Positions 1-44,851 of a stretch of DNA of 44,851 bases are shown here, piece by piece; the stretch's first letter is position 1; each line of letters starts with the position of its first letter. A program made the position numbers and the translations under genes. Below the pieces are notes generated by a model. It had not been told where the DNA came from and ran no database searches. It saw nothing but the letters and a program-made list of their open reading frames with translations. Origin of the DNA: Candidatus Gastranaerophilales bacterium (GTDB lineage: Bacteria; Cyanobacteriota; Vampirovibrionia; Gastranaerophilales; Gastranaerophilaceae); assembly GCA_944325895.1 (NCBI GenBank), contig CALVCA010000012.1, positions 1 to 44,851 of the forward strand, read 5' to 3'.

Positions 1-831
1 AACGCTTGATGTAAATCCCGGATTGGAATCAAGTTTCAGACTGTATTCAATAATATGTTTCTCGTTTTCGCCTGTTATTCCGCTTCTTAAAACAAATCCG
101 CCGTGCGGTATGCCGCTGTGATTTTTCTTTAATTCTTCTTCTGTTATAAAGTGAACAGTTGTGTCATAATCAGAAAAATAATTCGGCATAGTGACTATTT
201 CGTGTTCAACCTGTTTCGGGTCAGCACCGGGTTCCAACACAACATAACACTCTCTTGTATGTTTTTCTCGGGTTGTAAGTGTCGGGTTTTCTCCGTTTCT
301 GACTGCCTGAACGGCTTTTTCAACAGGAACGGTATATTGTTTTGCATCTTTAACACCCTTAATGCGTCTTATTGCATCCGAATGTCCCTGACTTACTCCT
401 CTGCCCCAAAATGTATAGTCTTTCCCTTCGGGTAGTATGGCATTTGCATACATTCTGTTTAGTGAAAATAACCCCGGATCCCAGCCTACTGAAATTATTG
501 CAACTTTTCCGCCTTCTTTTGCGGATTTATCTACGTTATTGTAATGTTCCGGAATTTTAGCGTGTGTGTCAAAACTGTCAATGCAGTTAAACATTTTAGC
601 ATATTTCGGTGTCTGTTCCGGCAAATCCGTTGCACTTCCGCCGCATAATATCAGTACATCTATTTTGTCTTGCCATTTTTCTATTTCGTTTATACTGTAT
701 ACGTTTTTTTCATCTATACTTGCAGGATTTCTCCGTGTAAATATCGCAGCAAGCTCCATATCAGGGTTTTGCCGTATTGAATTTACAACACCTCTGCCTA
801 AATTTCCGTAACCTAAAATTCCGATTTTCAT
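1..831 (-). CDS. ddh: meso-diaminopimelate D-dehydrogenase, 3' end cut by window edge
   Basis: The reverse strand from the ATG at 829-831 stays open to the window edge, giving 277 codons with no stop. The protein begins MKIGILGYGNLGRGVVNSIR, a Rossmann GxGxxGxG dinucleotide site, and continues with VSWGWDPG-like and GRGVSQGHSDAIRRI segments typical of the NADPH-dependent enzyme that makes meso-diaminopimelate from tetrahydrodipicolinate in one step for lysine and peptidoglycan. The usual family length is near 325 residues, so about 50 C-terminal residues lie outside. An AGAGGT ribosome site precedes the start. No partner gene is visible on this side. The identity is by family recognition; the truncation is only the window boundary. 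Confidence 0.88.
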   Translation of the reverse strand, partial: MKIGILGYGNLGRGVVNSIRQNPDMELAAIFTRRNPASIDEKNVYSINEIEKWQDKIDVLILCGGSATDLPEQTPKYAKMFNCIDSFDTHAKIPEHYNNVDKSAKEGGKVAIISVGWDPGLFSLNRMYANAILPEGKDYTFWGRGVSQGHSDAIRRIKGVKDAKQYTVPVEKAVQAVRNGENPTLTTREKHTRECYVVLEPGADPKQVEHEIVTMPNYFSDYDTTVHFITEEELKKNHSGIPHGGFVLRSGITGENEKHIIEYSLKLDSNPGFTSSV

Positions 832-898
832 AGCTATACCTCTCTTTTTTTTGAATATAGCATAAAAAATCGGTGTTATTCAAAAATATTAAGAAAAA

Positions 899-1117
899 TT
901 ACTCTTCAAGCAATATATTATTCGGATCTTGTGAAAATGCCGCCATTAATCCCAATACGTGTTGTTCTTCGCCTGTAAATTTTGTATTCGGTACATATTT
1001 ATTACTGCTTGAACCGGTAAATACACTGTTAATACTCTCCGCTCCGGCAATATTTGCGGTTTTTTGTACTTCCTTTGTACTTAATATTTTGCCTATATTG
1101 TTTATACCAAAGTTCAT
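899..1117 (-). CDS. small orphan protein, 72 aa
   Basis: A 72-residue protein with no family I recognise. It starts MNFGINNIGKILSTKEVQKT and has a SVFTGSSS segment at residues 31-38 that resembles the short Phe-x-Gly motif seen in other small proteins of this window. There is no signal peptide or membrane segment. An AAAGGA ribosome site lies 7 nt before the ATG, which supports translation and the start. It sits upstream of ddh on the same strand with a 67-bp gap, and is divergent from the SLH gene. The frame on the opposite strand (873-1166) has no good ribosome site and is judged a shadow. Confidence 0.6.
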   Translation of the reverse strand: MNFGINNIGKILSTKEVQKTANIAGAESINSVFTGSSSNKYVPNTKFTGEEQHVLGLMAAFSQDPNNILLEE

Positions 1118-1204
1118 AAATATGTCCTTTCAATTTATATATCGACATTTTTTCCAAATTCTTTAACAAAAAATTTAAAATATTTACATAAACTTTACAA
1201 TTAA

Positions 1205-1233
1205 TTGAAGGAATAATTATTTAAATGTATGAT
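1205..1233 (+). promoter_or_regulatory. promoter of the SLH gene
   Basis: TTGAAG at 1205-1210 and TATGAT at 1228-1233 are separated by exactly 17 bp, a good sigma-70 type promoter. It would give a leader of about 25-30 nt containing the AGGAG ribosome site at 1254-1258. Confidence 0.6.
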
Positions 1234-1265
1234 AAAAAAGTCAGAGGATATATAGGAGTTTTCAA

Positions 1266-2393
1266 ATGAAGAAATTATTATTGTTATGCCTTTTTGCGGT
1301 ATTAACCGTAACGGCGGCAAATGCGTTTCCGGATGTGTCGGATGATTACTGGGCAGCGTCGCAGATTAATCTTTTGGGTGAACAGGGTGTTATAGTCGGC
1401 TATCCCGACGGTACGTTCAAACCTGATGAAAATGTCACAAGAGCTGAATTTGCTTCTATGGCTATAAAGGCTTTGGGGCAGCAAAACACTAAAATTATTC
1501 AGCCTGTTGATTTTTCGGATATAACAAAAGATTTTTGGGCATATGATGCAATACAAAAAGCTTTGTATTTTGATTTAGTTTCAAAGCCTGCAAAAGGTGA
1601 ACCTTTCAGACCTGATGATTCCGTATCAAGGGCTGAATCTTTGACAGTGGCTGTTAATGCATTGACTACGGAAGAAATAAGTGTACAAAAAGCCAGAGAA
1701 GTTCTTTCAAAAAAATATAAAGATACCGTACCTGAATGGTTTGTTATTCCGGCAGGCAAAGCAGAAATTTTAGGAATGATGGTAATTATGCCGGGTAAAG
1801 ACGGAATAGAAGCGGAAAGACCGGCTACAAGAGCTGAGGTTGCGGCTATTCTTTTTAACATGATGGAACAGGCAAAGCTTAATCCGAACGCAAAACTTGC
1901 CGAAGCTATGAGAAAGAAAACCGGTGAAGGTTTTGTTGTAGAAAGTGCATTTGTTCAAGGCAGTGTCGGTACAATCCCCGCCGGTGCGGTGGTTCCTGTT
2001 GAGCTGACTAAATACATCAGTTCTCAAACTTCTGAACCCGGTGATTTATATTTGGCAAGAGCTGCCCAAAATTACGTGACTAAAGACAAGTTTATTCTTG
2101 TCAATGAAGGTGCTACGCTGCAGGGTCAGCTTGTAGATGTCAGACCCGGAAAATGGTTTGTCAGAAACGGTGTCTTAATCTTGGACAATGCCTTAATTAC
2201 TACTAATAACGATCAAACAGTTAAATTCAGCGGTTTGGCTGACGTTAAAAAACACAGAAATTGGTTTATGAAATTCGTCAGATTCTGTTTTAAAGGCGAA
2301 AAATTGGAAGTACCGGCTGAAGGGTTTGTTGATATGCAGCTTTTAAAACCCGTATCAGTTGATTTGACAAACGGATGGATTATTGAAAATTAA
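1266..2393 (+). CDS. exported SLH-domain protein, 375 aa
   Basis: Residues 1-20 form a signal peptide ending TAANA. Three S-layer homology repeats follow: about 21-70 (FPDVSDDYWA, GYPDGTFKPDENVTRAEFA), 82-132 (DFSDITKDFWA, FRPDDSVSRAE) and a weaker one at 151-200 (PATRAEVAAILFNMM). SLH domains usually anchor proteins to pyruvylated cell-wall polymers. Residues 205-375 form a second, mostly beta-rich domain that I do not recognise. It is too short to carry the OprB-like barrel of cyanobacterial SLH porins, so it is more likely a periplasmic or wall-anchoring protein. Strong promoter and AGGAG site upstream. Its stop codon overlaps that of the convergent polymerase gene. Confidence 0.85.
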   Translation: MKKLLLLCLFAVLTVTAANAFPDVSDDYWAASQINLLGEQGVIVGYPDGTFKPDENVTRAEFASMAIKALGQQNTKIIQPVDFSDITKDFWAYDAIQKALYFDLVSKPAKGEPFRPDDSVSRAESLTVAVNALTTEEISVQKAREVLSKKYKDTVPEWFVIPAGKAEILGMMVIMPGKDGIEAERPATRAEVAAILFNMMEQAKLNPNAKLAEAMRKKTGEGFVVESAFVQGSVGTIPAGAVVPVELTKYISSQTSEPGDLYLARAAQNYVTKDKFILVNEGATLQGQLVDVRPGKWFVRNGVLILDNALITTNNDQTVKFSGLADVKKHRNWFMKFVRFCFKGEKLEVPAEGFVDMQLLKPVSVDLTNGWIIEN

Positions 2394-3538
2394 TCTTTTG
2401 TAAATCCTATTTGAATAATGTCTTTGCCGAATTTGCTTTCAAGCCGGTCAAAACATTTTGATAATTTATCAGCTTTGCTCGCGTTGTTATAAAACAGCAC
2501 GAGCTGCTGTTCTTTGTTCGATTTAAGCCCGTCAAAAATTATTCCGCTGCTCCTGTAAATCGTTGACGGATTATATATGTTTTTAAGTAATTCAAATGCA
2601 ATGTCCGAAATTTCCATCTCAAATGATGTCGGTGTTTGCAGAATTTTTTTATCATAATATACCCTGTAATCCTTTGTCCTCAGCATTACACCGATTACAG
2701 AGGCTTTGCAGTCGATTTTCCTCAGTTTACGGCAGGCAGTGTGTATATGATAGTTTAACTGGTTTTTGATAAAATCCAAATCAGATGTGAAAATTCCAAA
2801 TGCACTTGTCTTTTGGATTGATTTCGGAAGCTTTTCTTCATTTTCAACCGGCGAAATTGTTTCTCCCAAAAGTTCGTGTTTCATCTGTACTGCATTTATC
2901 CCGACTGCTTTGTCAAGCCAGCTGTCCGTCTTTTTTACTAAATCCGATACTGACAAAATCCCTGATTTTTTAAACAAAACCGTAAGGTTTTTACCTATCC
3001 CCCAAACTTCTTCGATTTTAGTATTTTCCAGTTCCTTATCAATATCTTCTATTAAATACACGCCGGAATTGCATTTTTTAGCTTTGTCACTGGCGAGTTT
3101 AGCAAGCGTTTTTGAACTCGCTATCCCGATTGAAACAGGTATGTCAAGCCGCTCTTTTATTTGTTCCCGAATATGTTGTGCCAGTTCTTTAAAATCTTTC
3201 TTGTATAATTTCGTCAATCCGGTTAAATCTACAAAAGCTTCATCAACTGAATAAACTTGAACTTTCGGGCTGAATTCCCTTAATAAATTCATAACTTGAG
3301 TTGAAATTTCACCGTACAGGTCGTGATGACAGGAAACATATATTCCGTCAGGAAATTCAGTTTTAGCCAAAAAGTACGGCTGACCCATCCTTATCCCCAT
3401 TTCTTTAGCTTCTTTTGAACGTGAAATTACACATCCGTCTTTGTTTGACAAAACGCAGACAGGTTTGTTTTTTAAATCGGGATTAACCTTCTGTTCACAA
3501 GATACAAAAAAAGAATCACAGTCTACTAATGCTATCAT
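2390..3538 (-). CDS. umuC: UmuC-type Y-family DNA polymerase
   Basis: A 382-aa translesion polymerase. The catalytic acidic residues are visible: D6 and D8 in MIALVDCDSFFVSCEQ, and D99-E100 in YSVDEAFVDL. The palm and thumb motif GIASSKTLAKLASDKAKK follows, then a little-finger domain and a C-terminal segment (YRSSGIIFDGLKSN, DRLESKFGKD) like the UmuC C-terminal domain rather than DinB. UmuC is usually about 420 aa. No umuD-like protease gene is adjacent, so it may act without UmuD or with one encoded elsewhere. The gene overlaps the SLH gene by 4 bp at the 3' ends. There is no clear ribosome site, and the -10 box lies 6 nt before the ATG. Confidence 0.85.
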   Translation of the reverse strand: MIALVDCDSFFVSCEQKVNPDLKNKPVCVLSNKDGCVISRSKEAKEMGIRMGQPYFLAKTEFPDGIYVSCHHDLYGEISTQVMNLLREFSPKVQVYSVDEAFVDLTGLTKLYKKDFKELAQHIREQIKERLDIPVSIGIASSKTLAKLASDKAKKCNSGVYLIEDIDKELENTKIEEVWGIGKNLTVLFKKSGILSVSDLVKKTDSWLDKAVGINAVQMKHELLGETISPVENEEKLPKSIQKTSAFGIFTSDLDFIKNQLNYHIHTACRKLRKIDCKASVIGVMLRTKDYRVYYDKKILQTPTSFEMEISDIAFELLKNIYNPSTIYRSSGIIFDGLKSNKEQQLVLFYNNASKADKLSKCFDRLESKFGKDIIQIGFTKD

Positions 3539-3544
3539 ACCTGA

Positions 3545-3573
3545 ATTATAATATATTTTTTATGGTGAGTAAA
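3545..3573 (-). promoter_or_regulatory. umuC promoter, predicted leaderless
   Basis: On the minus strand TTTACT and TATAAT are separated by 17 bp. TATAAT is followed by six bases (TCAGGT) and then the ATG, so transcription should begin at or next to the start codon. Confidence 0.55.
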
Positions 3574-3646
3574 GGGAATGATTTGAAGGGAATAAGTAGT
3601 AGGTTTTGCATTACCGTCAACATGTCATCCTGAGGTGCTACGCAGC

Positions 3647-3715
3647 GGATTTGTACAAGAGTGAGCGAAGCGACACTCGTCCCAAAAACCACGCTTTTGC
3701 GAGCTGTACAAATCC
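3647..3715. repeat. 69-bp compound inverted repeat
   Basis: GGATTTGTACA at 3647-3657 is the exact reverse complement of TGTACAAATCC at 3705-3715. Smaller hairpins sit inside (GAGTG/CACTC around a GCGAAGCG core, and CGC/GCG around TTTT). It is a self-contained foldable unit within the repeat array. Confidence 0.7.
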
Positions 3716-3872
3716 AAGACACGTAGTCATACCGGATTTTGTATTACCTTCCGTACGTCATCCTGAGGTGCTACGCACGTAGGTACATTAGGGGTTGCAT
3801 AGCCGCCAATACGTCATCCTGAGGCTTTAGCCGAAGGATCTCAATAAAAGCTTGATGAGATTCTTCGCTCAG

Positions 3873-3923
3873 AATGACGATAAAATTTATGCAAAACTGT
3901 CAACAGGTCTACGTGCGTAGCAC
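3873..3923. repeat. 51-bp direct repeat, copy 1
   Basis: A 51-bp unit starting AATGACGATAAAATTTATGC and ending GTCTACGTGCGTAGCAC. It differs from the copy at 4006-4056 by one base (A versus G). Its last part also occurs at about 44815-44833. Confidence 0.85.
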
Positions 3924-4005
3924 CCTGAGGCTTTAGCCGAAGGATCTCATTTAATAATCACATGAGATTCTTCGCTTCGCTCAGAATGACGGGGATTTCT
4001 CTCAA

Positions 4006-4056
4006 AATGACGATAAAATTTATGCAAAACTGTCAGCAGGTCTACGTGCGTAGCAC
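4006..4056. repeat. 51-bp direct repeat, copy 2
   Basis: Second copy of the unit at 3873-3923, one mismatch. The 133-bp spacing of the two copies suggests a local tandem duplication of a larger repeat cassette. Confidence 0.85.
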
Positions 4057-4108
4057 TGTGATTCTTCGCTCAGAATGGCGGGTGACAATAACAGGGGAAT
4101 TAGACAGG

Positions 4109-4136
4109 TTGCCCAATAGTTATCTTTTGCTATAAT
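4109..4136 (+). promoter_or_regulatory. promoter of the DedA gene
   Basis: TTGCCC at 4109-4114, a 16-bp spacer, then TATAAT at 4131-4136 preceded by TGC (extended -10). The short leader contains the AGGAG ribosome site at 4143-4147. Confidence 0.6.
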
Positions 4137-4155
4137 AGTTTCAGGAGAAATTTTT

Positions 4156-4782
4156 ATGGATATAATTAATGCAATTTTAGGTTTTTTAATAAAATTTATT
4201 GAACACGTTATTACAACTATGGGACCGTGGGGAATAAGCCTTTTAATGGCAATCGAATCTTGTAATATACCTTTACCGAGTGAAGCGGTATTGCCTTTTG
4301 CAGGTTATATTGTCAGCAAGGGTGAAATGAATTTTCATGTTGCGGCATTTGCCGGTGCTTTTGGTTGTGTCCTGGGCTCAATCCCTTCTTATTATTTCGG
4401 TTTTTTCGGCGGCAGAAAATTTATTGAAAAATACGGTAAATATTTCCTTATTTCCCACAAAGACCTTGAAGATGCCGATAAATGGGTCGAAAAATACGGT
4501 GACTGGGCTTTTTTTGTCTGCAGGATGCTGCCTGTTGTAAGAACATTTATTTCTCTGCCGGCAGGAATTTTAAGGGCAAGGAAACGGATATTTTTTACTT
4601 TAACTTTTTTAGGTTCTCTTGTGTGGAGTTATGCCCTTGTATATGTCGGATTAAAGATGGGGCAGAATATTGAAGCTTTCAAACACATTTGGCACAAATT
4701 TGATATTGCAATTGTTTTAATTATTGCAGTACTTGGTGCGTTTTATATATATAAACACATCAAGCATCTCAGGGAATCATAG
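4156..4782 (+). CDS. DedA family membrane protein (SNARE-associated domain)
   Basis: A 208-aa integral membrane protein. It shows the DedA hallmarks: the N-terminal ESCNIPLPSEAVLPFAGYI segment (about residues 34-52), the FCRMLPVVRTFISLPAG segment (about 121-137) with the conserved arginines, and hydrophobic helices at 140-165 and 180-198. DedA proteins are half-channel-like membrane proteins; members are proposed to act in undecaprenyl-phosphate or phospholipid transport and envelope homeostasis. The substrate cannot be told from sequence. The start follows an AGGAG site. Its last 14 bp overlap the convergent pdxA2 gene. It is probably monocistronic. Confidence 0.85.
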   Translation: MDIINAILGFLIKFIEHVITTMGPWGISLLMAIESCNIPLPSEAVLPFAGYIVSKGEMNFHVAAFAGAFGCVLGSIPSYYFGFFGGRKFIEKYGKYFLISHKDLEDADKWVEKYGDWAFFVCRMLPVVRTFISLPAGILRARKRIFFTLTFLGSLVWSYALVYVGLKMGQNIEAFKHIWHKFDIAIVLIIAVLGAFYIYKHIKHLRES

Positions 4783-5650
4783 CTTTAATTGCTTCAATCA
4801 TGCCGGTTTCATCGGCGATATTTTTGCCTGCTATATCAAATGCTGTGCCGTGTCCCGGAGAAGTTCTTATGACATCAAGTCCGATTGTCATATTAACCGT
4901 TTTTGCTCCTGCAACGGTTTTTATCGGAATTAGTCCCTGATCGTGGTAATTGGCTATAATGCAGTCATAATCTTTTGCTTTTATAAATAGTGTATCGGCA
5001 GGCAGCGGGTTTGTAATATTTATTCCTTGTTTTTTCAATATATCAACTGCAGGCTGAAGAATTTCTATTTCTTCACGTCCCAAAATCCCGCCTTCGCCTG
5101 CGTGAGGATTAAAACCGCATAATGCAAATCTCGGATTTGGTATCAATAATTTTTCGGTGAAAAATTTTGCAAGATTTAACACTTTTTCAACTACCATATC
5201 ACGTGTTAAATTTATATCTTTTAAGGCACAGTGCCTTGTCAAAAGCAATACCCTGAATTTTCCCGCCGTAAAAAGCATTTCGGCATGCATATTATCGTGA
5301 GCCAAAAATTTTTCTAAAATCTCGGTTTGTCCGTTAAAATTGTAACCGGCAAGATGTAATGCCTTTTTTGCAACCGGTGCTGTCACAATCCCTCTGCCTT
5401 TTAGTTCGCACGCTTTTTTTAACGACCGGTAACAGAATTCACCTGCTTCTTTGCATATTTCACCGGGGGTTACATCCCCGTACGGAATTTCTATTAATTC
5501 ATAGTCCCTTTTTAATTTCCCGTAAAAATCCAAAACTTTTTTATTGGAAATTAAAACTACATCTGACAACTCAAGCTTATTTAAAGCTTTTATTGTGATC
5601 TCAGCCCCTATACCATTCGGGTCGCCTGTTGTAATTATAATTTTATTCAT
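4769..5650 (-). CDS. pdxA2: PdxA2-type 4-phospho-threonate/erythronate dehydrogenase
   Basis: A 293-aa member of the PdxA family. Visible motifs are TTGDPNGIGAEI (7-18), GFNPHAGEGG (179-188), ANYHDQGLIPIK (233-244) and RTSPGHGTAFDIAG (262-275). The three metal-binding histidines of PdxA are present as H140, H183 and H236. The conserved GHTE motif is GQTE at 107-110. The gene follows a DUF1537 kinase with an 8-bp overlap. PdxA2 proteins next to such kinases oxidise and decarboxylate 4-phospho-D-threonate or 4-phospho-D-erythronate to dihydroxyacetone phosphate; this is favoured over vitamin B6 synthesis here. The ATG at 5648-5650 is chosen over one 9 nt upstream because of the coupling and family alignment. 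Confidence 0.82.
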   Translation of the reverse strand: MNKIIITTGDPNGIGAEITIKALNKLELSDVVLISNKKVLDFYGKLKRDYELIEIPYGDVTPGEICKEAGEFCYRSLKKACELKGRGIVTAPVAKKALHLAGYNFNGQTEILEKFLAHDNMHAEMLFTAGKFRVLLLTRHCALKDINLTRDMVVEKVLNLAKFFTEKLLIPNPRFALCGFNPHAGEGGILGREEIEILQPAVDILKKQGINITNPLPADTLFIKAKDYDCIIANYHDQGLIPIKTVAGAKTVNMTIGLDVIRTSPGHGTAFDIAGKNIADETGMIEAIKAMIP

Positions 5651-6941
5651 GATTTTCAAAGTATTTTAATATATCAATTAAAGTGTTAACTCCGCCGAGG
5701 TTACCGGATTTTGTAACTATCCAATGAGCTTCGTGATCCATGCACAGTGCTATTGCCGGTGCTACTTCATCTATTAATTGTAATTGAAATGCTCCTAATT
5801 CGGCACAACATTTATACGAAGTTTCTCCCCCTAAAGAAATTAATATAAATTCCTTCTTCTCTGCAACCTGTCGTACAAGTTCCGATAAAAAGTCCGTTAT
5901 AACACTTGCAAGTTCTGCCTTTGTCAGTTCTGCTCTTAATGATTCATCGGAAAATCCGTCAAAATTCTTGATTAAATTTGACGTATGTACTGCCACAATA
6001 TTCTTATCGCCTAAATTTGATACAATTCTTTGCACCAAATCTTCTTTAACTCCCCCTAAAACAGTTTCCAAATCAAGGCTGATTACAAGCAGATTTTCAT
6101 CAAATTCATCACCTTTTTCCAAACGTTCAATTTGGTTAGCTGTAATTTGGGTTGCACTGCCGGATACAATAAATTTCGGCAATGCCGGAAGGCTTTGTTG
6201 TATATGATTAACCTCAATATCGGGAAACCAAACATTGCTGAATGCTTTTGCCGCTGCCGCCGTCCCTGCCGGTAATATTTTGTATTCCGATTTGTTTATT
6301 GCCAAAACTAATTGCTCAATATCTGTTGTAGAAACTGAGTCTGCTACTATCAATTTTTTACCTGATTTTATTAAATCGTTTATTTCCTTTAATACCGGAC
6401 CTGCACCTTTCATCACTGTCGAAAGCTCTATTGAACCGACTAAATCGTGAAATTCTTCGGGTAATTGCGATTTTAAAAGTGTAGGTATGTGCGACTCAAA
6501 TATCGGAGAATGCGGATCCCTTGCCATTTCGGTTCTTTCTATGGGTACTCCCTTTAAAAGATGATATCCTCCGACGGTTACTCTCCCTTCAGCAGGAAAC
6601 GCAGGTATTACAACAACTGCATCCCAGCCTAAAACCTCCAACACCGCAAGCGTTTCAACTGCTATATGCCCTCTTAATGTTGAATCTATTTTTTTGTAAA
6701 AATAATCCGGCTTTAATTTTTCTTCAAACATCTGTGCCGTCTTTTTTACGTTTATGTAAGCGTCGTGCGGTGTTATATTACGGGTTTCTGTCGAAATTGC
6801 CCAGGTCTGCGTCCCTGCAGTGTTTAACGGCTCTATTTCATCACTTAATAATATCTGTGTGTTTGCTCCTTTAAACTGCAGTGCGGTGTCGTTTGCTCCC
6901 GTTAAGTCGTCCGCTATTATTCCTACAACATTAACTATCAT
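5643..6941 (-). CDS. dtnK: four-carbon acid sugar kinase (DUF1537; DtnK/OtnK type)
   Basis: A 432-aa protein of the DUF1537 family, ATP-dependent kinases acting on D-threonate, D-erythronate and related acid sugars. Motifs: IIADDLTGANDTA (8-20), KKIDSTLRG (83-91), a PAFPAEGR segment near 108, and C-terminal SLGGETSYKC and KSGNLGG loops that bind nucleotide in the family. It is translationally coupled to the upstream SSB-like gene (ATGA overlap at 6938-6941) and to pdxA2 downstream (8 bp). Kinase plus PdxA2 form the two-step route from threonate or erythronate to a triose phosphate. The exact sugar acid is inference. No transporter or dedicated regulator is in the same transcription unit, though an XRE regulator lies upstream. 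Confidence 0.83.
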   Translation of the reverse strand: MIVNVVGIIADDLTGANDTALQFKGANTQILLSDEIEPLNTAGTQTWAISTETRNITPHDAYINVKKTAQMFEEKLKPDYFYKKIDSTLRGHIAVETLAVLEVLGWDAVVVIPAFPAEGRVTVGGYHLLKGVPIERTEMARDPHSPIFESHIPTLLKSQLPEEFHDLVGSIELSTVMKGAGPVLKEINDLIKSGKKLIVADSVSTTDIEQLVLAINKSEYKILPAGTAAAAKAFSNVWFPDIEVNHIQQSLPALPKFIVSGSATQITANQIERLEKGDEFDENLLVISLDLETVLGGVKEDLVQRIVSNLGDKNIVAVHTSNLIKNFDGFSDESLRAELTKAELASVITDFLSELVRQVAEKKEFILISLGGETSYKCCAELGAFQLQLIDEVAPAIALCMDHEAHWIVTKSGNLGGVNTLIDILKYFENHE

Positions 6942-7267
6942 AAAGCGTCTTTTTTAGATCCCAATAACCTTATACTGTTTGCAATTATTAAAAAATTTTC
7001 TTTATCTTCGCCGGTAGCTTTGTCTACCCATTTGTTCTGTGCTATTCTGCCGTCTATTGCTACTTGAATTCCCTTTTTTACGTATTCTCCGGCAAATTCA
7101 GCCTGTTTGTCCCATACATCAATATTAAACCAATCAGCTACTTCAGCTTTGGTCTTGGCATCCCATCTGTTTACCGCTACAGAAAAATTTGCTTTTACTT
7201 TCCCTGATTCAAAATATCTTACTTCGGCATCTCGTCCGACTCTGCCTACTATTACTGCTGTATTCAT
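6938..7267 (-). CDS. short single-stranded DNA-binding protein, SSB-like
   Basis: A 109-aa OB-fold protein of the SSB family (NTAVIVGRVGRDAEVRYFES, VDWF/ADWFNIDVWDKQAEFAGEYV, KGIQVAIDGRIAQNKW). The family normally carries a flexible linker and an acidic DDDIPF-type tail that recruits repair proteins; both are absent, as the protein ends right after the OB fold. It may be an auxiliary SSB or a cyanobacterial-style short form. AGAGGT ribosome site upstream; a TACAAT -10 box lies at about 7290-7295 on the minus strand. It heads an operon with sugar-acid genes, an unexpected context. Confidence 0.8.
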   Translation of the reverse strand: MNTAVIVGRVGRDAEVRYFESGKVKANFSVAVNRWDAKTKAEVADWFNIDVWDKQAEFAGEYVKKGIQVAIDGRIAQNKWVDKATGEDKENFLIIANSIRLLGSKKDAL

Positions 7268-7337
7268 ATTCTACCTCTTTTCATGACTATATTGTACTAT
7301 AAAATTTTGAGGAAGAAATACCAAATGTTAATAAATG

Positions 7338-7559
7338 TTAAACATCCAGCGGTATAAGCTTATCAACGGTAATCCCTAATGCTAAGGCAAGTTTTGCGAT
7401 TACAACCAGTGACGGGCTGTATTTTTCGTGCTCTACACGTGCTAAATATTCAGGCGTGATATCGGCTTTTTCCGCCAATTTCTCTTGTGAATATCTCTTT
7501 CTTGCCCTTTCTGCTCTTAAATTCTCCGCAAAAATTTTAATGATTTTTTCTCTATCCAT
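7338..7559 (-). CDS. XRE-family helix-turn-helix regulator
   Basis: A 73-aa protein consisting of one Cro/C1-type DNA-binding domain. The helix-turn-helix covers about residues 22-50 (YSQEKLAEKADITPEYLARV), followed by SPSLVVIAKLALALGI, the usual fourth and fifth helices. No sensor domain. It lies upstream of the ssb-dtnK-pdxA2 set with a 70-bp gap and is divergent from thrS, so it could regulate itself, the sugar-acid genes or thrS; this is inference. A weak AGGG ribosome site precedes the start, with several TATAAT-like boxes in the AT-rich upstream DNA. Confidence 0.82.
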   Translation of the reverse strand: MDREKIIKIFAENLRAERARKRYSQEKLAEKADITPEYLARVEHEKYSPSLVVIAKLALALGITVDKLIPLDV

Positions 7560-7660
7560 AATGTTTACCCTGTTCTTTTTTTATATTACCTTATTTTTTT
7601 TTATATTATAATGATTTATAATTATATCAATATGATTTAAAAATCAATTAGTCTTCTCGG

Positions 7661-7689
7661 TTAAACTTTTTTCGTGACTGTGTTAAAAT
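7661..7689 (+). promoter_or_regulatory. thrS promoter with extended -10
   Basis: TTAAAC at 7661-7666, a 17-bp spacer, TAAAAT at 7684-7689 preceded by TGT (extended -10). The predicted transcript starts near 7696 and has a leader of about 46 nt. Confidence 0.6.
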
Positions 7690-7705
7690 AAAATTGTAGT
7701 AGTTT

Positions 7706-7729
7706 GGGGAGTCCGCCCCGTATAAGGAC
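7706..7729 (+). promoter_or_regulatory. possible H-type pseudoknot in thrS leader
   Basis: GGGG (7706-7709) can pair with CCCC (7716-7719). GTCC in the resulting loop (7711-7714) can pair with GGAC downstream (7726-7729). The two pairings interleave as in an H-type pseudoknot, and the ribosome site AAAGGAAAG follows directly. The GC-rich block stands out in AT-rich DNA. Stems of 4 bp are short, so chance is possible. Confidence 0.35.
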
Positions 7730-7741
7730 GAAAGGAAAGAA

Positions 7742-9526
7742 ATGGAAAAAGACAATTTGAGTGTATTAAGACACTCCACATCACACATTATGGCACAGGC
7801 TGTACAGAAGTTGTTCCCGAATGCAAAGTTAGCAATCGGACCTGCTACTGACACCGGTTTTTATTATGATTTTGATTTGACGGACGGGCATGCTTTTACC
7901 GAAGAAGATTTGGCAAAAATTGAAGAAGAAATGAAAAATATCGTCAAGCAAAATCTTACATTTGAAAAATATGTAATACCTGATGTTGATAAACAAATTG
8001 AAGAATTTAAAAAAGAAGGTGAAATTTACAAAGCGGAACTTTTGGAAGAACACAGAAACGATAATCCTACACTTTATTTGACAAAAGATAAAGACGGAAA
8101 TGTTTTGTTCAATGATCTTTGTGCAGGTCCGCACCTTTTGAATACGAGTTATATAAAGCCGAATGCGTTCAAATTACTCAAAGTAGCCGGAGCATACTGG
8201 AGAGGAAACGAAAAGAATAAGATGCTTCAAAGAATTTATGCCACGGCATTTTTGACAAAAGAGGATTTGAATGATTATTTGAACTTTTTGGAAGAAGCGG
8301 AAAAGCGTGATCACAGAAAGCTCGGAACAAAGCTTGATTTATTTTCGACAAGAGAAGAACTGGGCGGCGGGCTTGTTTTGTGGCATCCTAATCTCGCAGT
8401 TGTAAGAGAAGAAATTGAAAACTATTGGAGAACAGAACACAGAAAACGCGGTTATGTTATCGTTAATACGCCGCACATTGCAAAATCAAAACTTTGGGAA
8501 ATTTCAGGTCATGCTGATCACTACAAAGATAATATGTTCTTTATAGAAAAGGACGAAGACAGTGAAGATCAGTTTATATTAAAGCCGATGAACTGTCCTT
8601 TCCATATTTTGATTTATCAGGCAAACCGTCATTCTTATCGTTCATTGCCGTTAAGGATGGCAGAACTCGGAACGGTTTACAGAAAAGAAAAATCAGGAGC
8701 ACTTTCAGGTTTAACCCGTGTACAAGGTTTTACGCAGGATGATGCACACGTATTTTGCACACCGGAGCAGCTGGTTGACGAAATAAACGAAATTATCGAC
8801 TTTGTGGCAGACACAATGGCATTATTCAATATGAGTTTTGAAGTAGAATTGTCTACCCGTCCCGAAAGCTTTGTCGGAGAAATTGAAAACTGGGACAGAG
8901 CAGAAGCCGGTTTGAAAGAAGCGATGGACAGACGAGGTATGAAATACGAAATAAATGAAGGCGACGGAGCTTTTTACGGTCCGAAGATTGACTTTAAAGT
9001 AAAGGATGCAATAGGCAGAACGTGGCAGTGTGCAACAATTCAGCTGGACTTCAATCTTCCCGAACGTTTCGGTATAAAATATCAGGACAAAGACGGTTCA
9101 ATGAAAACTCCCGTAATGCTTCACCGTGTAATTTTCGGTTCAATGGAGCGTTTCCACGGAATTTTGATAGAACATTATGCCGGTGCTTTCCCGACATGGC
9201 TTGCTCCGGTTCAAGTTGCAATTGTTCCTATCTCAAACGAAAAACACGCTGATTTTGCGGAAAAAGTCTACAAAAAAATGCGTCAGGCAGGTTTGAGGGT
9301 AAAACTCGATGACAGATCCGAAAGTATGAATTATAAAATAAGAGAAAGTCTGCAGGATAAAAAGATTCCTTATGTCGTCGTAATCGGTGATAAAGAAATC
9401 GACTCAAATTCTCTTGCTGTTCGTGCCAGAGGAATAGGACAAATCGGAACAATGAAAATTGATGAATTTATTTTAAAAGTTGAGGAAGAAATTCATTCAC
9501 GTTCATCAAAATCTTTTGCAAGTTAA
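7742..9526 (+). CDS. thrS: threonine-tRNA ligase without TGS domain
   Basis: A 594-aa class II synthetase charging tRNA-Thr. The N-terminal TGS domain of the usual 640-aa enzyme is missing: the protein starts directly at the editing domain, with HSTSH (H11, H15) and DLCAGPH (C127, H131). The catalytic domain carries the zinc ligands C285 (KPMNCPFH), H336 (DDAHVF) and H461 (MLHRVIFGSMERF). The anticodon-binding domain lies at about 495-590. The AAGGAAAG site and the HSTSH motif so close to the ATG support this start; no longer in-frame start is apparent. TGS-less ThrS is known in some bacteria. Neighbours give no further clue. Confidence 0.95.
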   Translation: MEKDNLSVLRHSTSHIMAQAVQKLFPNAKLAIGPATDTGFYYDFDLTDGHAFTEEDLAKIEEEMKNIVKQNLTFEKYVIPDVDKQIEEFKKEGEIYKAELLEEHRNDNPTLYLTKDKDGNVLFNDLCAGPHLLNTSYIKPNAFKLLKVAGAYWRGNEKNKMLQRIYATAFLTKEDLNDYLNFLEEAEKRDHRKLGTKLDLFSTREELGGGLVLWHPNLAVVREEIENYWRTEHRKRGYVIVNTPHIAKSKLWEISGHADHYKDNMFFIEKDEDSEDQFILKPMNCPFHILIYQANRHSYRSLPLRMAELGTVYRKEKSGALSGLTRVQGFTQDDAHVFCTPEQLVDEINEIIDFVADTMALFNMSFEVELSTRPESFVGEIENWDRAEAGLKEAMDRRGMKYEINEGDGAFYGPKIDFKVKDAIGRTWQCATIQLDFNLPERFGIKYQDKDGSMKTPVMLHRVIFGSMERFHGILIEHYAGAFPTWLAPVQVAIVPISNEKHADFAEKVYKKMRQAGLRVKLDDRSESMNYKIRESLQDKKIPYVVVIGDKEIDSNSLAVRARGIGQIGTMKIDEFILKVEEEIHSRSSKSFAS

Positions 9527-9547
9527 GCAGGCATATTGCCTGCTTAA
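9523..9547 (+). terminator. 10-bp inverted repeat after thrS
   Basis: TTAAGCAGGC (9523-9532), loop ATATT, GCCTGCTTAA (9538-9547): a perfect hairpin that includes the thrS stop codon. The following U-tract is weak (TTAATATTACC), so this may be a poor terminator or an mRNA 3'-end stabiliser. Confidence 0.5.
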
Positions 9548-9612
9548 TATTACCCGATTGTGGTTATTGCCTTTTTCCTTTTTTGGTTATTCTAAAGAAA
9601 AGGAGTTTTATC

Positions 9613-9999
9613 ATGAAAAAAAATCTTATTGTTATTCTGCTTATTTTGTTAGTACCGATTGCTGCGTATATGACACTGGCAAAATCGACTGCAAAAACCT
9701 CAGATATTTCCTCAACTAACAAGCCTCAGGTGTTAAAATTTACATCGTCAATGTGTTTGGACTGCCAAAAAATGAACGGGATTTTTAAAGAAATTTTCCC
9801 GAAATATGAAGGCAAGATAATTTTGGTGGAAATTCCGGTACAAGATAGCTCGTCTTTTTCCAATTCGCAAATTGAAAAATATAATGTAACACTGGTTCCA
9901 ACAATAATACTCTTGAATTCTGACGGGAATTTGGTAAAACGTATAGAAGGTGCCATTGAAAAAGAAGAAATGGATAAATATTTAGAAGGTCTTGAATAA
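9613..9999 (+). CDS. membrane-anchored thioredoxin-like protein
   Basis: A 128-residue protein with an N-terminal membrane anchor or signal (residues 4-21, hydrophobic) and a thioredoxin fold. The active site is CLDC at 48-51 and the cis-proline is P96 in TLVPTIIL. It likely carries out thiol-disulfide exchange outside the cytoplasmic membrane. The ATG at 9613 follows an AAAGGAG site; an earlier in-frame start lacks one. The next gene, a CcdA-like membrane protein, starts 1 nt after the stop. Such a pair is the usual way of passing electrons from cytoplasmic thioredoxin across the membrane; the final target is unknown. Confidence 0.82.
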   Translation: MKKNLIVILLILLVPIAAYMTLAKSTAKTSDISSTNKPQVLKFTSSMCLDCQKMNGIFKEIFPKYEGKIILVEIPVQDSSSFSNSQIEKYNVTLVPTIILLNSDGNLVKRIEGAIEKEEMDKYLEGLE

Positions 10000-10000
10000 T

Positions 10001-10693
10001 ATGGATTATGCAGACATTTTTTCATCACATAACAGTGTTTTAATATTATTTATTTTGTCGTTTGCAGGTGGTATTGTAGCCTCGATTTCGCCGTGTTCGC
10101 TTTCCATGCTGCCAATAATTATAGGTTATATAGGCGGATATTCGGAAGCAAAACCTTCCGTGACATTTTTGCAGATGATGTTTTTCGTGCTGGGAACAGC
10201 TGTTGTATTTTCAATAATCGGTATAATATGTGCATTGACGGGAAAAGTATTTGTTTCAAATGTTTATTTTGCCCTGATTTTGGCTTCTTTAATTATGATA
10301 ATGGGGTTGAAACTGGTCGGAATTTTGGATTTTGAGATGCCGGTATTAATTAAAGAAATGCCGAAAAACAATGCACGCCACACTTTTTTATATCCGCTGC
10401 TTTTGGGCGGAGTGTTTGCATTAATCGGAACTCCATGTTCAACACCGATTTTAGCAGGCATAATGGCTTTTGCATCGCTTTCCGCTAATATAATAAACGC
10501 ACTTATTATGCTGTTTTTATTTTCGCTCGGGCAGGGAATGATATTGATTTTGGCAGGAGTCTTAACTTCAAGACTAAAAAGCTGGCAGAATTTTTATAAA
10601 ATATCTGATATTTTAATGAAGATTTGCGGCGGATTGCTTATTTTAGCGGCTCTTTATATTTATTACAAAATATTTTCACCGTTCGTTATATAA
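10001..10693 (+). CDS. ccdA: CcdA/DsbD-like transmembrane thiol transporter
   Basis: A 230-aa protein with about six membrane helices. It has the two membrane-embedded cysteines typical of CcdA: C32 in SISPCSLSMLP and C146 in IGTPCSTPI. CcdA relays reducing equivalents from cytoplasmic thioredoxin to extracytoplasmic thioredoxin-like partners. No cytochrome c maturation genes are nearby, so its partner is probably the preceding thioredoxin-like protein. ATG 10001, one base after the previous stop, is preferred over a TTG 9 nt upstream. An AAGGT element overlaps the end of the upstream gene. Confidence 0.85.
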   Translation: MDYADIFSSHNSVLILFILSFAGGIVASISPCSLSMLPIIIGYIGGYSEAKPSVTFLQMMFFVLGTAVVFSIIGIICALTGKVFVSNVYFALILASLIMIMGLKLVGILDFEMPVLIKEMPKNNARHTFLYPLLLGGVFALIGTPCSTPILAGIMAFASLSANIINALIMLFLFSLGQGMILILAGVLTSRLKSWQNFYKISDILMKICGGLLILAALYIYYKIFSPFVI

Positions 10694-10736
10694 AAAGTTA
10701 ATGTACACTTTTGTCTTTAATAATCGTTACGTTTGG

Positions 10737-10765
10737 TTGTCAATTTGTGTCAGATGATGTACAAT
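10737..10765 (+). promoter_or_regulatory. promoter of ribH-murQ-gpsA-ricT
   Basis: TTGTCA at 10737-10742 and TACAAT at 10760-10765, 17 bp apart; close to the sigma-70 consensus. The leader is only about 15 nt, with AAAGGAG at 10772-10778. This is too short for an FMN riboswitch. Confidence 0.7.
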
Positions 10766-10786
10766 ATATGCAAAGGAGTATAAGAG

Positions 10787-11254
10787 ATGAAAATTTATGA
10801 AGGGCAGCTAACAACTCAAAACGAGAGATTTTGTATAATAATATCAAGGTTCAACGATTTTATAGGCTCAAAATTATTGTCGGGAGCGGTAGATGAATTA
10901 AAGCGGCACGGTGTAGCCGATGAAAATATTGATATAGTAAAAGTTCCCGGAGCATTTGAAATTCCGCTTGCAGCACAAAAATTTGCATCGACAGGAAAGT
11001 ATAATGCATTAATTACATTAGGTGCCGTAATAAAAGGTTCGACACCGCATTTTGATTATGTAAGTGCAGAAGTATCAAAAGGTGTTGCACAAGTAGGGTT
11101 AAAAACCGGCATACCTGTAATTTTCGGTGTTTTAACCACGGATAATTTGGAGCAGGCAATAGAAAGAGCCGGTACAAAATCAGGTAATAAAGGAGCGGAT
11201 GCCGCAAAAACCGCAATAGAAATGGCAAATTTAGTCAGGGGGTTAAATGAGTGA
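10787..11254 (+). CDS. ribH: 6,7-dimethyl-8-ribityllumazine synthase
   Basis: A 155-aa protein of full family length. It condenses 5-amino-6-ribitylaminouracil with dihydroxybutanone phosphate in riboflavin synthesis. Motifs: the SRFNDFI segment (20-26), [11 protein letters not shown] (53-63) and the catalytic histidine H88 in [10 protein letters not shown]. It is the first gene of an operon whose other members (murQ, gpsA, ricT) are unrelated to flavin. The other rib genes are not here. The 3' end overlaps murQ by 8 bp, so the two are likely translationally coupled. Confidence 0.95.
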
Positions 11255-12140
11255 AGTAATTACCGAATACAGAAATGAAAACACCAAAGACATAGATCTT
11301 CTCTCTACCGTTGATATGGTAAAGAAAATGAACGAAGAAGATAAACTTGTTGCGTTGGCTGTGGAAGATGAAACAGAACATATTGCAGAAGCAATAGATT
11401 TGATTGCAAAACAGTTTTTAAAAGGCGGAAGGTTATTTTATTTCGGAGCGGGTACATCCGGCAGATTAGGGATACTGGATGCTTCCGAATGCCCTCCGAC
11501 ATTCAGTGTTCCGCACGATATGGTACAAGGAATAATCGCAGGCGGCAAAGATGCATTTTTGTATTCTGTAGAAGGTGCTGAAGACAGTTTTGAAACAGGT
11601 GTTCAAGATGCAAAAGTTTTGACGGATAAAGACGTTTGCGTCGTAATATCGGCAAGCGGAAATCCTAAATATTTACTGGGAGTTTTACATCAGGCAGATG
11701 AAGCCGGTGCCAAAACAATAGCTGTTACTTGCAATTCCAAAGGCAGAGTTGCCGAAGAAGCAGGGTTGGTTATATGTGTTGAAGTAGGACCTGAGGTAAT
11801 TGCAGGCTCAAGCAGATTAAAAGCAGGTACTGCTCAAAAAATGGTTTTAAATATGCTCTCAACGGGTTCAATGATAAAAATCGGCAAAACTTACGAAAAT
11901 TTTATGATTGATTTACAAGCCGTAAATGAAAAATTGAAAGATCGTGCCATAAGAATAGTGGCTCAAATAGCCAATGTGAATTTGAGCGAGGCTTTGGCTG
12001 CACTTTTGAAATGCAATTGGGAAATTAAAACCGCAATTGTTTCAATCAGACTCGGGCTAAGTATAGAAGAAGCACGTACTGAATTAAAAAAACACGGCGG
12101 AGTTTTAAGAAAAATAATTTATCATAAGGAGCTTGTATGA
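11247..12140 (+). CDS. murQ: N-acetylmuramic acid 6-phosphate etherase
   Basis: A 297-aa SIS-domain enzyme that splits MurNAc-6-phosphate into GlcNAc-6-phosphate and D-lactate during cell-wall recycling. The signature [20 protein letters not shown] lies at about 67-86, with the catalytic acids in ASEC (E81) and EGAED (E109/E112). A C-terminal UBA-like helical part follows. The expected partners (MurNAc kinase or PTS transporter, NagZ, NagA) are not adjacent. Overlaps ribH by 8 bp and gpsA by ATGA. Confidence 0.94.
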
Positions 12141-13138
12141 AATTAACGGTAATCGGAGCAGGATGCTGGGGGCTGACGTTAGCCTGGCTTTTGACAAACA
12201 ACTTTGACGAAGTGGTTGTGTGGGGCAGAGAACAGGATTTAAGTGAAGATTTAATAAAAAACAGGCATGCCGCAAAACCGCTCGAGGTTCAGCTTGATAA
12301 AAAAGTGGAAATAACTTCCGATATGCCGTATGCAATTAAAAATGCCGATATAATATTGAATGTTGTATCAACGTCAGGTACACGTGATGTGTGTGAGAAT
12401 TTAAAGCGTTCTAAAATCATGCCCGAGCAGATTTTGGTAAATGCATCCAAAGGCATTGAACTTCCGTCATTGATGCGTATGAGTGAAGTTATAAGGGATG
12501 TTTTGCCGAAGCAAAAATTGGCGATTTTATCAGGTCCGACTCTTGCAAAAGAGGTATTACAAGGAAAACCGACGGCAGCATCAGTGGCAAGTTATGATAT
12601 GAAGGTTGCGGAATTTGTTCAAAAAACGCTTAATGTTCCCGGAAAATTCAGATTATACACAAACAGTGACGTAATAGGTGTAGAATTAGGCGGAAGTTTG
12701 AAAAATGTTATAGCAATCGCATCAGGCTTTGCACACGCAATGAATTTAGGCGATAACTGTGCCGGGACGCTTTTGACAAGAGGAATGGCGGAAATCGTTC
12801 GTGTCAGCATACGTTTGGGGGCAAATCCGTCAACGTTATACGGACTTTCAGGCATGGGGGATTTGATTGCCACCTGTTCAAGCCCGATGTCACGGAATTA
12901 TACCGTAGGCTCGCTTTTAGGACAAGGAAAAAAAATAGATGATATTTTAAAAGAACTCGGTTCAGTTGCAGAAGGTGTTAAAACTTCTAAAGCTATCTGC
13001 GAACTTGCAAAAAAACTTGAACTTGATGTTCCGGTTTCAAATGCGATTTATGAAGCTGTTTATACGGACATAACACCTCAGGAGCTATTAAATAAGTTAA
13101 TGAACAGAAAGTTAAAAGAAGAAGAAAAATATGTATAA
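12137..13138 (+). CDS. gpsA: NAD(P)-dependent glycerol-3-phosphate dehydrogenase
   Basis: A 333-aa enzyme making sn-glycerol-3-phosphate from dihydroxyacetone phosphate for phospholipids. The N-terminal dinucleotide site is IGAGCWGLTLA (6-16), close to the family's GxGxWGTAxA. It also has SGPTLAKEV, ELGGSLKNVIAIASGF with the catalytic lysine, and GLSGMGDLIATC. Full length. Coupled by ATGA to murQ and by an 8-bp overlap to ricT. Confidence 0.95.
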   Translation: MKLTVIGAGCWGLTLAWLLTNNFDEVVVWGREQDLSEDLIKNRHAAKPLEVQLDKKVEITSDMPYAIKNADIILNVVSTSGTRDVCENLKRSKIMPEQILVNASKGIELPSLMRMSEVIRDVLPKQKLAILSGPTLAKEVLQGKPTAASVASYDMKVAEFVQKTLNVPGKFRLYTNSDVIGVELGGSLKNVIAIASGFAHAMNLGDNCAGTLLTRGMAEIVRVSIRLGANPSTLYGLSGMGDLIATCSSPMSRNYTVGSLLGQGKKIDDILKELGSVAEGVKTSKAICELAKKLELDVPVSNAIYEAVYTDITPQELLNKLMNRKLKEEEKYV

Positions 13139-14051
13139 ATTTGCAGTACGTTACTTAAAAAATACATTTTACCCGATAATCGTTCCTGATACGATTACAC
13201 TTCACGACGGGCAGATGGTTATTGTCAGAACGGAAAAAGGCGAGGAAGCTTTAAAAGTTTTTGCTGTAAATAAAGAAGTTTCTAAAGCCTGGGAAAATAC
13301 CAAAACAGAACCTCTTACCGTTATAAGAGTGCTTTCGCAGAGAGATTTACAAACTCTTGATGACATAAAAAAAGAAGAAGTAACATCGTTTTTTAAATGT
13401 CAGGAACTGGTTAAGCAGCACGGGCTTGTGATGAATTTGGTACAGTGCAGGATAACTTTTGACAGAAAAAAAATAACTTTTTACTATACCGCTCCCGAGA
13501 GAGTTGATTTTAGAGCGTTATTAAAGGATTTAACGCACGTATTTACACGTGTAAGAATAGATTTAAGACATATTGGCGTAAGAGATGAAACCTCTATTTT
13601 GGACGGAGTCGGGTTATGCGGCAGACCGTTTTGCTGTTCGTCTTTTTTGAGGAAATTTGCAACAATTAATTTGAAATTAGCAAAAGATCAGGGCATGCCA
13701 ATAGCTCCCGGAAAGATTTCGGGTACATGCGGACGGCTTTTGTGTTGTCTTACTTATGAATATGAAAATTATATTGATGCTGCCAAAGACATGCCGCCTG
13801 TCGGATCATCCGTAATGACTCCCGAAGGTTTGGGTAAAGTTTGTTATCTGCAGTTTTTAAACGGTACAGTCGCTGTTAAAACTGAAGATGGTAAAGTTAA
13901 AGAGTTTCCAAAAGGCGATATAGAGATGGTTGATGCGGATGTAAACGTAGAAATTGACGTTCAGCCGTTGAATGCTTCATATGTTGAAGAAGTAGACATC
14001 GACATAAAACAGCTTGAAGATGATAAAAACAGTTCGACAGGTAATGTTTAA
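13131..14051 (+). CDS. ricT: PSP1-domain protein, RicT (YaaT) family
   Basis: A 306-aa protein with the PSP1 domain. Its cysteine-rich motifs DGVGLCGRPFCCSSFL and SGTCGRLLCCLTYEYENY match the RicT family, which with RicA and RicF binds Fe-S clusters and promotes RNase Y-dependent mRNA maturation in Bacillus. RicA and RicF are not visible here, so the role in this organism is inference. The C-terminal 60 residues are acidic and of low complexity. It closes the ribH operon. Its stop overlaps the convergent 68-aa gene by 4 bp. Confidence 0.88.
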   Translation: MYKFAVRYLKNTFYPIIVPDTITLHDGQMVIVRTEKGEEALKVFAVNKEVSKAWENTKTEPLTVIRVLSQRDLQTLDDIKKEEVTSFFKCQELVKQHGLVMNLVQCRITFDRKKITFYYTAPERVDFRALLKDLTHVFTRVRIDLRHIGVRDETSILDGVGLCGRPFCCSSFLRKFATINLKLAKDQGMPIAPGKISGTCGRLLCCLTYEYENYIDAAKDMPPVGSSVMTPEGLGKVCYLQFLNGTVAVKTEDGKVKEFPKGDIEMVDADVNVEIDVQPLNASYVEEVDIDIKQLEDDKNSSTGNV

Positions 14052-14254
14052 AATTTGGAATAAATGTAATATACATCACCGTCAACAAGCTTAACGGCAT
14101 ATTTGTCGTAGTTTTTACGTTTCGGGTCAGGACCTTCAAATGAAATATTTTGAACGTATTCATTGTCAACAAATTTTCTTATATCATTTATTGAAAAAAG
14201 TTCTTTGCTGAGAAGTTTTATAAATTTTTCATATTCTTTATCATCGTCACGCAT
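14048..14254 (-). CDS. small acidic orphan, 68 aa
   Basis: No family recognised. The protein begins MRDDDKEYEKFIKLLSKELF, is rich in charged residues and has no membrane segment. There is no ribosome site; instead a consensus -10 box ends 6 nt before the ATG, consistent with a leaderless mRNA. It overlaps the end of ricT by 4 bp. The clean promoter is the main argument that it is real. Confidence 0.6.
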   Translation of the reverse strand: MRDDDKEYEKFIKLLSKELFSINDIRKFVDNEYVQNISFEGPDPKRKNYDKYAVKLVDGDVYYIYSKF

Positions 14255-14260
14255 ATTTTA

Positions 14261-14288
14261 ATTATACCCATATTTTAAAAAAATACAA
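14261..14288 (-). promoter_or_regulatory. promoter of 68-aa gene, predicted leaderless
   Basis: On the minus strand TTGTAT, a 16-bp spacer, TATAAT, then six bases (TAAAAT) and the ATG. Confidence 0.55.
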
Positions 14289-14299
14289 CATTATTTACA

Positions 14300-14893
14300 C
14301 TATTTAATATTTTTAAAAAATTCATCGGCGATAAGCTGCGAATATTTTTCGGATGCGGAAATAAGCAGCTTTTCGTTGCCTTTAGAATCTTTTGCAACGG
14401 CAATAATACCTGACACATCGTTTATCGGTAATTTTTTAATTTTTGCTTCAAATTTAATATAAGGGCAGGATTTGCCGTAAGAGTTTATGGTTCCCCGTTT
14501 GGTTATTTTTAAATAATCAACGGAAACAGCCTGATATTTAACATTTTCTATTAAGTTTTTTAATCTTTGTTCCACATCGGGGGATTTTAAATCTTCTTCC
14601 GTTAAAATAGGTTTAGAGCCTGAATCTACGACAATCATCTTTTGCCCTGTGGCGGTGTGTTCTGCAATTACCGCATTATATCCTAAAATTCCGGTTGCAT
14701 TTTCTATTTCAAATTCTTCATTAATATTTGAAAAATCACCTACTTTTTGTGCTTTCTCAAGTATAACGTCACGTGACGGATGGAGGTAATTTTGAATTAA
14801 TCCGTTAATCCACTCTCTTCCGCCTAATGATAAAAAACCGATTATTGCCAGCGTCAGAATAACTGCTCTTAATATATTTTTCAAACAACCCAT
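14300..14893 (-). CDS. membrane-anchored orphan, 197 aa
   Basis: An N-terminal hydrophobic helix (about residues 7-24, ILRAVILTLAIIGFLSLGG) is followed by a soluble domain of mixed alpha/beta composition with no recognised family. The first four residues read MGCL; the Cys at position 3 is not a lipobox. ATG 14893 follows an AGGA site 5 nt away and is preferred over a GTG 12 nt upstream. It is divergent from mutS and shares the AT-rich promoter DNA at 14894-14941. Confidence 0.65.
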   Translation of the reverse strand: MGCLKNILRAVILTLAIIGFLSLGGREWINGLIQNYLHPSRDVILEKAQKVGDFSNINEEFEIENATGILGYNAVIAEHTATGQKMIVVDSGSKPILTEEDLKSPDVEQRLKNLIENVKYQAVSVDYLKITKRGTINSYGKSCPYIKFEAKIKKLPINDVSGIIAVAKDSKGNEKLLISASEKYSQLIADEFFKNIK

Positions 14894-14921
14894 TGAATTC
14901 CTCACATGTCCTTGCTATAAT
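14893..14921 (+). promoter_or_regulatory. mutS promoter
   Basis: TTGAAT at 14893-14898, a 17-bp spacer, TATAAT at 14916-14921 with TGC before it (extended -10). The mRNA leader would be about 14 nt without a ribosome site. A second TATAAT at 14926-14931 would leave only a few bases. Confidence 0.55.
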
Positions 14922-14941
14922 ATTTTATAATAATTATAGTT

Positions 14942-17503
14942 ATGACACAACAAGAAATCAATAATATTAATAGCTGGGAAGTTGATCCTGAAGATACAAC
15001 TCCTGTAATGAAACAATATTTGGATATTAAAAAAGATAATCCAAAAATGCTTTTACTGTATAGGTTAGGAGATTTTTACGAAACATTTTTTGAAGATGCT
15101 CTGACTCTTTCAAAAGTTTTGGAAATAGCATTAACAAGCCGTGATGCGGGACCTTTGGGCAGAATACCTTTAGCCGGAATTCCGGTCAAAGCTGCAGATA
15201 CATATTTGGAAAAACTTGTTCAAAAAAATATCAAAGTTGCGATATGCGAACAGCTTGAGGATCCAAAAACCACAAAACAATTGGTAAAACGTGGTGTTAC
15301 ACGGATAATTACAGCCGGAACACTTACGGAAACAAATTTTTTAAAGAATAATACAAATAATTATATTTGTTCAATATTCCATAGCAAGGACATGTACGGA
15401 CTTGCATATACCGATATTTCGACAGGTGAGTTTAAAGCGACTGAAGCCTCTTTAGAATTGATTAAGAATGAACTGGCAAGGATAAAACCTGTTGAAATTA
15501 TCGCTCCGGCAATAAGGGATGAAATTAAGCCGTTCCAAATTGTTCCTGATGAAAGAATAGATTTGCCTGAAGATATTGTGCAGAATTACTATTGTACTAA
15601 AATTCCCGCCTCCGTATTTGAACAGGAATTTGCAGAAAATAATATTAAGGCTGTGTTTGAGGCTTCAAGTGTTGAGGCTTACAAAAGTGAAGGCTGTAAA
15701 TTAGGTTTCAGAGCAAGCGGAGCATTGCTGGCATATATATGGGAAACACAAAAAGGCAATATGCCGAAATTCGAAAGAATTCAGTATTATGAACTTACCG
15801 AGTACATGATAATTGACGGGAACACAAGAAGAAATTTGGAGTTAACCGAAACATTAAGAGAAAAAAATAAGTACGGTTCTCTTTTGTGGGCGATTGATAA
15901 AACCAAAACAAATATGGGAGCAAGGCTTTTACGTAACTGGATTTGTCAGCCGCTTAAAAATGTCGGTGATATTATGATACGTCAAAATGCAGTCAGCGAG
16001 CTTGTGGAAAATGAAGTCATAAGACGTGAGCTTTTTGAATTATTGGAAAGGGTTTATGATATACAAAGACTTTCAACACGTATAAGCAACACAACAGTTA
16101 CCCCAAGAGATTTTATAAGTTTAAAATTGTCATTGCAAGTTTTTCCCGAGCTTTTGGATGCCGGAAAAAATTTGGAAAATAATCCGTTTAAAGAATTGGA
16201 ACAATACAGGGATGAAATAGTTGAATTTACTGATTTGATAGACAGAACAATTATTGATAATCCGCCGATACAGTTAAAAGACGGTGGTTATATAAAAGAA
16301 AACGTCAGCGGTGAACTTGATTATTTGAGAGATCTTTTAACCGGCGGCGAAAAATGGATTTCGGAATTTGAAGAAAAAGAACGCCAAAAAACCGGGATTA
16401 AAAATTTAAAGGTAAGGTTTAACAAAATTTTCGGGTATTATATTGAGATTACTAATTCAAATATTGAACTTGTTCCGGAACATTATATAAGAAAACAAAC
16501 TCTGACTTCTGCGGAAAGATATATTACTGAAGAATTAAAAAAACACGAAGACGATGTATTATCAGCTCAATTTAAATCTACTGAGCTGGAATATAAGCTT
16601 TACAGTGATTTTAGAGAGTATTCAAAAGAATATGTTACAAAATTACGTGAAATAGCGGAAGCCGTTGCTGTTTCGGATGTGTATGTATCGTTAGCTCAAA
16701 CTGCTGTGGAAAATAATTATACTAAACCTATTGTTGATGAGTCTGATGATTTAATAGTAAGAAACGGCAGGCATGCTGTTTTGGAAAAAATCTTGCCTTT
16801 AGGCGAATACGTTGCAAACGATTTGGATTTAAAAAGCAATTCGGTTGATACTACTCAATTTATGATACTGACAGGTCCTAATATGGCAGGTAAATCAACC
16901 TATATGCGTCAAAATGCACTCATTATAATTTTAGCCCAAATAGGTTCCTGGATACCCGCAGATTATGCCAAAATAGGCATAGCAGATAAAATCTTTACCC
17001 GTGTCGGAGCATCTGATGATTTGACATTGGGTCAGTCAACGTTTATGGTTGAGATGATTGAAACTGCCAGTATATTAAATTCCGCCACGGAAAAAAGTTT
17101 TATTCTGCTGGATGAAATCGGACGTGGCACAAGTACGTATGACGGAGTTGCAATAGCCTGGTCTGTTGCGGAATTTATTGCGGCAAAAATTAAAGCAAGG
17201 ACTATTTTTGCAACTCATTACCACGAGTTAAACGTAATGACGCAAAATTATCCGCAGATAAAGAATTACAGGATTACGGTTGCGGAAGAAAACGGTGAGA
17301 TAGAATTTTTACGCAAAATCGTCCCAGGAGGTACCAGCAAAAGCTATGGTATTCAAGTAGCTAAAATGGCAGGTTTGCCAAAAAGTGTTATTAAACGCTC
17401 AGAAGATTTAATGACTAAAATGCAGCGGGATTTTTCAAATAATCTTTCCTCCAGGAAAAAGTCCGACATGATTGATGTGCCGCAGTTAAATCTTTTTAAT
17501 TAA
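14942..17503 (+). CDS. mutS: DNA mismatch repair protein MutS
   Basis: An 853-aa mismatch recognition ATPase. The mismatch-wedge Phe-x-Glu motif is GDFYETF (F45, E47). The ATPase domain has Walker A GPNMAGKST at 645-653, Walker B LLDEIGRGTS with D724-E725, and the ATHYHEL histidine switch. The C-terminal helix-turn-helix dimerisation segment is present, and the tail ends with a clamp-binding-like QLNLFN. Full length, MutS1 type. No mutL in the window. No ribosome site precedes the ATG. Confidence 0.97.
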   Translation: MTQQEINNINSWEVDPEDTTPVMKQYLDIKKDNPKMLLLYRLGDFYETFFEDALTLSKVLEIALTSRDAGPLGRIPLAGIPVKAADTYLEKLVQKNIKVAICEQLEDPKTTKQLVKRGVTRIITAGTLTETNFLKNNTNNYICSIFHSKDMYGLAYTDISTGEFKATEASLELIKNELARIKPVEIIAPAIRDEIKPFQIVPDERIDLPEDIVQNYYCTKIPASVFEQEFAENNIKAVFEASSVEAYKSEGCKLGFRASGALLAYIWETQKGNMPKFERIQYYELTEYMIIDGNTRRNLELTETLREKNKYGSLLWAIDKTKTNMGARLLRNWICQPLKNVGDIMIRQNAVSELVENEVIRRELFELLERVYDIQRLSTRISNTTVTPRDFISLKLSLQVFPELLDAGKNLENNPFKELEQYRDEIVEFTDLIDRTIIDNPPIQLKDGGYIKENVSGELDYLRDLLTGGEKWISEFEEKERQKTGIKNLKVRFNKIFGYYIEITNSNIELVPEHYIRKQTLTSAERYITEELKKHEDDVLSAQFKSTELEYKLYSDFREYSKEYVTKLREIAEAVAVSDVYVSLAQTAVENNYTKPIVDESDDLIVRNGRHAVLEKILPLGEYVANDLDLKSNSVDTTQFMILTGPNMAGKSTYMRQNALIIILAQIGSWIPADYAKIGIADKIFTRVGASDDLTLGQSTFMVEMIETASILNSATEKSFILLDEIGRGTSTYDGVAIAWSVAEFIAAKIKARTIFATHYHELNVMTQNYPQIKNYRITVAEENGEIEFLRKIVPGGTSKSYGIQVAKMAGLPKSVIKRSEDLMTKMQRDFSNNLSSRKKSDMIDVPQLNLFN

Positions 17504-17576
17504 TATTTGTAAATTTTTGCGGTAAATATATCAAAAAATTTTTATTACGAGTTTTAATATTATTAAGGAGTGTAAC

Positions 17577-18026
17577 ATGGTAGTGAATTTAAATCCGGCT
17601 GTTAAGCCTTACTATAATAATTATAATAATTATAACAGGCAGGTGTGTTTCGGGAATAATCTTACAAAGCCTGAAGAAAAAGGCGGCTTCAGAGAAGATT
17701 TGAGTAAAATTGCAAAATTCTTTACTACTTTAAGCGAAATGACAAAAGCTACGGTAAAAGGAGCCGGATACGGAGCTTTGACAGGTACTGTTTTTGCATC
17801 AGGTTTTTGGCTGTTTAAAGCATTGCCGAAAGGTTTCAAAAAAGGTCAGTCCTTGAAAAACGTGTTTAAACACCCCTTAAAAAGTATAGGTACAAAAGGT
17901 AAAATCATAAGCGGAGCAGCTGCATTGCTCGTTGCTGCAGGTCATATTATAAACGGAAAATTAAAATCAAATCAACGCACAGCAAATGTTGACCATCAAT
18001 TGAAAACAGGTCACAGGACTGCTTAA
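17577..18026 (+). CDS. lineage-type orphan with CFGNN motif and membrane segments
   Basis: A 149-aa protein of unknown family. The N-terminus is Asn/Tyr-rich (YYNNYNNYNR at 12-21), followed by VCFGNN (23-28), then a charged stretch. Two hydrophobic glycine/alanine-rich segments at about 61-80 and 110-128 may be membrane helices or a glycine-zipper. The Phe-Gly-Asn motif recurs in other proteins of this window. An AAGGAG site 9 nt before the ATG supports the start. Stands alone between mutS and the sigma factor gene. Confidence 0.7.
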   Translation: MVVNLNPAVKPYYNNYNNYNRQVCFGNNLTKPEEKGGFREDLSKIAKFFTTLSEMTKATVKGAGYGALTGTVFASGFWLFKALPKGFKKGQSLKNVFKHPLKSIGTKGKIISGAAALLVAAGHIINGKLKSNQRTANVDHQLKTGHRTA

Positions 18027-18078
18027 AACTGTTAAAAATATGTAATAAAAATTAAAAATTATGAAAAAAATAAAAATA

Positions 18079-18087
18079 TGCTATAAT
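18079..18087 (+). promoter_or_regulatory. extended -10 promoter of sigma factor gene
   Basis: TGC followed by TATAAT at 18082-18087, then five bases (TATGC) and the ATG at 18093. The -35 region is poor, as is common with extended -10 promoters. This predicts a leaderless mRNA unless translation starts at the internal ATG 18108. Confidence 0.5.
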
Positions 18088-18092
18088 TATGC

Positions 18093-18878
18093 ATGAGAGA
18101 GTATTCAATGAAGTACGAAAGATTAGACAGTTTAATAGCATCCTACAAGTCATGCAAAGATGAGAAAAAAAAGCGTATGCTTGTTTTGAATATTGTTGAA
18201 GATGCAATGGTTTTAGTAAAAAGAATTGCAGGGACAATTTCAATGCAGTCGGGTGTCAGCAATGAAGATTTGGTTCAGGTCGGGTCTTTGGGATTAATTA
18301 AAGCAATTGATGCTTATAAAATGGATATGAATACCCGATTTAGAACTTATGCAACATATTTTATTAAAGGTGAAATAAAACATTATTTAAGGGACAAAGC
18401 AGCTATAATAAAAGCCCCCAGGGAACTTCAGGAACTTGTTTTTAAAATTTCCGAAACAGTAAAGAGATTTAACGAACACGGTGTTGAAACTCCGTCAGTA
18501 CAAGATATAGCAGATACGCTCGGCATTTCAGTGCAAAAAGTCGAGGAAGTTTTAAATATAGATAAATTTAAAAATACGCTTTCATTAGATCAGTATTTCA
18601 AAAGTGATGACGAAGACATTTCTCTTATGGATAAAATACCGTCAGGGGATTATAAGGAGCTTGTAAGAGCTTATGAGAATAAATTAATGCTTGCGTCCGT
18701 AATTAAAAAACTAAAACCTGAATTAAGAGAGATAATCGAATTAAGTTATTATGAAGATTTAAACCAGCGTGAAATATCCGAAAAATTGAATATTTCACAG
18801 ATGCAGGTTTCAAGAAGGCTAAAAAAAGCATTAAACAGAATGTATGAATTAATAACAAACAGTGAGGAAAAGGAGTAA
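18093..18878 (+). CDS. group 3 sigma-70 family sigma factor (SigF/FliA-like)
   Basis: A 261-aa alternative sigma factor. Region 2 lies at about 55-95 (EDLVQVGSLGLIKAIDAY, TRFRTYATYFIKGEIKHYLR), region 3 at about 115-155 (TPSVQDIADTLGISVQKVEE) and region 4 at 210-250 (LNQREISEKLNISQMQVSRR). Region 1.1 is absent. Overall it resembles SigB/SigF/SigG or FliA proteins, which serve stress, development or motility regulons. No anti-sigma or anti-anti-sigma gene is adjacent. The prepilin peptidase gene follows after 3 nt, hinting at a link to pili. Start could be 18093 (leaderless) or 18108. Confidence 0.85.
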   Translation: MREYSMKYERLDSLIASYKSCKDEKKKRMLVLNIVEDAMVLVKRIAGTISMQSGVSNEDLVQVGSLGLIKAIDAYKMDMNTRFRTYATYFIKGEIKHYLRDKAAIIKAPRELQELVFKISETVKRFNEHGVETPSVQDIADTLGISVQKVEEVLNIDKFKNTLSLDQYFKSDDEDISLMDKIPSGDYKELVRAYENKLMLASVIKKLKPELREIIELSYYEDLNQREISEKLNISQMQVSRRLKKALNRMYELITNSEEKE

Positions 18879-18881
18879 AAC

Positions 18882-19862
18882 ATGCTGATAGCAATACTTT
18901 TATTTATATTTATTGTAGGACTGTGCATAGGCAGTTTTTTGAACGTAGTTATATTAAGGGCACTTCAAAGTGAATCAATAGTGTCGCCGGCTTCAAAATG
19001 TCCCAAATGCGGACACAAATTATTTTGGTGGCATAATATTCCGTTATTGTCATATATAATTTTAAGAGGCAAATGCGGATTTTGTAAAGAAAAAATAAGC
19101 CTTCAGTATCCGATAGTCGAATTTTTGACAGGTGTAATATTTGTATTGGCATTTTTAAAATATGGAATTACCTGGGATACAATATTTGCGTGTGTTATAG
19201 GCTCTTTATTGGTTGTAATAGCCGGAACAGATTGGAGAGAAAAAGTTGTATTTGATCTTCATACATATTTGTTGATTGCTGTCGGAATTTTATATGCATT
19301 GATTGTTACGGGGGTCGAAGTATTTTTAAGCTACAAATTATTAGGTACACTCACGATTTCAAGCAAATGGCTTTTGACAAACCCGATAACTAACACATTA
19401 TTCGGAATAATTTTAGGTTATGTAATACTGGAAGGTGCAGCACGGCTCGGATATTTATTTGCCGGTACAAGAGCATTCGGTGAAGGAGATTCACTTATTG
19501 CGGCAGGACTCGGTGCAGTATTTGGATGGAAAACTCTTTTGTATGTACTGGTTTTGAGTTTAATAGTTCAAGCTGTTATAACAGTACCGGTATTTATAAA
19601 AAAAGAAATTTCAAATAAAAACTGGATGACAGTAATATCATTAGCGGCATTTTTGGTATATACGGCAGCATTTATTATGGCATTAAATTTTGGCTGGCTT
19701 TCTAACAAAATCGCCTACGGTGCAAGTGCAATTGTTCTTGCTGTAATAGGTATATTTACGTGTCGTGAAATATTATTGGGTATAAAAAATCCGGACAACA
19801 GAACTTACCTTCCGTTTGGTCCGGCATTAGTTTTGGCAGGCTTAATTATTTTATTGCTGTAA
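18882..19862 (+). CDS. pilD: prepilin peptidase (A24 family, PilD-like)
   Basis: A 326-aa polytopic membrane protein. The N-terminal domain has the two zinc-ribbon-like pairs C40-x2-C43 and C65-x2-C68. The A24 aspartyl protease motif is present: D117 in IAGTDWRE and D203 in FGEGDSLIAAG (GxGD). The enzyme cleaves and usually N-methylates type IV prepilins or pseudopilins in the membrane. Family members are often 250-290 aa; this one has extra C-terminal helices. AAGGAG ribosome site. Co-transcribed with the sigma factor. No pilin genes are in the window. Confidence 0.9.
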   Translation: MLIAILLFIFIVGLCIGSFLNVVILRALQSESIVSPASKCPKCGHKLFWWHNIPLLSYIILRGKCGFCKEKISLQYPIVEFLTGVIFVLAFLKYGITWDTIFACVIGSLLVVIAGTDWREKVVFDLHTYLLIAVGILYALIVTGVEVFLSYKLLGTLTISSKWLLTNPITNTLFGIILGYVILEGAARLGYLFAGTRAFGEGDSLIAAGLGAVFGWKTLLYVLVLSLIVQAVITVPVFIKKEISNKNWMTVISLAAFLVYTAAFIMALNFGWLSNKIAYGASAIVLAVIGIFTCREILLGIKNPDNRTYLPFGPALVLAGLIILLL

Positions 19863-19893
19863 TATTTATTCATAAATTATAAAAAAATTGCAA

Positions 19894-19938
19894 TTTCCCG
19901 CACTAAAAATACTTTATTTATATAAGTAGTGTGGGAAA
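19894..19938 (+). promoter_or_regulatory. 12-bp inverted repeat ending at a start codon
   Basis: TTTCCCGCACTA (19894-19905) and TAGTGTGGGAAA (19927-19938) are complementary with one G-T pair, loop 21 nt. The second arm ends exactly one base before the HD-GYP ATG. A TTGCAA -35-like box sits at 19888-19893. It could be an operator around a promoter or an mRNA hairpin hiding the start region. Confidence 0.6.
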
Positions 19939-20688
19939 ATGGGAATAGATTTAAAAGTTTCTCGGATTAGTGTGAATATGCCTTTATCCGGCTTGGGATT
20001 TAAGGGCAAAGTGCAGACGGACAGGTTTGAAAGTACGTCTGTAAGCCGTTTTACGTCTGAGAATTATATAAGAAGTTCCATAGAAACAAATCCCAAAATA
20101 AAATTAATATTAAAAGAAATGCATGCTCCCGCAAAACTAAATATCAAAGAACTTCAAGAGCTTAACGAAGGGCATGCAAAAGATACTCAAAATGTAGCGG
20201 CAGGAATAATATCAAACTTGCCGAAAGGTTTAAGAGTGCATGTTGATACAAAAGCTGTCAAAGATGCGGCTTATCTTCACGATATCGGAAAAGTTTTAAT
20301 TCCTGCAGAGGTTTTAAATAAAAAAGGTTCATTAAGTGAAGCGGAAAAAGAAATTATGCACCGCCACAGTGAACTCGGATATGAAATATTAAAAAATTCA
20401 GGACTTGATTTAAAAACTTTGAGATTAATAAAATATCACCATCAAAACCCGTCCCACACAGGATATCCAAGCGTTCCGTCAGACTTTTTTGCTGATATAA
20501 ATCTGCAAATTTTATCAGCGGCTGATAAATATTCCGCATTAACAGAACCCCGTGTCTACAAGGCGCCTATGGATAAAAATAAGGCTCTTGCATTGATATA
20601 TCGGGATGTCCAAAAAGGCAACCTGCATCCGTTTGTATTTAAAGCATTAAAAGATTATGCCGGGCAAAATGTTTGTAGTATAATCTAA
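19939..20688 (+). CDS. HD-GYP-like phosphodiesterase domain protein
   Basis: A 249-aa protein. The N-terminal 60 residues are unique and contain LGFKGK (19-24), the short motif shared with other proteins here. An HD-GYP domain follows: H79, H114-D115 (LHDIGK), H141/H143 (HRHSELGYEIL), H167-H168 and GYP 175-177, D196 (AADKYSAL). HD-GYP enzymes hydrolyse cyclic di-GMP or related dinucleotides. The usual HHExxDGxGYP is HHQNPSHTGYP, so Glu and Asp-Gly are replaced; activity or specificity may differ. No receiver or GAF domain and no diguanylate cyclase nearby. The upstream hairpin suggests tight control. Confidence 0.82.
   Translation: MGIDLKVSRISVNMPLSGLGFKGKVQTDRFESTSVSRFTSENYIRSSIETNPKIKLILKEMHAPAKLNIKELQELNEGHAKDTQNVAAGIISNLPKGLRVHVDTKAVKDAAYLHDIGKVLIPAEVLNKKGSLSEAEKEIMHRHSELGYEILKNSGLDLKTLRLIKYHHQNPSHTGYPSVPSDFFADINLQILSAADKYSALTEPRVYKAPMDKNKALALIYRDVQKGNLHPFVFKALKDYAGQNVCSII
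20679..20684 (+). promoter_or_regulatory. -10 box 6 nt before the agcS start
   Basis: TATAAT at 20679-20684 is followed by CTAAGA and the ATG at 20691. The box lies inside the end of the HD-GYP gene. The -35 match is weak. The spacing matches the other predicted leaderless starts. Confidence 0.4.
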
Positions 20689-20690
20689 GA

Positions 20691-22160
20691 ATGAATTTAG
20701 ACAACCTTATTGACGGTTTATTATCACCTGTTGCCGATAAAATATCAGGTATAATTTTTTACTCGGTCACAATAAACAGCGTAAAAATTGAATTATTGGT
20801 TGTATTGCTGATGTTTGCGGCATTATATTTTACGCTGAGAACAAGATTTATCGGATTTTGGGGGTTTAAACACGGTCTGAAGCTTATTTTAAATAAATAC
20901 AAACACAACGACAGCTTAAAAAAAGAAAAAAAAGGAGAAGTGTCGTCATTTCAGGCACTGACAGCAACGATTTCAGCTTCGGCAGGTATAGGAAACGTTG
21001 CGGGTTCCGCTGCTGCCGTATCAATAGGCGGTCCCGGGGTAATATTTTGGATGATTATTGCCGGAATTTTTTCGATGGCATTAAAATTTGCAGAAGTGCT
21101 TTTGGGAATAAAATTCAGACAAATAAATAAAGACGGCACGGTAAACGGCGGACCTATGTATTATATTGAAAAAGGCTTGAAAGCTCCGTGGATAAAACCT
21201 TTTGCTCCTTATTTGTCAAAAATTTATGCAGTTTGCTGTATTTTTGCAATGATAGGCGGATGGAATTTATTTCAGATTAATGCCATGACAGTACAGATAA
21301 CGGAAGTAACCGGCGGCAGTGAGAGTTTTTTTGCTCATCAAAGCTGGGTTTTGGGGGTAATTGTTGCGATAATTACATATATGACAATAATTGGCGGAAT
21401 AAAATCAATCGGAAAATTCACATCGAAAGTTACCCCCGTAATGTGTACTCTATATGTGTTTTCAGCATTTTTAATATGTTTGGCGAATTTTGGACATATA
21501 GCAGATACGGTAATTCTTATAATAAAAGAGGCATTTCATCCTCAGGCGGTTGCGGGAGGGATGTTCGGGTGCATGCTTTGGGGGTTCAGACGTGCAATGT
21601 TTGCAAATGAAGCAGGGCTGGGTACTGCACCTATTGCGTTTTCCGCAGTAAAAACAAACAAGCCGGCTGCTCAAGCCTTTATCGCCATGCTGCAGCCGTT
21701 TGTGGATACGGTTATTGTCGGCTCTGCCACGGCTTTTATTATTGTTGTTTCCGGTGTGTATAAGTATTCAAACGGGTTGGCGGGAATTGAACTTACGTCA
21801 AAAGCTTTTGAAACTGTTTGTCCGTTTTTTCCGGTACTTTTAACATTGATGGCAAGTTGTTTTGTATTATCAACAATGCTTTGCGGTTCCTATTACGGAA
21901 CTAAGAGCTGGAGTTTTTTATTCGGCAATTCCCCATTGACAACAAGAGTTTTTCAGGTAATATATTGTTTATTCATAGTCATCGGTTCTGCCATGAACTT
22001 TAAAAGTATAATAAATCTTTCAGATGCATTTACATTGTTTTTAGCGGTTCCGAATTTGATAGCGGTGTTTTTGCTTTCAAATGTGATTATGAAAGAGCTT
22101 AAACGTTATTGTAAAAAGTATAAAGTTGGAACAATATTTGAAGAGGAGAAAGTGAAATGA
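20691..22160 (+). CDS. sodium:alanine/glycine symporter, AGCS family
   Basis: A 489-aa transporter with about 10-11 membrane helices. AGCS family signatures: FQALTATISASAGIGNVAGS (about 85-104), GGPGVIFWMIIAG, NGGPMYYIEKGLK, and RRAMFANEAGLGTAPIAFSA. It takes up alanine, glycine or D-alanine with sodium. No ribosome site; start 2 nt after the HD-GYP stop. Overlaps the UDG gene by ATGA, an odd pairing of transport and repair. Confidence 0.92.
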   Translation: MNLDNLIDGLLSPVADKISGIIFYSVTINSVKIELLVVLLMFAALYFTLRTRFIGFWGFKHGLKLILNKYKHNDSLKKEKKGEVSSFQALTATISASAGIGNVAGSAAAVSIGGPGVIFWMIIAGIFSMALKFAEVLLGIKFRQINKDGTVNGGPMYYIEKGLKAPWIKPFAPYLSKIYAVCCIFAMIGGWNLFQINAMTVQITEVTGGSESFFAHQSWVLGVIVAIITYMTIIGGIKSIGKFTSKVTPVMCTLYVFSAFLICLANFGHIADTVILIIKEAFHPQAVAGGMFGCMLWGFRRAMFANEAGLGTAPIAFSAVKTNKPAAQAFIAMLQPFVDTVIVGSATAFIIVVSGVYKYSNGLAGIELTSKAFETVCPFFPVLLTLMASCFVLSTMLCGSYYGTKSWSFLFGNSPLTTRVFQVIYCLFIVIGSAMNFKSIINLSDAFTLFLAVPNLIAVFLLSNVIMKELKRYCKKYKVGTIFEEEKVK

Positions 22161-22774
22161 AAAAAGAATGTCTGAGCATTGTGGAATCAAAATGCAGAGC
22201 CTGCAGGGCATGCGGGTTAGCAAAGACACGCCATAATGTTGTATTTGCAGACGGCAACCCTGAAACAGCCGAAATAGTATTTATCGGTGAAGCTCCGGGA
22301 GAAACTGAAGATTTGGAAGGCAGACCGTTTGTCGGACGTGCCGGTGATTTGTTGAATGAATTTCTTGAGCAGGCAGGTATTTCAAGAGAAGATGATTTGT
22401 ACATAATAAACACAGTTAAATGCAGACCGCCTGAAAATCGTATTCCGACTGATGAAGAAAAAACAGCTTGCGAAAAATTTTTGAATGCTCAAATTGATAT
22501 TATGAACCCGAAAGCTATAGTATTTTGCGGAGCTACTGCTTTGAAATCTTTTTGGCCTGATCCGAAGGTTCAAATCTCTAAAATAAGAGGTAATTGGTTT
22601 GATGTTACAATAAACGGTAAAGAATACAAAGCAATGGCTATTTTCCATCCGTCTTATCTTTTAAGAAACCATTCTATGCAGGAAGGTTCTCCGAGAAGAC
22701 TTATGCAGCAGGATTTAAAAGAAATAAGAAATTTAATCCTGACTGACAGAGTCGCAGATTACGCTGCTGTTTAG
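22157..22774 (+). CDS. type 4 uracil-DNA glycosylase (4Fe-4S)
   Basis: A 205-aa family 4 UDG that removes uracil from DNA. Motif A is GEAPGETEDLEGRPFVGRAG and the C-terminal motif HPSYLLRN. The iron-sulfur cysteines are in the N-terminal CRACRAC cluster (C13, C16, C19) and further on in VKCRPPEN and TACEKF. It is translationally coupled to agcS by ATGA. A good terminator follows, so this is the last gene of the unit. Confidence 0.93.
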   Translation: MKKECLSIVESKCRACRACGLAKTRHNVVFADGNPETAEIVFIGEAPGETEDLEGRPFVGRAGDLLNEFLEQAGISREDDLYIINTVKCRPPENRIPTDEEKTACEKFLNAQIDIMNPKAIVFCGATALKSFWPDPKVQISKIRGNWFDVTINGKEYKAMAIFHPSYLLRNHSMQEGSPRRLMQQDLKEIRNLILTDRVADYAAV

Positions 22775-22785
22775 AAAATTTTTTG

Positions 22786-22814
22786 AGCCTCAAACTTATT
22801 GTTTGGGGCTTTTT
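22786..22814 (+). terminator. intrinsic terminator after the UDG gene
   Basis: AGCCTCAAAC (22786-22795), loop TTATT, GTTTGGGGCT (22801-22810), then a run of T. One G-T pair in a 10-bp stem. The loop contains the stop codon of the convergent gene. Confidence 0.8.
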
Positions 22815-23578
22815 ATACCCAATTTTTCTTTATCATCTTTGGTTAAATTATTTGCCATATTATCAAAAAAATCAGCTAAAAATTTATCTTCCAATTCGCA
22901 TTTTTTGCCGCTCCATTTGGGGTTAAATCTGCTATTCAACGCAAGAATATTCGGTGTTCTGTATTCACCGTATTGACAGCTGATATAAAACGAGCCTTCG
23001 TTAAGCTTTTTGGTTAAATCAATAAATTTATCCATAAATTCACGGCGTTGTTTTGTTATTTCTTTTTTATAAAGTATCATTTCATTTTCAAATTCTTTTG
23101 CGGTAAATGATTTTTTAGAAAGCTCCAGTATTTTATCTGCAATTAATTCGGAATTTGAATGAAAAATAGGGTTTTGCCAAAAATCGTTTCCGACCTTGTA
23201 GCAGTAGTAATCTATATTTTTTTCTTTGCAGGCATTTTCTAAAGCCCTGTAACCTTCAAGGTCAATCACCGTATTTACTCCGCTATTTTTCAAGGTGTCT
23301 AAATATTTAAGATTCATTGCAAGGGTTGCACCTTTATATGAATTATTGCCTATATCCGCAAAATTAGGGATGTAAACATCTTGAAGCTTAGAATTTTTAT
23401 ATATGTCGGATGAATAATCAGGCAGAATTTTTGAAAGCATGCGGCTTCTTAATGCTTCTCTTATCGCAGCCCCGTCAATGTAATCATTGCCAAAATTTCT
23501 GCAATCATCACTTAAATTATTAATTTTTTCTGACGTAAAATTTAAAATTTTTACAGGCATGGATGACAGAATTTTCAT
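22796..23578 (-). CDS. possible cysteine phosphatase-like protein, 260 aa
   Basis: No confident family. The segment SGVNTVIDLEGYRALENACK (99-118) and the CQYGEYRT loop (C201 to R207, a C-x5-R-T pattern) resemble dual-specificity or tyrosine phosphatases, where the sequence is usually HCxxGxxRT; here Ser200 replaces the His. An inner helical insertion of about 60 residues lies between the two. No signal peptide. The N-terminal 80 residues are unique to this protein. It lies 33 nt after the 401-aa membrane protein gene and is probably in the same transcription unit. The phosphatase idea rests on two short motifs. Confidence 0.6.
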   Translation of the reverse strand: MKILSSMPVKILNFTSEKINNLSDDCRNFGNDYIDGAAIREALRSRMLSKILPDYSSDIYKNSKLQDVYIPNFADIGNNSYKGATLAMNLKYLDTLKNSGVNTVIDLEGYRALENACKEKNIDYYCYKVGNDFWQNPIFHSNSELIADKILELSKKSFTAKEFENEMILYKKEITKQRREFMDKFIDLTKKLNEGSFYISCQYGEYRTPNILALNSRFNPKWSGKKCELEDKFLADFFDNMANNLTKDDKEKLGIKSPKQ

Positions 23579-23611
23579 AGATTTTATAAAACACCTGAAT
23601 AAATTTTTTTG

Positions 23612-24817
23612 CTAGATTAATCCGGGTTCATATTTAGAACCTGTTACAAGTTCTCTGAAAAGGAATTGGGCTTTTGGCAGACAGTATGCAAGAAGAAAAC
23701 TGCTCAATCCTATATTTGCCAAAATAGTAAAACACCGGAGTTTTATGGATTTTGAGGCGGCATGTTTAACGTTATTTTTTGCGTAAATTTGGAATTTTTC
23801 TATATATTTTTTAAATTTTGCAAGTTCTTTAACATCAACAAATGCTCTCGGGTCACGCACATTGTTTTTTAAAAGTTTTACTTTGTTATATTTCCCTGCA
23901 AGTTTAGTAAATAATTCATCGGGATTGTTGTCGATAAATTCAATTAAATCCTTAGCAGAGTCAGATTTTGGAAGTTTGAGGTGTTTGTATTTTATTGAAG
24001 CTAAAAATCTTTTATCTGCAAGCATTTTGGGATCAAGATTTACATCGGTTATTTTATTAAATAATTTTTCAAGCTGGGACGGGGCAACAAAATTCAAATA
24101 CATCATGCCTGCCATTTTAAACGCAATATCTATAGCCTCATTTTTTTTGCGGGCTGTTATAATCCTTCCCGCAGCATAACCACCGTCTGTTACAGCCATT
24201 TTTTGAACGGTTGTGAAATTGTTTATAACTGATGTCATGTTCCCGCTGAAGGTAAGATCTTTGGATTTTTTTCTTTTAAATTCATCAAATGATTTTACTC
24301 CGAAATTCGGATATGACTTATATTTTTGCATCTTTTTTGCTGTTGAGGCAAAAATTAATTTAGGAATTACAAATCCCATTAAAGCTATTGGTATTACTAT
24401 TGATGAAATAAATTTAGTATTCATCATCCGTTCAAATATTTTTCTGTTATTTTTAGCCTTTATCAAATCCTGCACTGCCTCAGGTGCTTTTTGTGCAAAA
24501 TCTTTAATATTTTTGTCAATATTTTGAAATTCGTCAGTTCCGAATAATTTCATGTTAATGTCGGAATTTAAGCCTTTTGATTTTTTTATTAAAAATTTGC
24601 CGATTTTATCGATTAAAGGTATACCGCCAAGCCATACTGCAGACACTGAATACTCATCAATAAATCTTTCTCTTGCACCGAGCCATGCTATTTTTTTATC
24701 GTTTTTATTTTGATTATAAGTCATCAAAACTTTTGCGGGAATTTCTATGCCGCAATCTCTTACGATAAGGGGGTATATACTTTTATTATTTCCTATTGCA
24801 GATATTATATTTAACAT
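23612..24817 (-). CDS. lineage-type membrane orphan, 401 aa, downstream of an attenuator
   Basis: No family recognised. A hydrophobic segment lies at about 135-160 (SSIVIPIALMGFVIPKLIF), a weaker one at 232-246, and a likely helix at 361-380 (FTILANIGLSSFLLAYCL). A LTFSGN motif at 188-193 matches the short motif seen near the N-terminus of other orphans here. The protein has only two histidines, so it is not itself His-rich. The start is fixed by AAGGAG. The transcript must pass the leader peptide and terminator at 24836-24945, so expression should depend on antitermination. Confidence 0.72.
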   Translation of the reverse strand: MLNIISAIGNNKSIYPLIVRDCGIEIPAKVLMTYNQNKNDKKIAWLGARERFIDEYSVSAVWLGGIPLIDKIGKFLIKKSKGLNSDINMKLFGTDEFQNIDKNIKDFAQKAPEAVQDLIKAKNNRKIFERMMNTKFISSIVIPIALMGFVIPKLIFASTAKKMQKYKSYPNFGVKSFDEFKRKKSKDLTFSGNMTSVINNFTTVQKMAVTDGGYAAGRIITARKKNEAIDIAFKMAGMMYLNFVAPSQLEKLFNKITDVNLDPKMLADKRFLASIKYKHLKLPKSDSAKDLIEFIDNNPDELFTKLAGKYNKVKLLKNNVRDPRAFVDVKELAKFKKYIEKFQIYAKNNVKHAASKSIKLRCFTILANIGLSSFLLAYCLPKAQFLFRELVTGSKYEPGLI

Positions 24818-24835
24818 TAAAAAGACTCCTTGAAT

Positions 24836-24865
24836 AAAAAAAAGCGACTTCTTGCAGGAAGCCGC
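24836..24865 (-). terminator. attenuator terminator (hairpin 3:4)
   Basis: On the minus strand GCGGCTTC, loop CTGCAA, GAAGTCGC, then eight T. One G-T pair in the 8-bp stem, extendable by an A-T pair. It ends just before the ribosome site of the 401-aa gene. Confidence 0.85.
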
Positions 24866-24896
24866 TGGTATCAGACCAAATCACATAGCTACCTGC
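24854..24896 (-). promoter_or_regulatory. antiterminator pairing (2:3)
   Basis: GCAGGTAGC (24896-24888, minus strand) can pair with GCTTCCTGC (24862-24854) with one mismatch. The second segment contains most of the 5' arm and loop of the terminator, so the two structures exclude each other. The first segment overlaps the leader-peptide stop codon. Confidence 0.65.
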
Positions 24897-24909
24897 TAAG
24901 TGAATGGTC
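24874..24909 (-). promoter_or_regulatory. hairpin 1:2 covering the His codons
   Basis: On the minus strand GACCA/TGGTC, TCAC/GTGA and TAGC/GCTA form a 13-bp imperfect hairpin with an AGGTA loop. Its 5' arm starts at the Asp codon of the HHDH run. It uses the same segment as the antiterminator, as in classical attenuators. Confidence 0.65.
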
Positions 24910-24945
24910 ATGATGGATTTTTACAATTTCGATAGTCTTTTTCAT
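24889..24945 (-). CDS. leader peptide MKKTIEIVKIHHDHSLSR
   Basis: An 18-codon frame with ATG at 24945 and TAG at 24889-24891. Codons 11-14 read CAT CAT GAC CAT (His-His-Asp-His), a dense histidine cluster just upstream of hairpin segment 2. A ribosome stalled there would cover segment 1 and free segment 2 to form the antiterminator; a ribosome reaching the stop would cover segment 2 and allow termination. There is no ribosome site, but the -10 box ends 6 nt before the ATG, as for the other leaderless starts. Histidine sensing is inferred from the codons. Confidence 0.65.
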   Translation of the reverse strand: MKKTIEIVKIHHDHSLSR

Positions 24946-24951
24946 AAAATT

Positions 24952-24980
24952 ATTATATAACAAAAATTTTTTTTTTGCAA
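24952..24980 (-). promoter_or_regulatory. promoter of the attenuator leader
   Basis: TTGCAA (24980-24975), exactly 17 bp, then TATAAT (24957-24952), both on the minus strand. It fits fully in the gap just after the stop of the 123-aa gene, so the leader is transcribed independently. Confidence 0.75.
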
Positions 24981-24982
24981 GT

Positions 24983-25354
24983 CTAAGCATAATAAATTTT
25001 TTTCTTTTGTTTCAAAATCTTAACTTCATTTAACAAATTACGCTGAGCGTTAATAATATCGTCTTCTTTCAGGTTTAAGAATTGAGATAAAATATCTTTA
25101 TTTTTTTTAACATTTAATTTACTTGTCTTAAAATTTGACAGATGGAAGTTTTCTAAAACAAGTTCATCACGCATTTGACCTCTTGATTTTGCAATAAAAG
25201 ATTTTGGGCTGCCCCAAGATTTAACGTTTTTAACCTGTTCCATGAATTCCATAAGGCAGTCTGCTTTTCTTGCCTTTAAAATAAGTTCCTGTTCAACAAC
25301 GGGGATAATGTTTGCTTTGAAGCTGGGGGTTGAATAATTTGTTGATATTTGCAT
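24983..25354 (-). CDS. small lineage-type orphan with SFKAN motif, 123 aa
   Basis: No family recognised. The protein starts MQISTNYSTPSFKANIIPVV, with the short Phe-Lys-Ala-Asn motif at 12-15. The remainder is helical and lysine-rich, without membrane segments. A TAGGAGA ribosome site precedes the ATG. It ends just before the promoter of the attenuator leader. Confidence 0.7.
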   Translation of the reverse strand: MQISTNYSTPSFKANIIPVVEQELILKARKADCLMEFMEQVKNVKSWGSPKSFIAKSRGQMRDELVLENFHLSNFKTSKLNVKKNKDILSQFLNLKEDDIINAQRNLLNEVKILKQKKKIYYA

Positions 25355-25404
25355 AAATTTTCTCCTATGGATTAATATAAATATCGTAAAAATATTTTTT
25401 GCTA

Positions 25405-25689
25405 TTAAGAAAAATATTTTTTTACAAATAGTATTTTTTCACTGTCAAATGTTTTTATACAGATTACTTTTTCTTTTGAAGATAAACCTTTTACAATGCA
25501 AATAGAGGTTTTAGGAATTTTAAGTTCTTTTGACAGAAATTCAATCAAAGCTTTATTAGCTTTACCGTCAACCGGCTGGGCGGTAAGTTTAATTTTAATT
25601 ATTCCGTCAGAGGCGGTAAGCTCATTTTTTGATGAATTAGGTGTAATTTTAATGTTTACAATTAAGCCGTCTTTTGTTTCTTTAATCAT
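25405..25689 (-). CDS. yggU: DUF167 (YggU) family protein
   Basis: A 94-aa protein matching the YggU/DUF167 family: VNIKITPNSSKNEL, IKIKLTAQPVDGKANKALIE and the IPKTSICIVKGLSSKEKVI segment. The biochemical role of the family is not established. The ATG at 25689 agrees with family length; a longer frame adds 36 hydrophobic residues unlike the family. Divergent from relA, whose promoter overlaps the upstream region. Confidence 0.88.
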   Translation of the reverse strand: MIKETKDGLIVNIKITPNSSKNELTASDGIIKIKLTAQPVDGKANKALIEFLSKELKIPKTSICIVKGLSSKEKVICIKTFDSEKILFVKKYFS

Positions 25690-25723
25690 AATAATCTTTC
25701 TGAATGAAATTATTGAATTGTAC

Positions 25724-25752
25724 TTGAAAAAAACGTAAAAAATTTGTATTAT
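25724..25752 (+). promoter_or_regulatory. relA promoter, near-leaderless
   Basis: TTGAAA at 25724-25729, 17-bp spacer, TATTAT at 25747-25752, nine bases before the ATG at 25762. No ribosome site. Confidence 0.55.
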
Positions 25753-25761
25753 TATTATACC

Positions 25762-27954
25762 ATGTCCGATGTAGAACTTTTTGAAGAAATAAAACAAAAA
25801 TTAACAGAGCAAAACAGAAGCAATGAAGATATTGCGTTAGTAGAGAAAGCATATCATTTTGCAAAAAAACTACACGAAGGACAATACAGAATATCAGAAG
25901 AACCGTATATAATCCATCCCGTAGAAGTTGCCAAAATTTTAGTTGATTTAAAAGCGGACACCCATACTCTGATAGCGGCATTTTTGCATGACATACTTGA
26001 AGATACCGAAACAAAGCCCGAAGAAATTCAAAAACTTTTCGGTGATGACGTTTTAACACTTGTTCAGGGAGTTACCAAATTAAGCAAACTTCAATTTAAA
26101 TCCAATGAAGAAAGGCAGGCTGAAAACTTCCGGCGTTTATTCATTGCAATGGCAAACGATATAAGGGTAATATTTTTAAAACTGGCGGACAGATTGCATA
26201 ATATGCGGACGCTAAACTTTATGGCGGTTAATAAGCAAAAGAAAATAGCCCGTGAAACACTTGATATATTTGCACCATTGGCAAACAGACTCGGGATGGG
26301 GAAAATCAAAGCCGAGCTTGAAGATTTATCATTAAGATATTTAGAGCCTGATAAATATTTTGAAATAGCACAGCTTGTTTCGCAAAAAAAAGCTGAGCGG
26401 GAAATGACAGTCAAACTTTTAATCGATAAAATATCAAAAGACGTCAAAGCAGCCGGAATAAACGCACAGATAACAGGCAGGGCAAAACACTATTACAGCA
26501 TATACTGTAAAATGAAACGTCAAAATATAGCATTTCACGATTTATATGACATAACGGCAGTGAGAGTAATAGTAGATACGGAAAAAGAATGTTATGAAGT
26601 TTTGGGGCTTATACATTCACAATTCAAGCCTATTCCGGGACGTTTTAAAGATTATATAGCCATGCCCAAAGGTAATTTGTATCAATCTTTGCATACATCA
26701 GTTATAGGACCGAGGTCAAAACCTTTGGAAGTTCAAATACGAACCTGGGAAATGCATGAAGTTGCGGAATACGGTGTTGCGGCACACTGGCGTTATAAAG
26801 AAAAAGGGTCTGAAAAAGCGAATAATGCATCAGATTTGCAGTTTTCGTGGATGCGTAAAATGGTCGAATACGACAAAGAAATGTCAAATGCAAAAGATTT
26901 TGTAAATTCGGTAAAACTTGATTTGTTTTCAGATCAAGTATTTGCCTTTACCCCCAACGGTGATGTTTTAGATTTACCGAAAGACGCAACCCCTGTTGAT
27001 TTTGCATACCGTATTCACAGTGATGTCGGGCACAGAACAATAGGTGCAAAAGTAAACGGCAGAATAGCACAATTGGATACAAAACTCGTAAACGGTGATA
27101 TAGTTGAGATTTTAACTTCAAAAACACCTGCTCCCAGGCTTGATTGGCTGAATTTTGTTGTAACAAAACAGGCAGCCCAAAAAATTAAACAGTGGTTTAA
27201 AAAGAATAACCGTGAAGAACACATCGAAATCGGCAAGTCTAATCTCGAACACGAACTGACTAAAACAGTTTTTGATGAATACGTAAAACAGGGCGAATTT
27301 GAAAAAATAGCCAAACAAATGAATTATTTGTCCGCAGAGGATCTTTTTGCGGCACTGGGTTACGGCGAAACTACGCTTAATAAAATTATAAATAAAATCC
27401 AAAAACCGAAAGAAAAATCAGTTGAAGATAAATTCCATTCAGTCAATAAAAAGAAATCCGAAAAAGATATAATCGGTTTGGAAGGATTGATGTATTCTTT
27501 TGCCCGCTGCTGTTCGCCAATCCCCGGAGAGCCGATAGTAGGTGTTGTAACCCGTTCAAAAGGTGTTTCCGTCCACAGAATTGACTGTAAAACGCTGGAA
27601 AACATTGAGCCTGAAAGGCTTATGGATATTAAGTGGGCAGGCAATAATACAAATAAAACTTATACAACCACAATAAGAATTGAAACAGCCGACAAACTCG
27701 GCATGCTTAAAGATATTATTGCTGCTGTATCGGATAATAATACAAATATTATTAATGCAAACGTAAAATCACGTAATAATGTCGGGATAATTGAAATCGG
27801 ACTTGAATTGGATAATATTGAAACTTTGAAAAAAGTAATTAATTCACTGCAGGCTCTGCCTGATGTCTATAGTGTAAAACGTATTCAAACCTCAGCCCAA
27901 ACAGCTTTTAAAAAGTCAAATGTTAATAAGAAGCCCCCGAAGAAAAAACGCTGA
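25762..27954 (+). CDS. relA: bifunctional (p)ppGpp synthetase/hydrolase, RelA/SpoT
   Basis: A 730-aa long RSH enzyme. The HD hydrolase domain has H52, H76-D77 (FLHDILEDT) and the downstream ED. The synthetase domain has GRFKDYIAMPKGNLYQSLHT starting near residue 293. TGS (VFAFTPNGDVLDLPKDATP), helical and zinc-finger-like (RCCSPIPG) regions and a C-terminal ACT domain follow. Both catalytic centres look intact, as in single Rel proteins. ATG 25762 is chosen; an in-frame TTG 18 nt earlier would be inside the -10 region. The last 32 bp overlap the convergent SpoU gene. Confidence 0.96.
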   Translation: MSDVELFEEIKQKLTEQNRSNEDIALVEKAYHFAKKLHEGQYRISEEPYIIHPVEVAKILVDLKADTHTLIAAFLHDILEDTETKPEEIQKLFGDDVLTLVQGVTKLSKLQFKSNEERQAENFRRLFIAMANDIRVIFLKLADRLHNMRTLNFMAVNKQKKIARETLDIFAPLANRLGMGKIKAELEDLSLRYLEPDKYFEIAQLVSQKKAEREMTVKLLIDKISKDVKAAGINAQITGRAKHYYSIYCKMKRQNIAFHDLYDITAVRVIVDTEKECYEVLGLIHSQFKPIPGRFKDYIAMPKGNLYQSLHTSVIGPRSKPLEVQIRTWEMHEVAEYGVAAHWRYKEKGSEKANNASDLQFSWMRKMVEYDKEMSNAKDFVNSVKLDLFSDQVFAFTPNGDVLDLPKDATPVDFAYRIHSDVGHRTIGAKVNGRIAQLDTKLVNGDIVEILTSKTPAPRLDWLNFVVTKQAAQKIKQWFKKNNREEHIEIGKSNLEHELTKTVFDEYVKQGEFEKIAKQMNYLSAEDLFAALGYGETTLNKIINKIQKPKEKSVEDKFHSVNKKKSEKDIIGLEGLMYSFARCCSPIPGEPIVGVVTRSKGVSVHRIDCKTLENIEPERLMDIKWAGNNTNKTYTTTIRIETADKLGMLKDIIAAVSDNNTNIINANVKSRNNVGIIEIGLELDNIETLKKVINSLQALPDVYSVKRIQTSAQTAFKKSNVNKKPPKKKR

Positions 27955-28687
27955 GTTCATATAAAATAATTGCACAAGATACGCTTAAATTAAGCGATTC
28001 AACGTTTTTTTGCATTTCGATTTTAACGCTTTCCTTTGCAAAATCAACCATTTGACGGCTTAAACCGTCTGCTTCGGAGCCGAACATAATAAGACAAGGG
28101 TATTTTACCTTAAAATCTTTTAAATTTTTATCTGCATGCGGCAGTGTTGCAATTGTGCAGAAATCCCCAAAGATTTTTTTTATTTTTTCAAAATCATTTA
28201 TTTCAAAAACAGGTATTTTCCATAAATTACCAACAGATGATCTTACACATTTGGGATTGTATAAATCAACGCTTTCGCCGGTTAAAACAACAGCATCAAT
28301 TCCGAAAGCAGCAGATGTCCTTAAAATGGTGCCTAAATTCCCGGCATCTTTTATGCCCTCCAGCAGAACAACTTTTTGAGCTTTATCCAGCAGAGATAAA
28401 TCATAAGTTTTTTTGTAAGCTACTGCGACAATTTCAGGAGCTGACTCCGTTGTGGAAATCTTTTTTAAAACTGTATCGTTTGCTAAAATAATTTTATCTT
28501 TTAAAAATCCGTAACGTTCGGCTTTATTTTCCGAAACAAATGCGTATTCAATTTCAATTCCTGCATCAAAGGCTTCTTTTGTGCATTTATAACCTTCAAG
28601 CAGAAATTTTTCACTGCGGTATTTTTTTTGCTGAAGCTTGACTGTATCTTTTACCAAATCATTGTTTACACTTGTAATTTTCATCAT
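27923..28687 (-). CDS. TrmH/SpoU family RNA 2'-O-ribose methyltransferase
   Basis: A 254-aa SPOUT methyltransferase. An N-terminal substrate-binding part (SEKFLLEGYKCTKEAFDAGI) precedes the SPOUT domain with its three motifs: GNLGTILRTSAAFGI, MFGSEADGLS and VESLNLSVSCAIILYEL. It methylates ribose in rRNA or tRNA; the target cannot be told. The start 28687 overlaps the upstream aminopeptidase stop (ATGA). 3' end overlaps relA by 32 bp. Confidence 0.9.
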   Translation of the reverse strand: MMKITSVNNDLVKDTVKLQQKKYRSEKFLLEGYKCTKEAFDAGIEIEYAFVSENKAERYGFLKDKIILANDTVLKKISTTESAPEIVAVAYKKTYDLSLLDKAQKVVLLEGIKDAGNLGTILRTSAAFGIDAVVLTGESVDLYNPKCVRSSVGNLWKIPVFEINDFEKIKKIFGDFCTIATLPHADKNLKDFKVKYPCLIMFGSEADGLSRQMVDFAKESVKIEMQKNVESLNLSVSCAIILYELSVFSSGASY

Positions 28688-30231
28688 ATAACCCCGAATT
28701 CCTCCAGCCATTGTTTTTCTGTATCGTTCATCAAAGAGTAATCAATCAATTTTTGTTCGTAAGGCATATGAACAAACGAATGAATGGTGCCGTTTTGCAT
28801 ATAACACGAATTTTCAAGTCTTACACCGAAGTGGTTTTGATTATATAATCCCGGTTCAATAGTGAAACACATGTTATCTTTCAATAAAACTTTTGCGGCA
28901 TCGCTTTGGTTTAAAGCCGGCGGAGCCTCGTGAACATTTATTCCGATACCGTGCCCTAATCCGTGATTAAACACAAATCCGTCTATACTGTTTTCTTTGA
29001 AGAAATTTCTTATGTCAAAATCAATGTCAAACCCCGAACAGACAGGATTTGTGTTGTATGCATGCAAAAAAGCTCTTAAAACGGTTGTATAAACTTTTTT
29101 TTGCAGTTTGTTTGGAGCACCTTTTACAAAAACCCTTGTGATATCCGTTGCCAAACCTCCTTCAAAATATGCTCCGCAATCGATTAGAATAAGACTTCCG
29201 TCTTTTATGATTTCATCGGGCGAAGATTTTGAATAATGTGCCAAAGCCGAATTTTTATCTTTTGCAACAATTGAATTAAAACTCAAACCTTTTGCCCCGT
29301 TTTGTAAAAATTCTTCCTCAAGTTTCCGTGCTATATCAAATTCCGAAATATTATCAAACTGCTCTATGTAATCTCTGACAGCTCTTATTACCTTGTCAGT
29401 TTTGTTGAAAGCTTCTTTATAATGTAAAATTTCAGCATCGGTTTTAATCGATTTCATAAGTTTTAACGGGCTCGGCTTGACTGTCCTGTCCTTTAATAAC
29501 GAATAATCATAAGCGTTTATTGATGATTTATCAGTATAGAATTTTTTGTTTGAAGTTTTTATAAAATTTTCAAACTCATCAAGTTTATCAGCCTCAAACA
29601 ATAATGCTCTGTCATCTAAGATTATAGCTTTTGCCTGAATTTTGGAAGAATACGGCATTGAATAATCCCTCATGTTAAACAAATAGGAAACTTCTTCCAA
29701 ATTGGTTATAACGTAGGCTTCGTCGGGCATGACTTTGATTTTTTTAATTTTGTCATCACTGCTTAAACCGGTTAATTTGATGTCCAAATACTCAACCTGA
29801 TTGGATTTTTGGGGTTTTAAAACGTCCAGCGGATCGGATTTCAGCAGTTTTATTTTAACGTGTTTTTGCATTAAATCAACGTCAGCTTGTGAGTTTTTTT
29901 TTGAAAATAAACCTAAAACAGCATCTTTTGGTATTTTTTTTAACATTTCATCAAAAAAACGCTGACCTGTCTGAAGTTTTACGACAGTGACGGAAGTTTT
30001 ATCGGCTTCCAAATCAGCTTGGATATGGTATCTGCCGTCAACGAAAAGAAAAATGCCGGACATAGAAACCAGTGCATCGCCTGTTGAGCCTGTAAATCCC
30101 GTCAGGTGATATCTTGAATTTTCATTCAAAGAATTATATTCCACTAAAAACTGATTAGTGGAATTGACAAGTAAAAAATCGATTTTTTCATCGATCATAA
30201 ATTGTCTGTATATATCTAAAACTTCATTCAT
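28684..30231 (-). CDS. pepP: Xaa-Pro aminopeptidase (M24B)
   Basis: A 515-aa metallopeptidase removing N-terminal residues before proline. A creatinase-like N-terminal domain is followed by the pita-bread domain with metal ligands in LILIDCGAYFEGGLATDITR (two Asp), HGLGHGIGINVHE (His), FTIEPGLY (Glu) and VRLEN (Glu). Length suggests an aminopeptidase P of the longer type with two N-terminal modules. It overlaps ppiC by 8 bp and the SpoU gene by 4 bp, so the three form an operon. Confidence 0.93.
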   Translation of the reverse strand: MNEVLDIYRQFMIDEKIDFLLVNSTNQFLVEYNSLNENSRYHLTGFTGSTGDALVSMSGIFLFVDGRYHIQADLEADKTSVTVVKLQTGQRFFDEMLKKIPKDAVLGLFSKKNSQADVDLMQKHVKIKLLKSDPLDVLKPQKSNQVEYLDIKLTGLSSDDKIKKIKVMPDEAYVITNLEEVSYLFNMRDYSMPYSSKIQAKAIILDDRALLFEADKLDEFENFIKTSNKKFYTDKSSINAYDYSLLKDRTVKPSPLKLMKSIKTDAEILHYKEAFNKTDKVIRAVRDYIEQFDNISEFDIARKLEEEFLQNGAKGLSFNSIVAKDKNSALAHYSKSSPDEIIKDGSLILIDCGAYFEGGLATDITRVFVKGAPNKLQKKVYTTVLRAFLHAYNTNPVCSGFDIDFDIRNFFKENSIDGFVFNHGLGHGIGINVHEAPPALNQSDAAKVLLKDNMCFTIEPGLYNQNHFGVRLENSCYMQNGTIHSFVHMPYEQKLIDYSLMNDTEKQWLEEFGVI

Positions 30232-30499
30232 TTCTGTAAATCAGATGCCAGCCGAATTGTGTTTGAACGGGTTTTGACATTTCACCGACATTAAGAGAGA
30301 ATGCAGCGTCTTCAAACGGTTTGACCATCATTCCCCGTGAAAAATACCCTAAATCCCCGCCGCTGTAACCTGACGGGCACAGTGAATATTTTTTTGCAGC
30401 ATCTTCAAAAGAAGAACCTGCTTTGATTTCTTGATATAATTTTTCAGCTTCTTCTTCTGTTTTAACTAAAATGTGGCTTGCTTTAATTTCTTCAGTCAT
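30224..30499 (-). CDS. small parvulin-type peptidyl-prolyl isomerase
   Basis: A 91-aa stand-alone parvulin domain (KASHILVKTEEEAEKLYQEI, FEDAAKKYSLCPSG, GGDLGYFSRGMMVKPFEDAA, QFGWHLIYR). No signal peptide, so a cytoplasmic PPIase like E. coli PpiC. The start 30499 follows an AGGAG site; an upstream in-frame start is outside the family. The ribosome site lies in a hairpin. First gene of the ppiC-pepP-spoU unit. Confidence 0.9.
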   Translation of the reverse strand: MTEEIKASHILVKTEEEAEKLYQEIKAGSSFEDAAKKYSLCPSGYSGGDLGYFSRGMMVKPFEDAAFSLNVGEMSKPVQTQFGWHLIYRNE

Positions 30500-30502
30500 A
30501 GT

Positions 30503-30520
30503 AATTCTCCTAAGAGAATT
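30503..30520 (-). promoter_or_regulatory. hairpin containing the ppiC ribosome site
   Basis: On the minus strand AATTCTC, loop TTAG, GAGAATT: a perfect 7-bp hairpin whose loop and 3' arm contain the AGGAG ribosome site. A TATAAT box overlaps its 5' side, so the hairpin would be at the 5' end of the mRNA. Confidence 0.5.
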
Positions 30521-30538
30521 ATAACTCAAAACAAACCT

Positions 30539-30643
30539 TCATGCAATAACCTTCCATATAAAAGAAGTAAGCTCAAATATTTTAAACCAGACCGCTAAAG
30601 AAAAAAATCTTGTCGCAACCCCGAAAAAAGTGCCTGGATACAT
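30539..30643 (-). CDS. possible 34-aa aromatic-rich small protein
   Basis: A short open frame beginning MYPGTFFGVATRFFSLAVWF and ending with TGA 40 nt before ppiC. Ten of 34 residues are aromatic and the pattern could be a single membrane-associated helix. No ribosome site precedes it and it overlaps the inverted repeat at 30567-30652, so it may be a chance frame across an RNA gene. Confidence 0.25.
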   Translation of the reverse strand: MYPGTFFGVATRFFSLAVWFKIFELTSFIWKVIA

Positions 30644-30711
30644 TGAGCTTACGTAATCATGATAACGTTTTTGCGGTAAATTTTCACCCTCCCGGAGAGT
30701 GGATTTTAGCG
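30567..30711. ncRNA. possible structured RNA, strand uncertain
   Basis: GTAAGCTCAA (30567-30576) and TTGAGCTTAC (30643-30652) form a perfect 10-bp outer stem around 66 nt, with an inner CCAG/CTGG. A second hairpin covers 30674-30711 (CGGTAAA/TTTAGCG around CAC-CTC/GAG-GTG). On the plus strand a TATAAA box at 30557-30562 would place the transcript start at the first stem. I do not see SRP, 6S or tmRNA signatures. Confidence 0.4.
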
Positions 30712-30733
30712 ATAAAAAATAAATAGTAATAAT

Positions 30734-30749
30734 TAATTCTGCAGAATTA
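30734..30749. promoter_or_regulatory. 16-bp perfect palindrome upstream of tRNA-Gly
   Basis: TAATTCTGCAGAATTA at 30734-30749 reads the same on both strands. It lies about 20 bp before the TATAAT at 30771-30776 and overlaps a possible -35 (TTAGTA), the position of an operator. The binding protein is unknown. Confidence 0.4.
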
Positions 30750-30770
30750 GTATTGCAAAAAAAAATTTTT

Positions 30771-30776
30771 TATAAT
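30771..30776 (+). promoter_or_regulatory. -10 box of tRNA-Gly
   Basis: TATAAT 19 bp before the mature tRNA 5' end. A TTAGTA with 18-bp spacing could be the -35. Confidence 0.5.
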
Positions 30777-30794
30777 AGAATAAGAGAGCACAAT

Positions 30795-30866
30795 GCGGAA
30801 GTAACTCAATGGTAGAGTCCCTGCCTTCCAAGCAGGTTGTTGCGAGTTCGAATCTCGTCTTCCGCT
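30795..30866 (+). tRNA. tRNA-Gly(TCC)
   Basis: A complete cloverleaf: acceptor GCGGAAG pairs with CTTCCGC; anticodon stem CCTGC/GCAGG around CTTCCAA with anticodon TCC; T arm GCGAG-TTCGAAT-CTCGT. The discriminator is T and CCA is not encoded. A T-rich run follows. Confidence 0.95.
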
Positions 30867-30894
30867 TTTTTTGTTTTTTGCTAAGAGATTATTT

Positions 30895-31030
30895 TGATAT
30901 GAGTGCTGTGCCCCCACCAATTAACGAACTTAATCCCTTAATCCCGTCAGAATGACGTGCTATGTAGCACCACGCTCACTTTAGATACGAACTTAATCCC
31001 TTATTCCCTTCCAAAACATAGAACTTATTC
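30895..31030. repeat. dispersed intergenic repeat units between tRNA-Gly and tig
   Basis: Three variants of GAACTTAATCCCTTA / GAACTTATTCCCTTC occur at about 30925, 30989 and 31021. A 27-bp stretch at 30980-31006 recurs inverted at 44728-44754 with one mismatch. CGTCAGAATGACG at about 30945-30957 and a TGCTA-TAGCA pair follow the family seen at 3590-4085. No gene lies between 30867 and 31115. Confidence 0.75.
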
Positions 31031-31056
31031 CCTTCAATCTCCTACCATTGAATGAC

Positions 31057-31084
31057 TTGCACTAATTCCTTTTTGATGTATAAT
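31057..31084 (+). promoter_or_regulatory. promoter of the tig-clp-polA group
   Basis: TTGCAC at 31057-31062, 16-bp spacer, TATAAT at 31079-31084. A leader of about 25 nt follows with the AAAGGAAA ribosome site. Confidence 0.55.
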
Positions 31085-31115
31085 TTAGTTAGGTTACATG
31101 TAAAAGGAAACAGAA

Positions 31116-32435
31116 ATGAAAACTAGTATTACAAAAGGAAAAGAAAACATTGTAGAGTTAGAAATTGTAATTCCTGCAAAAGAGGCAGCGGATGCATATA
31201 ACAGAGCCGTCAGCAAAATTTCGCAGTACGTGAATATAGACGGATTTAGAAAAGGTAAGGCTCCGAGAGGAATTGTCGAAAAACATGTCGGCACTGAAAG
31301 GATTAAAGTTGAAGCAATTGAAAGCTTAATGCCGAAAGCTATTTCTGAAGCTGTTAAAGAAAACGATTTGGATATTATAACCCAGCCGTCAATTACTTCT
31401 TATGATTTTGAAATAGGTAAAGATTTGACGGTAAAGGTTCATGTAGAAACTCGTCCTGAGGTAATATTAGGCGGATATAAAGAACTGAAATTAAAAGTGG
31501 AAGATTCACCAGTTCCGGAAGATGCGGAGCAAAAATCTTTAGATAATCTTTTAAGCCAGCACAGTTCATTTGAGCTTGTTGTAGACAGAGCTGCCAGTGC
31601 AAGTGATACGGTAGTTATTGACTTTGAAGGATTTTTGAACGGTGAAAAAATCGCAGGCGGCGAAGGTAAAAATTATTCACTTGATTTAGGTCATTCAAAT
31701 TTCATCCCCGGTTTTGCGGAACAAATTGTCGGCAAAAGCCTTAATGATGAATTTGAAATAAACGTCACATTCCCTAAAGATTATCACGACGAAAAACTAA
31801 AAGGTCAGCCGGCAGTTTTCAAGATTAAAATTCACGAAATAAAAGAGAAAGTTTTGCCGGAACTGAATGATGAATTTGCACAAAAAGTCGGACCTTTTAA
31901 AACAGTTGATGATTTAAAGGCTGATATCAGAAAGTATTTAGAAACGCAGCATGAGCGTACCAATAAGCAAAATATAGAAAATGAAATTTTTAAATCAGTT
32001 ATAGATGCGGCACAGGTGGAAATACCTCAGGCAATGATAGCAAGAGAAGTTGAGTCTTTAAAAGCTGATTATCAGCAGAGATTGGCTTATCAAGGTATTG
32101 ATTGGGAAACACTTGTGAAATCCCAAGGAGGAGTTGACCATTTGGAAGAAACTTTAACTGAAGATGCAAAACACAGAATTAAAAATTCGTTAGTAATAGA
32201 TAAGATTGCAAAGGCTGAAAATATTAAACTTGAGCCAAAAGATTTGGAAAAGAAATTTGCTGAGCTTGCTGCGGTTTACGGAATGCAGCAGCAGGATGTG
32301 TTAAAAGAATTAGGACACAATCCAAACGCTTTAGGTTCAATTTCACAGCAGGCATTGAATGATAAAGTGAGAGATTTTTTGGTTGCTAACAATACGGTTG
32401 AAGTTGTGGCACCTGAAAAAGTTGAAGCTAAATAA
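31116..32435 (+). CDS. tig: trigger factor
   Basis: A 439-aa ribosome-associated chaperone. The N-terminal ribosome-binding domain carries GFRKGKAPRGIVEKHVG (about 44-60), the FKBP-type PPIase domain lies at about 165-245 (DTVVIDFEGFLNGE, FIPGFAEQIVG), and a helical C-terminal chaperone domain completes it. Full length. First of tig-clpP-clpX, the common bacterial order linking folding and proteolysis; polA follows. Confidence 0.96.
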   Translation: MKTSITKGKENIVELEIVIPAKEAADAYNRAVSKISQYVNIDGFRKGKAPRGIVEKHVGTERIKVEAIESLMPKAISEAVKENDLDIITQPSITSYDFEIGKDLTVKVHVETRPEVILGGYKELKLKVEDSPVPEDAEQKSLDNLLSQHSSFELVVDRAASASDTVVIDFEGFLNGEKIAGGEGKNYSLDLGHSNFIPGFAEQIVGKSLNDEFEINVTFPKDYHDEKLKGQPAVFKIKIHEIKEKVLPELNDEFAQKVGPFKTVDDLKADIRKYLETQHERTNKQNIENEIFKSVIDAAQVEIPQAMIAREVESLKADYQQRLAYQGIDWETLVKSQGGVDHLEETLTEDAKHRIKNSLVIDKIAKAENIKLEPKDLEKKFAELAAVYGMQQQDVLKELGHNPNALGSISQQALNDKVRDFLVANNTVEVVAPEKVEAK

Positions 32436-32453
32436 TAAGAAAGGAATATAATC

Positions 32454-33035
32454 ATGAGTTTTGTACCTGTAGTAATAGAGCAATCAAGCAGAGGTGAACG
32501 TTCTTTTGATATTTTTTCAAGACTGTTGAGAGAACGCATTATATTTTTAGGTACTCCGATAGATGATATGGTTGCGAATTTAATAGTAGCTCAAATGCTA
32601 TTATTGGACAGTGAAAATCCGGAAAAGGATATAATGCTGTACATTAACAGCCCCGGCGGAAGTGTTACGGCAGGTTTTGCAATATATGATACAATGCAGC
32701 ATATAAGAGCGGATGTATCGACAATATGCTTAGGACAGGCAGCTTCTATGGGTGCATTTTTACTCGCAGCCGGAGCAAAAGGCAAAAGAATGGCACTGCC
32801 GCATTCAAGAGTGTTAATTCACCAGCCGTTAGGCGGTGCTCAAGGTCAGGCAACCGATATTGAAATTCAAGCGGCTGAAATCATCAGAATTAAGAAGAGC
32901 TTGAATGAGATTTTAGCGGCAAATACGGGGCAATCTTTGAAAAAAATAGAAAAAGATACTGATCGTGATTATATAATGACACCTCAGGAAGCTTTAGAGT
33001 ACGGTATGATAGACAAAGTCGTATCCCGCAGTTAA
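32454..33035 (+). CDS. clpP: ATP-dependent Clp protease proteolytic subunit
   Basis: A 193-aa serine protease subunit that assembles into a 14-mer. Catalytic triad S98 (GQAASMGAF), H123 (LIHQPLGG) and D172 (DRDYIM) all present, with [14 protein letters not shown] upstream. AAGGAA ribosome site 18 nt after tig. Works with ClpX encoded next. Confidence 0.97.
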
Positions 33036-33045
33036 GGAGAGTATA

Positions 33046-34347
33046 ATGCCTAAACATGATGACAGCAGATTAAAATGTTCATTTTGCGGAAAATCGCAGG
33101 ATCAGGTAAAAAAGCTTATAGCAGGTCCTGATGTTTATATTTGTGATGAATGCGTAGAACTTTGTAATGAGATTTTGGATGAAGAATTTTTCGAGTCCAA
33201 AGACAAAGAAGGTGCTGAAATAAAGGATAAAGAAGAAAAACCTATTCCAAAACCTCATGAAATCAAAGCATATTTAGATGAATATATAGTAGGTCAAGAT
33301 GAAGCCAAAAAGATATTGGCAGTAGCTGTTTATAATCATTATAAGCGTTTGAAACATAACAAATCCAAATCATCCGAGGATAATGTAGAAATCCAAAAAT
33401 CAAATATACTTTTAGTAGGTCCGACAGGTTCGGGTAAAACTCTTTTGGCACAAACGCTTGCCAAAATGCTTGATGTACCGTTTGCGGTTGCTGACGCAAC
33501 GACTTTAACGGAAGCCGGATATGTAGGCGATGATGTTGAGAACATTCTTTTAAGACTTTATCAAAATGCTGAATTTGATTCATCAAAGGCGGAAAGAGGA
33601 ATTATTTATATTGATGAAATCGACAAAATTGCAAGGAAATCCGAAAACACATCGATAACTCGTGATGTATCAGGAGAGGGTGTACAGCAAGCATTGTTAA
33701 AAATGATTGAAGGTACTGTAGCCCACGTTCCGCCACAAGGCGGAAGGAAACATCCGCATCAGGAATTTATCGAAATTGATACAAGCAATATATTGTTTAT
33801 TGTAGGCGGAGCGTTTGTTGGCTTGGAAAAAATCGTTGAACGCCGTGCCGGCGACAGCAATACGGTAGGTTTTGGGGCAAAAGCTCCAATGTCGCAGGCA
33901 GAAAAAGAAGCTAATGCCAACAGGATGCTTAAAAAACTTCAGCCGGAAGATTTGTTAAAATTCGGGCTTATTCCTGAATTTATCGGACGTATTCCGACAT
34001 ATGCAGTTTTGGATCAGTTAAATGAAAAAACATTAAAAATGATTTTGACAGAGCCTAAAAATGCAATAGTTAAGCAATACCAGTGTCTGCTTAAAATGGA
34101 CGGTGTAGATTTGGAATTTGAACCGGAAGCTATTGATTTGATAGCTCAGGAAGCTATGAAACGTAAAACAGGTGCAAGAGCTTTGCGTTCTATTGTCGAA
34201 GAAATTATGCTGGATGTTATGTATGATGTTCCGACCAAGGAGAATATGGATAAATACGTTGTTACGGCAGAAGCAGTTAAAAACCGTAACACGGGTGAAT
34301 TAATAAAACTTCCTACAAAGTTAAATGAGGGAGAAATAATAGCTTAA
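33046..34347 (+). CDS. clpX: ClpX ATPase subunit
   Basis: A 433-aa AAA+ unfoldase. Zinc-binding domain C11-x2-C14 and C33-x2-C36; Walker A GPTGSGKT at about 126-133; Walker [10 protein letters not shown]; pore loop GYVGDD; and the IGRIP-type (GRIPTYAVL) loop that docks on ClpP. AAGGAGAG ribosome site 10 nt after clpP. Full length. Confidence 0.97.
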
Positions 34348-34350
34348 TTT

Positions 34351-37158
34351 ATGGAAAATAAAAAAACACTTATACTTATTGATGGTCATGCACTTGCATT
34401 CCGACAATTTTATGCATTGGAACGTTCAAACATGAAAACATCCGACGGTACTCCTACCTGGGCTGTTTATGGCTTTTTTAAAGCTATTTTTGATTTATTA
34501 AAAAACAGAAATCTTCATCCTGATGCGGTTTGTGTTGCATTTGACGTAAGTCATAAAACATTCCGTGTGGAAAAATACAGTGAATACAAAGCAAACAGGC
34601 AGGCGATGCCTGATAATATGCAATCTCAAATGGAGCTTATTTATGAAGGTTTAAAGGCTTTTAATATTCCTGTTTATACAAAAGAGGGCTATGAAGCAGA
34701 TGATGTTATCGGGACAATATCTAAGCATGCCTGTGAACTTGGGCACAGGGTATTGATTTTGACAGGTGATCAAGATGCATTTCAGCTGGTAGATAAAGAC
34801 GGTTGTGTTAAAGTTATAATTCCAACCAAAGGAGAGTTAAAGGAATATGATTGGCAGGGGGTATATGAAAAATTTGGAGTATATCCTGATCAAATTGTTG
34901 ATTATAAAAGCCTGAGCGGTGATTCATCAGACAATATACCCGGAGTAAAAGGTATTGGTGATAAGACGGCTATTAATCTTTTAAAAGAATACGGGCATTT
35001 GAAAAACATATTGGAAAATATTAATAATATTAAGCAAAATAAAGTCAGAGAAAACCTTATTGCAGGTCGAGAAATGGCTGAAATAAGTTATTATTTGGCA
35101 ACAATAGTAAGAGATGTTGATATAGATTTTGATTTTTCGGGTACAAAAATTGTATTGCCTGATTTGACAGCAGTAACTGCATTTTTGACGAAATTACAAT
35201 TTCACGGATTTTTAAAGAGCATAGATTCCATTTTGGCGGCATTTAACAGAGAAAGTATGCAGCTTGGATTGTTTTCGGATGCGGTAAAAGCGGAGATTAA
35301 CAAAGTTACTTTTGACTGTTACGCAAAAATAATTACGGATTTTGAAGATTTTGCGGATTTAATAAAAGCATTAAAGTCACAAACATTATTTGCATTCAGG
35401 ACAGAAGGCGAATTATCAGAGGCGGTTATAGGCAAACTTTTTGGTATAGAAGTTGCATATTGTGATAATTATTCGTATTCTGATAAAATTGTTATAAAAG
35501 ATGAGTTCAAAGATTGTTTTAAATCATATTACATTCCGATAGGACATTATATAGACAGTAAAATAAGTGAAGAAGAAATTTTAAGAGAGTTAAAACCGAT
35601 TTTTGAAGACAAAAATATAAAAAAAATTACTCATGATGTAAAAACCGAAAGAAATTTACTAAGGACAAAGGGTATTATAACAGACGGATTTGTATTTGAT
35701 ACTTTACTGGCAAGCTATGTACACGATCCGGGAAGAACACATGATTTAAATGTGCAATCCGTAGAAAACATTTCGCACATAATGGATGATTCTATTCCGT
35801 ATATAAAAAACGGCAAGACAAATATAAATATTACAAACTTGTCTTTAAAATCAGCATTGAATTTTACATCAGATGTTCTTGCAACTATTTTTACATTGAC
35901 AAAGTACTGGCTGGGTAAATTAAATGAGAAAGAATATAAATTATTGTCAGAAATAGAGTTGCCGTTATCGGTTGTTTTGGCGGATATGGAGTATGACGGA
36001 GTATCTGTTGACAGAATATATTTGGAAGATTTATCAAAACAGATGGCGGATACAATACGTTCTGTAGAGTTTCAAATATATAAAATAGCCGGCGAGGCAT
36101 TTAATATAAGTTCTCCTAAACAGGTTTCCGAGATGTTATTTAATAAATTACAGCTAAAAACCAAGAAAAAGCATACTAAAACAAAATATTCAACGGGAGC
36201 AGAAGTATTGGAGGAGCTTGCTCAGGAACATGAAATAGCGAAATTAATTCTTTTATTCAGGAAGTTTTCGAAGTTGAAATCGACATACACTGATGCATTG
36301 TCAGGTTTGATAAATCCTGTTGACGGCAGAATTCACACCACATACAATCAAACTGTAGCCGTGACAGGCAGGTTGTCATCATCAGGTCCAAATCTTCAAA
36401 ATATACCGGTAAGGACGGAAGAAGGCAACAAAATCAGAAAGGCATTTGTACCGTCAGACAGAAAAAATTACGTTATATATTCGGCGGATTATTCACAGAT
36501 TGAGTTAAGAATATTGGCACACGTTTGTCGGGATGAGAATTTAATAGAGGCTTTTAAATCAGGCGAGGATGTGCATAGTATTACCGCATCAAAAGTTTTT
36601 GATGTTCCGTTGTCAGAGGTTACGAAGGTTATGCGTTATAAAGCAAAAGCTGTTAATTTCGGTATTGTATACGGACAAAGTAAATACGGTTTGGCAAAGG
36701 CTTTAGGTATAACCGCCCAGGAAGCCGAAAGTTTTATGGATAAATATTTTGCAACTTATCCGAATGTAAAATTATATATGCAATCAATGGTGGAATTTGC
36801 ACTGGAACACGGTTATGTGGAAACTGTTTTTGGCAGAAAGCGTTATTTAGCGTCAGAATTAAACAGTACAAACGGAACAATCAGAGAATTTGCCAAAAGA
36901 GCGGCGATAAATCAGCCTATGCAAGGAACTGCTGCTGATTTGATAAAAATGGCAATGGTTGATTTGAAGCGGAAAATGAAAGAGTTAAAACTTCAATCAA
37001 AGCTTATTATTCAGGTGCACGATGAGCTTGTGATAGAAGCTAAAAAAGATGAACTTGATATTCTGAATAAAATTGTAAAAGAATCAATGGAGTTAAATCA
37101 GCCGCTTTTAGTACCTTTGGTTATTGATATAAATACAGGTGAAACATGGCAAGAATAA
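34351..37158 (+). CDS. polA: DNA polymerase I
   Basis: A 935-aa family A polymerase. The 5'-3' exonuclease domain is at 1-290 (LILIDGHALAFRQFYAL, GYEADDVIGT, SGDSSDNIPGVKGIGDKTA). The middle 3'-5' exonuclease-like domain reads FAFRTEGEL (R350-T351-E352) where active enzymes have FDTETxxL, so the first metal-binding Asp is lost and proofreading is probably inactive. The polymerase domain is intact: TGRLSSSGPNLQNIP, SADYSQIELR with D713, and VHDELV with H890-D891-E892. No ribosome site near the ATG, 3 nt after clpX; coupling is likely. Confidence 0.95.
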   Translation: MENKKTLILIDGHALAFRQFYALERSNMKTSDGTPTWAVYGFFKAIFDLLKNRNLHPDAVCVAFDVSHKTFRVEKYSEYKANRQAMPDNMQSQMELIYEGLKAFNIPVYTKEGYEADDVIGTISKHACELGHRVLILTGDQDAFQLVDKDGCVKVIIPTKGELKEYDWQGVYEKFGVYPDQIVDYKSLSGDSSDNIPGVKGIGDKTAINLLKEYGHLKNILENINNIKQNKVRENLIAGREMAEISYYLATIVRDVDIDFDFSGTKIVLPDLTAVTAFLTKLQFHGFLKSIDSILAAFNRESMQLGLFSDAVKAEINKVTFDCYAKIITDFEDFADLIKALKSQTLFAFRTEGELSEAVIGKLFGIEVAYCDNYSYSDKIVIKDEFKDCFKSYYIPIGHYIDSKISEEEILRELKPIFEDKNIKKITHDVKTERNLLRTKGIITDGFVFDTLLASYVHDPGRTHDLNVQSVENISHIMDDSIPYIKNGKTNINITNLSLKSALNFTSDVLATIFTLTKYWLGKLNEKEYKLLSEIELPLSVVLADMEYDGVSVDRIYLEDLSKQMADTIRSVEFQIYKIAGEAFNISSPKQVSEMLFNKLQLKTKKKHTKTKYSTGAEVLEELAQEHEIAKLILLFRKFSKLKSTYTDALSGLINPVDGRIHTTYNQTVAVTGRLSSSGPNLQNIPVRTEEGNKIRKAFVPSDRKNYVIYSADYSQIELRILAHVCRDENLIEAFKSGEDVHSITASKVFDVPLSEVTKVMRYKAKAVNFGIVYGQSKYGLAKALGITAQEAESFMDKYFATYPNVKLYMQSMVEFALEHGYVETVFGRKRYLASELNSTNGTIREFAKRAAINQPMQGTAADLIKMAMVDLKRKMKELKLQSKLIIQVHDELVIEAKKDELDILNKIVKESMELNQPLLVPLVIDINTGETWQE

Positions 37159-37550
37159 TAATTGTTATTTTAATGATGCTTATGATGCCGGTTGTATTTG
37201 CACAAGAACAGCCTTTAAGTACGCTTGTAACAATTCAGAACGTATCTTTTGAACAGTGTACAAAGATTTTTCCTATAAATTCAGAAAATCTTTTTTATCT
37301 TACAATAGCCGGGATTAATGCAAACAGGTTTAAAATAGATGAAATTCAGTCAAAAACCGGTTATATATTGTTTAATGCCGTAAATAAAGATTTTTTGGCA
37401 GCAATTGTTCCGTTAGATTCAAAAAATTCTTTGTTAAGGGTTACTCCTACCAATAATATTTATTATTTTCAGCCCGGAATTGTGTTAAATTTATTCAGGT
37501 ATATTGATTTAAACAGCACTGTGCGTCCTGTAAATCTGCCTGTTAAGTAA
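37146..37550 (+). CDS. small exported orphan, 134 aa
   Basis: Signal peptide at 1-19 (MARIIIVILMMLMMPVVFAQ), then a mature domain of about 115 residues with no recognised family. The start overlaps the end of polA by 13 bp behind an AGGTGA ribosome site, so it is translated from the polA mRNA. Its last 8 bp overlap the convergent tlyA gene. Likely periplasmic or envelope protein. Confidence 0.68.
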   Translation: MARIIIVILMMLMMPVVFAQEQPLSTLVTIQNVSFEQCTKIFPINSENLFYLTIAGINANRFKIDEIQSKTGYILFNAVNKDFLAAIVPLDSKNSLLRVTPTNNIYYFQPGIVLNLFRYIDLNSTVRPVNLPVK

Positions 37551-38349
37551 GGTTTTCAAAAGCTTGATTTACGGTTTGTTCCGTATTATAAAGGTCATTA
37601 CCATTTGTTGAAAGCCATATTAAATATTCAATATTTCCTGAAGGTCCTTTTATAGATGAATATGTCAGTCCGTTAATAAAATAGCCGAGCTGCTTTGCAC
37701 AATCAGCAACACTTTTAATCACTTCTATATGGACTTTTTTGTCTTTTACAACTCCGCCTTTTTCAACTTTATCTTTTCCTGCTTCAAATTGAGGTTTTAT
37801 AAGACAAATCATTTCGTGAAAATCGGGTTTTAAAAGCGTTTTAAGATTTTTAAGAACTTTAGTTAAGGAAATAAAAGATAAATCGCTTACCAAAAAGTCA
37901 GGGATTTCATCATCGACATTATAAATATCGTTAAAACCGCATATTTTCAGATTGGTTTTTTCAAGGACTTTAACTCTTTTATCAGAGCGGATTTTCCAGT
38001 CAAGCTGCCCGTATCCGACATCGACCGAGTATACAAATTTAGCCCCGTGCTGTAAAAGGCAATCGGTAAAACCGCCGGTCGAGGCACCGGCATCAAGGCA
38101 TACTCTGCCTTCTGTTTTTACGGGAAATGTATCCAGTGCTTTTTTCAGCTTAAATCCGCCCCTGGAAACATATGGCATTGATTTTACCTGTATATCATAT
38201 TCTTTTTCGGGATTAATCTGAAAACCGGCTTTTGTAATGTATTCATCGTCAATTTTTACCTGACCCGCCAAAATTGCAGAAGATGCTTTGCTTTTATTTT
38301 CAAAATATCCTAAATCCGTCAGGTATTTGTCCAATCGCTCTTTTTTCAT
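37543..38349 (-). CDS. tlyA: TlyA-type rRNA 2'-O-methyltransferase / hemolysin A family
   Basis: A 268-aa protein with an N-terminal S4 RNA-binding domain (RLDKYLTDLGYFENKSKASS at 5-24) and an FtsJ-like methyltransferase domain (CLDAGASTGGFTDCLLQHGA, SDLSFISLTKVL, LIKPQFEAG). The family methylates ribose of cytidines in 16S and 23S rRNA; some members have reported haemolytic activity. ATGA overlap with tatD. Confidence 0.92.
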   Translation of the reverse strand: MKKERLDKYLTDLGYFENKSKASSAILAGQVKIDDEYITKAGFQINPEKEYDIQVKSMPYVSRGGFKLKKALDTFPVKTEGRVCLDAGASTGGFTDCLLQHGAKFVYSVDVGYGQLDWKIRSDKRVKVLEKTNLKICGFNDIYNVDDEIPDFLVSDLSFISLTKVLKNLKTLLKPDFHEMICLIKPQFEAGKDKVEKGGVVKDKKVHIEVIKSVADCAKQLGYFINGLTYSSIKGPSGNIEYLIWLSTNGNDLYNTEQTVNQAFENLT

Positions 38350-39107
38350 ATGTTATAAACCTTTTCTGCGTTTCGGGTAGTAATTTCAGCAATTTCATCA
38401 ACCGGTATTGACCTTAACAGTGCTATTTTTTCTGCAACGAATTTTACATATGCCGGTGTATTTTCTTTGCCTCTGTATGGTTCAGGGGTAAGATAGGGAC
38501 AGTCTGTTTCAAGCAGCAATTTATCAAGCGGGATTTTCGATGCAACTTCTTTCATTTTTACGGCATTTTTAAATGTTACGACTCCGCCGATTGCAATATA
38601 CCATCCTTCTTTTATACATTCTAAAGCAAATTCAACACTGCCTGAAAAACAATGAAGCACTATTTTTGAATTTTTGTTGTGTTTTTTTAAGATATCAAAG
38701 GTGTCTTTGTGAGCTTCCCTATCGTGAACGCATACCGGTAAATCAAGTTCATTTGCAAGTTTTATTTGTTTTATGAAAATTTCTTTTTGTTTTTCAATAA
38801 AACTTTTATCCCAGTAGTAGTCGAGTCCGATTTCTCCGACACCGACGATTTTATTGTTTTGAGAAAGAGTTTTTATTTTATCAATTAATTCATCATTCCA
38901 GTCGTTTGCTTCTGAAGGATGCACACCCAAAAGGCCGTATACATTATTGTATTTTGCAGCAATTTCGGATATTTTTTCCAAATCTTTCGGGTAAGCACAG
39001 GGCAGGATTATTTTTTTGACATTATTTTGCCCTGCAAGTTTTATTGCCGTGTCAATATCAGAAAGCATATCTATATGAGCATGTGTATCAATTAAATATT
39101 TTTCCAT
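38346..39107 (-). CDS. tatD: TatD family metal-dependent hydrolase
   Basis: A 253-aa TIM-barrel hydrolase. Metal ligands in DTHAHIDM (H9, H11), GVGEIGLDYYWD (Glu), CVHDREAHKDT (His), VLHCFSGS (His) and LLETDCPYLTPEPYRG (Asp). TatD proteins are DNases, also proposed for D-aminoacyl-tRNA deacylation or rRNA work. No ribosome site; an extended -10 promoter lies 8 nt upstream. Co-transcribed with tlyA. Confidence 0.93.
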   Translation of the reverse strand: MEKYLIDTHAHIDMLSDIDTAIKLAGQNNVKKIILPCAYPKDLEKISEIAAKYNNVYGLLGVHPSEANDWNDELIDKIKTLSQNNKIVGVGEIGLDYYWDKSFIEKQKEIFIKQIKLANELDLPVCVHDREAHKDTFDILKKHNKNSKIVLHCFSGSVEFALECIKEGWYIAIGGVVTFKNAVKMKEVASKIPLDKLLLETDCPYLTPEPYRGKENTPAYVKFVAEKIALLRSIPVDEIAEITTRNAEKVYNI

Positions 39108-39115
39108 ATGTAACT

Positions 39116-39144
39116 AATCTAGCAGGAATACGAATGATAATCAA
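39116..39144 (-). promoter_or_regulatory. tatD promoter
   Basis: On the minus strand TTGATT, 17 bp, TAGATT preceded by TGC (extended -10), eight bases before the ATG. It is back to back with the promoter for the kinase gene (TGA-TATAAT at 39152-39160 on the plus strand). Confidence 0.5.
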
Positions 39145-39175
39145 CAGTTTGTGATATAATAAATGTGAGGTGAAA

Positions 39176-39688
39176 ATGACTATAATTATATTTTCGGGCA
39201 AACAGTATTCGGGAAAAGACACAGCGGCAAAAATTATGCTGGATAAAATGCCTGATTTCAAGCGTTGTGCCATGGGCGATATTATAAAATTAACATACGG
39301 CAAAGAAAAAGGACTTACATACGAAGAAATTGAAAAAAATAAAGCCATATACCGTCAGGATTTGATAAATTTGGGCAATTGGGGCAGAAAGCAAGATCCG
39401 GATTATTGGCTAAAAAAAATTCTTGAACAAAAAGGAAATATTATAGTAACCGATGTTCGAGTATTGCATGAATATGAAGTATTTAAAAATGCAGGAGCAG
39501 TAGCAATAAGGGTGGAAGCTTCCCGTGAAACACGTCAAAAACGTGGAAATCTTGTCGGCGAAAACGATATTACCGAAACAGGACTTGATAATATTAAAGA
39601 TTGGGATTATGTTATTGACAACAATTCTGATTATGAAAATCTTATAATTCAGGTTAATAAAATAGTTGAGGACATCCGTGGATTATAA
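39176..39688 (+). CDS. P-loop nucleoside monophosphate kinase-like protein
   Basis: A 170-aa P-loop kinase. Walker A is FSGKQYSGKDT (about 6-16), followed by a lid and an acceptor-binding region. It resembles deoxynucleoside monophosphate kinases, dephospho-CoA kinase and phosphomevalonate kinase, but I cannot choose among them. ATG 39176 with GAGG five bases upstream is preferred over a GTG at 39170. A 52-aa gene starts inside its end (11 bp overlap). Confidence 0.72.
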   Translation: MTIIIFSGKQYSGKDTAAKIMLDKMPDFKRCAMGDIIKLTYGKEKGLTYEEIEKNKAIYRQDLINLGNWGRKQDPDYWLKKILEQKGNIIVTDVRVLHEYEVFKNAGAVAIRVEASRETRQKRGNLVGENDITETGLDNIKDWDYVIDNNSDYENLIIQVNKIVEDIRGL

Positions 39689-39836
39689 AAAACTTTTAAA
39701 GAAAAAGAAAAAAGCTTATTGTGATATAAAAACAATGGGTGTAAATATAGATAAAAACGAGTATTACGAAATAATTTTGTCGAATTCGGCACATCCCGAA
39801 GATGTTAATTCAAAGAAAAAATTTGCCCATGACTGA
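39678..39836 (+). CDS. small basic orphan, 52 aa, GTG start
   Basis: A short frame starting GTG at 39678 behind a GAGGAC ribosome site and overlapping the kinase gene by 11 bp. The protein has a lysine-rich N-terminus (MDYKKLLKKKKKAYCDIKTM) and ends FAHD. No family recognised. Spacing and overlap match the operon style of the window. The recN -35 box lies inside its end. Confidence 0.55.
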   Translation: MDYKKLLKKKKKAYCDIKTMGVNIDKNEYYEIILSNSAHPEDVNSKKKFAHD

Positions 39837-39851
39837 TTTTACGGGTATTAT
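39823..39851 (+). promoter_or_regulatory. recN promoter, predicted leaderless
   Basis: TTGCCC at 39823-39828, 17 bp, TATTAT at 39846-39851, six bases, ATG at 39858. Confidence 0.55.
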
Positions 39852-39857
39852 AATAAT

Positions 39858-41498
39858 ATGATTAAACAGCTGAGGTTAAAGAATTACATATTAATAGATG
39901 ATTTGACCGCTAATTTTGATAAGGGTTTAAATATAATAACCGGTGAAACCGGAGCCGGAAAAAGTATTTTGATAAATGCAATCGATTTGGCTTTTGCCCC
40001 GAGGGTATCAAAAGAGGTGATAAAAACCGGCTGTGAAAAAGCGGTTATTGAACTTGTTATTGATAATAAAAATCACGATTTGACCGGTTTTTACGAAGAA
40101 AACGGGATTGATAATTTGGGTGATGAAATAATAATTTCCAGAGAAATAACCCAAAATGCGGTACGTTCAAGGATAAACGGCACACTTGTAAATACCGAAA
40201 TATTAAAAATATTGAGAGCAATTTTTATAGATATTCATTCTCAGCATCAAACTTATACTTTTATGCAGCCTAAATATCACATAAAACTTTTGGATTCATA
40301 CGGCAAGAATTTTTACGGAGCAAAACTGGATGAATATAAAAATCTGTATTCAAAATATCAGACAGCACTTTCGGATTTGGAAAAAGCCCGCAATGCGGCT
40401 GATGCAACGGAAGCCCAAATTGATTTTTTAAAATTCCAAATAAACGAAATTGAAGCTGCCGAAATAAAACCTGAAGATGAAGATTTACAGAATGAACTTA
40501 CGGTTTTGGAAAACGCAGAAAAGTTGAAAGAATTAACAGGCTCTGCTTCATGGTGTTTGAACGGGGATGAAGGCTCTATTTTGGAAGCTTTGAATAAAAT
40601 TAAACAGGATATTTCAAAGGCGGAATCTTATGATGCAAAATTGACTGATTTCAGCCAAAATATTATTGAAGCTTATGAAATTTTAAAAGAAACTGCAAGC
40701 AATCTTAATTCTTACAGCCAAAATTTGGAAAATGATACCCAAAGATTAAACGAAATACAGGAGCGGATTTATCTTTTAGATAAATTAAAGCGTAAATATG
40801 GTTCAAGTTTGCAGGACGTGTTAGACGAATATGAAAAATTAAAAAAAGAATTGGATACAATAGAATTTTCTGCGGAAAAAGTAAGAGAACTGGAAGAACT
40901 TTCAAATAAATTAAAATCGGAGCTTGAGGAAAAAGCGTCTGTAATCAGCGAATGCAGAAAAGAATATGCACAGGTTTTATCGGTTCAGGTTCAAGATAAG
41001 CTTGAATTTTTAGAGCTTCCCAAATCAAAATTTAAAATAGATGTAACCCCGAAAGAACTTTCAAAAGACGGAGCGGACAATGTTGAATTTTTACTGACGA
41101 CAAATGTGTCGGAAGATTTAAAACCGCTTGCAAAAGTAGCTTCGGGAGGCGAAATTTCCCGTGTTATGCTCGCCATAAAATCAATATTCAGCGACGACAT
41201 TGATACGGTTGTGTTTGATGAAATTGATACGGGTATTTCAGGCAAAGCCTCTCAAAGCGTTGCCGATGAAATGGTTAAATTGTCTAAATCTCATCAAATT
41301 ATATTGATTACCCATCAGCCGATTATTGCCTCAAAAGCTGATAAGCATTTTTATGTAAGAAAATCCCAAACTGATTTGACTAAAATTGAAGTTTATGTCC
41401 TGACAGGCGACAACAGAATAAAAGCATTGGCAGAACTTGCAGCCGGAGAGATAAATGATAAATCAGTCGAGTTTGCAAAGGCTCTTTTGGCTACCTGA
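39858..41498 (+). CDS. recN: DNA repair protein RecN
   Basis: A 546-aa SMC-like ATPase for double-strand break repair. Walker A GETGAGKS at 29-36; long coiled-coil arms at about 155-345 separated by a short hinge; ABC signature LAKVASGGEISRVMLAIK; Walker B VVFDEIDTGISG; and the ITHQP switch. Full length. No ribosome site; the -10 box ends six bases before ATG. No LexA-like box was recognised. Confidence 0.95.
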   Translation: MIKQLRLKNYILIDDLTANFDKGLNIITGETGAGKSILINAIDLAFAPRVSKEVIKTGCEKAVIELVIDNKNHDLTGFYEENGIDNLGDEIIISREITQNAVRSRINGTLVNTEILKILRAIFIDIHSQHQTYTFMQPKYHIKLLDSYGKNFYGAKLDEYKNLYSKYQTALSDLEKARNAADATEAQIDFLKFQINEIEAAEIKPEDEDLQNELTVLENAEKLKELTGSASWCLNGDEGSILEALNKIKQDISKAESYDAKLTDFSQNIIEAYEILKETASNLNSYSQNLENDTQRLNEIQERIYLLDKLKRKYGSSLQDVLDEYEKLKKELDTIEFSAEKVRELEELSNKLKSELEEKASVISECRKEYAQVLSVQVQDKLEFLELPKSKFKIDVTPKELSKDGADNVEFLLTTNVSEDLKPLAKVASGGEISRVMLAIKSIFSDDIDTVVFDEIDTGISGKASQSVADEMVKLSKSHQIILITHQPIIASKADKHFYVRKSQTDLTKIEVYVLTGDNRIKALAELAAGEINDKSVEFAKALLAT

Positions 41499-41508
41499 GC
41501 ACTTGCAT

Positions 41509-41529
41509 TTTTACGTTGAGTACGTAAAA
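41509..41529. promoter_or_regulatory. 8-bp inverted repeat between recN and pgi
   Basis: TTTTACGT (41509-41516), loop TGAGT, ACGTAAAA (41522-41529). No T-run follows, so an operator for pgi is as likely as a terminator of recN. Confidence 0.4.
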
Positions 41530-41549
41530 TTAGTATATGAGGGTATTTT

Positions 41550-42938
41550 ATGATTACGTTGAACTATAAATTCGCTGACAGTGCCGTTGTAGGTGCTGAT
41601 AACGGATTGGATATTCAAAAAGAATTTGATACTTATAAAGATACTATTGCGAATATAATATTAGATTTGAACAAAAAGAAAGATAAACCGGGACAGTGGC
41701 TTCAATGGATGAATTTGGGCTACAGTGAGGAAACAGTTTGGTATGTAAAAGAGTATGCGGCACTTGTAGAGGGCAGATTTGATAATATTTTGGTGCTGGG
41801 TATTGGCGGCTCTGCACTGGGGGGATTAGCTGTTACTGAAGCTCTTTTAAAACCCTGTTGGAATTTTTTGACAAAAGAACAAAGAAATAATTTCCCGAGG
41901 GTTTTCTTTTTGGACAATATTGATCCTGATTATATTTTAGGTCTTTTGGATGTGCTTGATTTGAAAAAGACACTTGTAAACGTAATAACCAAATCAGGTT
42001 CGACTGCAGAAACAATGTCGCAGTTTATGATTATAAAAGACAGGCTGGAAAAAGAACTCGGTGAAGAATACAGAAAAAATATCGTTGCAACGACGGATAA
42101 AAATACCGGTGTTTTAAAACAAATCGCTGATCAAGAAGGATATAAAACTTTTATAATCCCGAATGATGTCGGCGGAAGATTTTCGGTATTTTCGGCTGTC
42201 GGATTGTTGCCGTTTGCACTTTTGGGACTTGATATTGATGAAATAATTAACGGTGTTAAGGATATGGATTTAATCCTTAAAAATACCGATATAAACGAAA
42301 ATATTGCCGCACAAAACGCATTAATTCATTATCTTTTGGATACGCAAAAAGGTAAAAATATTACGGTTATGATGCCGTATTCGCAGAGATTGCGATATAT
42401 ATCGGACTGGTTTGTGCAGTTATGGGCAGAATCTTTGGGAAAAGAAAAAAACCTGAACGGCGAAATTGTTCATGTCGGTCCTACTCCTGTTAAAGCTTTA
42501 GGGGCTACAGATCAGCATTCTCAAATCCAGCTGTTTAATGAAGGACCAAATAACAAAATTATCAATTTTATAAGAGTAAAAGAATTTGATAATGTTTTGA
42601 CAATCCCGAAGATATTCGAATATACAGGGATAGGCTATTTGGGCGGAAAAAGCATAAACGATTTGATGAGTGCGGAAGCTGATTCAACACGGGTTGCATT
42701 GAGTGATTATAACAAACCGACAATAACCGTTACTTTGCCGAAGGTAAACGGCTATTACGTGGCACAGCTTTTGTATATGTTTGAAATTCAAACAGCTATT
42801 GCCGGTGCACTTTATAATATAGATGCATTTACGCAGCCTGGGGTTGAACAGGCAAAAAATTATACTTATGCTCTAATGGGCAGAGTCGGGTATGAAGAGT
42901 CTGCAAATGAACTTTACAGAAAAATGAGTGCTATATAA
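41550..42938 (+). CDS. pgi: glucose-6-phosphate isomerase
   Basis: A 462-aa enzyme of the shorter Bacillus/Thermotoga-like type. Motifs: VLGIGGSALGG (about 80-90), TKSGSTAETMSQF (149-161), GGRFSVFSAVGLLP, the active-site segment VGPTPVKALGATDQHSQIQ, and a C-terminal PGVEQAKNY with the conserved Lys. It interconverts glucose-6-phosphate and fructose-6-phosphate. Start supported by GAGGG. The stop overlaps the next start by one base (TAATG). Confidence 0.95.
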   Translation: MITLNYKFADSAVVGADNGLDIQKEFDTYKDTIANIILDLNKKKDKPGQWLQWMNLGYSEETVWYVKEYAALVEGRFDNILVLGIGGSALGGLAVTEALLKPCWNFLTKEQRNNFPRVFFLDNIDPDYILGLLDVLDLKKTLVNVITKSGSTAETMSQFMIIKDRLEKELGEEYRKNIVATTDKNTGVLKQIADQEGYKTFIIPNDVGGRFSVFSAVGLLPFALLGLDIDEIINGVKDMDLILKNTDINENIAAQNALIHYLLDTQKGKNITVMMPYSQRLRYISDWFVQLWAESLGKEKNLNGEIVHVGPTPVKALGATDQHSQIQLFNEGPNNKIINFIRVKEFDNVLTIPKIFEYTGIGYLGGKSINDLMSAEADSTRVALSDYNKPTITVTLPKVNGYYVAQLLYMFEIQTAIAGALYNIDAFTQPGVEQAKNYTYALMGRVGYEESANELYRKMSAI

Positions 42939-43444
42939 TGCGTTTTCATATTTTAAAAATTTTTATATCAGCTGTGTTTCTACTTATTTTTTCCGTTAAC
43001 GTTTCAGGAGAAGAAAATTATAATGGAAAAATGTTAAAAACAGGAATTTCTTTAACCGAACAAATCCCGTCAGGTTTTTTTGGCACGTGGCGGGTAAAAT
43101 CTTTTTTGAAACAAACAAACAGCCCCGAAAGTTTCAAAAAAGAAAATATTGATATTTGGAACTTATCAAAATCAGGTGACGTCATTAATTTAAGTAACCC
43201 GTTTACCGGAGCAAGTGCTTCAGTATCAGTAGGTTATGTTGAAGGAACAAATATTAAATTTTCAAGAAAAGGAAATTATGACGGAAGAATTTTGACAGAT
43301 ACAGTGGAATTAAAGCTTTCAAAAGACAAATTCACGGGAGTTAATACGCTTGTATTGGAAGTGTTATCAGGCAATTCAGTTATAAAAACATCAAAAGCAG
43401 TATATATTTTAGAGGGTGAAAAAATAGCAGGAGGAAGTGAATGA
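42938..43444 (+). CDS. exported orphan, 168 aa
   Basis: Signal peptide at about 1-24 (ILKIFISAVFLLIFSVNVSG), then a predicted beta-rich domain starting IPSGFFGTWRVKSFL, which is vaguely like the opening of lipocalin-type barrels (G-x-W). No family claimed. It is translated by coupling between pgi and trxB (TAATG and ATGA overlaps). Probably periplasmic or surface protein. Confidence 0.65.
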   Translation: MRFHILKIFISAVFLLIFSVNVSGEENYNGKMLKTGISLTEQIPSGFFGTWRVKSFLKQTNSPESFKKENIDIWNLSKSGDVINLSNPFTGASASVSVGYVEGTNIKFSRKGNYDGRILTDTVELKLSKDKFTGVNTLVLEVLSGNSVIKTSKAVYILEGEKIAGGSE

Positions 43445-44379
43445 AGGAATTTGATACAATAATTTTAGGCGGCGGTCCGGCAGGATTTTCAGCAGGGATA
43501 TATGCAGCCCGCAGTGCTTTAAAAACAGCAATTATTGATATAAATATGATGGGCGGTCAGCCTTCAAATTATTTGGAGTTGGAAAATTATCCGGGATTTT
43601 CACACATAGGCGGGTTTGAGCTAATGGAAAAATTTGAAGAACACGCAGATAAATTTGGTATTGAAAAATTCCCGATGCAGGAAATAGAAAAAATAGATTT
43701 GATATCAAATCCGAAAGTTATTTTGACAAAAGAAGACGAATTCAGAGCAAAAACGGTTATAATAGCAACCGGAGCTCAGCCCATGAAACTGGGAATTGAA
43801 GGTGAAAAAGAATTTGTCGGACGGGGCGTAAGTTATTGTGCTGTATGCGACGGTGCTTTTTATAAGGAAAAAACAGTTGCAGTTGTCGGCGGAGGTAATT
43901 CTGCAGTTGAAGAAGCCTGTTATTTAACTAAATTTGCCGATAAAGTGTATATAATTCACAGACGTGATGCTTTAAGAGCTGATAAAATCGTTCAGCAAAG
44001 AGCTTTTAATAATCCTAAAATAGAATTTGTTTGGGACAGCGTGGTTAAAGAAATTAAAGGTTCTCAGCTTGTTGAAAAACTTGTTATTGAAAACGTTAAA
44101 ACCCATGACGTTTTTGAACTTGCGGTTAACGGTGTTTTCCCTTATATCGGCATTGTACCGAACATTGATTTTATCAACGGTCAGCTTGAGCAGGATAAAG
44201 GCGGTTTTATAATGACAGATGAAACAATGAAAACATCTCTTGACGGTGTATATGCGGTGGGCGATGTAAGACATACTCCTTTACGTCAGGTAATAACAGC
44301 CGCATCTGACGGTGCTGTCGGGGCTGTTTATGCCGCTAAGTACGTAGAAGAAACAAAATCCGTTGAATTTATCAAGTAA
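43441..44379 (+). CDS. trxB: thioredoxin reductase
   Basis: A 312-aa NADPH-dependent flavoprotein. FAD site ILGGGPAGFSAGIYAARSA (8-26), redox-active CAVC at 133-136 in SYCAVCDGAFY, NADPH site VVGGGNSAVEEA with HRRDALRA, and C-terminal YAVGDVRHTPLRQVITAASDG for FAD. Full length. It reduces thioredoxin, which can feed the CcdA/thioredoxin pair at 9613-10693. Confidence 0.95.
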   Translation: MKEFDTIILGGGPAGFSAGIYAARSALKTAIIDINMMGGQPSNYLELENYPGFSHIGGFELMEKFEEHADKFGIEKFPMQEIEKIDLISNPKVILTKEDEFRAKTVIIATGAQPMKLGIEGEKEFVGRGVSYCAVCDGAFYKEKTVAVVGGGNSAVEEACYLTKFADKVYIIHRRDALRADKIVQQRAFNNPKIEFVWDSVVKEIKGSQLVEKLVIENVKTHDVFELAVNGVFPYIGIVPNIDFINGQLEQDKGGFIMTDETMKTSLDGVYAVGDVRHTPLRQVITAASDGAVGAVYAAKYVEETKSVEFIK

Positions 44380-44393
44380 TTATTAAAAATTTA

Positions 44394-44402
44394 TGTTATA
44401 AT
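44394..44402 (+). promoter_or_regulatory. extended -10 promoter of the 85-aa gene
   Basis: TGT followed by TATAAT at 44397-44402; predicted leader about 45 nt with TGGAGGT ribosome site. Confidence 0.55.
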
Positions 44403-44453
44403 AGTAGCAAAAGTTTTTATGTTTGTGTTTTATGTATCTATGGAGGTTAATGT

Positions 44454-44711
44454 ATGAGAGTAAATGGTGTAAATTTATTTAATAATTACAGAAAAAACTT
44501 TTTAGGTACCATCAGGTTTAAAGATTCAAACGGTAATTTAGTCGGCGAACAAGTTGTTGAAAACGGCAAAACCAAATCCACAACGTCATATTTTTATGAT
44601 GACGAAAATAAACTTATGCTTGTTGTGAACAAATCTTTTGAAGAACCTGATGTTGTTACAACGACTGTTGATTATTCTAATTTGTATGATGTCGATGTAA
44701 AAAAATCTTAG
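44454..44711 (+). CDS. small orphan, 85 aa
   Basis: No family recognised. Starts MRVNGVNLFNNYRKNFLGTI; the rest looks beta-rich with a repeated Thr/Val pattern. No signal peptide. A strong GGAGG ribosome site and its own promoter suggest good expression. The NFLG segment at 15-18 loosely recalls the short motif in other orphans of this window. Confidence 0.68.
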   Translation: MRVNGVNLFNNYRKNFLGTIRFKDSNGNLVGEQVVENGKTKSTTSYFYDDENKLMLVVNKSFEEPDVVTTTVDYSNLYDVDVKKS

Positions 44712-44726
44712 CTATAGTTAATGAAG

Positions 44727-44851
44727 TGAATAAGGGAATAAGTTCGTATCTAAAATGAGTATGGAGCCACGCACCACCACACATTACTTGATAAAATCCA
44801 TGCAAAACCCGGTGTGTCTACGTGCGTAGCACTGTCATCCTGAACTTGTTT
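44727..44851. repeat. dispersed repeat units at window end
   Basis: An inverted copy (one mismatch in 27) of the unit at 30980-31006 lies at 44728-44754. The segment from about 44789 shares ATGCAAAAC and GTCTACGTGCGTAGCAC with the 51-bp repeats at 3873 and 4006. GTCATCCTGAACTTGTTT at the edge begins another variant of the GTCATCCTGA unit. No gene is visible after 44711. Confidence 0.75.

Follow-up and report, generated by a model that had tools for sequence, protein, structure and literature searches.

Histidine attenuators are classical for the enterobacterial his operon, and the question raised by the locus studied here is whether such a device can also control an orphan membrane protein of Candidatus Gastranaerophilales and, if so, what this says about the protein. 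The locus lies on the minus strand of the window, as we call the whole 44,851-nt stretch of DNA that was analysed, and its features are listed in Table 1. A first-pass annotation, made from the letters of this stretch, had described a complete attenuator with all elements of the classical type in front of a gene that is not a his enzyme. The consensus promoter, the His-containing peptide, the terminator and the ribosome site of the regulated gene were all recovered as described, the terminator having a 9-bp stem and eight U if the last stem base is counted. Two helices are present in the places proposed for them, but had been counted differently: hairpin 1:2 over the His codons comprises 17 pairs with small interruptions instead of 13, and the antiterminator 2:3 using the stop-codon region has nine of ten pairs instead of eight of nine. 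In the latter, GCAGG-U-AGCU pairs with GGCUUCCUGC with a single U·U mismatch, and the nascent 2:3 fold in the window amounts to -15.3 kcal/mol.

Table 1. Positions in the window of the leader elements and of the gene that they precede.
Feature	Position	Strand	Remarks
Leader region (promoter, peptide, hairpins 1:2, 2:3 and 3:4)	24980-24818	minus	5′ of the 401-aa gene
Sigma-70-type promoter TTGCAA-17-TATAAT	24952..24980	minus	consensus scan
Leader peptide ORF MKKTIEIVKIHHDHSLSR, 18 codons	24889..24945	minus	without Shine-Dalgarno (SD) sequence
Regulatory codons His-His-Asp-His	24904..24915	minus	His codons 24915-24910 and 24906-24904
Hairpin 1:2 (pause/anti-antiterminator)	24870..24914	minus	5′ arm over His codons; fold, own-versus-swapped test
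Antiterminator segment 2	24887..24896	minus	overlaps stop codon
Segment 3	24854..24863	minus	common to antiterminator and terminator
Intrinsic terminator 3:4 and U run	24836..24866 (stem 24866-24843)	minus	fold, covariation test
SD sequence AGGAG of regulated gene	24826..24830	minus	sequestered in most relatives, not clearly in the window
Regulated gene, 401-aa all-helical membrane protein	23612..24817	minus	ATG at 24817; nearly His-free, without known family

The leader peptide and its His codons are conserved. At all 80 orthologous loci from public genomes, which are partly the same genomes under public names and mostly titled Candidatus Gastranaerophilales, a leader ORF with three or more His was found, compared to 1.8% of background short ORFs, and His makes up 22% of the leader residues. 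Orthologs of the 401-aa protein occur in the same genus and family, and a His-rich leader ORF stands in front of each one that was inspected closely (examples are MKKALIKLHHHSHSTLG, MKNIVSRQFHHHHHSNLKRL and MFTPSVKRHHHNHHHCH). Between genera, these peptides share only the His cluster while their flanking residues vary; non-His residues are conserved within sub-groups (STLG, NLKRL). Reading of the sequences by eye revealed a recurrent promoter resembling TTG(A/C)AA...TATTAT ahead of leaders in the genus of the window. An SD-like sequence precedes the peptide in about half of the 80 loci. In the window, 6 nt separate the end of the -10 box from the leader ATG, and the peptide, lacking an SD sequence, would be translated as a leaderless or near-leaderless message; other leaders with a -10-like box near the ATG may be read in the same way. 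The start of the leader (window positions 24945-24957) is devoid of an SD sequence in several lineages and of SD type in others, and it is possible that the same leader switches between leaderless and SD-led translation across lineages.

The folding analyses likewise point to a conserved RNA structure. The 120-nt leader reaches -34.2 kcal/mol compared to -21.6 kcal/mol for shuffled sequences (z -3.9), surpassing 200 out of 200 shuffles. Covariation of the antiterminator was measured on 25 aligned leaders against shuffled and slid controls: 94% of the cells were paired versus 35-64% in the slid controls, compensatory changes on both sides were observed at nine of the ten pairs, and the covariation score was 0.63 compared to 0.33 for the shuffled and 0.08-0.32 for the slid controls. 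A second test, for which no column-exact pairing is needed, compared the pairing among one genome's own segments with that to segments swapped in from other genomes. Own segments paired better for all three helices, with z values of -9.1 (2:3), -8.1 (3:4) and -5.8 (1:2), and of -6.6, -7.2 and -3.0, respectively, when one genome per genus was used. The conservation and covariation that the first-pass annotation had named as its checks were hence found for the peptide as well as for each helix. The mutually exclusive 1:2, 2:3 and 3:4 helices follow each other in the order expected for ribosome-mediated attenuators, and an intrinsic terminator separates leader ORF and gene in the window and in most, not all, relatives. 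We have high confidence that the attenuator at this locus is genuine.

In the mechanism that we propose, transcription would begin at the leader ATG or slightly upstream of it, and the His-containing peptide would be translated by a ribosome. With ample charged tRNA-His, this ribosome would reach the stop codon and cover segment 2, and the 3:4 terminator would end transcription. If histidine is short, it would stall on the His codons and cover segment 1, segments 2 and 3 would pair, and the polymerase would thereby continue past the terminator into the gene for the 401-aa protein. In most relatives, the freed segment 2 is predicted to take in addition the CAAUUC strand, which is otherwise paired with GAAUUGGAG at the ribosome site of the gene, so that translation would come under control as well. 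Judging from these sequence features, the leader in all likelihood responds to histidine in the cell.

To simulate the proposed switch, a ribosome was placed on the second His codon or at the stop codon and the RNA that it leaves uncovered was folded, with a terminator probability <0.3 on stalling and >0.7 at the stop codon as criterion. By this measure, the terminator was lost on stalling and restored at the stop codon in 51 out of 77 leaders (59 with looser limits); some of the 77 are without a good terminator. In 65 of 78 relatives, but not in the window, the ribosome site of the gene is covered by a conserved helix, CAAUU...GAAUUGGAG. Among the 65 leaders with this helix, SD accessibility on simulated stalling went up in 31 and down in two, and this level alone seems to operate in some of the leaders that lack a good terminator. 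In the window itself, the terminator probability changed from 0.97 to 0.75 on stalling and to 0.98 at the stop codon, and its nearest relative, G007, showed no change on stalling. Since the stalled-state fold in the window still favours the terminator, its switch must, according to the model, either rely on co-transcriptional folding or be weakened; both copies appear reduced, and their function would hinge on the order in which the helices form while the RNA is being made. The earlier description as complete therefore applies to the parts, all of which are in place, but not to the state of the window copy, which is reduced to a peptide without SD sequence and a weak switch. For this reason, the complete form of the leader is better seen in the relatives than in the window.

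A covariance model of the leader yielded one match per genome, in 79 of 146 genomes of the family and 125 of 241 genomes of the order, and among the matches listed for the order every one falls into this single family. RNA model and protein search disagreed in 12 genomes, seven being detected by the protein search only and five having a model match with no strong protein match. Reading of ten of these (all except G165 and G166) and of one further genome revealed a His-rich leader and the gene in each. A pattern search for CAY runs in the genome of the window was discarded as too unspecific. Searches of the window and its relatives against Rfam at gathering and relaxed thresholds (E up to 5) gave no match for the leader; this includes the His_leader covariance model (RF00514), and the T-box models had no match in window or relatives either. 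By the features tested, the leader belongs to the class of ribosome-mediated attenuators but falls outside the Rfam His_leader family.

The distribution of the gene is linked to that of histidine biosynthesis. Of the 146 family genomes, 86 contain the gene or leader and 60 do not; HisD is kept in two of the 86 carriers compared to 36 of the 60 non-carriers (Fisher p 8e-16, uncorrected for kinship), and the distribution of HisB agrees with this. Both HisD and HisB are absent from the genome of the window, which is 99.8% complete. As opposite states of gene and HisD occur within the genera g38 and g57, the exclusion does not go back to one ancient split. Exceptions exist in both directions. HisD and gene occur together in G020 and G027 and, in a smaller set, in G012, while G003 and G005, which belong to the genus of the window, possess neither. 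At the latter loci (L194 in G003, L193 in G005), the slot between the uracil-DNA glycosylase (UDG) gene and DUF167-relA is intact and empty, leader and gene both being missing and UDG being directly followed by the 123-aa gene and/or DUF167-relA. Because of this intact, empty slot, the absence of the gene is considered real and the gene dispensable. Together, the exceptions indicate that the gene is neither strictly tied to histidine auxotrophy nor indispensable for it. The HisD of G012 (L050, G012:C10) scored 601 bits versus about 500 in relatives, in a genus otherwise without HisD, and may represent a re-acquired pathway or a contaminating contig.

A second line of evidence, independent of the RNA, is the depletion of His in the protein. 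Its mean His content in 79 orthologs is 0.07%, compared to 1.35% in neighbouring genes, and 62 of the 79, each roughly 400-470 residues long, contain no His at all, for which the chance at the neighbours' rate would be about 0.003 for a random protein; the protein of the window has two. No other amino acid is depleted as strongly, although Cys is also low (0.57% versus 1.69%), and paralogs without His leaders contain 0.45-2.5% His. The suggestion that the target is histidine-related is strengthened by this near-absence of His and by the loss of the his pathway in nearly all carriers.

The predicted structure is all-helical (pLDDT 82, pTM 0.72), with two strongly hydrophobic helices at residues 139-157 and 362-380 and a disordered loop at 168-197. 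Searches of 30 family members against Pfam, NCBIfam and PHROGs returned only scattered weak matches judged to be chance, a sequence search of solved structures with the protein returned nothing, Foldseek gave no match to the predicted model at E <0.001, and the best Z of VIA-align (6.6) was within the noise for helical models. A multidrug transporter ranked first by Foldseek (E 0.27, TM 0.15) was not taken as evidence. No Pfam or NCBIfam family could be assigned to the target, which does not correspond to any known his enzyme. As regards its proposed role as transporter or envelope factor, the link to histidine stands, but transport finds no support in the fold, which shows two clear transmembrane helices and has neither a family match nor a confident fold match. 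Judged by sequence features and general knowledge, the neighbours of the target include a uracil-DNA glycosylase gene together with a sodium:amino-acid symporter-like gene at 43 of the 80 loci, and relA/spoT at 53. The (nearly) invariant F190 and the G following it sit in the disordered loop. Short FKG/FKA/SFxG motifs (PSFKANI, LGFKGK, LTFSGN) recur in the window at 25354-24983, 19939-20688 and 24817-23612, in flexible or N-terminal parts of unrelated proteins, and could possibly be a lineage-wide sorting or binding motif.

The 401-aa protein belongs to a wider family in the order, other members of which have different leaders. Just upstream of the paralogs L039-L047 and L031-L035, a second conserved leader ORF was observed, which is Arg-rich, ends in ...KLMNLIWGL or similar and has an SD sequence, with no terminator between it and the gene; at L031 and L033, the ribosome site is directly adjoined by an inverted repeat, ACTCAAG...CTTGAGTTATGGAGG. 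This leader looks like a different, peptide-dependent translational control. At the paralog L036 in the genome of the window (G000:C34), the region upstream of position 945 contains the short ORF MQLRRLTNYFSERLV and, between it and the gene, a terminator-like hairpin AAGACCTTTCAAGAGGTCTT with a T run.

Taken as a whole, the locus very probably represents a histidine attenuator of the ribosome-mediated type; the protein under its control would be made when histidine runs short, probably to acquire histidine in auxotrophic strains. One could also regard it as just the terminator of the upstream 123-aa gene combined with a chance promoter and a chance short ORF, as no terminator of its own lies between the end of this gene (24983) and the leader, promoter-like matches are common by chance across the AT-rich window (83 found versus 75 expected), and the peptide has no SD sequence. 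However, the leader ORF is there at every locus, including loci with an unrelated gene upstream (only ten of the 80 have the 123-aa gene), and the competing helices covary, so that a chance terminator was rejected on the grounds of conservation and this explanation is extremely improbable. Another mechanism to be considered is ribosome arrest specific for the peptide sequence, as in TnaC and Erm leaders, instead of codon-level sensing of tRNA-His. The residues conserved within sub-groups would be compatible with it, and the strongly conserved paralog leader ending in MNLIWGL looks like an arrest peptide; yet the His cluster is all that the genera share, and the C-terminal codons are explained by the pairing of segment 2, which makes arrest very unlikely.

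More weight has to be given to the view that the attenuator is a real histidine attenuator, but that its product is a general starvation or envelope factor for which scarcity of histidine merely serves as signal. The protein lacks a transporter fold or family, paralogs without His leaders are found in the same genomes, and relA/spoT adjoins at more than half of the loci. On the other hand, a supply role accounts better for gene and histidine pathway being almost mutually exclusive, and few histidine-makers have the gene, even though auxotrophs without it exist; overall, we regard a general factor as unlikely. Returning to histidine acquisition, a His-reading switch in genomes mostly without the his pathway, in front of a nearly His-free product, suggests that the protein helps to cope with, and probably to obtain, scarce histidine. 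We lean towards a His-free membrane protein made under histidine starvation that would help to obtain histidine in strains without its biosynthesis, for example by uptake of histidine or His-peptides. An extended version, in which the target founds a new class of membrane proteins for acquiring histidine (or His-peptides), His-free so that it can be made at histidine exhaustion and acquired or kept as the pathway was lost in Gastranaerophilales, with the leader as a new two-level (transcription and translation) attenuator family, appears evenly poised.

The open-access literature yielded no report of an attenuator either in Gastranaerophilales or preceding a gene of this kind; as regards the gene, this agrees with the first-pass annotation. 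While the class of mechanism is known, the RNA family, the phylum, the target gene and the two-level control appear to be undescribed. The regulatory RNA names a signal for a protein family without a database name, and together with pathway exclusion and the nearly His-free product it leads to a prediction, open to testing, of what an orphan membrane protein does in gut bacteria that are widespread but mostly represented by assembled metagenomes alone. With this locus, classical attenuation also extends to relatives of cyanobacteria that do not photosynthesise. With the enterobacterial hisL leader (Rfam RF00514, His_leader), the leader shares the His-codon peptide, the 1:2, 2:3 and 3:4 helices, the intrinsic terminator and the logic. 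It differs in having no Rfam match, in the SD-sequestering helix added in most relatives and in its target, an orphan membrane protein in genomes mostly without the his pathway instead of the his operon. Candidate His attenuators with leader peptides of three to five His codons, a terminator and an antiterminator have been proposed for his operons of Firmicutes (B. cereus group, Peptostreptococcaceae, Erysipelotrichales), and hisZ*YX transport has been named among the targets of new RNA elements or T-boxes (PMC9413887). These leaders are of the same type, but belong to another phylum and target, and the present one is documented by 80 loci with covariation. Histidine T-box riboswitches, which control his transporters in Firmicutes (PMC9413887), likewise place acquisition genes under control of the histidine supply; they read uncharged tRNA directly, however, and have no match here. 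Finally, amino-acid biosynthetic enzymes are known to avoid their own amino acid, a phenomenon called low cognate bias (PMC4209129). The same avoidance by a protein needed on starvation is seen here in a membrane protein under a cognate attenuator and not in enzymes, and with His almost completely absent it is an extreme example, the avoided amino acid being the one whose shortage would induce the protein.
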